Shown in pieces: positions 1 through 64,000 of a DNA stretch of 64,000 bases. Within the stretch, counting starts at the first letter, position 1. Every line of letters begins with the position of its first letter. The position numbers and the translations under genes are program-made. Where the stretch lies: positions 16,416,001 through 16,480,000 of the forward strand of contig NC_092569.1 in the NCBI RefSeq assembly GCF_037975245.1. The letters run 5' to 3'. Source of the DNA: Apostichopus japonicus (taxonomy: Eukaryota > Echinodermata > Holothuroidea > Aspidochirotida > Stichopodidae). The notes below the pieces were generated by a model, which worked only from the letters and a program-made list of their open reading frames with translations, was not told where the DNA came from and ran no database searches.

Positions 1-503
1 TACATATGATAATTATTCTCATGGTTTTTGTTATCGATAATTTTTACAGTTTATTTGCTATGTTGGACGATATAATTAAATACCCGTTTGAAACGTGATC
101 GTTTCCACGATATATCGGCAAGCCATTGTCAATTTTAATTTGCTTATTGTATTCGTTAACAAAAGGAATTCTTATCGTTTTTTTAAGAAAATAACTAATA
201 TGTGAACCCCTTTTCAAACTTATCTCTATTTATGATATGGTGTAATCAAATTTCTTATGTTTTATTCCGTGCATTAGGTAGTTCACAATTAGGACTCTAG
301 TTTTTTTTTAAATAAGTACAAAATATCAATATTTTACAAACAGACAAGTACATCAATTGAACACCGACAATAAACTCAAACAGCATGGTAAAGAGAAAAT
401 GAAAAATCATATTGAGTTTAAAAATCATTGAGTTAGAAAATCATTTATCACAATTAAATATTCAACTTCAACTTGTATTTGATAAAAGATAAAAGAAACT
501 TAC

Positions 504-572
504 GGTTTCTGCCTGAAAAGCTGGAAGTTGAGAGAATAATTCCAAAACACAAAATGTTAGGATGAACTGCAT
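504..572 (-). CDS. FReD gene 0, exon 1 (signal peptide); gene runs off the left edge
   Basis: This is the first coding exon of a further fibrinogen-related gene whose remaining exons lie left of the window. It encodes 23 residues starting MQFILTFCVLELFSQLPAFQ, a hydrophobic signal peptide, and ends at a GTAAGT donor in phase 0 like exon 1 of the three downstream copies. It differs from them mainly by Glu-Leu in place of Gly-Leu in the hydrophobic core (GAATTA instead of GGACTC/GGACTA-type codons). That charge inside the h-region might weaken secretion. The exon identity is secure because four near-identical copies exist; whether the whole gene is functional cannot be seen. Confidence 0.8.
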
Positions 573-679
573 CTTGACGATTTTTTTCTGGTCTTAACGA
601 TCACAAATCTCAAGAAGGAATGAAGTAAACTTTCTGGCAGCGAACCAGTTCAACCACTTTCTGAGCTTACCCTGCGTAC

Positions 680-740
680 TATGACGTGGTTGTTGACACG
701 TGTCACCGAAGAGATGATTAACCATTTACATTTATACTAA
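680..740 (-). promoter_or_regulatory. Upstream region of FReD gene 0
   Basis: On the minus strand a TATAAA (731-736) lies about 160 bp upstream of the ATG. Between them are a CACGTG E-box (697-702) and a motif written TGACGTGG on the plus strand (682-689). All three are conserved in the copies at 14990-15044 and 30899-30953, and the last two also at 63956-63976. Conservation may simply reflect recent duplication, so promoter function is an inference. Confidence 0.4.
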
Positions 741-2136
741 TTGTTATAACCTGCATGATCACGTAAATAAAAACATAAGCTAACAGTTTTCCTGTTGTCC
801 CTTAAAGAGTAAAAATGATGACAATTACTATTAGTTCATTTTGATAGCTTTAATTGTATAGCCGTAATGCGATGTTGCTTTAATGGTCACATTAGTTATA
901 TTAATTTCATTTACAATCTCAAACCAACTCAAAATATTTCTTTCGATAACACAAATTATACCGCATTATATATATATATATATTACACTCAGCTCATTAA
1001 CCTTTCACCTATAAGTACCTACGTAAGTTTGAATCCTAACGTACTACTTTCAATTAACTGAATTTCGTCTCATGTAGCTTAGCATCAACAGTTAAATGAT
1101 GTTAAGGAAACTGCTGTAAAGCCCCTTAAGCAGTGCCAAATATCCAAATATGTATCTACAATCAAGAGGATACCGTTTAACAGTATCAAACCATCCATAT
1201 CTAGTGAAACACGAGTTTTCTTCTTCTTTTTTTTTTGAAATCCCACCCAAGCTCTCTGCAAGTTGCCATGTTTTTGTGAAATTACCCAGGATGCAACTTT
1301 TGCATGACGTCACACATGTACCTCGGCAGAGTTGAACTTGCCGCTATGCAGATTCTCTCGTAGAACCGCTTCACACAAAACCACGCTCGCGTACGGTATA
1401 TGCTGAAACTACTTAACTATCACTAATTTTCAAATTATTAAAACGGTTGAACTGGACTTTATTATCCAGAAATGTAAAGAAAAATAACTTAAGTCACCAT
1501 GTAGCCATCTTGCTTTCGATTTTGAGTAATGTATTCAGACGACATGTAACCTAGGCCTAAACAGTGTATCGTCCAATGTCCACAATCGTAGTTCGAGTAA
1601 CAAGTATAGTTACTATATAACTTAGTCATTAGTAACACTACTCGACATACTGTGACTGCGATCATCACTTCGTCGATGAAAAGTATTGTTTATTCGAGCA
1701 ATTCAACATGACTGAGGCACACATTACCCCATTTGACTATTGCGTACAACTGACTCAATCCTGCGACAAAAAAATAGTAATTTCAGAAGAAAGTGATTGA
1801 GCCGTAGTTTTGAATTCGGAAGCAAACAGTGACAATCAATGTGCGTCTGTGTTGACATTCATCTTGCAAAATACCAATTTACGCAGATTTATTTATACAC
1901 GACATTCAGTGTACGTATGCATCTATCATTCAAAATTGGTTAAATATTTTACATTTACTTAAATTTTGAAAGTGTTTAACATTTTTTAAATGATATCCTA
2001 AAGTCTTACAAGCTGTGTAAAAATTAACTATGTAAGTATTATATAATTTGGCAACGCATTTTCAGGAACTTCTCAGGTTCATGTATGACGTCGTAAACAG
2101 CTGATTGTCTGCTTCCCTCTCCTCCAGTATGGAGGA

Positions 2137-2168
2137 TAAGGGCGGATAAGGGGGATAAGGGCGGGGAA
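2137..2168 (+). repeat. GGATAAGGG-type minisatellite, unit 1
   Basis: Short G-rich tandem repeat built on GGATAAGGGC. It has four or more G-tracts close together on the plus strand, so it could form a G-quadruplex. The paralogous site at 16392-16446 is longer, so copy number changed after the duplication. Confidence 0.7.
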
Positions 2169-2539
2169 TCTGACTTATTGTTTTATTAAATGAAGTCGTA
2201 AAGGAATAACATGATAAAGGTTATTGTTGGCGTAAATATATATATACTAAAAGTATGTGAAGAGTCAATCAGGCAGTATTGCTCTCCATTAAGGTTAGTT
2301 TATACAAGGAGAAGGATTTGTGATTTTATAGTGTCTTTGTGAAGTTAACCTTACTACCAACATGTTACAAAGGCAATGGAAGGGAGTTCTTTTAATGAAT
2401 GGAATTTGTGACGTAGGACGACATCAATCCTATCATACATTGTACAGTAGTGTACAGCAAACCTCTGAACATCGATGACAATATGACAGCAGTGATCGAA
2501 TGGTTTCCTTTATTTCTTTCAGTTGGTCTTACTAAACAG

Positions 2540-2807
2540 TTGCCTTGAAGTTAAGGCCGACACTGACTTTCTTTTCATCTTTTTATTTGTGTAATCGTGA
2601 TATCGACTTGTGTGGGCTATTCTCCTATATGACCGTTGAAAATGATGAAAACTTTTTATCAATTGTTGCCTGTCACAAAGACATACATACACGTGGTCTG
2701 AGCATTCAGTGGTTCGAGAAGACGTGTGTAGTACTGCATAGAAAGAGAAGCAATGTGATAGCCAGAGCAGATTACGTCAACAGGAAAGATAAAGGAAATC
2801 ATCCCCT
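2540..2807 (+). pseudogene. Possible Ig-like exon relic
   Basis: The plus-strand frame between a possible acceptor (ACTAAACAG, ending 2539) and donor (GTAAAA from 2808) encodes a stretch with an Ig-like Cys-x12-Trp spacing (VACHKDIHTRGLSIQWF). The paralogous stretch near 16810-17087 keeps the reading frame but has TAG just after the tryptophan, so at least that copy is dead. No upstream or downstream partner exon was found. The reading as an immunoglobulin domain is speculative. Confidence 0.2.
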
Positions 2808-5800
2808 GTAAAATGACATGCTAGCCAACAAGAATTATACAGATAAACAGATCAAGCTCATGTAGGATTTACAAGTTTTAAATTCATATGCAGTCGTTCT
2901 CTGTTTGAGAATAACCACTTTAGTGTCTTTCAAGTTACCTCTACAGTTTATCATTGCTGAAATATTGCAATAACATTAGCAGGATGTGTTTTGGATGGCT
3001 ATATGTATGTATTTAGTTATATTCCAAAAATTGATGACAATATTCAGCCGCACAGGAATACTTTTCTTTTCTCTTTATTAAGTTAGGTCTACTAAATAAT
3101 TACAATACATCTTGGATATTCTTCATCCTTTGTTTGTGAGTACACTGTATGTCTAAACATCCATACAGAAACCGTACTATATGAACAAAGGAAAAGCACA
3201 TAGCTGAAACATCATGCTTAAGGTTGCTAGTATTTCGTGGATAAAAGAAATGTTTAAAACTTTGGCATTGCACCTTCTCCTTACCCGAAAAATGTATCAT
3301 AAACTGTAATTTTAAGTCGATGCTCATAAACAACAACTTTATAATAATGGATTTGATAAGACATGGATGTATACAATCAAACAATATGTGCGTGAACCTT
3401 ACGTCATATTAATTTAACAATAGGATATTGATGTTGCATGTGATCTATAAAAAGACTAATTGAACCTCAGATAAATACCTCAATTGACGGCAAATCACCG
3501 ATAAAGGCATTAAAGTCCCAGCTACATTCGATGTCGACGGTATACATATTCCTTTTATTTCTTGGGGGGGGGGGGTGAGGAGGGTAGGACGGGGATAAGG
3601 GAAGTAGGTTGGGGAATGGGGAATAGACGAATGTATACTGTAGTAAATGAACACATTCGATCGAAATCTTCCAATCGTCCAAAATTGTACGAAGCAAAGC
3701 TCATCGTCATGACTGTGCGGTTATTTACTACTCAATTGTACCAAAATACGTTTGTCGAGTTAAGTATCGACGACTTTGTGTTATAATGTAATGCATAACT
3801 GGCCTGTAATAAGCTATTCGAGTCGTCAAAATGTTTGATATTAAAAACGCAGTAGCTGACTAACCCCATTCACTTTCAAATACAGATGAAAAAGTGGGAA
3901 ATTTGCAATACATTCATATTGGAGTTTTTTGACGTGTTCAATAGAACGATGGAAAAGTTTCTATGAGATTTTCTTAATTTTTAATCAGTTACCCCCCCCC
4001 CCCTGCGTTCATTAGGTGAGCAGCAATATAAAAAAAAAGTACCGCAGTATCTATCCCATAGTTAGAACTGTATTTACATGTATGTCCATTGTTCTTTAAT
4101 TGTCTAATGATTGATACTGACATGACACGCAAAGTGTAAAGGCATTCTGGCGTATGAGGACATGTAATTTTATTGACTGAGGGCGCTGTCATATCTGGCC
4201 TAGTGTGTGTAATATGTACTGTTTACAGATCACTTAGTCAAAGCAATGAGCAGATCGGGTAGAAAGCTCACACGCATTTTCACACACCTGTTGCATCTTG
4301 TATGGAAATGCGCTGGGTGATTGTCTAGTGAAAGGTTCCTTTTGTGCAATTTTGCCTACGAAAAAACAAGTGCTCTGTGAAAAACAAGTGCTTAAAACAG
4401 TTAGTCTAACTAGAATGTTCCAAAATATGTTTAAAAAGATCTCTTAGTCCATAGTTACTAATATAAATTATCAACTCACGGTACTGTTATGATCTGCAGT
4501 CAGTCAATGCATGTCAGTGCAAGTTTCGAGGAACTAGATAGGGTCGATATTATAGCGCCCTCTGTTAATTCTGGGCGTGGCTGGAGAGCTCAATTGAATT
4601 CTCAAATGCTTATTGTATGCGATACTTTGCAGCTCTGATTTTTTTAGGGCGCTCTTCTCAAACAGTGATATTCTTACGGCGATACGAATTGCATTTGGTT
4701 TTTATTATCACTATATTGATAATTGTAACGTTGCAAACGTAATTAGAAAACGAAAGACCACTCAATATTCATTTCAAACTCTGCAAATGGATTTTAACAA
4801 GAGCGATGACAACATGGTGTGAAATTAATATTTAATGTAATACACAAGATTAATCATATGAAAGTAAATCAATTGGCAAATGGCGGAAAGTAGTCGTGTT
4901 GCGGCGCATATAAAGCAATGAATCGTTAAAACCCTTTTGTAAGATAAATTACTTTCAATCAGTTTTGTTTTAAGCTAAGAACTAAGCTACCGGGAATTTT
5001 AGAGCTAAACTAAAATGGAATTTAAAACTTGTAAATTTGTCTATTGTTTTGCCAAATGTTATGACTATTAAACAATCTTATGAATATGAAGGTCGAGTGA
5101 CAATGTGACATTGTTTAGTTAGAGATGTAGGGTAAGGTGCAGTTAAACTCCTCCTCCTATTGCTATTGTAATTGACTTTTGCTACACCTACGGATGAATC
5201 CAAAAGCATTTTGCTGGATCGCTCTAGTTTATCCATTAAATTAAACAAGACTTCCAGATAATCAAATAATGGAACTTCTAGTCACATATTTCTTTGGAAA
5301 CCTTGAAGTATCTGTTAACAATATTGCATATTCACGAAACCGGCTCCCCTCCAAATTTACGAGATGTATTGAATTGCCATCTCTACGCTAAATAACAAAT
5401 CAAAAGATTCCCACAGTGACTTGGGTAGTGACTTGCATGGGACAGTGGTGAATCAACGATTCCATGAAGGAAGGGGTGATGCCCTGGTGTCAGCCGTCTC
5501 CAATTCAGGGATTTGGTTGTGTTTTTTAAATCAAAGAATGAACAATTTAGACGCCATTCATTCTGATACACATTTAGACAATAAATAAATACAAGTAGTG
5601 CTAAATGCAAGTTTCTGCTAACAAATATTTCGTGTGATTTTGGAAAAAAAGGTTGGTGTACAGCCGTATAGAAGTAGTTCAATTCTTCTCCAACTGAATG
5701 AGTTTATTGATACTTGGGCGGATAGTTATTTATTACTATTGTAGTAACACTTTAGTAAGAGGTATGGTAATTTAACAGTTACATTGACTATAACCTTTAC

Positions 5801-6125
5801 GGGATCATGAATATGTTCACAGATTTATCAAAGTGACTATATATGTATATGAAAAGGGGGGGGGGGCATGCTGCTTTCAATTAAAAGTGCTAACAGAATA
5901 ATCTTCGTCATCAGCTTACTGCTGTTTAAACATTCAATACACAAACACACACAGGACAAAGGATTTACTCTCAGTGTGGATAATTATTTGACATTTATTC
6001 TTCTTCAGTATTCGTCATTCGAAAATATTATCAAAAAGGAGTTATCGGTTTTGACAAAGAGGTATATTTATAGTTCTGAGTCAAGTGAAAGTATTCGTTC
6101 ATTGTGTTAAAATTAAGATGAAAAC

Positions 6126-6131
6126 TTTATT
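6126..6131 (-). terminator. Candidate poly(A) signal of FReD gene A
   Basis: AATAAA on the minus strand about 73 bases beyond the stop codon of gene A. It is the first canonical hexamer downstream of the stop. Confidence 0.5.
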
Positions 6132-6203
6132 TTTCACGGGACTCTGTGACCCCTGATGAAACTTCATCTTTTTTGATTGGAGTTGTTGTCTGCGTCTGAT
6201 GTA

Positions 6204-6457
6204 TTACACTGGACGTATCCTCATTTCTGCGTATTTTATGTGGTAACTACTCCCTGGAAGACTATACCAGAAGATGCTCTTGTAAGTAGTACTGCCGGAT
6301 GTGTACAGTCCGTTTAAATTGGCATGATAATAATAATAATCCTTGTACCACCACGCTCCATGCCAATACTGGGCCAGGTTATAACTACTATGAAGGTCGT
6401 TGTCACTGTCGAATGTCGTAAAGGACATGTTCCTGCTGTATGCCATTCTATCATACG
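6204..6457 (-). CDS. FReD gene A exon 5: Ca2+ site and variable Tyr-rich loop
   Basis: Terminal exon, 83 codons plus stop, entered in phase 1 from a TTTTCACAG acceptor. It carries the Ca2+-binding DSDND, then NLAQYWHGAWWYKDYYYYHA and NLNG. In the family consensus the position after NLAQ-type Asn is Cys and a second Cys follows WWY; both are absent here. The YYYY codons are a TAT run (near 6327-6341), which is effectively a coding microsatellite. Confidence 0.88.
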
Positions 6458-9400
6458 CTGTGAAAAGGAAACACGAGATGCAGATAAAACGCATGATCGT
6501 ATTAACAATAATATTAGGTTGTTTCCATACGGCATAAATTAAGAGAAGTTTCATTATGTGTAAAATTAATGAAATACTGTCACATTAAACAAACATTTTC
6601 TTTAAATTTGTATTTATTTCTAAATAAATGTTGTTTACACCACTTATTAGTGCCTCTTATTAGATGAAAACTGAATTAATAGTGCCTATTATTAGATGAA
6701 AACTGAATTAATATGAATTTTCTTTATTATATTTTTGTGTTTTTGTTCAAAATTATTAGTACACCACGATACATGTTATTGCAAAGTAACCATCTCTTTA
6801 CGATAACACCCTTTCCAACGTCAATTAATACATACCATAAATACGGGACAAAGTGGCCTAATTTAAACCAGTTTGTTGTCAAGTATCCAATTTTCACATC
6901 ACACTTTATGGATTATTGTTTGTATTTCATGACACACACTATATCTATGTTAAGAAATATATCGTTGCTACCACAATGTTACCGGTATGTTGGAATCGTA
7001 AAAGAAAAAAAATCAATAGTTATTATGAAGAACATTATTTTTTCATCAATGGTTTTATTTACCAAATTATTGGATCATTGTTTTAGAAGTCTATAAAGAT
7101 TTCTACTCTGTTATTATTTTCTTTTCTTGATGTTGCCAGTTGAACGGAGGTGATGTCTTTTTTATTATTATAGAGGATGAAGAAAACTTATGGGATGATG
7201 GGCAGATGACAAGGAAGTTGGAATAGGTTTGTTGTTATAAATCACAAGGCCTTCTGTCACTGTAGGTATATGTATCAACCTGAGTTCATTTAAGGTATAT
7301 CTTTCAACCTGAGTTCATTTAAGGTATATCTTTCAACCTGAGTTCATTTAAGGTATATGTATCAACCTGAGTTCATTTAAGAAGCCCATTAATCATTGAT
7401 TCCAAATACAATTAAACCTGACCAGCTTTCTTTCGATTTGATTAAAAACATTGTACTATTTAAATTAAAATAGAGTCAGTATTTGACTATGCTTCAGCTC
7501 CCGATGTTATCGTTTGTCACACATGAGTAAACTTTCTTAATTTCACATTCGGACACTATCAATAGACCAAATATAAAGAAGATTAATGGATATTCTAAAG
7601 AAAGTATTTTCAGTCTGATAGCGTTGACGTGATGGATTCGTCTGGTGTTTTAATAACAACAGAAGTGGATTAATGGGCATTGCCCGGGAGGTGTGCAAGG
7701 TATCGTTTTATGCAGATTTATGCAATGTTATTGTAAAAATGTTAATGAGATCATAATTATTAATATCGTTTTTGAGCTGATCATTTCTAAAATGTCTGCG
7801 TGTATGTTACATATTTAATGAATAATTACAAACAGCTAATGAACTGACGATTCTAATTACACGGGTTAATTTGACGACAAATGTTAGACAGGGAGGTAAC
7901 GGATCAAGGTAATTATGCATAATTTGGTAGAAGCGTTCATAATTTCTTTACTAATGTTCAGTCCTTTGAAATATTGTTTGAAGGTTTTGATACTGACAAG
8001 AAGAATCAACGAGGTTTTATATGTACGTACCTGTTGTGCTGGAGCTGTCGTATTCTCCAAGGCCAACTAAGCGATATTTAGTCTCTTCATCGCTGATCCT
8101 AAACAGGTCGTACTTCGCAAAATAGGGATCACCATTCACGTTGTTTAAATCAATTCGAAGCATGTAATCCTTTTGGTTAGTTAAGAGTGATATTTTATCG
8201 TTGCCAAGCCAAAATTCCCTTTTCAGGAAACCAAAACCATCTCGGTATTCTTCCCAGTCTCTGTAAAATTCCAAGGAACCGTCGACCCGGCGCTGTAAGA
8301 CCTGGTTTAGTTTCAAAACAAAAACATGTCATATTTGGTTTTGAAATATATAACAATGTGAACGATTAACGTTAGATGGTACGATGTATTAGACCGAGTG
8401 TAGTTAGTGTTTTAATGGTGCGACTAACGTTGAACAGATACGGTAGCCTGTGAACCCTTTGAATTCTTCTTTTTCTAATAGAATACATTAGTATCATACA
8501 ATTTTGGCCCTTATTGCGAACAGTCATGTAGCTGTCGAAACATTTTGAGGTTTTGAATCTTTCTCGCTATGAGAGAAAACAATCATACTTAGGATTATTA
8601 TATGCTCTCGGGAAGTTATGGTAAGCGCTATTAGAAATTCATATTTAATACGGTAAATTTGACACTAAATAACGTTTTCCTTTGAATTAAATCAAACTGA
8701 AAGATATGAATAAATAATGTTTGCCTTCTCGAACGAATCAGCACCTGTAACACACATAATCTGTATAAAGGAAACGCTTTTTTACAGAACCAACAAAATG
8801 TAAAATATCAACAAACTTTAGGAAGCACGCTAAATATAAATTAGTTAAGGGTAATATTATGTTATGTTCTTACCGTCCAGCCTCCTCCGTCAATTGAGTT
8901 ATTACAGTAAACTTGAAAAGGTTCATTGGCTCCATCTGGCTTAATCAGATAAATTCCAGATTCAGAGGAACTCCCTTCACATTGTTCGTAAACTTCTTTA
9001 CAATCTCGAGGATATTCTGGCTCTTGGTAGAAAAAGTAGGAGGAGTCTGAAGGAATGCAAAAGAAAAACTTGTAAGACATGGATGCGATCAATTTTAAAT
9101 TGAACTACAGAACTCGCTGTTCCGTTTACAGGTCTCTCGATAAAAGTGAAAACGGTTTGCAATAAAGCAACAACAAATGTTTGTCAAAGTATTAAACATA
9201 AATCTTCCATGCATTTTCCTGCTTGGAAGAACACCATGAAAGTAAAAATCTTAAAATCATAAAAGAACGCAACAAATATATAGACAAATCTTAAATTGAA
9301 GAAGCAGAATACCTGAATAAATGTCTATTTAATTTAAAACGACAAATGTTGGCTTCTTTTTCACCGCCGCGAAAAACCTTAAAGGCTTTCATTTTTGTTG

Positions 9401-12400
9401 TTGTAATTTCCCAGCCAGTGTTAAAAGCGGTTTGCTTTCCCTTTTTTTACATCTTTTTAGTTTTTTAAACTAAATTACAAAACCACGTCATTTGAGTACG
9501 CCTCTCTGCCAAGAAAGAATTATAACTTAAGGGTAGGTATAATTAATATATATACCTATCACATCAAGAAACGTAAATATCAATGCATATGAACCAAAAA
9601 TATGTGAACACCACAAAAGCAGATATCACCATCATTGTCAATTAAGATAATTTATATGACTGATTAATTTCGTTTCTGTAATACTGTTTTTGATGATAGA
9701 ATTTTTGTTTACACACAGAATTGAATATTAAGTGAGATGAATACTATATATGTATTTATTCACCGATGGCTACATCTATCATAATAGTTTCCTAAAGGCA
9801 TGAAAACCAAATTAGAATTGAAAATTAAGATACATTCAAACCGAAATTTAAAATGAAGTAAACTAATAAAAAAAAATGAATTTTAGTAGCTATGTTTGTT
9901 TTAAGATAAATAGACACCTCCTTTTTACTATAAGTATTTTGACTATAAGTTGTTTCCAGTCAACTTTAAAAACTTTAATTTAATTTAATAATCCACAGTA
10001 CGTCTTTATGTGAAGAAAGCATTTAATAAATTTTAACCAGTTGATTATGATATACGGTAGTAGGTGCATATCTAATTACCACATCACGAAACAGCATATT
10101 AAACAAATGTATGTAAAAACAAAACAGAAATCACAATTGTTGTCTATTTAAATCAATGATATAAATAACTAATTGAGTTAGATGAATCATATATATCAAT
10201 GGGTACCTCTAAATTGAACAAAAAATGAAAATTGCATTCATACTTGTAATGTACTTCTTTAGAACATGTATTTTTTGTAAAAGATTCATGTTAATGTTCC
10301 TTGAAAAAAGAAATGAATAAGAATGATATTTTTTTTTTACCTCCAGTGCTCCTTTTGTTCCTCCCAGAATTTTCCTGTCCAACATTCTAAATGGAGATAT
10401 GAAAATTAAAAATATAAAAGTCAACGAAGTCACTAAAAGGACATTCCGATAGCGGGAGGGACTCGTTTGTAAAGGGTACAATTCAGTTCCAACGCATTTT
10501 TAAGTTGCTGCTAATCTTTGGTTTAATTCCAATAAAGTATAATCAGGAATCATCAACTATGTCATTATTAGGTCATCTTAATCATTTCACTAATATAGAG
10601 GCATTTACTTTGACCCCACTCGTATGACAAGGTTTCTGTAATATTCGTACTAAGATCTTTCTCTTTTACTCAGATATTAGCTTCTTTATAGGAAACATTA
10701 CGGGAAATCAAGAGACACTATTCCAACACTCTATTCCAACACAGTATAAGTATTCAGTTTAAAACGTATATAGAACTTTAGTTAAGCCGTGACATATGTT
10801 AATGAAAACAAAATGTGTTTCTATCCCATATTGCGTTGTCGTTGTGTTTACTTCTTGGCATGGATGTTTGAAGACAAACTTTATAAAATTATTCTTGAAA
10901 CTATTTAGATGACAGAATGATTGAATAAAAGAGTTACACACTCAACGCTATTGTTATCCTGTTTCCCGCCCTTATACCGAATAACCAAGATAAAACAATT
11001 TATTAGACGTTTTAATTTTCGCGACGTGAAGTGAGAAAGTTATTTGATTCCTTCCCGTAGGAGAAGATATCAACATTGAATTCAATGAGCGTTTTGAAAT
11101 GAATTAATCTAGAAAATACAAGGAAATTTGATAGCTTGAAACTGAGACAAACACATTGTTTTCTGGATGTTTACAATTTTCATAAATATCTTTCATATTA
11201 ATGGTCAGGTTTGTGTATGTGTATTTAAACGGAAATACGACTATCATAGTGCTTAGCTGAAGTAATTATCTTTTAGTAAGATATTTAGGATTGTTGAAAA
11301 TATTACGAACTGACTTTCATGTACGTACAAATAAAATTTGAATTATCTTAGTTAAATGAGTCGCTTTTTGGATCTCTTAGCCATTTCTGCATTCTGTATT
11401 GCAATTTTGTTTATTTTTATAATTTTTATTATCAGGAAAAGATCAATAAAGTGCACATCTTCAACTTGAAACATAACTTACAATTGTTATAAAGCTTAGT
11501 GATTTACCTAAAACAGTACTACCTATGGCGGGTACTCTCACCGTTTCTTCCTTTATGGTTCTGCTTGCTTAGTAAGTTGTATTATATTAATCTTATGGCA
11601 CATATGATGTATTTGTTAAAAATATTATATAATACTTATTAAACCTACCTCATAAACTAATACCACCGATAAAATTTATTACAATAGAATGCATATGGAA
11701 TGCATCATATTAATCAATGTTGTGTTTGAGAAGTTAGAATACTTCAACGCATTGATCTAGGCAACATTTTAGCATCAAGTGTGATATTCGCTTTTCCATG
11801 TTGTTCAAAACTTGTTATGGATTCCTCAGTGCCTTCTCCATTTTTTTTTCAAATGTTTCCAAAGATAAATACTATTTGACTATTTTATATAGAAATAATT
11901 CCTTAACATAACTAACAGCGTTCCTCCAGCAGAATCTCTAATACCAAGCCTAATATAATCTAATAAATCGGGAAATACATATTTATTTGAGAGATATTTT
12001 ACAGGCATTTATTACTTCATACGATGCAACAATGTTTTTAAGGCTACTAAACCCTAATATGCTATATTAATCAAGAATCAATTTCTCATTCATAAACAAA
12101 TCGTTCAGTTTTCCTTTATAGTAATACGGCATACTTTTCACGTTTATATTCAACACTACATCAGATTAAGGCAATGAGTGATTCTTTTCATTTGTTTAAA
12201 CTGTTATTGAACTATTTTGATATGCCATCGCTATTTCGTGGATGTCATGCCAAGGAAAACATGCTCTAAGAACACGGGAGAGAACAGTTCATTAATTCTT
12301 TTTATTAAAAAAAAATATGAGTTTCTCGGTAAAATAAATAAATTTCAGTGGTGCGTGTCCTGATTAGATATTTACAATTTTGTGAAATTTATTTGTTTGG

Positions 12401-14881
12401 TTTATGTACAGGGTTAAACAAGCCGATCCAACTTTCCTTGGTATGTTGGTCTGTGTGTATCGTAAGTTTAATTAATGAAGTATATGCCTAAGGTAATATA
12501 AAGTTATCGGTTTACATTATGCATTGGTACTTGGTAGATTCCCATTGGATATAATCGATTCAAAATTTAAATTCAGTGTTTGTGATTTATGAGTGTAATT
12601 TATAAATTTAAGGCATCATTCCACAAGATATAATATGGATATAAAAACGTTAACGGATTGAGCTCTGAGTAGCTGTAAAGTACCCTACGTCTTATAATTC
12701 ACCTTTGGTCAGATGATATGTCAAATATGAATCATAAAACTACGTTTTTATGATTTTAAGGCATCATTCCAAAATATATAATTTGAATATAAAGAAGTTT
12801 GATTGATTGCTCTGAGTTTATGTACAGTACACTACATCTTATAATTCACCTTCGTTTAGATTAAATGTCAAATATGAAGGTTTAAACTATGTTTGTGCTA
12901 TAATATTAAAAGACTAGATTTGGCAGCAAAGTGCCAAGAGCGTTAACATTTGTTAAAATTGATAATTTATTGCTTTCATGTAAGTAATTCACAGTAAGTT
13001 GTAGACTGACAGGTAAGTATCAGGTTTTTATCTACTTTGATTTCTTTAATCGATTCCTTAATCAGGTTACTTGTTACTTTGAAAGGTATATTGAAAACAC
13101 ATTTGTCAAATGCGTATATTTCTTGGCGCGAAAATGGAGCATCCCCACCAAAGAATATAAGCAATTAAAGGTTAGGAACTGATTACTGGTAAAAGCAACA
13201 TTCATCATAACATGTACCTAATATTCGATAACAAATTTCGTCCAACAGAATATCTAATACATATCCAATGAATTGGGGAAATAAATATTTATTTGAGAGA
13301 GATTTTAAAGGCCTTCATCTTTAAACATGATACCACGGTTACATGAAACATATACTGATAGATGATATTTTATTCAGTCTCCTGAAAAAAAGTTTGATAG
13401 TCACTTGTAGAGATATCCTAAGTTCATTGTGTAAACTTGATGAAATAATATCGATATGTTTTCCTTTTTACTTTTCAACTGTTATAAAAAGAAAGCCTAT
13501 TTATGAAGATTACCTTGATGAGATCTCAAGGAAGGAACGCGCTCAAAACACAGGAGAAAACAAACTACAATGTCAATTGATATAAACAATGAGCCTTGCG
13601 GTAGAATAAATACATTTCTATCATAGTGGGTATCCTGAGTAGATATTCACAAATGCCAAAATCGTCAAGACAACTTTATTCTTTTTTGTCTACTTTTAAT
13701 ATGCTTTAGTCTTAAATGTAATTAAAGGAATATAAATTTGACTTTTGAAATATTTGGATCTTATTTTCTTGATATATAGAAGATAATCGTTTGAATCTTT
13801 CCTGCAACTTAAGTTTTTATCATTAATGAGTATTTTTTATTTCAGACTTCATTTAATCTAACTTAACTGATCCGTTGATAAGAAAATGTTTAGTTTTATC
13901 GATTGCTTCAAATAGTTCCTTTTATTGTTTCAATGCATTAAGTTATTGGCATTGCACTGTACCATGTATCTAGCAAGTCACCTTCCTTCATGTATTTTTA
14001 AAAATATATATTTGAATTACCAAAAATGAATGTTCGAACTATGTTTGTACTATAGGATTGATGTACTAGCTTGGAAGCAAGGTAAAGATGGCTTTAAGGA
14101 GATATTCCAAATAATCTTTAAGGAATCCACAGTTATATCCTTACATATGATAATTATACTTACGTTTTTCTATATCGATAATTGTTATAGTTTATTTGTT
14201 ATATTGGACGATATAATTAAATATCCGTTTGAAGCGTGATCGTTTCCACGATATATTGGCAAGTCATTGTCAATGTTAAATTGCCTATTGTATACGTTAA
14301 CAAAAGGAAATTCATATCGCTGTTTTAAGAAAATAACTGATATTTAAACTCCTTTTCAAATCAATCTTATTTATGATATGGTGTCATATAATTGATTTTG
14401 TTTTATTGCGTACATGAGGTAGATCACAATGCGAAATCTAATTATTTTTTTTTAGAATAAGTTCAAGTTATCAATATTTTACAAACAGACAAATACATCA
14501 ATTGAACACCGACAATTAACTCAAACATCGTGGTAGAGAAATTGAAAAATCGTATTTAGTTTAAAAATGATTGAGTTAGAAATCAATTTATCAAAATTAA
14601 ATTTTCAACTTCAACTTATTAAATAAGTAGATTAAGTACAAACTAGCCAGATAGCAAAGATAGAAAATACATCATTTGAACACCAAATGTGAGCATGGTA
14701 ACGAAAACTGGCACATTAATATTAAAGTTCGAAAACTATCAAATTAGAAATCACTGATCACACCTAAAATACAACTTCAACTTGAAGTTGATAAAAGATA
14801 AAAGTAACTTACGGTTTCTGCCTGAAAAGCTGGAAGTTGAGAGAAGAGTCCCAAAACACAAAATGTAAGGATGAACTTCAT
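6204..14881 (-). CDS. Secreted fibrinogen-related lectin-like protein, gene A (intact, 270 aa)
   Basis: Five coding exons on the minus strand: 14813-14881, 10341-10386, 8874-9046, 8031-8301 and 6204-6457, with intron phases 0, 1, 0, 1 and GT/AG ends throughout. The product has a signal peptide (about residues 1-21), a short hydrophilic propeptide ending R32-N-K-R35 (a furin-type site), then one fibrinogen C-terminal domain from the PRDC motif (C54) through VYC (C86), GGGWT, the FYRDW and EFWLGND motifs and DSDND (203-207), to the end. FReD proteins of this kind are secreted and bind carbohydrates or acetyl groups in innate immunity; that role is inferred from the family. Cysteines are C54, C61 and C86 only. 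The usual C-terminal disulfide is absent, and a Tyr run (227-230) sits in the ligand-side loop. N-glycosylation sequons occur at N87 and N196. No collagen or coiled-coil region is present. Confidence 0.88.
7265..7380 (+). repeat. 29-bp minisatellite in FReD-A intron 4
   Basis: Four head-to-tail copies of a 29-bp unit containing CAACCTGAGTTCATTTAAGG. The outer copies read GTATC and the inner ones CTTTC at the variable position. Gene B has only about two copies at 23694-23753. There are no spacers between units, so this is not a CRISPR-like structure. Confidence 0.9.
9340..10060. repeat. Intron 2 internal duplication, gene A
   Basis: Within intron 2, sequence around 9340-9460 (GACAAATGTTGG, then ACCGCCGCGA and a CAGCCAGTGTTAAAAGC motif) recurs in degraded form around 9900-10020. 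The same pair is clearer in gene B (25690-25800 and 26266-26400) and gene C (59016-59130 and 59576-59700), with a period near 570 bp. The duplication therefore predates the gene array. Confidence 0.5.
10387..14812. other. FReD-A intron 1, with an old internal duplication
   Basis: A 4.4 kb intron without coding exons that I can support. Two stretches about 1.3 kb apart are related: 11927-12380 and 13240-13650. Both contain a TTTATTTGAGAGA motif, a run resembling AACACAGGAGAAAACA, and a CTGAGTAGATATTCACAA-like end. A shorter tandem duplication (about 147 bp period) lies at 12612-12890 and is single-copy in genes B and C. The short ORFs are not shared as protein between copies. Confidence 0.5.
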
Positions 14882-14989
14882 CGCGACGATTTGTTCTGGT
14901 CTTAACGATCGCAAATCTCAAGAAGGAATGAAGTCAACTTTCTGGCAGCGAACCAGTTCAACCACTTTCTGAGCATACCCTGCGTACTA

Positions 14990-15044
14990 TGACGTGGTTG
15001 TTAACACGTGTCACCGAAGAGCTGATTAACCATTTACATTTATA
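14990..15044 (-). promoter_or_regulatory. Upstream region of FReD gene A
   Basis: TATAAA on the minus strand at 15039-15044, CACGTG at 15005-15010 and TGACGTGG (plus-strand reading) at 14990-14997, upstream of the ATG at 14881. TGACGTGG resembles CREB/ATF6-class sites and CACGTG is a bHLH E-box. The spacing to the ATG matches the other copies. Confidence 0.4.
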
Positions 15045-16391
15045 TTATTTGTTATAACCTGCATGATCACGTAAATAATAACACAAGCTAACAGTTTTTA
15101 TATTGTCCCTTAAAGAGTAAAACTTATGACACTTACTAACTGTCCATTTTTATAGCTTTGATTGTATAGACGTAATGCGATGCTGCTTAAATGGTCACAT
15201 CAGTTATAATACATTCATATGCAATCTCAAACCAATTCAAAATATGACTTTCGATAACACAAATTATATCGCATATATATTACACTCAGCTTTTTAACCT
15301 TTCACCTATAAATAACTCGGTAAGTTTGAATCCTAACTTACTACTTTCAAATAACTGAATTCGTCTCCTGTAGCTTACCATCAACAGTAGTATGATGTTA
15401 AGGAACTGCTGTAAAGCCCCTTAAGCAGTTAAAAAAATTCAAAAATATATCTACAATCAAGACTTAGGATACAATGTAACAGTATCAAACCTCCATATCT
15501 AGGGAAATACGAGTTTTTTTTATGTACAAAATCGCACCTACGATCTTTTAAGGTTACCATGTTTTTCATGAAAATACCCAGGATGCAAGTTTGCATGACG
15601 TCACACATGTACATCGGCAGGGTTAGACATGCCGCTATGCAGATTCTCTTGTAGTACCGCTACACAAAAAACAACGCTCGCGTTCGGTGTATGCCGAAAC
15701 TGCTAAACTATTACTGATTTTCAAATTAATACAACGGTTGAATTGGACTTTATTATACAGAAATATAAAGAATAATAACTTAAGTCACCCTGTATACATC
15801 TTGCGTTCGATTTTGAGTAATGTATACAGACGAGATGTAGCCTAGGCCTAAATAGTGTATCGTCCAATATCCACAATCGAAGTTCAGGTAACGAGTATAG
15901 TTACTATATAACTTAGTCATAGTAACACTACTCGACATACTGTGACTGCGATCATCAATTCGTCGATGAAAAGTATCGTTCATTCGAGTAATTCAACATG
16001 ACTGAGGCCCACATTTTCCCAGGTGAATATTGCGTAGAACTGACTACATCACCCCGACATAAGGTGCGACACAAAAATATGACAATGACAATCACTGTGC
16101 GTCTGTGTTGACGGTCATCTTTCAAAATACCACTTTACGCAAATTTATTTATAAACGACATTCAGCGTACGTATGCATTTGTCATTCAAAATTGGTTAAA
16201 TGTTTTACATTTACGTAAAGGTTAAAGGTGTTTAACATTTTTTTTAAATAAATATTCTAAAGTCTTACAAGTTGTGTAAAAATGAACTATGTAAATAGTT
16301 TTTAAGTTGGCAACGTATTTTCAGGAACTCTCTCAGATGCATGTTTGACGTCGTAAACAGCTGATTGTCTGCCTCCCTCTCCTCCAATATG

Positions 16392-16446
16392 GAGGATAAG
16401 GGCGGAGAAGGGGATAAGGGCGCATAAGGGCGAATAAGGGCGGGGA
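16392..16446 (+). repeat. GGATAAGGG-type minisatellite, unit 2
   Basis: Expanded paralogue of the repeat at 2137-2168, with about six variant units (GGATAAGGGC, GCATAAGGGC, GAATAAGGGC). G-rich on the plus strand. Confidence 0.7.
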
Positions 16447-18154
16447 ATTTTTTATTTATTTTATTTGTTATTCAATGAAGTCGTAAAGGAATAACATGAT
16501 AAAGTTCATTATTGTTGGCGTAAATATGTATACTAAAAATATGTGAAGAGTCAATCAGGCAGTATTGCTCCCCAATATGGTTAGTTTATACAAGGAGAAG
16601 GATTTATGTTTTTATGTGAGTGTCTTTGTGAAGTTATCCTTACTACCAACATGTTACAGAGGCAATAGAAATGAACTATTTTAATGAATGGAATTCATAA
16701 CGTAGGACGACATCAATCATATCATACAATGTACAGTATGTGTACAGTAAACCTCTGAACATGGATGAGAATATGGCAGTAGAGATCGAATTATCTTCCA
16801 GTTGGTCTTATTAAACAGTTGCCTTGAATTTAATGCCGAAACTGACTTTCTTTTTATCTTTTTATGTGCGTAATCTTGATATCGACTTGTGTCGGCTATT
16901 CTCCTTTATGACCGCTGAGAATGATGAAAACTTTTTATCAATTGTTGCCTGTCACAAAGACATACAAACACGTGGTCTGAGCATTCAGTGGTTGTAGAAG
17001 ACGTGTGTAGTGCTGCGTAAGAAGAGAAGCAATGTGATAGCCAGAGTAGATTACGTCAACAGGAAAGATAAAGGAAATCATCCCCTGTAAAATGATATGC
17101 TAGACAACAGAGAGATTACTTTAAGATAGTTTGTCGCCAGTTATGTTGGCGTATGACATATCGGCATGAAACTTCTGTTTTTAGACATCATACTTCAAGA
17201 TAGCTGTATGAGGTCGCTGTATAACTTACTCCTAGTCGATACTCATAAACAACAACTTTATAATAAGGGCTTTGATAAGACAAGGATGTATACAATCAAA
17301 CAATATGTGCGTGAACCTTTGCATGTGATCTATAAAAAGACTTAATTCAACCTCAGATAAGCACCTACATTGACGGCAAATCATTGGTAAAGACATTAAA
17401 GTCCCATCTACATTCGATTTCGACGGTATACATATTCCTTTTATTTCTTGGTGGGGGAGGAGGATATGAGGGGGGATGGACGGGGAGGGGAGGGGAATAG
17501 ACGAATGTATAATGTAGTCAATGGGCACATTCGCTAGATCTCTTCGGATCAGCCAACATGTTAAGAAAAAAGCCCATCGTCATGATTTGTGGTTATTTAC
17601 TACTCAATCGTACAAAAAGAAGTTGTCGAGTTAGGGATCGGTTACTTTGTGTTTATAATGGACTGCATAACGGGCTTGATATGATAATCGCAGTATCTAA
17701 CTAACCGCATTCACTTTCAAATACAGATAAAATAGTGGGAAATTTGGTAACATTCATATTGTCTAGTTAAAGGTTCCACTTGTGTGCATTTTTGCCTACA
17801 AAAAACAAGTGCTCTGTGTAAACACAAATGCTTAAAACAGTTAGTGTAACTGGAATTTTCGAAAATATGTTTCAAAAGAGCTCTTAGTCCATAGTTACTC
17901 CAGAAATAGTTTATAATATTAATGTTCAACTCCCGGTACTGTTATGATCTGCAGTCAGTCAATGCAAGTCAGTGCAAGTTTCGAGGAACTAGATAGGATC
18001 GATATAATAGCGCCCTCTATTAAGTATGGTTGTGGCTGGAGAGCCCCATTGAATTTTCAAGTGCTTACTGCTGTCGATACTTTGCAGCTCTGATTTTTTT
18101 GAGGGGCTCTTCTCAAACAGTGATATTCTTACGGCGATACGAATTGCATTTGGT

Positions 18155-18192
18155 TTATTATTATTATTATAATTATTATTATTATTATATTG
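18155..18192. repeat. ATT/TTA trinucleotide microsatellite
   Basis: A run of TTATTA units with one TAA interruption. The paralogous sequence in unit 1 (around 4695-4720) has no such expansion. Confidence 0.85.
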
Positions 18193-19208
18193 GTAATTGT
18201 ATTGTTGCAAAGGTAATGATATAAAAGGAAAGACCACTCAATATTCATTTGAGTTTCTGCAAAGTAAACATGGTTTGAAATTAACATTAAATGTAATACA
18301 CAAGTTTAATAATATGAAAGTAAATCAATTGGCAAATTACGGAAAGTAGTCGTGTTGCGGCGTATGTAAAGCATTGAATGGTTAAAACCCTTTGGTAAGA
18401 TAAATTAATTTCAATTAGTTTTGTTTTAAGCTAAGAACTAAGCTACCAGGAATTTTAGAGCTAAACTAAAACGGAATTTAAAACTTGCAAATTTGTCTAT
18501 TGTTTTGTCTGATGTTATGACTATTAAACAATCTTATAAAAATGAAGGTCGAGTGACAATATGACATTGTTTAGTAACAGGGGTAGGGTAAGATGCAGGT
18601 TGCCCCCTCCTCCTTACTTATTGCTATTGTGATCGACAGTGGTAATGCGACGCCCCGTCTGCGCATTTGCTACACCTACGGATGAACTCAAAAGCAATTT
18701 GCGGGATCGCTCTGGTTTATCAATTGAATTAGAAAACAAGAGTTTCAGATAATCAAATGATGGAATTTTTAGTCACATTTCTCTTTGTAAACCTTGAAGT
18801 ATCTTTTACAAATATGGCATATTCACGAAATCCCTCCCCTCTAAATTTACGAAATGTATTGAATTTCCATCTGGGAACCCTACGCTAAATAATAAATTAA
18901 AAGATTCCCCCAGTGACTTGGGTAGTGACTTGCATGGGACAGTGGTGAATCGAGGATTCCACAAAAGAAGGAGTGCTGCCCTGGTGTCATTAAAGCCGTC
19001 TCCTGTTCAGGGATTTTGTTGTTTTTTAACAATCAAAGAATGAACAATTCAGACGCCAAAGAGTGCATTCTGATACATATTAAGACAAATTAAATAAATA
19101 CAAGTAGTGCTAAATGCCAGTTTTTGCTAACAAATATTTCGTATGATATTGAAAAAAAAGATGGGTGGACAGCCGTATAGAAGTAACTCAATTCTTCTCC
19201 AACTGAAT

Positions 19209-20238
19209 AAGGAAAGTACCACGAATGATCCATTTACCCCGACTGACCATCTAAGGTAGAGATGGGGAGGGGGGGGGGGGGTGAGGGCATGGTCTCTGTG
19301 AGCGATTATTATAAATTACGCTCCTACCTCAAATGGAAGAAGTGTGTTATATGTTTTTCTTAGCTAAGTTAACGCTCACCAAACTTCAATGTAAGTCCAG
19401 CATGTTCAAGGTTTTAACACGTGATATTTCTGCTCTTGTTGTGACTTGAAACTCCGAAATAGCTGGGTCTACTTCAAATAATTCTCCTTTTGTCTTACAC
19501 ACATACTAATTGTTAAACTACTGTTTCAATAGACACTATACACTTGTATTGGTAACTGGCACGTTGGCTATACATGGCACGTAATTTTATATTCTCAAAT
19601 GAAAATGTTTAGCCGCGACGAAGCCGAAAGGTTGTTCATTAAATCCCTTGAATCGACACAATTTCCTCAATTATGTTCGATATGTTAATGTACTTTAAAA
19701 TGCAGTAATCCAGAAACAAGCAAAGATAAACAAGATTTAGTATTTAATATTGAATGATATCTTCATTTCGATGTAGTTTTAGCTAAATCAATTAATGCTC
19801 TTGCGGATGGTTATCTATTACTATTTATATCAACATTTTATATGGTAAAGGGTTTACTACGATTAACTGTCAAGTACTGTGTTAACAGTTATATTGATAC
19901 TAACCTTAATAAGGATCATATTCACAGGTGTGTCAAAGTATCTTTATTTCTGTATCTATGGGGGGGGGGGGGAGTGGTAAGGGATGTAAAATACATACTT
20001 ATAGGCAAAATCGTTTTTTTTTTAAAGAAATTTATAGACTGGCTGCTTTCCAATAAATGTATCCCATGTTATGAGTTTCGTTTTGTTATGTGGAGTAAGG
20101 AATGTACCTTAAGTGATGAAATTTCATCAATTATGTTCAAATCGTTAATGTACTCTAAAATGCAATTATCCAGAAACAAGCAAATATAAACATGATCATA
20201 TTGAATGATTTTTGAATTCCATGTTATTTTTGGCAAAT
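19209..20238. repeat. Unit-2-specific insertion with internal duplication
   Basis: Unit 1 is continuous across the equivalent point near 5700, while unit 2 has about 1.03 kb extra. Inside, sequence at 19670-19850 resembles 20130-20300: both contain CAGAAACAAGCAAA followed later by GCGGATGGTTAT. This indicates a local duplication with a period of about 450 bp. Poly-G runs occur at 19266-19281 and near 19961-19971. No coding function was seen. Confidence 0.5.
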
Positions 20239-20327
20239 TTATTGATACTTAGGCGGATGGTTATTTATTACTTACACTTTGGTAAGTTGTATGGTAATTT
20301 AACAGTTACATTCACTATAACCTTTAA

Positions 20328-20688
20328 GGGTGTGAAGACTCGCGCAAAAAGAAACGTCTAATGCCGGTAATCTGACCTAGGTTCGAATGAGGTGTAACAG
20401 AAGTGTTAGACACCACCATCGATCCCCCAAAACACACACACAGCTTGCTACCATGGGTAATTAGAGACTAGTCTACAGTCAGTACATACAGCTGCGGTCA
20501 ATACCCACAGCACAGTGTACAAACTATACAGCGATGGACATCTCAGGTCCAGCTAAAGATAACAAGGTATCATGTTTCATTACTGTACTGTCTGCATTTT
20601 GTAGCGACACGAACAAAACGTCACTTGCAAGCAACGGGAAGTTAACTTTTTCAGATGGCCGCACGCGGTTTGGGGCGAGTCTTCAATG
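20328..20688. mobile_element. MITE with TGAAGACTCGC inverted termini
   Basis: Absent from the matching position in unit 1 (near 5801-5815), so it is a clean insertion of about 361 bp. The ends are inverted copies: left TGTGAAGACTCGCGC, right (reverse complement) ATTGAAGACTCGCCCC. CCTTTAA is repeated on both sides (20321-20327 and 20689-20695), consistent with a 7-9 bp target duplication. The superfamily is not certain. It has no ORF, so it is non-autonomous. Confidence 0.7.
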
Positions 20689-21856
20689 CCTTTAAAGATA
20701 TCATGAATGTTTATCAGAGTAACTATTTTCTACAGGGGGGGGGGGGGAGGGGGCAAGCTGCTTTCAATTAAAGGTGCTAACATTATTATCTTCGTCATCA
20801 GCTTACTGCTGTTTAAAAATTCAACACACACAGGACAAAGGATTTACACTCAGGGTGGATAATTACCTGACATTTATTCAAAAAATATTATCAAGAAGCA
20901 GTTATCGGTTTTGAAAGAGAGATATATTTAAAGTTGTTCGTCAAGTTAAATTTTCGTTCATTGTATTCGAAAGTTGTAAGTTCATTTTTCTAGAAGCACT
21001 CATTGATTGATGTTGCTGTCTGCGGCTGATGTATCACACTGGATGTATCTTCATTTCTGCGTATTTTATGTTGTAATTACTTCCTGGAAGACTATACCAG
21101 TGGATGCTTTTGTAATTAGTACTTCCGGATGAGTAAAGTCCGTTGAGATTGACATTATAGTCATAAGTCTTGTACCACCACGCTCCATGATAATTCTGGG
21201 CCAGGTTATAACTACTATGTAGGTCGTTGTCACTGTCGAATGTAGTAAATGACATGTTCCTGTAGTAAGCCATTCTATCATTCACTGTGAAAATGAAAAC
21301 ACGAGATGGAGATAAAATGCATGATCATATTTAAAATAGTTTTCAGTTATTTCCACACGGCATAAATTAAGAGACGGTTCATAGTATAATTTATGTAGAA
21401 TTATTGATGAATGAAACACTGTCAAATTAAACAAACAGTTTTTTTTTAAATTTGTATTAATTCCCAAATAAATGTTGTATACACCGCTTGAAGGAATTGT
21501 TAGTGCCTTTAGATGAAACCCAAATTAATATTGATTTGCTTTATTATACTTTTGTGCTTTTTTCCCAACATTATAAGAACACAATGATATATTTTCATTG
21601 CAAACTGACAATTTCTTTACGATTATACTGGAACCCTTTCCAACGTCAATTAATACAAACAATAAAAACGGGACAAAATGGCTAAATTTAAACCAGTTTG
21701 TTGTCAGTATCCAATTTTCACATCACACGTTATGGATTCATTTTTACTTTATGATACACATTATGTCTATGTCAAGTATTATATCGTTGCTACGACAATG
21801 GTACCGGTATGTGGGAACCGTATATAAAATTAAATTAACCAATTATGAAGAACATT

Positions 21857-23461
21857 TGTTAATTGGACTTGGGGTGCGGGGCGCCCTCTAACCAACCAGA
21901 TAACCAAATGAAGGGAAACTAGAAATCTTTGCTTCGCTTCTTTAATCTCTCTTCAAATCATGCGAGTGCATGAACGGTAAAACTGAAAAATAAACAAAAG
22001 ACTAATAACTAATGTGTACAGAAAAACATTGAAAATAAACACAGTCGATGACTAGTGAAACACATCTAAGCTTTAAGATGCACAAGGTAGCAAGGAAAAC
22101 CTGAATACATACTGGCAACAACCATACACCCCATCACACTGCATACAATCTAACGCATGAGAATACATCTAGCTATCTCATACAACCACTCACATCTCAA
22201 AACCAAGGCTTATGTAGATAATACAACACACCCAAGCAGAATGATATAAATATCACAATGAACGTATATAAAAAGCTTGTTTAATAATAATACAAAACAA
22301 TGACAGAAGAAAAACTTAATGGTACAAGATCATATAAATTCTGACAATTGATGTATAACTTGTAACACGGCGTGCAGCAAAATCCCTGTGGCTTTCATAA
22401 TATATTCTTATACATAAATCGTGGGCACCCGGCACGTGACACGACAGTACGTGAATAAACAACAGTACTTCAACAAAATAAACAATGTTACATCTTAACT
22501 GTATGCATCTCTTAACAACTTAGCAACTGTAATTTAAAATAAGATAACTACTGCTGGGCACAAGCTAAAATGACAGAAACACATTTAACAATGTCTTCAA
22601 GAGAAGATATGACAGTACTGCAAAACACTTACAGAATGTTATCCCCTAGCTCTTAATGTCCCTGAATCACAAGCTACTCAGCTTAAAACATCAGACATCT
22701 TGCAGCGGTCGTTCTGTCACCTAAAAAAGGAATCAACAATAAACAATCCTCAAGAGGCAGAACAATAAACAAGCAGTACAAAACACTTGTCTCCAACACT
22801 AAGACTACACAGCGACTTGAAGAAAACAAAACCACATGCAAAATGATGAGAAGATCCCAGCTCATGAATATTCATAAGTCAAGAACAAAAATGGCGATTG
22901 GAGGTGCTTTAGCGAGTGCTCTGTATGTACAAAAACTAAGTACCCAAGGTTCACAATCAAGGTGATAAAAGTAGCGATAAACTCTGAAACAGGTCACACA
23001 TGTATACGTCATGTACCTCAAAAATATCTGTAAGAACTATACATCTCGAAGAATGTATTTTTCAACCCAAACTGTAGCCTTACATATGAAAATTCTACTC
23101 TAAAAAATCACCGTGAAACTTGAAAATCAGTTTAACGCAGAAACACTAGCATACATTATACACAAACAACACCTCTGTCCGGCAGAACAACACTGGCCAC
23201 AAGAGTAAACTTAAAACACGGATAATTCAAAAACTATTGCATTAGCAGGAAAAAACAACATATAAATAGGTTCAAAACTCACCAGAAAACATCATACTAA
23301 TGATCATATCAAACAAATTACGCCATGTGAGCTGAACTTCTGAAACTATACCGACATGAACAAACAGGTTGTCTTAACATGTGTAACTAACAAAGCTCCG
23401 TTCCTCGTCGAAAATAGAGGGCGTAGAAACAAACGACAATGTAAAAATCGCGAACAGCACA
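21857..23461. mobile_element. Probable solo LTR in FReD-B intron 4
   Basis: A 1605-bp insertion absent from intron 4 of gene A. It begins TGTTAATTGG and ends AACAGCACA, the TG...CA ends of an LTR, and is flanked by the 5-bp direct repeat ACATT (21852-21856 and 23462-23466). There is no long ORF, which fits a solo LTR left by recombination. Orientation is undetermined. Near each end there is also a short inverted motif, GCGCCCTCTA and TAGAGGGCG. Confidence 0.7.
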
Positions 23462-23693
23462 ACATTATTTTTTCATCAATGGTTTTATTTACCAAATTAT
23501 TGTATTATTGTTTGAGAAGTCTTTAAAGATTTTTACTCTGTTATTATTCTATTTTCGTTACGATTCCATTGGAACGGATATGAGGTCTTTTTAATTATTA
23601 GAGAGGGTAAAAAAAATTATGGGATGATGGGCAGATGACAAGGAAGTTGGAATAGGTTTGTTGTTATCAATTACAATGCCTTATGTCACTGTA

Positions 23694-23753
23694 GGTATAA
23701 GTGTTTCAACCTGAGTTCATTTAAGGTATATCTTTCAACCTGAGTTCATTTAA
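23694..23753 (+). repeat. 29-bp minisatellite, FReD-B intron 4
   Basis: Two copies of the CAACCTGAGTTCATTTAAGG-containing unit that occurs four times at 7265-7380. Confidence 0.85.
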
Positions 23754-25246
23754 GGTGCGCATTGATCATGGATTCCAACCACAATTTCACCTGACCAGCT
23801 CTCTTCCGATTTGAAAACAAACAGTGTTCTAATTGAATAAAAATTGTCAGTAATTGTCTATGACCGCCGGCTGTCTGCGCTTTAGCTCCCAATTTATCGT
23901 TTATCACATGTAAGTATACTTTATTAAATCTCACATTCGAACATAATAAATAAACCAAATATAATTCATATTTATGGATATATTAAAACAGTATGTTCAG
24001 ACTGACAGCGTTGACGTGTTGGATTCTTCCGGTGTTTTTTTTATAACAACAGAAGTATAGTATAACGGCCATTGCCCGGGAGGTTTGCAGTGTATCGTTG
24101 CAGATTTATGCAATGTTATTATAGACATGTAAATGAGTTCATCATCATAGATATCGTTTTTGAGATGATCATTTCTAAAAGTCTGCGCATATGCTACATA
24201 TTTGATGAATGATTACAATCACTAATGAACTGACAAATTTAAATACACGGGTTATTTTGACGACAAATGTTACAAAGGGAGGTAACGTATCAAGGTAGTA
24301 AAGCATAATTTGGTAGAGGCGTTCATAATTTCCTTGCTAATATTTAGTCCTTTGTAAGGTATTGATGGTGACAAGCAAAATCCACGAGGTTTTATATTTA
24401 CGTACCTGTAGTGCTGGAGCTATCGTAGTCTCCGAGGCCAACTAAACGATACTTAGTCTCTTCATCGCTGATCCTAAACAGGTCGTACTTCGCAAAATAG
24501 GGATCTCCGTTCACGTTGTTTAAATCAATGCGAAGCATGTAATCCTTTTGGTTGGTTAAGAGCGATATTTTATCGTTGCCAAGCCAAAATTCCTTATTTA
24601 GGAAACCAAAGCCATCTCGGTACTCATCCCAGTCTCTGTAAAATTCTACGGAACCATCGACCCGGCGTTGGAAGACCTGGTTTAGTTTCAAAACAAAAAC
24701 ATGTCATATTTGGGTTGAAAATAAAGAACAATGTGAACGATTTACGTTTGAGGGGTATGATGTATTAGCCTTAGTGTAGTTAGTGTTTAATGGTGCGTCT
24801 AACGTTGAACAGATACGGTAACCCTTGCACCATTTAGATTCTTCTTTTCAAATGGAATACATTGGTATCATATCATTTTTGCCCATATTGCGAACAGTAA
24901 TATGGCTATAGAAACATTTTGAGGCACCAAAAAACTTTACACTATAAGAGAAAACAATCATACTTAGGATTATTAAGGTTACTCGTGAAGTTATTTTAAG
25001 CGTTATTAGAAACAATATCTAATACAGTAAATTTGACACTAAGTAACGTTTTCCTGAGAATTAAATCAAATTGAAAGGTATGAATAAAGAATGCAGCCCT
25101 TGTCGAACGAATAAGCACCTGTAACACAGAAAATCTGTATAATGGAATCGCTTTTTACTGACCCAATGAAGTATAAAATATCAAAACACTGCAGCAGGCA
25201 CGCTAAGGAGATATGAATTAAGGCTAATATTATGTTATGTTCTTAC

Positions 25247-25420
25247 CGTCCAGCCTCCCCCGTCAATTGAGTTATTACATGTAAACTTGAAAAGGTTCAT
25301 TGGCTCCATCTGGCTTAATCAGATAAATTCCAGATTCAGAGGAACTCCCTTCACATTGGTCGTAAACTTCTTTACAATCTCGAGGATATTCTGGCACTTG
25401 GTAGAAAAAGTAGGAAGAGT
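25247..25420 (-). pseudogene. FReD gene B exon 3 carrying the frameshift
   Basis: Codes the PEYPRDCKEVYDQCEG start of the fibrinogen domain, then loses frame at the position of the conserved cysteine. Genes A and C read TACTGTAAT on the minus strand where B reads TACATGTAA. Acceptor (TTTCTACAG) and donor (GTAAGA) are intact. Confidence 0.85.
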
Positions 25421-28400
25421 CTGTAGAAATGAAAGAAAAACTTTTAAGTGAACTACCGAACTCGATGTCCCGTTTACCTAACTCTCGATTAAGGTGAAAA
25501 TCACCGTTTGAAAAACAAATGTTTGTCAAATATTATAAATAAATCTTACATACATTTTTTTGCTTGAAAGAACACCATTGAAGTACACATTGTAAAATCG
25601 CAAAAAGAAACAACAAATAAACAGAATAATAATTAATGAAGTAACAGAATAACAAGCAAGTCCTGATAAGTTCTGGTAACTATTTTGTTAATTAGAAAGG
25701 ACAAATGTTGGCCCCCTTTTCACCGCCGCGACAAACATTAAAACAATTTCATTAATATTTTGTACTTTTCAGCCAGTGTTAAAAGCGTGCTGCTTTTCGA
25801 TTTTTCGATATTTTTTATAATTTTTATTTGACCAAATTACAAAATCCAGAGTACGCCTTTCTGTGAAGTAAGAATTATGAATAATGGTGGTAGGTCTTAG
25901 TTTATATAAAATACCGCATCAAGAAACGAGAGTATAAATGCATATTAACCATATTATGTGAAGACTACAAAAGCAGAAATCACCATTTTTGTCAATTCAG
26001 ATCATTAATATGACTGATTAATTACGTTCCCGTATTACTGTTTTTGATGATAGCAATTTTTTTTACAAACGGAATTGAATATTAATTGAGATAAATACAA
26101 TAAATGTATTTATTCACCAATGGGTATCTCCATAATAACAGTTTCCTAAAGGCATGAAATCCAAATTAATAATGTAAATTAAGTTTCATTCAAACAGAAA
26201 TTTTAAATGAAGTAAACTAAATTAAAAAATCAATTCTAGTAGCTATGTTTGTTTAAGATTAATCGACAAATGTTGGCCTTCTTTAGACCACCGCGAAAAA
26301 CGTTAAAAGGCTCTCAGTTTTGCTTACTATAAGTTGTTTTCAGCCAGCTTTAAAAGCTGGTTAGTTTTCGTTTTACAGTAGTGTTTGTAACCAAATTAAA
26401 CAATCCACAATACGTCTTTATGTAAAGAAAGTATTTAATAAATATTAACAACTCGATGATGATATAAGGTAGTAGGTATTGGTACATATTTAATAACCAC
26501 ATCACGAATCGGAAGTATAACAGCATATTAAACTAATGTATGTAAAACAAAGATGAAATCACAATAATTATCTATCAAAATCAATGATATAAATAACTTA
26601 TTTAGTTAGATGAATCCTATATATCGATGGGTACCTCTAAATTAAAAAAAAAAAATGAAAATTACATTCATACTTGCAATGTCCATTTTAGAACGTGTAG
26701 ATTTTTTCTTTGTTAAAGATTCATGTAAAAGTTCATTGAAATAGTAAACACAAAATGAATAAGAATGACACATTTTCTTACCTCCAGTGCTTCTTTTGTT
26801 CCTGCCAGAATTTTCCCGTCCAACATTCTAAAATGGAGATATGAAAATTGAAACATCAAAGTCAACAAATTCACTAAAAGGACATTCCGATAGGCAGGAG
26901 GGACTCGTTTGTAAAGGGTACTTACCGCCGAATTCAATTAAGTTCCAAAGCATTTTTAAGTTGCTGTTAATCTTTGGTTAAAGTTTAATGTAGTGAAATC
27001 AAGGATCATTAACTATGTCACCATTGGGTCATCTTAATCACTTCACTGATAGAGAAGCAGTTACTTTGACCTATCGTGTGACAAGGTTTCGGTAATATTC
27101 GTATAAAATATCTTTCTCTTTTACTCAGATATTTAGCTTCTTTGTAGGAAACATTACGGGAAATCAAGAGACACTATTCCAACACTCTATCCCAACACAG
27201 TATAACTATTCAGTTCATAACGTATATAGAACTTTCGTTAAGCCGTGACATATTTTAATGAACACAAAATGTGTTTCTATTTGATAGTGTATTGTCGTTG
27301 TGTTTACTTCTTGGCATACATGTTTGAAGAAACTTTTCAAATTATTTTTGAAACTGTTAAGATGACAGAATGACTGAAGAAACAAGTTACACACTCAACG
27401 CAATTGTTGTCCTGTTTCCCGCCCTTATATTGAATAATCTATATAAAACAATAATATGTGGCGATGAATTTTCGCGACATGAAGTGAGAAAGTAATATGA
27501 TTCGTTCTGGACGTTCACAATTTTCATAAATATATCTCATATTAATGGTCATGTTGTGTTTGTGTAGTAAAGGGAAATACGACTATAGTAGTGCTTACTT
27601 GAATTTATTATCGTTTAATTAGAAATTAAGGATTGATGAAAATAATGCGAATTGACTTTCATGTACATACAAATGCGTCTCGAATTATCCTGGTTAAATA
27701 AGTCGCTTTCGTACCTCTGAGCCATTTCTGCATTTTGTCATGTCACCTTGTTTTTTTATTATTATTTTTTTTCAGAATAAGCTGAATGAATAGCCCAGCT
27801 TCAACTTGAAACATAATTTACATTGATAAGAAAGTTTAGAGATTTATCTAAAATAGTACTAAGTACGGAAGGTACTCTCACCGTTTCTTCCCTTCAAGGT
27901 TATGTTTGCTTAGTAAGTTCTACCAGTTTGGCCTTATGACACATATGATGTATTTGTTAGTAATGATCTAGAATACTTTTTAAAAATTCCTTCATAAACT
28001 TATACAACAGATTTAATTTGCTACAATTAAAGCTATATGGAATGCATCGTATTAATCAATGTTGTGTTTAAGAACTTGGAAAACTTCAACGCACTGATCT
28101 TGACAACATTTTATCATCAATTGTTATATTCGCTTTTTGTGTTGTTCAAAAATTGAAATGGATTCCTTATTGCCTTCTCCATTTTTTTTCAAATGTTTCC
28201 AAAGATAAATCCTTTTTGAATGTTTTATATAAAAAATTATTCATTAACATAAACTAGCAGAGTTTCTCCATTAGAATCACTAATACAAATCCTAATCTAA
28301 TCTAATAAATCTGGAAAGACATATTTATTTGAGAGATATTTTACAGGCCTTTATTAATACATACGATTCAACAATGTTATTAAATCTATTAAACCCTAAT

Positions 28401-30898
28401 ATGCTATTTTAACCAGTCTCAGTCATAAACGAATTGTTCAGTTTTCCTTTGTAGTAATACGGCGTACTTTTGACGTTTATATTCAACACTACAACACAGT
28501 TTAAGGCAATGATTGATTCTTGTCATTTGTTTAAACTGTTATTAAAATATTTGGATATTCCATCGCTATGTCGTCGATGTCAAGCCAAGGAAAACATGTT
28601 CTAAGAACACGGAAGAGAACAATTTATTTTTTATTTTTAATAAAAAAAAATTGAGTCTCTCGGTAGAATATATAACTTTCAGTAGTGCGTGTCCCGATTA
28701 GATACTTAAAAGTTTGGTAAATGTTGTTCTTTGGTTAACTTACAGAGTTAAACAAGCCGAAGCAACGTTATTCTCTCCTTGGTATATTGGGTTGTGTTTA
28801 TGGTAAGTTTAATTAATGAAATATATAACGAAAGTAATATAAAGTTATTCTTTAATATACATGTCCTCTTACTTGGTAGATTCACATCGAATATTATCTA
28901 TTCAATATTTACATCAAGTGTTTGTGATTTATGAGTATAACTTATGATTCTAAGGCATCATTCCACAAGATTTAATATGAATATAGAGACGTTTTAAGTT
29001 TGATCGATTGCTCTGAGTTTCTGAGATTCGGCAGCAAAGTGTCAAGAGCGTTAACATTTGTTAAAAGTAATAATTTATTGGTTTCCTAAGTAATTCACAG
29101 TAAGTAATAGACTGACATTTGAGTATCAAGTTTTTAACTATTTTGATTTCTTCATTGATTCCTTAATGAAGTTACTTGCTATTTGGAAAGGTATCAGTGA
29201 AAACACATTTGTCAAATTTATATATTTCTTGGCGCAAAAAAGAGAATGCCTATCCAAGAATATCATCAATTACAGGTTAAGGACTGATTACTGGTAAAAG
29301 CGACATTTATCATAACATGTAAATAATTTTCGCTACCAAATTACATCCAACAGAATATATAATACATATTCAATGAATGGGAAATACATATTTATTTGAG
29401 AGAAATTTTAGAGGCCATAATGATTAAACACGATACAACGGTGACATGAAACATAGACTGAAATATGATATTTTACTCAGTCCCCTGAAAAAGATTGTTT
29501 GATATTCATTTGCACTGATATGCGGGACTTTGGCCAGACATATCCGAAGTTCCTGTTGTAAACTTGATGAAATAAAGTCGATATGTATTCTTTTCAACTT
29601 TTCAACTGCTATGAAAAGAAATCCTATCAAGAATTCCTTGGTGAGATGTCAAGGAAAGAACGCGCTCAAAACACAGGAGAAAACAAACTACAATGTCGAT
29701 TGATATAAACAATGAGTCTTGCGGTAGAATAAATACATTTCTATAATAGTGGGTATCGTGAGTAGATATTCACAATTGCCAAAATCGTTGCTTTGTTTAT
29801 TTTTTACATAATTAAACAAGTCAAGACAACTTTATTCTTTTTTGTCTACTTTTAATCTGCTTTAGTCTTAAATGTAATAAACGGAATATAAATTTGACAT
29901 TTGAAATTATTGGATCTCATTTTCTTGATATATAAAAGATAATCGCTTGAATCATTCCCGTAACTTAAGTTTTTATGATTTATGAGTATTTTTATTTTAT
30001 TTAAGACATCATTTAACCGTTTAATCTTACTAACCTAATCCATTAATAAGAAAATATTAAGTTTTATCAATGGTTCAAATAGTTCCTACTATTGTTTCAA
30101 TGCATTAAGTTATTGGTATTGCACTGTATCATGTATCTAGCAAGTTACCTTCCGTCATGTATTTTTTAAATATATATTTCAATTGCTAAAAATGGATATT
30201 GGAACTATGTTTGTACTATAGGATTGATGTACTAAGTTGGAAGCCAGTTAACGATGGATCAAGGAAAAATTTCAATTAATCTTTGTTAAGGAATCCACAG
30301 TTATATCCTTAGATATGATAACTATTTTCATGTTTTTTGTTTTCAATAATTGTCATAGTTTATTTGCTATGTTGGACGATATAATTAAATACCCGTTTGA
30401 AACGTGATCGTTTCGACGAAATATGGGCAAGTCATTGTCAATTTTAAATTGCTTATTGTATTCGTTAACAAAAGGAATTATTATCGTTGTTTCGAGAAAA
30501 TAACTGATATTTAGACCCCCTTTCAAACCTATCCATATTAATGATATGGTGTAATTAAACTTATTATATTTTATTGTGCACACCGACAATAATGTCAAAC
30601 AGCATGGTAAAGAGAAACTGAAAATCAGATGTAGTTTAAAAATGATTGAGTTAGAAAATCATTTATCACAATTAAATATTCAACTTCAACTTGAATTTGT
30701 TAAAAGATAAAGGAAACTTACGGTTTCTGCCTGAAAAGCTGGAAGTTGAGAGAAGAGTCCCAAAACACAAAATGTTAGGATGAACTGCATCTTGACGATT
30801 TTTTCTGGTCTTGACGATCACAAATCTCAAGAAGGAATGAAGTAAACTTTCTGGCAGTGTACCAGTTCAACCACTTTATGTGCATACCCTACGTTCTA

Positions 30899-30953
30899 TG
30901 ACGTGGTTGTTGACACGTGTCACCGAAGAGCTGATTAACCATTTACATTTATA
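30899..30953 (-). promoter_or_regulatory. Upstream region of FReD gene B
   Basis: TGACGTGG (plus-strand reading) at 30899-30906, CACGTG at 30914-30919 and a minus-strand TATAAA at 30948-30953. The arrangement is the same as at 680-740 and 14990-15044. Confidence 0.4.
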
Positions 30954-32159
30954 CTAATTGTTATAACCCGGATGATCACGTAAATAAAAACATAAGCTTA
31001 CAGTTTTTCTATTGTCCCTTAAAGAGTAACATTTATGACAATTACTATTAGTACATTTTGATAGCTTTAATTGTATAGACGTAATGCGATGTCACTTTAA
31101 TGGTCATATTAGTTATATTACATTCATATACAATCTTAAACCAATTCAGAATATCTCTTTCGATAACACAAATTTTATCGCATATATATTACATTTTGCT
31201 TTTTAACCTTTCGCCTATAAGTAAGTTTGAATCCTAACGTACTACTTTCAATTAACCGAGTTTCGTCTCCTGCAGCTTACCATCAACACTTTAATGATGT
31301 TAAGAAAACTCCTGTAAAGTCCATTAAGCAGTGCCAAAATTGAACTATATATCTACAACCAAGCCTTAGGATACCATTCAACAGTATCAAACCTCAATAT
31401 CTATTTTTTTAAAAAATAAAATCCAACCAACGCTCTCTACAAGTTGCCATGTGTTTGTGATATTACCCAGGATGCAACGTTTGCATGACGTCACACATGC
31501 ACCTCGGCAGAGTTAGACTTGCCGCTATGCAGATTCTCTCGTAGTACCGCTGCACACAAAACAACGCTGGCGTACGGTATATGCTGAAACTGCTAAACTA
31601 TCACTAATTTTCAAATTATTACAACGGTTGAACTGGACTTTATTATCCAGAAATTTAAAGAAAAATAACTTAAGTTACCTTGTAGCCATCTTGCTTTCGA
31701 TTTTGAGTAATGTATACAGACGAGATGTAGCCTAGGCCTAAATAGTGTATCGTCCAATGTCCACAATCGTAGTTCAGGTAACAAGTATAGTTACTATATA
31801 ACTTAGTCATAGTAACACTACTCAACATACTGTACTCGATCATCACTTCGTCGATGAAAAGTATCGTTTATTCGAGCAATTCAACATGACTGAGGCCCAC
31901 ATTATCCCAGATGACTATTGCGTAGAACTGACTCCATCACCGTGACATAAGGTGCCACAAAGTATTAGTAATTTCAGAAGAAAGTTATCGAGCCATAGTT
32001 TAAAATTCGGAAGCAAACAATGACAATCACTGTGCGTCTGTGTTGACAGTCATCTTGCAAAATACCAATTTATTTATAAACGACATTAAGCGTACGTATG
32101 TATCTATCCTTCAAAATTGGTTAAATATTCTACATTTACTTGAAGTATGAAGATGTTTA

Positions 32160-33900
32160 GTTATTAAACCACTGGCAAGTTAGTACCAATTTCAGCTCTC
32201 AGTGTATCGTTAAAAGTCATAGTTGCTGGCAAGTTATATTAAAATGCTTAGAAACTATTTTTCTTTCATCAGTAATCTCATTTACCCCTTGATTATCCTA
32301 GGAGTTTGCCAAGTCTATATATATTTCAAATTAGTAAAGAAGCTCTCCTTTAAGCTTGTAATATATTTTTGTCATCTATAAGACACTCATCCGTACCAAG
32401 TTTCTTTTCGCCGGCCTGATGAGAAAAAATGAAATTTATATGCTCCCTTGTTCACTCGTTCCCACGTCTTCTAGCTCCCTTGTCCATAATTGTCTTCTTG
32501 GATTATTGTATATACATGCTATGTATGTATACTACGTATGTTAAGTGGGTATGAAAAAAGCGGGCGCACATTCGAATTCAAAAATATAGGAAACCAAATT
32601 ATTCAAGAACGACACATTTATCGTCAATGTGTTAAACTTTGTTTTATTACTTTTATCACGGACATGCTGAGTAACCATCTTAATATGAACTATAACATTA
32701 TACCGTTAATAGAATCACCCACTTCGAACATTGTCTTTTGCTTATTGTTTGGTATGAGAAAGAGCCCTTTCAAACAACTAGGTTTATAAATTTAAATGTC
32801 TCTACATGCAGACACATTATTTCAGTTGCTTAGATGCAACCCAAAACACAATAGAGAAACTAACCGTTACATGTTTAAGGGCTCCCATATATAACTGGTT
32901 TACAGTGTATCTTGTTTTGTTTTTGCTTTTGTGTGTCCGACAAATCATGTTGTATATCATTTACGGATACGTTGCTTTTTATATGAGGTTTTAAAGAATT
33001 TATGTTGGTTTAGTAATTATAACTATATAAAAAGATGCTGTAATAGTTACAATTTACCATTAAAAGGCGCATTCCAAACAATCTACTATTTTAAGGCGAA
33101 TATTTTGAAATCCGGACTAACTATGGAATCATCGTGAGCACTCTTTTCTCCTGGTGTATAAGGTATTGCGAATTAGATTCTGCCTAAAGCGAACCTTTTA
33201 CGATAATAATGAGATTTACACGAAGTATTGTTTTTGCCTCGATTCTGATTGTTTTATCGGTTAAAACTGGTAAAGATGAGTACCCGTTACTTAGTTAAAA
33301 CGGATGTGTGTTATGATTTCTTAACATCTGTTACATTTATGACTAGTTGCTACTGCAGTACACCTACAAACAGAAAATACTAAACACTCTCATCCTATGC
33401 ATATTGATTAACTGGATAACCAGACTACTTTAAAGGTTTCGCCAATAATTTCGTCTACATTTATTGGAAGACACTTAACTGCAAAACGCTTAAAATCTCC
33501 ATGTTGAACCATCTTTACAACGTCAGTTTGTAAGTTTTGCACAGTAGCATCTGCTGACAAGTCTAACATGTGTTACGGTGTTATAATATACTACACTAGG
33601 TCTTCTGACTGTTCTGACCAAATGAAAGTTATAAGTTAATATTAGAGATTCCACTCTTATAAGTTGGTAATTTAGCCGCCAATCCATTTTTTAAAGTGTA
33701 CATTAATCACATGAAATGATCTACCGTAATGTCTACCGTAAAATTCGTCCACTGTGGGAAAACCTCTGCATAAGCTACAGTGTAGCACCACATGTGAAAG
33801 TTCCATTACCTTTATCTTCTCCAATTCTATCGTAACTATGTAAATCCAGACTTTTACAATTCTTTACGACCTTTTGTTATTGGTTATTAGTAACTTTATC
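32160..33900. other. Unit-3-specific stretch with no recognised gene
   Basis: Replaces the sequence found at 1980-4450 in unit 1. Plus-strand ORFs of 60-100 codons occur (for example 32490-32789), but they lack recognisable domains, splice context or a copy elsewhere in the window. I see no gene here. Confidence 0.4.
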
Positions 33901-33930
33901 CCCATGGTTGTACCGAGATGTGCACATATC

Positions 33931-34405
33931 TTATAGATCAAGATCGGATTTTGAGTTCAAATCATTGTATAAGTTATCGGAATCAGTTCCATGCATTTTA
34001 AGCTCTTCAGAGTCAAATAGGTTACTTAGCGTGTTCGTTATTGCATAATAATCTCCCACGAGATAGACAAAGGCACCATTGTACATATATATGAATGGAA
34101 CGTAATCGTTGGCGACGACATCCAACATATCCGGATCATCCGGGTATTTATAATTCTCGTGTGGTATGTAGGTACCACCCATACTCACTTGGTAACCAAC
34201 GACACTATAGTCAATCGCTGTCAACAATGTTGTATCTAAACGAGATATCTGAGAGTACCTGGTAATTGCCGGACAAAGAGGATTCAATTAACAATGCAAT
34301 CCCGAAAATTCAGCCGTATCGGAATTGTTCGCGGGCTTCGTAGCAGGAACAATCGAAAAGCCCGGAAAGTTAGTAGGATCAATCTCCTCAGTGTTAGTTT
34401 ACAAA
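33931..34405 (-). pseudogene. Possible broken exon of an unrecognised protein
   Basis: The minus-strand frame ending in a TAG at 33931 stays open upstream through a single TAA (34284-34286) to a plausible acceptor (CTAACACTGAG near 34395). With that stop ignored the frame gives about 150 residues, including NFPGFSIVPATKPANN, then after the stop NPLCPAITRYSQISRLD and a GYQVSMGGTYIP segment. Composition (Pro, Asn, Tyr, few charges) resembles an extracellular protein, but I do not recognise the family. The in-frame stop and the lack of neighbouring exons suggest a decayed fragment that came in with the unit-3-specific sequence. Confidence 0.35.
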
Positions 34406-34869
34406 CATTAAAACAAAATATGTCAAATTTCTTGATATTATCTGGTAGAATATTACAATCGATTTTGCTTTTCACTCCGCAACCGCTCAGGCTTAGAATA
34501 CTAGATTTAGATGGTGAACGCCTAGTATGATCAGTACAGGGTGGTTCCTCAAGTAATTTTTTACATACAAAATCTGAAGAATCCAAGGTTGAAGGCCCGA
34601 GATCCTATAATAAGTTGTAAAGTTGTAGTTCCTTCACTTTTTCATCTCTCAAATGCAGTTTCAAATATTCTTTTCCGAATCTAAATTTCAATAAATACGA
34701 ACGAAATCGTTAGTACTACTAATAATCAACCCACGGCACTGTTATGATCCGCAGTCAGTCACTGCAACTTGTCAATTTTCGCGGAACTAGTTAGACCGAT
34801 ATGACAACCCTCGCTGTTAATTTTAGGCGTGGTTGGAGAGCCCTATTGAAACACCTGAGGCTTAATGCA

Positions 34870-36540
34870 GTCAATACTATTCCTTTGCAGGTACCATACC
34901 AGCAAAAAAAACCACAAATATGACCAAATGTAAAGCTTGTTTTAGCATAATATCAGTTACCATCATATTTCTGTATGCCCTTATATGAAAAGAGAATAAT
35001 TTAAAACAGAGAGGATTGAAGGTGATATAAACCATTTTAGAAATTCTTTGGTTAAATGTGGATATTACTCCGACGGAGCAGATGGAAGGGTTGGCTTTAG
35101 TTTGCTACACTTGCTCCTCTAAACGGTCATGATATGGAAATTTGCACGTGCCATGACAGACAAAGTTATCAGCTATCGTGTGGTGGGTAGGATATGCCAG
35201 TTGAAATCTTCTATCTAGAGTTTGGCTGTTCTTGAAAGATCAATGGAACGATTATTGTGGTGGGACACCTGAAGCCATGATTTAGTAGAGGGCGCTCTTC
35301 ACAAACAATGAAAACCTCATGGCGATGCAAATGTAATTAAGAAAAACGAAAGAATCATCGATACTCATTTGAATCTCTGTAAATGACATTCACGACAGCG
35401 CTAAAATTGTGAATTTGCTGTTTTTTGTATTAATGAGGTAAAAATGACATTTTTCTAAGCTTTTTGTTATGTTTACTGAGCAAATTCAAGAGTCGGTGCT
35501 CGTCGAAGGATCTTACACGTTGTTTTAAAGACAAGAAAGTATATTTAAATATGTATTCGTCCTCTTTAGTGATATAAGTTGGTGAATGAGATGTTTGCAA
35601 CTCATGGTACATATTTTGAGTTCAACAAGTCATAAAAGCATTATGCTTTCTACTTCAAATTTATATGTTGTTTCAATTCAAACATAACAACATCCTCTTG
35701 TCTTCGTACCTGTGATCATGATACCACTATTATGTATCGGGACGAATTTAATACTTTAGAATGGAATATGTTAATAAGTTCACACGGTGAGAGAACAATG
35801 TCTTACTTTAAAAGATATTTTCGTGTATACGTTGAGGATTACGTTGACAATTGGCGAGTAAAGGAAAAAATGTTGCACTGCCATATCTAGTCGATTGATT
35901 TTTGATGATAATTCGTTTCATATATAGGACTACATGAGAAAGTAAGCAAATATTCCTGGCATGTACGGAACTGTATTGCTTGTGAGTAATTGTGCACTTC
36001 ACGGTAATTAGATATATCGTAACATTCTATCGCTGACTCCAAAACAAGTAACTCGAACTTTGTGCATGGTTACAGGACGGGCCTCACACTTTTTTTATTG
36101 TACTGGGTCGTAGTGGCTGGGTCGAAGGGGTTGGGGATGGGGCCAATAAGTGAAGTCGTGCAGGGCTGCGGTAGTTAAAATATTATTGTTCTTGAACGGT
36201 AGATAGGGGTGGAGGAGTGGAAGATTGCTTCGAGGCAAAACCTGTAAACTGGAGTCATTGTGGATAACGGTTTTTTCTGTAGCTTATATATTGGGCGTTA
36301 TCCTCGATTAATGTCGATCTCATTTTAGTAATGAAAACAATATAATTTGCATAAAAAAAAAACGCTCGATGCAAGCCACAATGGTTTCACAATGAAAAAA
36401 ACTTCAAGATGGACGAGTCTGGAAATGTTTGTATTCATCTTCCTTTAATAATCATCATTCGATGTTATAAAAATCATTAGGAGTTGTTAAGTTAATAGTC
36501 GGATATTTCACAAGTTAGGCTATATGACGATGACACAATG
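34870..36540. other. Downstream flank of FReD gene C, no gene seen
   Basis: Mostly unique in the window. A 120-bp island at 35280-35400 matches 4640-4810 of unit 1, so this is a rearranged copy of the intergenic region. ORFs are short and unsupported. Confidence 0.4.
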
Positions 36541-36578
36541 TTCGATGATCATTCTAGTTGCTGAGAACGGTCGATGTA

Positions 36579-36835
36579 TTACACTGGACGTATCTTCATT
36601 TCAGCGTATTTTATGTTGTAACCACTCCCTGGAAGATTATACCAGAATATGCTCTTGTAATTAGTACTTCCAGATGTGTACAGTCCGTTCAGGTTAGAAT
36701 AATAATAATAACAATAAGTACCGTACCACCACGCTCCGTGACAATGCTGGGCCAAGTTATAACTAGAGTGACGATCATTGTCGCGGTCTAACGTCGTAAA
36801 TGTCTGGTTTCTGTGATTCGCCATCCTATCGTTTG
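36579..36835 (-). CDS. FReD gene C exon 5: diverged terminal exon with relocated cysteines
   Basis: Entered from acceptor TTTCCTTTCGCAG in phase 1. The loop reads AQHCHGAWWYGTYCYYYYSN, one residue longer than in A, followed by LNG. The Tyr run is encoded by TAT codons (36699-36714). The first Cys lies two residues before GAWWY, whereas in the family it is six before; the second follows WWY by four. They could pair with each other, but differently from the canonical disulfide. Confidence 0.82.
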
Positions 36836-39800
36836 CTGCGAAAGGAAAACACAAATACGAGATCAAGTTGACAGGGATCTTCATTTTATTATTTGTTTAC
36901 ACGTTTGACTTAAATACTGGATGCATCATTAGGACTTTTTTGGATACCTTGTTGGAGATAATGAACAAGCTATACAATATAGTGTGAAAGAATCCTTCTA
37001 AAATCCCTCTTGTTGATAGTTAATTCGTTGTGCTTCAAACAGTACTTGTGGTAATCAGATGTGATATCACAGCTGTCAATAATGTCTGACTTTCAGTAAA
37101 TCCCCATTTTTTGATCAATTTGTATTGACTTTGCATACCCCCAAGGTACACTGTTAAAAAAAATTCTGTTAAATTACTTTTTTTTTTTGGTAACGCAGTT
37201 TCCAAACAAATCCTGTAATTTAACAGAACATCTGTTTTAATAATTTTACATTTCAAGACTGTTTATTTTACAATCCATTTTGTTTTTCAAATTACAGAAA
37301 GTTACTGTAAAATAATTTTACAGCCCTTTCTGTTTTTTGCACAAACTGTTTGGAGTTGTAAAATTACAGTAATTCTGTAAATTGTTAACGTTAATTTACA
37401 CACTTTTTACGTTTATTTACTGTCAGGTAGTGATATTCAACAGGTACCTACTGTTTTTTTTACTAATAATTTACATAGAATTGCGGATTTGAAATGTAAA
37501 ATAACTTTACTCTGTATTTCAAAACATTTCGTTGGTGTTATTCTACAGGATCTCATGCATAAATTAAAGATTGTGAATGTTAATTTACAAACCACTTTTA
37601 TTTGTTTACGGTCAGGTGTTATTATTTTAAAGATTTTTCACTGTAAATTTACAAGATGCTTCATCTTTTTTATTACCAGATGTTATTATTTTCAAGAATG
37701 TTTCTGTAAATTTATAAACCATTTCAGCTTTTTTACTGTCAGTTACTTTCCTTTTAAAGATTTTCACAGTAAATTTACAAACCATTTCAGCTTTTTTACT
37801 GTCAGGTGCAAGTCTTTTAAAAGTATATTGAAGATTTGTCACTGTAAATTTACATGACAATTCAGCTTTGTTACTGCAAGGTGTTTTCATTTTAAAGATT
37901 TTCACAGTAAATTTACATACCATTACAGCTCTTTACTGTCAGGTGCCATAATTTGACATATACTGAAGACTTGTCACTGTAAATTTACAAGACAATTCAG
38001 TATTTTATTGACAGGTGTCATTATTTTCATGACTGTTTCTGTAAAGTTACAAACCATTTCAGCTTTTTTACTACTACAGCTGTAGCTTAAAGATTTTAAA
38101 TATATTAAAGATTTTACACTGTAAATTTAAAAGACACTTCAACCTTTCTACAGGTATTACCACGTGTCAATATTTTAAAGATTGTTTCCATCGTGCCAGG
38201 TGTATTTATTTCACAGATTCTCACAGTAAATTTAAAAAACCATTTTAGCTTTTAACCGTCAGGTGCAAATATTTTGAGTATGGTTACTGTAAACTTCTGT
38301 AACCTTACAAAGAGAGAACAAAAACAAAAATATACATGACAGTTCAAGTTTTATTCCTCTAACACTCAAAACGACGCAAATGTGAAAAAATGAAAAAATG
38401 ATCATTTTGTACTTTTTGCTTCTTACTCCAGTCACATGAGCTGTTCATAGTTTCATGGCTTACATGTTACAGGGATGATTAAATGGGAGCTCATAGATCT
38501 GTTAACAACAATTAGTTAAACCAGGGAGCTAAAGGCTTAGTGATTCCTTGACTACATTTATCTTTGTTGACCTCAGATGACCTTTGACATTCATGTTCAT
38601 GTTCTACTCATGAAGAAGTATGTCACTATTTTCCCTTTTAACTGAAAATGTCAGTCCACACCAACAACATTAATGTGCATATTCTTCCATAAGCAAGCTA
38701 TACAATCAATTTTAACTTGATTGTACCAAGCATTCTGGACTTCCGTTTACAAGTTTTCATGACTGTTGACTAGATAACGTTTAACCTAACCCCAAAACAA
38801 CAGGGGTGAAGTGCTCATCACAGGAAAATTACATACCAAGTATGTCCTCATCTGTCCAGACCTGGAAAAGTTAGCATGGTAGAAGCTAAAATTTGGTTGT
38901 TTAAAAAAAATAAATAAAACCCCATTTTTGGTCAAAAAATTACCCCAGAAACAATAGGTTTCTCTTCTTCCCATAAAAAAAGCTACATGCTTAATAATTT
39001 ACGCTTGATCAGACAGATCATTCTAGACTTATCATGTTAGCAAGGTTTCCGAACTTTAATCTCTGTTGTACAACCTTCTTCCATCCATCATGGACTTTAT
39101 AGATACCTCAAACTGAAATCAAGGAATCAAAAACATGAACAGTGGACATCAGACACTGCTGCTAATATTTAATCATCCATTACCATGCACTAGTAGTGTC
39201 CAACTTCTTCCGTAGAAGAGAACGAGAGTTATGACCATAACAACTTGTTGAAATAGCCAAACTACTGTTTGAACTATCTATCTCAATTCCAAAGAGATAT
39301 CGGCGACAAAGCTGAGTAAAATTTTAGGCTTTCTATGAAAAATATTGCAATTTGAACAACAAATTGCATTTAAGAAGTGTAATGGAGCTTTTAAAGACCT
39401 TTTCAAAGATTAAACTGTCACATAACAAATAAAAAATTAACATCAAAAGCTAAAGTTTTTAAAATACCACCCAGTTTACTGAACTTCTTTATTAAGTATC
39501 TGGCATAAACAAATAACTGAAAACTTTTAAATTTATCAGGTCAGTAAATCTCCTTTAAAAAATGTGAACATCACCTGACTCAAAGAAAATCCATAGAAAG
39601 AAAATTGGCATTGCTTCAAAGTCGTTTTCTCAATGTCGTATTAGGATTTCCCTGACAGCAACCAGTTTATAACCCAGATTCCAGTTTCTTCAGAGGAAAC
39701 TGGGGGTGGGGGGGTCTACCCAAGGCTGCAGGTGCAGTCACACAAGACCTTAGACACCTGCTGTTAACTTCCAGGAAACATTTTTCATAACATAAATATG

Positions 39801-42800
39801 AGCAGCACCAAAACCAGCACAGAAATGAGGTAATAGGAACTACCATGATTTCTTTTGGGAGGTTGAAGAGGGGAAATAGGGCACCATGCCACCATTGCAA
39901 AGCACAAGTCTCTCTGACACAATTTAAAGTGCTTCAAGCCATTGATATGATCGCTTGCTACTGCACATTGTTTGAGTGAATCAATTCATTGCTTTACATA
40001 CATGTGTAAAACGATTCTAGGCTATTTTATGTTCATCTCAGAAAAAAACACCACAGCCCTTTAAAATAGGATGGATGGTTAGTAAGCAACAGGCCAGAGT
40101 TAGCATTTAGACATGGTTTTATGCCTATATAAATTTGTAACAGTCTGGTTTAGCAAATGATGCCCATTATTTATGCTAAGCAACATGTACAAACTGACCA
40201 ATATTAATGGTAGCAGCCCCCATTCTTAGAGTCTTTGTTGTGATCCAAACAGGGATTTCTCCAGATAGACAAATTTACAATGCCCCATGCGGAGTAAACT
40301 CCAGCCTCAAGGTGAAGACAGATGTTCTAGATCAAACTATTGGAAAAGGAATCTACTACTGAGAGATGGTTGCAGGGAACAAACTTTGGCACCTATGGCA
40401 CAAAAGATAGGAAACCCAATGACAGGCAATCACAGACATCCATTTCACCCAATACAGTAAGAATCATATTGCCACCTATGAACACTATAAACTTTTCTTC
40501 AAAGAAAGAAAGGGTCACATTGCCATACAATTTGTACAGAAAATGGTTTTGCCGATGGCTTACAAATTTTTATTCGATGGCAAGTTATCAACAATGATCA
40601 TATGAGACATGTAAAAAAACATAACACCTAACCAGACAGACCTATTGAGTGTCCGGTACAGTAACAAAAAAGTAAGGCAATGAAACAGACTTAGATTAGT
40701 TACCTAAATGTTCTAAGTGAAATCTCTTTGAGACACATCGAGTAAACAGCAGTTCAATCAAGTTTGTCATTCTGCAACTGGCACAGAACCTCTGTCATGT
40801 CGTTAATAATTTTGTCACATACGTACTACTATTCCACCGCCTACTTAAGTAGCTTTTGCAGAAAAACTGTACAACCGTACTAAGGACCAACACGTCAACC
40901 TGTCCTACAGGTCCCACTCGCTTTCGAAGTCTTTCATCTGCCCCAACAGAGTGACCACCTTCGGATGCACTGCAGACTTCAGCTTACTTTTAGCAGAGGT
41001 GTTCGGATTAAGTCCAACAAAGCACCTGTGGGATGAACAGGAAAGCATGCATTACAATGTAATCAAATGACTGATGACTTTTGCAAGAGTTGGAGGGGGG
41101 GGGGGGGTAGGCTGTGCACCAAAGTTATTTCCAGCAGCTGATTTGCGATTTCAATTTAACAGCATTATATGATGTTCCATTCAAAATCAACGAACAAGCT
41201 GAAAGGAGCACCACCTAAGGGACATTATGACAAAGTTTCAAGAAAATCAAATGCTATTTGTAGGAGAAGATGCATTTTGGAGCCTATTGTGCCCCTTTAA
41301 TGACCTTTGACCTTCACAAGGTCAAAGATGTCCCAGGGGTCAATGAACAGTGGCCAAGTTTGGTCAACATCCATCAAAATATGACCGTTTGGGGGCCTAT
41401 ACTTCTTTTCACCAAATTTTACTGTTTTAACTCAAACGGCATTATATGACGTTGCATTAAAAATTTACGGACAAGCTAAAAGGAGCACCACCCAATGTAC
41501 ATTATGACAGTCTCAAAGAAACCGAATGCTCTTTGTAGGAGATGCATTATGTAATTTTTCACACAATGACCTATTGTGCCCCTTTAATGACCTTTGACCT
41601 TGACTTTCACAAGATCAAAGATGTCCAAGGGTCAATGAACATTGTGTCCAAGTTTGGTCAACATCCATCAAGGAATAACCATCTGGGGCCAAAAAGGCAA
41701 TTGTTGACAGATTAGCTCAACCAGCATGGGGCAAGGGGGTCCATTATGTGCACAAACCACATTCTAAGAAGGTCTGATGTCTTTGGTGCTGAATGCTAAG
41801 ATAGAAGAAAGCTGAAAAACAAGTGCTACCACTCTCCACCTGACAATCAGTTGCAATACTCACCGTTGAATGAACTCCATGGTCACTGCACCCTTTGCAG
41901 GATATTCTATGTTGAATGCATAGAAACTAGCAAAGAGCATCCCCAGGGAAATGGCAAAATCATTGATCTTGTGGTTGTTGACTGGGACCTTGTCTACAAC
42001 AATCCCGAAATGCCTTCCTGCCAGCAGTGTAGGACCTACCAAAAAAAAAAGATGTCCACATGATTTTCCCAATAAAACAAGTGGGTTCTCAAGCGCCGAA
42101 TTTTGAGAATGGATCTTTGGGCCAAATATTCACTGTATTATTCCGTGGCCTCTAACGAGGACAATAGAGTTGTAGTTTTATAGTAACTGTTTGGAGCCTT
42201 TGGCATGAGACAGTCGGCAAATTTGTAGTCAGTTGGCATATATCTGACTCTGAAAACATGAAAAGGAACATTAAGATACATTTTTTCAAAGGTAAACCAC
42301 ACTCAGACCTGATCATTATTCCGGTGATTTGCTTAAAAATGCTCACTTACCAAAAACAACGATGCAGGGTGATGGCGATCCAATTTCATCTGCCACCTCT
42401 TCAACTGTGTTGGTCTCCTGAAAAAGAGATATCTCCTTATTAATGGGTAAGTAAATGTGATTTGTAATTTTGTAACGATATAAATACATACTGTGCAGTG
42501 CAGTTTGTGTAGTTGTGGTTTTCCAGGCATAAATAGCAGCCAAGAATGGAACATCCTCATAGCTCAGAGAGGATGGATCCCTCTAAGGTATAGAAGGGCC
42601 ATGTATTTTTCTCTGCATGGCATAAGAGGCGACTAAAAGGAGAGGACTTGTATTGACTAACAACAGGAAGACACTAAGCAACACATGTGTATGGTCATTT
42701 TCACAATCAATGTTGTAACTTTCAATATTGGCATTCTTTGATCCATGGAAAGCTAACCAAGTGTGAGATCTTCCTAAGATATTCTACCATTTACTTGCCC

Positions 42801-45800
42801 TAACTAAGGTTTACCAACTTGATCAGGTTTACCTTGTAGATTTGACAAAACAATATGTGTCATGAATCTGCTAAGTTGACATTGCATAATTCAGAGTGGC
42901 TTTCTTTTTTTGGCATATCATTTTATTCATACATTTTTAATTCTCTAAACTTGTTATGCATATGAAGTTCCATTCAGTCTGGGGTTTTCAGAGTGAGCCC
43001 TAGCCTTCAAATGAAGCCTGTCAGCAAATTGTGGTTGAATCCTTGCATCCGACTTAAAGAACTTAGTCAAAAATATACAAAACAATTTGCAGGACAATCA
43101 TTTTAGTGCTGTTTTTGGAATTCTTATTTGGGGGTACACTTAGTACTTCTCCTTTTACACAATAATGTTAGCTTAGGCCACATTATCATGTACTGTAATA
43201 GGAGAAACAGCTCTGGAGGCAAGGGGCGCTACTCCCTTTTGGCTTTTTAGTGCTGAGATGCTTTAGTTCGTGTAACACAACCACACTAAAAAGCCACCAT
43301 AGCCACTCAATTCTTCCGTGTTTGGATATAAAATGAAACGTTGTCTCTTTGGCTAATCAAATTCCATGATTTTTCCAGGTTTTGAAGCATTTTGCCTCAA
43401 ATTCCATGACTTTTCCAGGATTTAAAGCATCTTATTTAAATTCCATGACTTTTCCAGGTTTTCCAGGTAAGGCTGGGAACCCTGCATCTATAGAATTAGA
43501 TGATTCAATTTGATTCTTAATGAAGCAATTTCTGGGTTTTTACTGAATTTTTGAGGCTGATTTAACCCCAGCCTAAACGGACTACTTATTGAATTATTTT
43601 CATAAACGTTTTTCTAATTTCTTCATTTATGCAACATACATACAGTACACAGGTGTTATCCACCAAAAGCAGTACCAATCCATGGTATGATGACAGGCCG
43701 TGCCAATTGGCCAGCCTCCAGTTCCATTACTTGCTGTATTGCAGGATTAATGTTATCTTTTGACCCTTTTATGTTGCACTAACCACAAAAGTACTTTAGT
43801 ACAGAATGTACTGCATGCCAACAAACCACACCCAGTAGGCCCTATAGTTTGAATACAGATATGCCTCTCCATACCAACCTGTGAAAGATGCAAAAAAGAA
43901 CTAGCATCTTCTCCAAAGTAGCTTGCCAGGAGGCAAATCAAGCCAGGCAGCTCTGCAGAATTGTCCTGAGCTTCCAGCTTCATAGTCTCAATGTTCTTCA
44001 GAGTGTCTTTCATGGTGATGCTCTTTGTGGGACACTTACGAAAGTACCGCAGGATGCGGCGCCCTTTGGTCTCCAAGGAATGCTCCAGCGTTGGCAGAAG
44101 ATCGATTCCAACAAGCTCCTTGAAGTGCAAAAACATACCCAATTTTTCTGACAGAAAGGGGTATTCCTCCAACAGACCTTCAATAGTGACACTCTTTGAA
44201 TTAATCAAAGTGCGGATTGAGAAATACACACTTTGCATGTGCGATGTGATTAGGTCTTCATCCCAGTCTTTCTCGCCAGCTGCATACATTTCCTTCAATG
44301 CAAGAATCTTCTCTTTCTGAGTGGCCTCAGTCTCTCCCTCAGGGAACCCTCCCGGTTGCCAGTTTATGCAACCATACGAGTCCCTCTTCTTGATGCGTTT
44401 TGTCTTCGGTTCGGTCACTTCTTCATCGGAAGTACTAGTCATTGAAGATGAAACAGATGGAACCGGGAGGTAGCTTTCATCTCTTTTTAAATTGTTTACT
44501 CTGTTTTCGAGTTGCTTCAAGATAGAAGCCGTGCCATCACCAATAACTTCACCTCCAATGTCGTCCCTGAAACTCGCAGGGTACGCACTCACAACCTTTT
44601 TTGCAACAGTGACCAAGTTTTTCCGTCCTGGGCTTTCATCAAGTTTGAAAATGTCATCACAGATTACTCTGATCATTTCCCTTCTTTCTCTGGGGGCTGG
44701 TCTCTTCTTTTTCTTTAAGCAATTGTTTAAGTTTTTAGACATCTTGCTCCAATGGACTTCGAACGTATCAGCCCAGTTTCCTGCGCACTGGTCTCTGGAA
44801 GGTTGAGTGTGTATGTCTGGTGTCGATTCTGTGGACAGTGTTGAGGTATCCAGGTCAACGGTTTCCTCTCCCTCACTCAGCACATTCTCTGGAGCAGTAT
44901 CTTGGAATGAGAATAACCATACACAAAATAGTTATTAATACTGTAGAACATTAGGTCAGCGCGTAAGTTTGACTGTCCCAAGAATGTTAAGAGCCTGCAG
45001 AGTTAGGTGTTTTTTATTTAATCCAGAAAGCCAAACAGCTTAGTAATTCATTGACTGCCATAGATATGCTTTGTGCAACTTTGATCCTGCTCAAACAGCA
45101 TTGCAGACTTTTGTGTACAAGGTTTTCAGACTTTAGCCTCTGGTGACCTTTGACCTTGACTTTCAGATGGTCAAAGGTGATAAAGCAGTCAATGAACATT
45201 ATGTCTAAGTTGGGTCAACATCCATCGAAGACTAAGCCAGTGAGGGCCTATAGAACTTTTTTCTCTGATTTTACTGTTTCATTGCTACTGACATTATATA
45301 TGAACATCTATCAAAAATATGTGTAGAATTTATAGGAAGCACCACCTAAAGAACATTATAACCCAATTTCAAGAAAATCTATTGTTCTTTGAAGGAGAAG
45401 TAGCATTTTGCAGTTTTTCCAATTTGTTTACAAAATAGCTCATTATGCACCTTAAATGACCTTTAACCTTGACCTTCAGAAGGTAAAAGATGCACCATCA
45501 GTAAATGAACATTGTCTCCAAGTTTGGTTAACATCTGTCAAAGAACAAACATTTGGCAGCAGAAAAAGCAAAAATTTACACTGGATAGATAGAGTGACAG
45601 TCCCATCACAATAGCTCAACCAGCATAGCTGGTTTGAGCTAAAAATCAGAACATTTTAGGCAAAAGATTTGGCATGGATTGGCAATTTATAAGTGCAAAC
45701 TGCCAGGCCGATTTTCTGTTGAGTGAATTTTTACTTTGCATGCCACCTGCACAGTAGACTAGTGTGGATAAGGCAAGTTTTGGGGCAAAACAAATTCCGG

Positions 45801-48800
45801 CCCCCCCCATCCCCCAGGGGTCCCGTACACCTATGATCCTGTCCCTCCCTGTTCTATCTTTATTATTACAGCCAAGTGGTCAAAAAGGTTATGTAGTGCA
45901 CCCCTGCACTGGGCTAGTTTAGATAAATTTTCAATTAAATGCTTTCAAGCAATTGTTTACAGAGGATTTGCCTTCATTGAACAATGACCACTGCAGACAC
46001 AGTGTGGCTTTCATAATGTCCAAGTACATACAGTAAGCCTAGCTGTATTTCTGCCAAATCTAACATGGGTGACATTTGCAGAATTTTACAGAGAATATGG
46101 ATGGGTTATGGTCTCTGACCTGTACTCATTATTGCTATGTGATTGATGTGATTAACTAATTTTGAAAACTGAGGAACAAGGCCCAGAATAACAAAAGTTA
46201 AGGAAAACATGTCTCCTTTGGAGAGTTGGGCTGTCTGCGGTCATGAAAAATAACCGGCATGGTCACGCAATTACTTTTATTTGCTGAAATGATTAAATGG
46301 GTTTACCAGACCTGCCAACTTTTCAAGTGCTAAAACTGTACTTGAGAGACAAAAAGTTGTATTTTACCCCAAAAACTGTATTTTCCCTGGCTGCCAAGAA
46401 TATGCCCGAAGATGCAAGTGTCACATGACAGCATTCGCACTAATTAAGGCTCAAAATTGTGTCATTTGCACATCTACAGCCAGAATCTTCTGCGGGATAA
46501 TCCCGCATAGATTTCTATAGGCCTAGCCCCTGTCTAGGTCTAACTTAGTACGAGGGACTGCAATAAGTGTTCACATAGATCTCGATCGTAGCACATGTGC
46601 AATGTTTGCATGCTCAGTTTATTGTCGCACAATCCAGCTGCACCTGGGAGTCTACTATGACATGCACGTATGCACAACAAATCAGAGTTACGATTGGGTA
46701 AAACTGTCTTTGATTGACATTTTGCAGAACTGGTACATGTCCAATTCTATTATGACCATGTGGAAAATAATGTACAAAGTCACAGCAGATTCAATAGCCT
46801 AGGCCTACCTGCAATTCCACGAAGCCATCACGAACTTTCATGTTCATACGATTAATCCCCTAGGCCAGCTTCCATTTTTAACTTTCCGTATGGCGACGAA
46901 GTCGAAGGAGAAGCTTAAATATTGCCAAAACATTGCGCATTTCGACATGCACCTTATCCATATGGCGGATCTATAGTCCAAGTTTGGCCTCAATCCGACT
47001 TTCCCTTATTGTACTGGGTGTATATGTACGGAGTGCCATGTGTGCCAGAAAACTATGTTTAAACCTAACACTAATATACACACTGTACATATACACCCAC
47101 TACAGTGTATGTACTGTACACACTGTACATACATGTATGTACTGGTTGAAATTCATTTTATAGTAAAGTCTACTATTTCAACCAATTGTATATGTACAGT
47201 GTGTATATTAGTGTTAGGTTTAAACATAGTCTTCTGGCACTCATGGCACTCCGTACATATACACCCAGTACAGTGTATGTACTGTACACACTGTATACAT
47301 ATGTATGTGCTGGTTGAAATTCATTTTATAAGTCTTCTAATTTAATGAATTCAACCAGGAGAAAACAAGTTCATTGCTAATAGTATTTTTTTTATATAAA
47401 ATTAAAAACTGCACAGTATTGAAGGTATTGAGGTACTGTATATAATTATCAATTAGTAGCAATAAGCCCCACTCCTTAATGTAGGACTGTTCAATTATAT
47501 TGCATGGGCAATTTTATGGTACTACAACAATAGGCTTCACCCCTTCTTATAGGACCATTCCATTAAATTGCACAGGTAAAACATTTTTCCTTTTAATCTT
47601 AAAACCTCTTTTGTGACAACTTGAATGAAAGGAGAGGCTACATGAGTGTAGAATAAAATTACACCTCCCACTGCTACACACCAAATTTCAACTTGATAGG
47701 AACAATCATTCTGGACTTATTAATGTTTACAAGGGTTTTAAACTGACCTCTGACCCAACCCCAAAACAATAGCTATCATGTACTCATCATGGGAAAACAC
47801 ATACCAATTATAAGCTTCATCCATCCACGTAGGGTCGACGTTATCGTGTTTACAAGCTTAAATTAGGCAAAATATCAACTTTTCACAATTTTCCCATTTT
47901 TTTAAACAAAACCGAATTTCAGCTAACTGTTAGACTTACAGTGAAACCCACAGCAGCCTCGCAGTGGATGAATCATGTCATGAGCAAAATTTAGAACTAC
48001 ACTGGAGCCTGGAACAGCCGGGGACGGTGAAAACCAAAACCAGGACTCGTAGACCTGTGCAGCAACTTATTCATAAATCACCATCACACTACCTCTACTA
48101 GTGCAGGGGTGTAAGAGAGGTTTTGAAAAAAGTCTGCAAAAGTGGTAAGTTCGGTCGAAGTTAAAAAATCGGAATTCCGCGTAAAATCAGAGATTTCACA
48201 GCCCTGACTAGTGTAAGAGTTGCTGGGTCACTATGAACAACACTGACATTTACCCAACTAAATCGCACGCTCAGAAATAAGGAGTTACCAGGAACAGGCA
48301 AGATCACAGCCTATTTAGCCCCCATTCCCCCCCCCCCCCCCAATATTTTAACCAAATCGCTGCTCATGCGGTACATTTTGTGTCCATGTGATATTGCCAG
48401 TGTACCATAGTGACCTTTGACAATATATCATTATCATATTATTATAATGTAAGCATGAGCTGGCTTCTTAATTGAGAACCAGGCTCCAGTATTACTTAAA
48501 TAAAGTATATTTACCTTTACCTGCAGTTGACCACGCATCTATGAGTCTTCTGCGCTGAATAGGCTTCAGCATAGAGAGGTCGTCCTCCGTAACAAATCTC
48601 AGATCACCCACAGATTCAACTCCAACATCCACAAGTTGATCCAGGACTCCATTTGCAAGTGCCAGTGGCAAGGATGGCAGTGCATCACTGATAGCAGACT
48701 GAATGGGACTAAGTCTTACAGTATCGGATGAATCATATGCATCCATTTTTCACTTACTATGCTTTACCTGACCTGTATAGTAAAACCAAATTAAAACACT

Positions 48801-51800
48801 CAAGCAAATGAGTGCATGTGTATGCATGCCACACATTAAAGCAGGCTACTACTCCACTGCAGGCTGCAGACTGCAGCGTATGCTTGATCTGTATCATACT
48901 CAAGCACTAACGACCTAATTTTTCATGCCTAATACACAATATTTATTAGCATGCAAAAATTATACTTTTGTTTAAAAAAAAAAAAAAAAATACCTTAGCA
49001 CTAGTGCTTGGCTTGTCTAGTGGATGTAGGCCTAGTTGCTAACTAATAATGAAATTTACAAAAATAGTTTCTCATGCTTTTGTCTAAGAGTGAAGGACTA
49101 CGGCAAAACGCAACACTTAACAATAAAGACGCGGGCTTTGTGATTCATTGCCTGAAAGTTTTAGCTTGCTGGTAGTAAGTGCAGGATGCACAGTTTGCAT
49201 TATCATCTCTGCATGTCTTCACAATGACACTAAGTTGTGAAACTATAAAACTGTGTGGTAATGGTGTATACATTGTAGGCCTATACTATGGATGTGATTA
49301 TGACACAAAATTATAGCATTCAGACTAATGTTTGTCAGTTAGTCAATTGTGTGCTGTACCTCCTATACCACAGATAATGCAAGGTTTCCAGGTAGGCCTA
49401 CTGCACACCAGTGGTTTAAACCTGTGGTCAGCAAACTAGAGGTCACAACCCTTCTGAGGGTCCCAAAAATATTTTAAGGGTCTAGACAAAATTGCAAGGG
49501 AAAAAATATTGCCAAGTTTGTCATTGAAAATGGAGTGATTAAAGTCTAGAGCCAGTGATCTGCATCGTGTTGTGTTGCCGGTACTCCACATCAGTCAGAT
49601 TTTTGTCCACAGTAATGGTGTTTCTCATGTAATATTAAACTGAAACCGAGGTGGTAGTACTAGGCACTGCCTTGACATACGGTGAACTGTTTAACGCATA
49701 TAGTTACACAGATTTTAAACTGGCAATCGTTGGTAGGTTATCGCTCAATGACAGCAGCTAAGTACGCTTGAGAATATTGCAGTGCTATGCTTATATTATC
49801 GTCATTTAGCAAACATTACCATGATGTTGTATACCGTCCGTCTACTACTTTATCTTCACGCACTATTCACACATGCCATTTGTCAAGTTGCATCAAAGCG
49901 GGCATGGGGCACAAGCTAACAAGGCCAATGCAGCCATGGGTCATGGGGAATACTGCCTCATAACAAGTTCTGAGATGGACACAATCCAATTATTCAATGG
50001 TTCAAGCTGGAACGCTCAGGCCAAGATTGTACTTCGCCCTCAAGGCACATTATGGGCAAAATAAAGGCAGGATTAAAAAGAATGGCCGTTTGGAGAACAC
50101 TAGTTAAAAACATGCTTCTAATTGCACTTTAAACCGGTTGTCCAAACGTGTAGGTTTATCACCGGTTTACTGCCCTGACCCCTGGTACTATCAGACACGT
50201 GCAGTGAAGGGTTCTAGGCCTACAAGTTCAGATTGGCATGTCTTAATATGGGATTGCGATGAATATTTCTAGCGTGTCTAACAAGGGACGAATGTTAGAA
50301 AAAATAGCGTTCTCCTCTTTGGGAAAGAAATTACTGATTTTCAACTTTTTATTTATTATTATCAAGTGTGTTTAAAGAGTAATGACGGTTTGAGTAAGAA
50401 CTGTAACAGTAACGCTATGAGCGGTCGGCTTGTTTGTACTCTTGGCCTATTTGCACTCTGGACATACACCCTTGTAACTGTGAACTGGCTTATTGCTTTA
50501 GGCTGGCTTTGTCAATATATACCTTAAAATCAAAATCCCAGAGTCAGCTTTGCAACCAAGTGCTGAGACAATCAAGGACTTACATTTTCTTGAGCATGCC
50601 AGGGGTACTAGGAGTGTGTCATGCAATTAACAATTACAGTATTCATGTGTCTTTGTTTTTTTTTTGCCTGTGAAATGTATGCATATAAAATGCCCCCCTC
50701 CCCTTTTAAGTGCTGCTTTTAAGTGCTATATAATTTAGAAGGGACATGCCACCCCTATACTGTCAGGCTATACCACTGTCACAAAATATTCAATATACAC
50801 GAATGGTTGCAGGCTGTATACACAAGCAACTGAAGGTGTGCCTTGCATCTCTTTGAACCAAAACAAAATTTACTCACCATTATTTACACAGAGTAAGAAA
50901 TCAAAAGTGAAAACAGTTATGTTTTAGAGGGAGCAGAAGTCTTCCTCGAACTAGATATGCAGTCAATGGATAATAGTCCGAAAGCTTTGATATATTCACA
51001 CACACTACATTATTGGAGGGATGCAGCATATATACTCCTAAACCTTGAAGTATGGTGGCAGAGTGGAGCTTTACTAAAAGGTATGCTTCGTCACAGACCA
51101 AAATGGTCAGAAGTATGCAACCAAACTTCATGTCCTCACAAGCTACAAATAACCCTGCACTGTACTCGGTACCACTAACGTGCATTCTTTGACTACAAAT
51201 GGCCAAATCAGTATTTACATTTGCTTCTAGCAAGGCAGCCCTGATCTCAAGACTGAAAATCTCAGGATTCAAACACGTTCCTTTTTCAAGAGAGAACCTT
51301 GATTGAAACAGATTCCCAGCACTGTTATATGCTTGCAGCATTTGGTGTCTCTCTGACAGAGTATGTGTTATGTTGAGGAAATTATGGCAATTTCGGCTAC
51401 ATCTTTTGAAATATGAGTGCTTGCTTTCAAAACGAAGAGTCCACAGTCTTATCAATGGTCCGAGCTTGACTATCAATTCAGGATAGTGACTGAGAAAGTG
51501 ATGTTTGGGCCTGAGATTTACACAAGGAAAGACACTTTTCCTCCCATCGAGATACTCTTCTATCAATACTCTGAGGTAACCTATTTCATTGAACGTGATC
51601 TGGGGAGCACAGACATACTGAACAATTTCTCGTAACAGTAAAAACAGCTTCCAAACAATGTCACTTGGGTCACAAACCTCCTGACCAAATAAAATTGGAA
51701 ACAACTTCATCAAGCACCAATTCTCCACTGCTTGTCCACCAAGCCTGGTAGCATTTTGGTTGATTTTTGCAGGTTTATTATTGATGTCAGGACCAATAAA

Positions 51801-54800
51801 CTTAAACTGCTCCAACTTCCTATTCAAGTTTAGGTAAGTAAACCACTGTTTTTCCTTCACCCAGTAATTTATGAAGAGCGCCAAGTCGTAATCTACCACA
51901 CCTTCGAAAAGATCATGCCCCAAGCAAGGTGGTAGTCCAGGAGAACACACATGGTAATATGTGAGAGCATTGAAATGCGAGTCAAACTTGATCCCTTGAT
52001 AAATACTTTCATTAGATTGCCGGAGTTGTTCCACACACCTATTATACTCATCAGGAGTTCTACATTTACCGTTAGCATAAGGAGCACCAGAGAGAAATTC
52101 CTGCCTTGTCAGCAAGCAAAACCTACAAAAATGTTGTGCAGTGAAACTCTCAACAAACCCACCAATGGTGTGTGACCCTAAGTTGTCACCCATGATACAA
52201 GCCAGGGACCCTTTAAATCTGCGACCATCTTTCAACTGTATACCACTTTCCTCTAATGATTTTAAATCTTCTATGAGTCTTTTGAATACCTTTTCTTGAC
52301 CAAACTGCTTTAGATCACTTTCTTTGCAAAGAAGTGCAAGCTGCAATGACTCAATTGATGATCGATACTCGGGAGGGATATTGCCAAGTGAATAATACAC
52401 GGCCAATATTTTGTGTTTTTTTTTCGCAGAGCCTAGAGGGTTCACTACTTCGAAGGCATCTTGAAACAACATAACAGGGACTACATTGCTATCACTTTTA
52501 AACAGTTTGTTTTCCCTGAAAACTTGCCCATCAGTGATGTCATTTAGTGCAGAGGGATTTGTACAATTTGCCTCAGATTTTAACGGCGTTGACTCATTTT
52601 CAAGGAGGAGCTTAATGGTGTCCAAAAGAGGAACATAGTGGCAATGATGTATTTTACCTGATATGCCGCTGCCAAGGGCAATAGATACTGGGCACACAAA
52701 GTTCAATGACTTGTAGAATACTCTTCTTGTATGTTTGGTGCGTAGTTCACCTTTCACGCTATCAATGGCAAGCCACTCATCTTCGGAATTTATATAAGCA
52801 ACCAATTGCTCTATGAAATCTTCACTTACTTGTGCCTCCTTCAATTTACTTGTAAGTTTCAATTCAAGAGAGGCCTTGCAAATATCATGAATACTTTGCA
52901 GCTCTTCCACAATAGTCTGTATTGTTGACTCTGGAACCAATTTTTGTCCCTGCAGCTTAAGCAAGAATAATGCAAAACTTTTCAAAAAGTCAGTTTTAGA
53001 AGTGTTTTCCTGTGGAGCTTCATCATTTGATTTATCTAGATCTATGTGACAGTCAACTTCTTCCAAACATGGGCTATGGGTGGGGCTAGGGGACATAGAG
53101 TGGTCATCAATGGGACTGCTCAAAGATGGGGCACCATTTGTTAAATGCGTTTTGTAAACATTGTTGATGCTTTTCACACCCCACTTTCTATGGTAACGAG
53201 ACAAATGAACAGCAAATGTCGTCTTTTTGGTAAATTTTCTTTTGCACTGGCTAAATGGGCAGTTTATAATTTTTCCATCATCGATATGTTTTTTAAGATG
53301 CCAGAAGAATGACTGCAAATTGGGGCATTCTTTTTGGCAAAAGGGCAGTGCACACTTGAGCGATTGGTTTAATGTGCAAAACTGGCTTAAGCCCAGAGTA
53401 GAAGCTCTAGAAGATTCACCATAACTTAAGTTACCCCTAGGCACCCTAGACCTATGATGTTTTCGAGTGATGTGAACTTTCAATGAAGTGAAAGTCCTAA
53501 AAGTATACTGGCAATTTTGGAAGCAACATGGAAATTGAACATTTGCCAAGTTTCGGTGGCTTCGTAGGTGGCCTATGTAGTTAGCGACACTATTAGTTGA
53601 GGTTTTGCATATAGTACATAAACCAATAAACATTATTCCCCATGAAAAGGCAAGTAGTGTCAGGATATTCATATGGCCTGACGTTTCCTGTGTCTTTGTG
53701 ACTGTAGGCCTAGGCTAATGCATACTGTAGATTACAGCTAGGCATATTCATGAGGACGTAACTCATAGTAGGCCTAACGATAGTCAATGAGCTTGTTACT
53801 TGTTACTGTTAGGAGCAGGCAACTGCAATTACTTAACGCTAAACGTTCGCTTCGGCCTAGACTTGAGCCTAGAGGCCCGGCCCAGGTAAATTACGCGTAA
53901 CCTAGCCTACACACACTTCAGTCACTCAGTAGGTTAGGTTAGAGTCGGCTTAGCCTAACTTGTTATATTACAATAGTGTACTGACTGCGACAACATGTGG
54001 CATACATGACACATAGGCTACAAACTTAAAAAATAGTGGTTTAAGGTCATCAGGAATTGTTTAGTCGAATTACCAAAGATGCAGAAAATAATTCGTCGCC
54101 TTAATTACTGGTGATAGTAGATTTTTAGAAGTAGTAGTCTCAAAACAGCCCGATAACAGTTCCGCTTCAGCAACCGAACCTAGCGATGAAGATACTGTAC
54201 TGCAACTGTTCCGGCCGCGTAATTTTTTTTCCCAGGACCCCCAAGTACCGTCCACACATACATGCACAGTATTACTACAGTATACTGCAGGCGGGGCGAG
54301 CACGCGGCACACAATTTATACCGGTTCGCGCCGGATTCGTTACGTTTTATTACCCCATAAAGGATAAGTGCTAGGGCCAATCAAATTCTGCACATCGGTT
54401 AATGTAATATTTAAATATATATGTTTGGCTCAACAATCCTAATTTTTATCGGCAAGAGTTTTACCAGTCCCAGATTATTCTAAAAATACATTGCCTTGAC
54501 TCGAATTTTAAACTTTCACTCTGCGGATTTGTTTGTAATATTCTGAAAACAAAAAGTTTTTCCTATCTTTATTTGAATAAAATATCAGCCTAATCTAAAA
54601 ACTTGTTTGCGTTTCACATGATAGTTAAATAACGACTAATCAAACTGTACAGTTTTGGTAAAGTAATTTATTCTCCTTTTTTATTTTCTTCTAATTTCTG
54701 GGTTTTCTTTTAAAATGAAATGAAAAAGAAGACACATAAAATACTCTAAGATTTTACTTATAATTTTTTTGAGGAGCCAAACTCTGTCAACTTCTGCATA

Positions 54801-57117
54801 CATTGCTTGTCTTGTACTCTTGTATGAAATAAACAAATAGTCAACGGTAACTTCTATTTAGAGTTCGCTGTGGTTGGCTCTCATGCCCGACCCTTTTCCC
54901 GCGCGCGCCAACAAATGAACGCCATTTGTTAACTCAGACATGCAACTGGAATTAGATATTAAAGTTTTCGATGCCACGTTTGGCCCTTCCTTCAATGCCC
55001 GCGGGACAAAAAATTACTTCCCCTAAAAAAGTGCGCTGCTATTCGGAGCTGCGAAGCATTTTGCGTTACGGGTGGACAGTCCCACTGATATTTTAAGGTA
55101 TATTTTTAAGGTATCAGTGGCGTAGTCGTAGTTATTATCAGGGGCGACGTCAGCGACGGGGGTTCCGGCCATCGATGGGCACCCCGGAGACCCCGCCTCC
55201 CCCCGTCCGAAGAGGAGTGGCCCCTAGTTGGAGAGAAAAATGGAAAAACGTCGGGAGCCTTGGCCAAAAAATTGTGAAATAAGTAGTCTAATGTAAAAAC
55301 AGTGGTCACCCAGTCTGGGAGAAAGCGTAAAAGCGGGGAGGCCCGGAGCAAAGTTTACGAATAGCCTGAGATTACAAATAAAGTATGCCTCCGCTTTTCG
55401 TACTCAGTTGCAGGTACCTAATTAAAACAGGGGCATATCCAGAAATTGTCAATAGGGTGGGCGCAAAGCATGACTGATCGCCGTCCTGGGGGGAGTCTAA
55501 GGGGATGGGGTGGCCCCCTCCCCTTTGGGAAATTTTTGCCTCTGCAGAAGGGCTGAGATGCCAAATGGTGCTATATGTTTAATGTGACCAATTTTCAAGC
55601 CTATCTTTTGCAGGATTTTTCATTTTTGTGCTCATTTCTTGGGGTCATGACGGCCAATAGGGGGGGGGAGGGCGCCTCCCCCTGGATCCGCCCCTGATTA
55701 AAACTTGAGACATATACATGCTTGAAAAAAATACAAAATCGGGGAAAACAGGATAGAATATGAGAACGTAGGAAATGCAGGTGATACTGAGGTGCGCATT
55801 TCTAAAAAAAAAGAAAAAAGAGGCGCTATAGGCCTAAGGCGCAAAATTTAAGAACACCAACCATCTAAAATCAAGTCGGGGGTACAACGCAGACAATGGT
55901 GCTACATGTCTGCGTTGTACTGCGCTGTACTGCAAACCAGAATGTGCAACTATCGGCGAACGACGGCAAATGTGTGCAGCACGGTCAAACCTTTATGTGC
56001 TCCAAGGCGCACCGGAACACATGAAGCAACTATAGCAGCTCGGCACTGACGCAACTCGACTGAGTCGATGTGCAGATGTAGCAAACATTTGTAATTTGAC
56101 TCAGTTGCAAGCAGTCGCAGTACGCAATTTCTTACAAGCCTAAAGCACAACTAATATGTTAAAGAATGTCTATAAAATAAATAAAAGAGTTTCCTTTGGT
56201 CAAAATACAAACTATCTGTCAAACTGCGATCATTTTGTAAATGGGAATATAACTTAACATATTTTTTTACGGAATTGTTATTTTACAAACACTTTGTGAA
56301 AAAGTCGTAAAATAACAGAACGTAATATTTAAAAACAGGAAATTATGTTGAAGAATTACAAATACATTTGTGTTCTGTTAATATCAACAGAATATGTAAA
56401 TTGACATGTAATTTTACATAACTATATTGTTTTACAGTCCCTTTCTGTAAAAAAAAAATCATATAACAGCAGGATATAAAGGTAGAAAAACAAAAACTAA
56501 TGTTTCCTAATTGAAACATTTTTGATATGTAATATTACAGTTTACGTTCTTCAAATTACAGTTATATCATCAAGTAACAGACAATTTATGTCAAATAGAG
56601 AAAACACAACATTTCTGTAAAAATATGCCTGTAAAATTACCGATTTTTTTTTAACATGATGCAATTTTACATAACTGTTGTTTTACAGTCCTTTTCTGTA
56701 AAAAAATCTTATAAAAGCAGGATATAAAGGTAGAAAAACAAAAACTAATGTTTCCGAATATAAACATTTTTTATATGTAATATTACAGTTTACGTTCTTC
56801 AAATTACAGTTATATCATCAAGTAACAGACAATTTATGTCAAATAGAGAAAACACAACATTTCTGTAAAAATATGCCTGTAAAATTACCGATATTTTTAA
56901 CAGTGTAGGTTATATACGATAGGGTGAAAAATCAAGCAATAGTTTTGTATATGTTTTTGTTTAGTGTAAAGTAAAACTATGACATCACACTTGTTTTCAT
57001 CAAATTTATTTATTATACCAAGTTCCTTACAATTTCAGCTATTAATATATGGATAACTTTTACAATTACTGGAAAATTAATGACAAACCGTGTGTTTCAG
57101 TTGTCATTGGTAGTTTC

Positions 57118-57160
<43 letters not shown>

Positions 57161-60100
57161 TTTTCGGTTTTCGGTTTCTGTTTTATTCCATTTTTTTTTA
57201 GTTTGTTTTGTTTTGTTTTGTGTTGTTTTTTTGTGCTTTCCTAAAGGGTTTTATTGCTATGACTATATGAGAGCAGGGTAGGAAATAGGAGATTCATACT
57301 TTGGAATAACATTCCACTTCCCTATACCTCTACTTCCTGGTGGACACTCAGATTACACGGGAAATGAATTTGACGAAGAATATTCTATGTTTATAATCAT
57401 ATCTTAGAGCGACTTTTCAAATAAATATATATATATTGTCAGCTGTCTATGCAGAGCTTACTACCTTTATTGTTGGAACGCATTCAGTAATAATAGTAGT
57501 AATAATACATGTGGGTTGCACGTTGCCAAATGTCACAAATGGCACATTTTCCCAATATGCCAATTGTTTATTACCTTTAAATTTCGTATTGATCTATATT
57601 AATCGTATTAATAGAAACACTGCATTATTCATATATCATATAGCGCTGACGTTTCACTTCCAACTGAGAGTTATACCTCAGAACAGCAGGGAAATGCAAA
57701 GAGCAACCACATGACATATTATATATACGTACCTGTTGTGCTAGAGCTATCGTATTCTCCAAGGCCAACTAAACGATATTTAGTCTCTTCATCACTGATC
57801 CTAAACAGGTCGTACTTCGCAAAATAGGGATCTCCGTTCACGTTGTTTAAATCAATGCGAAGCATGTAATCCTTTTGGTTAGTTAAGAGTGATATTTTAT
57901 CGTTGCCAAGCCAAAATTCCTTATTCAGGAAACCAAAACCATCTCGGTAATCATCCCAGTCTCTGTAAAACTCTACGGAACCGTCGACCCGGCGTTGGAA
58001 GACCTGGTTTAGTTTCAAAACAAAAACATGACATATTCGGTTTGAACATAATGAACCATTTTTACGATGACCGTTCGATGGGTTTGATGTATCAGTGTGG
58101 TTAGTGTATAATGGTTCGTCTTACGTTGAACAGATACGGTATACCTGTGCACCATTTAGATTCTTCTTTTTCTATTGGCATACATTGGTATCATATCATT
58201 TATGCCCATATTGCGAACAATAATATGGCTATAGAAACATTTTGAGGTTTCGAAAAACTGTCTCGCTACAAGAGAAAATAATCATACTTAGGATTATTAA
58301 AGGTTACTCGTGAAGTTATGTTAAGCGTTATAAGAAATACAAATCTAAGACGGTAAATTTGAAACTAAGTAACGTTTTCCTGAGAATTATATCAAACTAA
58401 AAGATACGAATAAAGAATGCATGCCTTGTCGAACGAATCAGCACCTGTAACACACATAATCTGTATCAAGGAATCGCTTTTTACTGAACCAATAAAGTAT
58501 AAAATATCAAAATACTGCAGCAGGCACGCTAAGTAGAAATGAATTAAGGCTAATATTATGTTATGTTCTTACCGTCCAGCCTCCTCCGTCAATTGAGTTA
58601 TTACAGTAAACTTGAAAAGGTTCATTGGCTCCATCTGGCTTAATTAGATAAACTCCAGATTCAGAGGAACTATCTTCACATTGGTCGTAAACTTCTTTAC
58701 AATCTCGAGGATATTCTGGCTCTTGGTAGAAAAAGTAGGAAGAGTCTGTAGAAATGAAAGAAAACTTTTTAAATAAACTACCAAACTCGATGTCCCGTTT
58801 ACCTAACCCTCGATTAATGTGAAAATTACGGTTTGAAAAAAATGTTTGTCATTATATAAACGTAAATCTTCTCTACATTTTTCTGCTCGAAAGAACACCA
58901 TAGAAGTACACATTGTAAAATCGTAAAAAGAAACAACCAAAAAACAGCATAATAATTAATGAGGTTACAGAATAACGAGCAAGTCCTGATCAGTTCTGGT
59001 AACTATGTCTGTTTAATTTAGAAAGATTAATGTTTGCCTCCTTTCACCGCGACAAACCTTAAAAAAAAAAAAAAATATTTGGTGTACTTTACAGTCAGTG
59101 ATAAAAGCGTGTTGCTTTTCGATTTTTCGATATTTTTTATTTAACCAAATTACAAAATCCAGAGTACGCCATTCAGTGAATAAGAAATTATGACTATCGG
59201 TAGTAGGTCTTAATTCATATATAATTACCAAATCAAGAAACATAAGTATAAATGCATTAGACCACAAAAGCAGAAGCCAACACTATTTTTAATTACGATC
59301 ATTAATATGACTGATTAATTTCGTTTCTGTAATACTGTTTCTGATGATAGCATTTTTGTTTACAAAATTGAATAGATGAATTTTTTTCTTCAGTGACATG
59401 AATACTATATATGTATTTATTCCCCGATGGGTAAATCTATCATAATAGTTTCCTAAAGGCATGAAGCCCAAATTAAAAATGAAAATTAAGTTATATTCAA
59501 ACCGAAATTATAAATGAAGTAAACTAATTTTAAAAATCCCGATAAATTCTAGTAGCTATATTTGTTTAAGATTAATCGACAAATGTTGGTCTCCTTTAGA
59601 CCACCGCGAAAAACATTAAAAGGCTCTCAGTTTTTAACTATAAGTTGTTTCCAGCCATCTTTAAAAGCGGTTAAATTTTCGTTTAATAGTATTTTTGTAA
59701 CCAAATTAAATAATCCACAATACATCTTTATAAGAAGAAAGCATTAAATAAATACTAACACGCCGATGATGATATAAGGTAGTAGGTATAGTGCATATTT
59801 AATTACCACATCAAGAAACGGAAGTATAACATCATATTAAACAAATGTATGTAAAAAAAAACAGAAATCACAATAATTGTCTATCAAAATCAATGATATT
59901 AATGACTCATTAAGTTAAATGAATCATATATATGAGTGAAAAAAGTGAAAAAAAATAACATGCATACTTGTAAAGTCCTTCTTTAGAACGTGTATTTTTT
60001 TTTTGTGTATAAGAGTTATGTAAAAGTTCCTTTGAAATAGTTTATAAAAAAAATGAAGAGAAGGATTCATTTTTCTTACCTCCAGTGCTTCTTTTGTTCC

Positions 60101-63100
60101 TCCCAGAATTTTCCCGTCCAACATTCTAAAATGGTGATATAAAAATTGAAATACAAATTCAACAAAGTCACTACAAGGACATTCCGATAGGCATGAAAGA
60201 CTCGTTTGTAAAGGGTACTTACCGCCGAAATCAATTTAGTTCCAAGGCATTTTTAATTTGCTGCAAATCTTTGGTTAAGGTCCAATGAAGTGAAATCAGG
60301 TATCATCAACTATGTCACCATTAGGTCATCTTAATCATTTCACTGATAGAGAGGCATTTACTTTGACCTCACTCCTGTGACAATGTTTCTGTATTATTCA
60401 TACTCAGATCTCTCTGTTTTTCTCAGATATTAGCTCTTTTGTAGGAAACATTACGGGAAATCAAGAGACACTATTCCAACACTCTATTCCAACACGGTAT
60501 AACTATTCAGTTTATAACGTTGATAAAACTTTCGTTAGCCGTGACATATTCTAATACAAACAAAATATGTTTCTTTTTGATACTGTGTTGTCGTTGTGTT
60601 TACTTTTTGGCAACCATGGATGACAGAATGTATGAATAAACAAATTACACACGCAACGCCATTCGTACCCTGTTTCCCGCTCTTATACTGTATAACCTAG
60701 ATCAAACAATAATATGTGGCGCTTAAATTTTCACGACAGGAAGTGAGAAAGTAATATGACTCGTTCTAGACGATCACAATTTTCATAAATACATCTCATA
60801 TTAATGGTCATGTCTGTGTATTAACGGAAATACGACTAAAGCAGTGCTTACTTGAATTAGTTTTCGTTTAGTAAGATATTTAGGATAGATGAAAATATTA
60901 CGAAATGACTTTCATGTACGTACAAATTAATTATCCTAGTTAAATTAGTCGTTTTTGCAATTCTCAATTCTTCAATGTTCGGTTTGCTAAGTAAGTTGCG
61001 CCATTCTGCTCCTATGGCACGTATGATGTATTTGTCAATAATAATATATAATACTTATTAAAACTCCCTCATAAAATTATACCACCGATACAATTGATTA
61101 CAATTAAATCTTTATGGAATGCATCATATTAATCAATGTTGTGTTTGAGAAATTGATAAACTTCAACGCACTGATCTAGACAACATTTTATCATCAAGTG
61201 CGATATTCGCTTTCTATATTGTTCAAAAATTGTAATGGATTCTTGACCGCCTTCTCCAATTTTTTTCAATGTTTCCAAAGATAGGCCTTTATTACTTCAT
61301 ACGATGCAACAACGTTATTGAGCCTACTAAAACCAAATATTCTAGTTAAATCAGTCTCAGTCATAACCAAATTGCTCAGTGTTCCTTTGTAGTAATACGG
61401 CGCTCTTTTAAAGTTTATATTCAAGACTACATCAGATTAAAGCAATGAGGGATTCTTGTTATTTGTTTAAACTGTTATTAAAATATTTTGATATTCCATC
61501 GCTATGTCGTCGATGTCATGCCAAGGAAAACATGCGCTAAAAACACGCGAGAGTACAGTTTATTCCTAATTTTTATGTTAAAAATGAGTGTCTCGGTAAA
61601 ATAAATACCTTTCAGTAGTGTGTGTCCCGATAAGATATTTAAATTTTTTGAAATTTTGTTGTTTGGTTTATTTACAGAGTTAAACAAGCCAAAGCAACTT
61701 TATTCTCTCCTTGGTATGTTGGTCTGTGTTAATGGTAAGTTTATTAAATGAAATATATGACGAAATTAATATAAAAATATTGTTCAATATATATGTACTG
61801 GTACTTGGTAGAATCATATCGAATATAATCGATTCAGTATTTACAACAATTGTTTGTGATTTATGAGAATGATTTATGATTTTAAGGCATCATTCCACAA
61901 TATGTAATGTAAATATAAAGACGTTTTAAGTTTGATTGGTTGCTCTGAGTTTCTGTACAGTACCCTACGTCTCATAATTCACCTACGTTTAGATTAAATG
62001 TCAAATATGAATGTTCATACTTTGTTTGTGCTATAATATTGAAAGACTAGATTCTGCAGCAAAGTGTCAAGAGCGTTAACATTTGTTAACATTAATAACT
62101 TATTGCTTTCTTAAGTAATTCACAGTAAGTTGTAGACATATATTTTAGCATCAGGTTTTTATCTACTAATCGATTCCTTAATCAGGTTAGTTGTTATTTT
62201 GAAAGGTATAATTGAAAACACATTTGTCAAATTTATATATTTCTTGGCGCAAAAAAATGAGAATGCCCATCAAAGAATATCAGCAATTGAAGTTTGAGAA
62301 CTGATTACTGGTAAAAGTAGCATCTATCATAACATGTACGTAATATTCGCCACCAAATTTTGTCCAACAAAATATACAATACATGTCCAATGAATTGGGG
62401 AGAAATATTTATCTGAGAGAGATTTTAAAGGCCATTATTATTAAACACGATACAACGGTGACAAAAACATAGACTGATATGTGATATTTTACTTTAGCCA
62501 GACATGTTTTAAACTTGATGAAATTAAGTTGAGATATTTTCTTATCAATTTTTTAAACTGCTATAAAAAAGAAATTCTATCACGATTTCCTTGATGAAAT
62601 TTCAAGGAAGGAATGCGCTCCAAACACAGGAAAGAACAAACTACAATGTCGATTGATATAAACAATGAGTCTCGCGGTAGAATACATACATTTATATAAC
62701 AGTGGGTATCCTGAGTAGATATTCACAATTGCCAAAATCGTTGCATTGTTTATTTAAACAATTCAACAAGTTAAAACAACTTTAACCGTTTTGCCTACTT
62801 TTAATCTGCTTTAGTCTTAAATGTAATTAACGGAATATAAATGTGACGTTTGAAATTATTGCTTTATATTTTCTTGACATATAGATGATACGCTTGAATC
62901 TTTCTTGCAACTTCAACTTTTTATGATTTATCAGTATTTTTATTTCAGACATTATTCAACCATTTAATCTAACTTATAGCTAATCCATTAATAAGAAAGT
63001 GTTAAGTTTTATAAATTGCTTCAAATAGTTACTATTATTGTTTCAATGCATTTATTTATTGGTATCGCACTGTACCATGTACCTGGCAACCCACCTTCAC

Positions 63101-63847
63101 CCATGCATTTTTAAAAATATATATTTGAATTACCAAAAATGGTTAATGGAACTATGTTTGTACTATAGTATTGATTTACTAGCTTAGAAGCAAGTTAAAG
63201 ATGGCTTAATGAAAAAAAAATTCAATTAATCTTTGTTAAAGAATCCACAGTTATATCCTAACATATGATAATTATGTTCACGTTTTTTTGTTTGTTATCG
63301 ATAATTGTTATAGTTTGTCTGCTATGTTGTACGATAAATAAATACCCATTTGAAATGTGATCGTTTCCACGATGTATCGACATGTCAATGTCAGTTTTAA
63401 ATTGCTTATTGTTTTCGTTAAAAAAAAATGAGTTATTATCGTTGTTTTAAGAAAATAACTGATATTTAGACCCCTTTTCAAACCTATCCATATTAATGAT
63501 ATGGTGTAATTAAACTTATTATATTTTATTGTGCACATGAGGTAGTTCAAATTGAGCATTCTATATTTTATCGTTAATAAGTAGATTAAGTACAATAATA
63601 TCAATACTTAAAAAACAGACAAATACACCAATAGTGCACCTACAATAATCTCAAACAGCATGGTAAAGAGAAACTAAAAATCATATTTAGTTTAAAAATT
63701 ATTGAGAATTGAGATAGAAATTCATTTATCACAAATAAATATTCAACTTGAATTTGATAAAAGATAAAAGAAACTTACGGTTTCTGCCTGAAAAGCTGGA
63801 AGTTGAGAGAAGAGTCCCAAAACACAAAATGTTAGGATGAACTGCAT
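36579..63847 (-). CDS. Secreted fibrinogen-related lectin-like protein, gene C (271 aa, 20.9 kb last intron)
   Basis: Exons on the minus strand: 63779-63847, 60080-60125, 58573-58745, 57733-58003 and 36579-36835, phases 0, 1, 0, 1. Exons 1-4 are nearly identical to those of A and B. They encode the signal peptide MQFILTFCVLGLFSQLPAFQ, a propeptide with RNKR, and the first two thirds of the fibrinogen domain (CKEVYDQCEDSSSESG, GGGWT, EFWLGND). Exon 5 is clearly more diverged but keeps frame, phase and motifs: NQT sequon, DRDND Ca2+ site, GAWWY, SNLNG and the terminal KIRPV. It has two cysteines around GAWWY that A and B lack, though displaced from the family positions. Joining exon 4 to exon 5 across 20.9 kb is an inference from phase and homology; if splicing fails, exon 5 is an orphan. 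Confidence 0.75.
36836..37148. other. FReD-C intron 4, left flank of the transposon
   Basis: About 310 bases between exon 5 and the transposon end. It does not visibly align to intron 4 of genes A or B. It ends in the dinucleotide TA that is repeated on the far side of the element. Confidence 0.5.
37149..38330. repeat. Left subterminal repeat region of the transposon
   Basis: Many imperfect 65-80 bp units containing CACTGTAAATTTACAA, CATTTCAGCTTTTTTACTG and TCAGGTG, plus shorter ATTTTACAG/CTGTAAAAT words in both orientations. In CACTA elements such arrays are transposase-binding sites. Open frames here on both strands (for example 37489-37857) are translations of the repeat, not genes. Confidence 0.75.
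38331..40900. other. Transposon interior downstream of the SAM gene
   Basis: No coding exon that I can support. It would contain the 3' untranslated region of the SAM-domain gene. A TGACCTTTGAC word near 38578 hints at a decayed copy of the repeat found at 41118-41710. Confidence 0.4.
40905..48746 (-). CDS. SAM-domain protein, SAMD3-like, carried by the transposon (535 aa)
   Basis: Five exons on the minus strand: 48521-48746, 43879-44900, 42351-42417, 41864-42035 and 40905-41025. Intron phases are 1, 0, 1, 2, with GT/AG ends and an unbroken frame. Residues about 20-72 form a SAM domain (LVDVGVESVGDL, EDDLSMLKPIQRRRLIDAW). After it come an acidic and Ser/Thr-rich linker, a basic KKKKRPAPRERR stretch (possible nuclear signal), a Lys-rich KTKRIKK, a helical middle with EEYPFLSE, and a C-terminal region with NDFAISLGMLFASFYAFNIE and FIQRCFVGLNP. 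Proteins of this layout are abundant in fish and marine invertebrate genomes under the name SAMD3-like; their function is not established. Its position inside CACTG ends beside a transposase suggests an accessory protein such as TNPA, which binds subterminal repeats. That role is inference. Confidence 0.78.
41118..41710. repeat. Two tandem copies of a 300-bp repeat with DR1-type sites
   Basis: Both copies share AGGAGCACCACC, GACATTATGAC-like, TAATGACCTTTGACCTT, CAAGTTTGGTCAACATCCATC. Each contains TGACCTTTGACCT (41301-41313 and 41588-41600), a DR1 arrangement of nuclear-receptor half sites, followed by an inverted AAGGTCAAAGATG. They lie in intron 4 of the SAM gene. Two more copies are at 45090-45620. 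Confidence 0.75.
43358..43485. repeat. Triplicated TTCCATGACTTTTCCAGG repeat
   Basis: Three copies of AATTCCATGACTTTTCCAGG with variable spacing, ending in CTGGGAACCCTG. Similar strings are scattered in many marine animal genomes as transposon debris. It lies between the splice sites of intron 2 of the SAM gene and has no coding role. Confidence 0.6.
43879..44900 (-). CDS. Exon 2 of the SAMD3-like gene
   Basis: The 1022-bp main exon runs from acceptor CATTCCAAG to a GTTGGT donor. The open frame continues past the donor to 43753, but the continuation loses family character, while the join to 42417 (ETNTVEEVADEIG) keeps phase and is supported by a good acceptor. It contains the KKKKRPAPRERR basic stretch and the paired acidic segments. 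Confidence 0.78.
45090..45620. repeat. Further copies of the DR1-containing repeat
   Basis: Related to 41118-41710. Shared words include TGACCTTTGACCTTGAC (45144 onward), AGGAAGCACCACC and CAAGTTTGGTTAACATC. The second copy has a degraded TGACCTTTAACCT near 45457. Located in intron 1 of the SAM gene. Confidence 0.7.
47012..47331. repeat. Large imperfect palindrome with overlapping direct repeat
   Basis: Arms 47012-47095 and 47188-47270 are inverted copies differing at only a few bases. The loop contains a smaller inverted pair (GGTTGAAAT and ATTTCAACC). In addition 47086-47162 and 47254-47331 are direct copies of each other, ending GGTTGAAATTCATTTTATA. ORFs here follow the repeat and are not genes. 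Fold-back elements or a rearranged MITE could give this shape. Confidence 0.85.
47455..47580. repeat. Short degenerate direct repeat
   Basis: Two related stretches of about 50 bp: CAATAAGCCCCACTCCTTAA then GCATGGG, and CAATAGGCTTCACCCCTTCT then GCACAGG. Lies in intron 1 of the SAM gene. Confidence 0.5.
48331..48342. repeat. Poly-C tract
   Basis: Homopolymer C run in intron 1 of the SAM gene, equivalent to a G-run on the minus strand. One of several long G/C homopolymers in the window (others near 3565, 3992, 5857, 19269, 19961, 20737 and 41095). Confidence 0.85.
48521..48746 (-). CDS. SAM-domain exon (exon 1) of the SAMD3-like gene
   Basis: Begins at ATG 48746 and ends at GTAAAG in phase 1. 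It encodes 75 residues, nearly all of them SAM domain. SAM domains mediate homo- or hetero-oligomerisation and sometimes RNA binding. The terminal LKPIQRRRLIDAW matches the family's last helix. Confidence 0.85.
48747..50900. other. Spacer between transposase and SAM genes
   Basis: About 2.15 kb with no supportable exon. It would hold the 3' end of the transposase transcript and the promoter of the SAM gene. Short ORFs (for example 49873-50064, plus) lack homology I can recognise. Confidence 0.4.
50901..53672 (-). CDS. CACTA/EnSpm-like (TNP2-type) DDE transposase with C2H2 zinc fingers
   Basis: One long exon of 923 codons. Four C2H2-like fingers lie at the N-terminus (C19/C22/H35/H39; C49/C54/H67/H72; C107/C112/H125/H129; C138/C143/H156/H161), fitting DNA binding. 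The catalytic core follows the TNP2 order: D405 in FQDAFEVVNPLG, then AVYYSLGNIPPEY, D496 in IMGDNLGS, a CxxC zinc knuckle (C516, C519), and HDLFEGVVDYD (H586, D587, E590), followed by LRPKHHFLSHYP and LWTLRFESKHSYFK. Proteins of this type are common, mostly unnamed, in fish and marine invertebrates; the catalytic assignment is my inference from motif order. ATG at 53672 opens the frame, but the second Met (codon 14, 53633), just before the first finger, is an equally good start. The frame is unbroken, so the copy could be active. Confidence 0.8.
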   Translation of the reverse strand: MNILTLLAFSWGIMFIGLCTICKTSTNSVANYIGHLRSHRNLANVQFPCCFQNCQYTFRTFTSLKVHITRKHHRSRVPRGNLSYGESSRASTLGLSQFCTLNQSLKCALPFCQKECPNLQSFFWHLKKHIDDGKIINCPFSQCKRKFTKKTTFAVHLSRYHRKWGVKSINNVYKTHLTNGAPSLSSPIDDHSMSPSPTHSPCLEEVDCHIDLDKSNDEAPQENTSKTDFLKSFALFLLKLQGQKLVPESTIQTIVEELQSIHDICKASLELKLTSKLKEAQVSEDFIEQLVAYINSEDEWLAIDSVKGELRTKHTRRVFYKSLNFVCPVSIALGSGISGKIHHCHYVPLLDTIKLLLENESTPLKSEANCTNPSALNDITDGQVFRENKLFKSDSNVVPVMLFQDAFEVVNPLGSAKKKHKILAVYYSLGNIPPEYRSSIESLQLALLCKESDLKQFGQEKVFKRLIEDLKSLEESGIQLKDGRRFKGSLACIMGDNLGSHTIGGFVESFTAQHFCRFCLLTRQEFLSGAPYANGKCRTPDEYNRCVEQLRQSNESIYQGIKFDSHFNALTYYHVCSPGLPPCLGHDLFEGVVDYDLALFINYWVKEKQWFTYLNLNRKLEQFKFIGPDINNKPAKINQNATRLGGQAVENWCLMKLFPILFGQEVCDPSDIVWKLFLLLREIVQYVCAPQITFNEIGYLRVLIEEYLDGRKSVFPCVNLRPKHHFLSHYPELIVKLGPLIRLWTLRFESKHSYFKRCSRNCHNFLNITHTLSERHQMLQAYNSAGNLFQSRFSLEKGTCLNPEIFSLEIRAALLEANVNTDLAICSQRMHVSGTEYSAGLFVACEDMKFGCILLTILVCDEAYLLVKLHSATILQGLGVYMLHPSNNVVCVNISKLSDYYPLTAYLVRGRLLLPLKHNCFHF
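53673..55100. promoter_or_regulatory. Upstream region of the transposase gene
   Basis: No coding exon seen. It is locally richer in CpG than the surroundings (for example ACGCGTAAC near 53896, CGGCCGCG near 54213 and CCGCGCGCGCC near 54899), as is common near promoters. A 5' untranslated exon could lie here. No firm TATA or start site can be named. Confidence 0.3.
55428..55696. mobile_element. hAT-type MITE nested in the transposon
   Basis: A 269-bp element with inverted ends CAGGGGCATATCCAG and CTGGATCCGCCCCTG. It is flanked by ATTAAAA on both sides (55421-55427 and 55697-55703; 8 bp if one C is shared), the size expected for hAT. It has no ORF. The sequence just before it (55110-55330) is GC-rich and may be another degraded repeat. 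Confidence 0.7.
56220..56905. repeat. Right subterminal repeat region of the transposon
   Basis: Dense TTTACAG/CTGTAAAA words. A unit of about 250 bp is duplicated in tandem (56410-56660 and 56663-56905), sharing TTTTACAGTCC, GCAGGATATAAAGGTAGAAA and GCCTGTAAAATTACCGAT. The first unit ends in a truncated terminus (TTTTTTTTAACA) and only the second has the full AACAGTG end. Confidence 0.8.
56906..57732. other. FReD-C intron 4, right flank of the transposon
   Basis: About 830 bases between the transposon and exon 4. It does not align by eye to intron 4 of A or B, even directly beside the shared exon 4 donor. Apart from the AT and TTTTG microsatellites I see nothing in it. Confidence 0.5.
57117..57160. 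repeat. AT dinucleotide microsatellite
   Basis: TATATA run of about 40 bp just outside the transposon in FReD-C intron 4, followed by TTTTCGG and TTTTG repeats. Confidence 0.9.
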
Positions 63848-64000
63848 CTTGACGATTTTTTCTGCTCTTGACGATCACAAATCTCAAGAAGGAATGAAGT
63901 AAACTTTCTGGCAGCGAACCAGTTCAACCATTTTATGAGCTAACCCTGTGTACTATGACGTGGTTGTTAACACGTGTCACCGAAGTGCTTATGAACCATT
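63848..64000 (-). promoter_or_regulatory. 5' untranslated and upstream region of FReD gene C
   Basis: Contains TGACGTGG (63956-63963, plus-strand reading) and CACGTG (63971-63976) at the same distances from the ATG as in the other three copies. The TATAAA seen in the other copies would lie just beyond the window. Confidence 0.4.

Follow-up and report, generated by a model that had tools for sequence, protein, structure and literature searches.

A predicted five-exon gene with a SAM-like first exon lies downstream of a TNP2-like transposase, on the same strand, in the sea cucumber Apostichopus japonicus. The arrangement raises the question of whether this gene belongs to a transposon and, if so, what its protein does there. 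We analysed the window (the whole 64,000-nucleotide stretch of contig NC_092569.1, positions 16,416,001 to 16,480,000) together with related loci in the same genome. A sequence-only reading had proposed that an animal CACTA element carries it as its second gene, placing it in the same orientation as the transposase and within common inverted CACTG ends; the annotation below agrees with that layout.

The window element and its two genes

The limits of the element were set by five copies at unrelated sites, which have its ends in common and each of which carries a 2-bp target duplication. The reading of one copy, on C8, as lacking a 5' end was overruled, a DNA search with the real ends having found that end roughly 2.3 kb further out (C8:15311221). 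In the window, inverted CACTG ends of the CACTGTTAAAAA type (37149 and 56905), flanked by the target duplication TA, enclose both genes:

37149..56905, minus strand (the strand of its genes): complete transposon, 19,757 bp
37147..37148, strandless: target-site duplication TA, 2 bp matching the opposite side
56906..56907, strandless: target-site duplication TA
37149..37177, plus strand: terminal inverted repeat on the 3' side of the genes, CACTGTTAAAAAAAATTCTG...
56877..56905, minus strand: terminal inverted repeat on the 5' side of the genes, CACTGTTAAAAATATCGG...
50901..53672, minus strand: TNP2-like DDE transposase, 923 amino acids, single exon (open reading frame and profile comparison)
53190..53618, minus strand: zinc fingers of C2H2 type in the transposase (Pfam zf-met E 0.001 and zf-C2H2 E 0.0024, neither reaching its cut-off)

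Against Pfam Transposase_21, the window transposase scores under the cut-off (E 0.0057, 16.3 of 28.6 bits), and two of seven family members match at E <= 0.1 (best 5.3e-4). Profile–profile comparison of these seven members with three Tnp2 proteins, taken from the same genome and with Pfam matches above cut-off, gives a probability of 98.9 and an E value of 1.3e-17 over 402 columns. Residues D405, D496 and E749, which we take to be the catalytic acidic DDE residues, are invariant in the seven families, as are C516 and C519. The family profile also matches the five-finger protein GLI (E 2.3e-6). The combination of CACTG ends, a TNP2-homologous transposase, acidic DDE residues and a 2-bp target duplication places the element with CACTA/EnSpm, its ends being CACTG where TRC elements have terminal inverted repeats starting CCC. 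We read the window element as a CACTG-ended member of the CACTA (En/Spm) group, a cut-and-paste transposon with two genes.

The second gene, as predicted from sequence, has five exons on the minus strand, with GT–AG borders at all four introns, and is in frame throughout for 535 amino acids, ending at the very stop that had been proposed for it:

48521-48746, minus strand: exon 1, SAM-like domain (Pfam, predicted structure)
43879-44900, minus strand: exon 2, conserved core that includes two basic stretches
42351-42417, minus strand: exon 3
41864-42035, minus strand: exon 4, conserved C-terminal domain
40905-41025, minus strand: exon 5 with the stop (at 40905)

The basic stretches noticed in the sequence-only reading are thus present, two of them in exon 2; the protein as a whole is nonetheless acidic (pI 5.1). 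The exon 2 core has no credible match in Pfam (eight weak matches, best E 0.0067) or NCBIfam and no credible solved relative among PDB sequences (best E 0.061), and its single-sequence structure model (mean pLDDT 45.8) was left unused.

Just inside the ends lie short repeats:

37357..38131, strandless: subterminal repeats of the TGTAAATTTACA type, ten sites
56395..56418, strandless: two more sites of this repeat, on the 5' side

With up to one mismatch allowed, the window holds 12 such sites where 1.03 are expected, a count reached by none of 100 shuffles. The heptamer CTGTAAA/TTTACAG occurs eight times per 900 bp at each end of the element compared to 0.11 inside. Of seven families compared, five are enriched in the subterminal repeats at one or both ends, and families E and I have no clear enrichment of the heptamer. 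A loose pattern combining ends and repeats was uninformative in the window (43 matches, 42.7 expected).

Pairing and joint inheritance across the genome

If the second gene belongs to the element, the two genes should recur together. In a first genome-wide search, the second gene lies downstream on the same strand, with a gap of 1.6–8.3 kb, at 42 of 47 transposase loci, compared to 0.23 expected. In the merged table, exon 2 is found within 12 kb downstream at 47 of 63 transposase loci, and a transposase lies upstream at 48 of 75 second-gene loci, where none of 2000 circular shifts gives more than four. Exon 2 is missing from the table at 16 transposase loci; three of these were sampled, and all three have a weaker downstream match. 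The pairing is specific to this transposase group, as none of 22 other Pfam Transposase_21 matches has the second gene within 25 kb. The ends tell the same story: 23 genomic places match the 3' end of the window element, and all 23 sit 4.2–6.7 kb downstream of a second-gene locus.

Beyond the window's own family, seven more enclose both genes between CACTG ends, giving eight families read at both ends (A, B, C, D, E, H, I and P; CACTGTWA...TWACAGTG); in families M and O, a search with the CACTGTWA pattern did not locate the ends. At all 12 sites read at both ends the 2-bp flanks match (ten TA, two TG), with the ends at the seven sites outside family A chosen among several CACTGT/ACAGTG candidates. 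The pairing at 42 of 47 loci, together with the ends and 2-bp duplications of the eight families, strongly supports, in this genome, the proposal that an animal CACTA-like element has the SAM gene as its second gene.

Between the window element and family B, pN is 0.257 and pS 0.790 for exon 2, and 0.233 and 0.739 for the transposase; judged by these values, both genes evolve under purifying selection. The distance matrices of the two genes over seven families correlate with r = 0.83, a value reached by 5 of 5040 labellings including the true one, and by this measure the genes diverge in parallel. The exon order of the second gene is constant across the families tested. No relatives were found in viral contigs or prokaryote genome contigs, as expected for an animal element. 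The second gene is almost certainly a permanent component of the element that has been passed on together with the transposase through a long divergence and under purifying selection, and because the two genes recurrently adjoin inside the same transposon ends, a SAM-domain gene of this kind is probably a transposon helper.

The N-terminal module and the role of the second protein

The SAM assignment of exon 1 rests on weak sequence matches and a structural model. Pfam SAM_TNK matches the window exon at E 0.02 and two of seven members in all (best 0.002); SAM_2 (E 0.073) and CARD (E 0.0026) each match one of the seven. The single-sequence model (mean pLDDT 74) has four called helices, where the SAM fold has five, and a Foldseek search with it returned no match at E <= 0.001. 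In a second structural comparison the best rows are SAM domains, with Z scores up to 6.5 (r.m.s.d. 2.2–2.5 over 57–59 residues), in a range (Z < 8) that can reflect a common helix arrangement. We consider it likely that the first exon encodes a SAM-like fold. A PDB sequence search with it gave nothing credible.

No SAM exon was detected in five families (I, M, N, O and P), so SAM is not universal for the second gene. On the transposase tree, the families whose sampled member has it group together as a single clade (support 98), and in the deeper families a stretch judged by eye to be ubiquitin-like or of CIDE-N type stands in its place. Pfam matches this replacement to CIDE-N at E 0.21 for family I and has nothing credible for families M to P; PDB searches with the ubiquitin-like module and with that of family I likewise gave nothing credible. 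With SAM in one clade and this other stretch in the deeper families, a swap of the N-terminal module between clades seems to have taken place, which suggests that selection acts on self-association. This apparent replacement also lends indirect support to the proposal of the sequence-only reading that SAM oligomerisation pairs the element ends. In several families a SUMO-interaction-like motif, also called by eye, lies beside the module.

SAM and ubiquitin-like or CIDE-N-type folds are domain classes capable of head-to-tail assembly. The second protein would be an accessory factor in three parts: a self-association module at the N terminus (SAM or, in deeper clades, apparently the ubiquitin-like or CIDE-N-type fold), a conserved helical core containing the basic stretches, and a C-terminal domain that is likewise conserved. 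Oligomers of it would form together with the transposase at the ends of the element and help to bring these distant ends, 10.7–19.8 kb apart, together, a part also ascribed to TNPA in plant En/Spm. Taken whole, this explanation, a two-gene transposon with an end-assembling accessory factor, stands in our judgement at an even chance; the end-assembling role on its own falls slightly short of that. The acidity of the protein counts against it, as do a core that matches nothing credible in Pfam or among solved proteins, the families in which no SAM exon was detected, and the presence of the second gene in families E and I, where the heptamer is not clearly enriched. Binding of the subterminal repeats may also fall to the transposase, which has C2H2 fingers of its own, instead of the SAM protein.

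Those fingers also fit an alternative that we consider unlikely, in which they pair the ends and the second protein mainly regulates transcription of the element or counters its silencing. SAM domains occur in chromatin regulators, and in families A and C the repeats are closely packed at the 5' end, where the promoter probably lies; families B, D and H, however, have their higher repeat density at the 3' end, on the far side from the promoter of the transposase. TNPA itself is reported to have a promoter role, reactivating a methylated promoter and repressing an unmethylated one (PMC1636069). Co-divergence and strict co-linearity with the transposase would suit a physical partner, and the SUMO-interaction-like motif might be read in the same direction; that the protein is an obligate transposase subunit, serving the catalytic complex, entry into the nucleus or the choice of target and leaving the subterminal repeats unbound, is nevertheless rather improbable. 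As the main explanation, chance adjacency or hitchhiking of a host gene is ruled out by the pairing statistics and the 3'-end matches. Many DNA transposons acquire host pieces, and a transposase match is missing at 27 second-gene loci. Of these, 12 show transposon sequence (eight of the nine fetched, four more through the element's 3' end), and host copies may exist among the other 15. Yet the gene evolves under purifying selection, keeps the same exon order wherever compared and sits in eight families whose ends were read on both sides. That a host SAM-domain gene was captured, or lies near transposases, by chance is therefore very improbable.

SAMD3-like genes and known CACTA relatives

Vertebrate and fish SAMD3 and SAMD3-like proteins presumably share the N-terminal SAM domain and an overall layout similar to that of the second protein. 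We tentatively propose, at somewhat less than an even chance, that the animal SAMD3-like class is the accessory gene of a deep CACTG-ended CACTA clade, with an ancient core and an N-terminal module exchanged once (ubiquitin-like or CIDE-N-type to SAM), and that vertebrate SAMD3 is a domesticated helper. Within the open-licence PMC literature, with Repbase reports outside its scope, no paper was found linking the sterile alpha motif to CACTA or to transposases and terminal inverted repeats, and the titles and abstract starts of the SAMD3 matches listed there hold nothing relevant to transposons. A class of unexplained animal genes gains a context, that of travelling with a transposase inside the same ends, and a conserved design with two genes, arranged differently from that of plants, is present in at least one clade of animal CACTA relatives. 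If the SAMD3-like label is right, gene sets naming SAMD3-like proteins count transposon copies as host genes.

The comparison with known systems draws on excerpts of two published accounts. SmTRC1 and other animal TRC elements are described there as relatives of CACTA that make 2-bp target duplications and encode a Transposase_21 domain; SmTRC1 is 4.5 kb long, its terminal inverted repeats begin CCC and its further products arise through alternative splicing (PMC1636069). As far as these excerpts go, the window element resembles animal TRC elements in its 2-bp target duplication and TNP2/Transposase_21-type transposase. Unlike SmTRC1, it is CACTG-ended, spans 19,757 bp and draws its second product from a separate gene, and the excerpted description of SmTRC1 includes no SAM domain (PMC1636069). 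In plant En/Spm, TNPA recognises subterminal repeats, and TNPA and TNPD are both required for transposition (PMC2613891, PMC1636069); a soybean CACTA element makes a 3-bp target duplication (PMC2613891). Set against these plant elements as excerpted, the window element has CACTG rather than CACTA ends, a 2-bp rather than a 3-bp target duplication, a separate five-exon downstream gene in place of splice forms of one transcription unit, and a SAM-like domain and transposase C2H2 fingers of its own, whereas it shares with En/Spm the CACT-type ends, the TNP2-type transposase, the subterminal repeats and the two gene products.

Two genes in one mobile unit

Three features were placed in the window, which occupies C9:16416001-16480000 in a genome of 671.6 Mb and 35 contigs (C-numbers below):

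37149-56905, 19,757 bp, genes on the minus strand: CACTA-like transposon, with copies at unrelated sites
50901-53672, minus strand: transposase, single exon, 923 aa
48746 down to 40905, minus strand, after the transposase: second gene, five exons, 535 aa

The predicted model of the second gene has GT-AG at all four introns and an unbroken frame. The sequence-only reading had described a five-exon gene downstream of the transposase, on the same strand and inside the same inverted ends; this is what we see in the window element, and the span it gave, 40905-53672, matches the coordinates of the two genes together. Both termini, read inwards, are CACTGTTAAAAA, with TA on either flank, and four further copies read at both ends (on C15, C12 and two on C17) have identical terminal bases. 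Among these five copies, the flanking DNA differs from the first bases outwards, and the target duplication is TA at four sites and TG at one. The window transposon is a real mobile unit. A sixth copy of its family (A, among families A to P) lies on C8 with its 5' end farther out, and the transposase has five full-length copies at 100% rounded identity, none with a stop.

The 5' subterminal region is duplicated (56514-56650 and 56762-56898, 248 bp spacing) in five element copies. Introns of the second gene contain an 86-bp inverted repeat, 98% complementary (47010-47272, intron 1), perhaps a nested miniature element, and dispersed repeats, 61-86% alike, at 41166-41713 (intron 4) and 45137-45583 (intron 1).

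Genome-wide pairing of the transposase and the second gene

As a query, the window transposase gave 61 matches at 47 loci, and the core of the second gene, exon 2, gave 100 matches at 67. A second gene lies within 25 kb of the transposase at 42 of the 47 loci (0.23 expected from random pairs), in all 42 downstream and on the same strand with a gap of 1.6-8.3 kb, which strongly supports, for the Apostichopus japonicus genome, the proposal that the SAM-domain gene is the element's second gene. Added searches with a distant family as query brought the totals to 63 transposase and 75 second-gene loci, and the counts are minimum values, since the transposase candidates were scored in part (49 of 400 in the first search, 56 of 359 in the distant-family search). 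Of the 63 transposase loci in this merged set, 47 are followed by exon 2 within 12 kb, 48 by at least one of exon 2 and the SAM exon (exon 1), and 37 by the two together; a transposase lies upstream of 48 of 75 second-gene loci, a count for which 2,000 circular shifts reach at most 4. At C12:6002007-6006926 and C12:6012989-6017908, a pair of decayed copies from a single family face each other in inverted orientation, roughly 6 kb apart.

At 16 transposase loci, exon 2 had no match: 13 were recovered by the distant-family search only, and the others are C16:42.55, C17:21.81 and C2:30.67 Mb. In all three fetched from the 13, a fainter match to the core lies downstream (E 4e-12, 1.1e-4 and 2.2e-4), with a weak C-terminal-exon match beyond it (E 0.004, 8.4e-4 and 1.3e-5); the SAM exon is present at the C16 locus and lies 18 kb downstream, past the cut-off, at the C17 locus. 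For 27 second-gene loci, no transposase match was found; we fetched nine of them and judged four more by the element's 3' end, finding transposon sequence at 12 of the 27 (13 inspected, one without). Broken transposase pieces lie upstream at four fetched loci (L033, L036, L040 and L041); L034, L035 and L037 are copies of the L036 element with the same 5' end but without its transposase; L038, from family I, is likewise a deletion copy and retains its 5' end; and at L039 no transposon sequence was recognised. At C8:1.87, C9:32.93, C13:8.71 and C14:4.40 Mb, the 3' end lies 4.8-6.7 kb downstream of the second gene. L034, L035 and L037, mutually 93-96% alike in longer matches, apparently share one internal deletion, as a derivative that multiplied.

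A 162-base 3'-end stretch of the window element, used as query, returned 29 rows; with six rows from the opposite strand of these family A ends set aside, all 23 remaining places follow a second-gene locus, 4.2-6.7 kb downstream. Both ends were also read in families B (C5), C (C9:29.27 Mb), D (C17:36.48 Mb), E (C12:18.9 Mb), H (C10), I (C14) and P (C12:30.93 Mb), and in all seven they enclose both genes, start with CACTGT and carry the same two base pairs on either flank (TG in I, TA in the other six). Together with family A, flanks match at 12 of 12 sites, seven of which are not fully independent evidence because their ends were chosen by eye among several CACTGT/ACAGTG sites for their resemblance to the A ends, and the flanks were visible during the choice. 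A second copy backs the 5' end in B, I and P, and the 3' end of C coincides with a position found by the A-end search. Elements of families A to I measure 10.7-19.8 kb; the same terminal pattern did not find the ends of M and O.

Within this genome, the second gene is specific to this transposase clade, with the proviso that divergent versions would escape the queries. The Pfam model of Tnp2, Transposase_21, finds 22 places genome-wide, 15 above cut-off; all are more than 200 kb from the clade's transposase loci, and none has within 25 kb a second gene that these queries could detect, an overly divergent one escaping them. The window transposase alone falls under the Transposase_21 cut-off; profile comparison of the clade with three Transposase_21 proteins (probability 98.9, E 1.3e-17, 402 columns) indicates that they are related, and D405, D496 and E749 are invariant across seven aligned families.

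A conserved core behind apparently exchanged N-terminal modules

In eight aligned sequences, conservation of exon 2 extends to as little as 26% identity with the window copy, and the C-terminal exon is found behind it, the order kept. Between A and B, pN and pS are 0.257 and 0.790 for exon 2 and 0.233 and 0.739 for the transposase, values that indicate purifying selection on both, with no ratio given because pS is saturated. Distances of the two genes across families A, B, C, D, E, G and I correlate (r 0.83), as in only 5 of 5,040 labellings, the true one among them. The core has no credible relative in Pfam, NCBIfam or the PDB. The basic stretches described earlier are present in the window protein, two of them, but overall it is acidic (pI 5.1).

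Numerous fish and invertebrate genes carry a SAMD3-like name. For exon 1, where the N-terminal SAM domain described earlier falls, Pfam SAM scores are weak and Foldseek returned nothing at E 0.001 or better for the single-sequence model (four helices, mean pLDDT 74), but SAM domains are numerous among its best rows and are the top rows of a second structural comparison (Z up to 6.5), where the RAD51 N-terminal domain and further helical folds rank lower. We call the predicted fold SAM-like only, because such Z scores can reflect a common arrangement.

No match to the SAM profile turned up in the members sampled from families I, M, N, O and P. In M, N and O, an open frame behind the transposase looks by eye like a ubiquitin-like fold, which Pfam did not confirm in M to P; in I, one looks like the latter half of a CIDE-N domain (Pfam E 0.21). 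Such stretches in the deeper families, all assigned by eye, are:

L030:1212-1571, ubiquitin-like or CIDE-N-type
L031:1296-1775, ubiquitin-like or CIDE-N-type
L032:1649-2161, ubiquitin-like or CIDE-N-type
L036:2025-2243, minus strand, ubiquitin-like or CIDE-N-type
L018:3779-4027, ubiquitin-like or CIDE-N-type

Family P has a stretch that matches the M, N and O profile (E 1.7e-12) and shares one open frame with the core start, which links this module to the second gene; in these deeper families, the second gene seems to begin with a ubiquitin-like or CIDE-N-type module in place of the SAM exon. In the transposase tree, SAM-exon families form one clade (support 98; 71-100 inside), with I next to it and M to P outside (support for their grouping 62); a single exchange of the module is the simplest reading. 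SAM, PB1 and CIDE-N domains are able to assemble head to tail. A SUMO-interaction-like motif seen by eye, S-D-[DS]-T-[IV]-x-[LI], precedes the SAM domain (window 48700-48746) and is present also in families with the other module (L018:4544-4729, L030:2029-2214).

Subterminal repeats and known CACTA systems

Family A has an excess of the subterminal heptamer CTGTAAA/TTTACAG at its two ends, and families B, C, D and H have one at a single end; at the other end of B and D and the 3' end of E it only ties the maximum of 300 shuffles, and family I shows no enrichment. The second protein may self-associate and, with the transposase, build a complex on both element ends; either protein may contact the repeats, since the transposase has C2H2 fingers. 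The main rival to such an end complex is a regulatory role for the second protein. In maize En/Spm, TNPA is described as recognising subterminal repeats, and both TNPA and TNPD as needed for transposition (PMC2613891; PMC1636069).

The open-licence PMC papers searched, which do not include Repbase reports, contained none joining the sterile alpha motif with CACTA, or with transposase and terminal inverted repeat. Animal TRC elements are described as CACTA relatives with 2-bp duplications (PMC1636069; PMC4298943). By that description, the window element shares the 2-bp duplication with them, whereas its ends are CACTG and theirs are CCC (PMC1636069).
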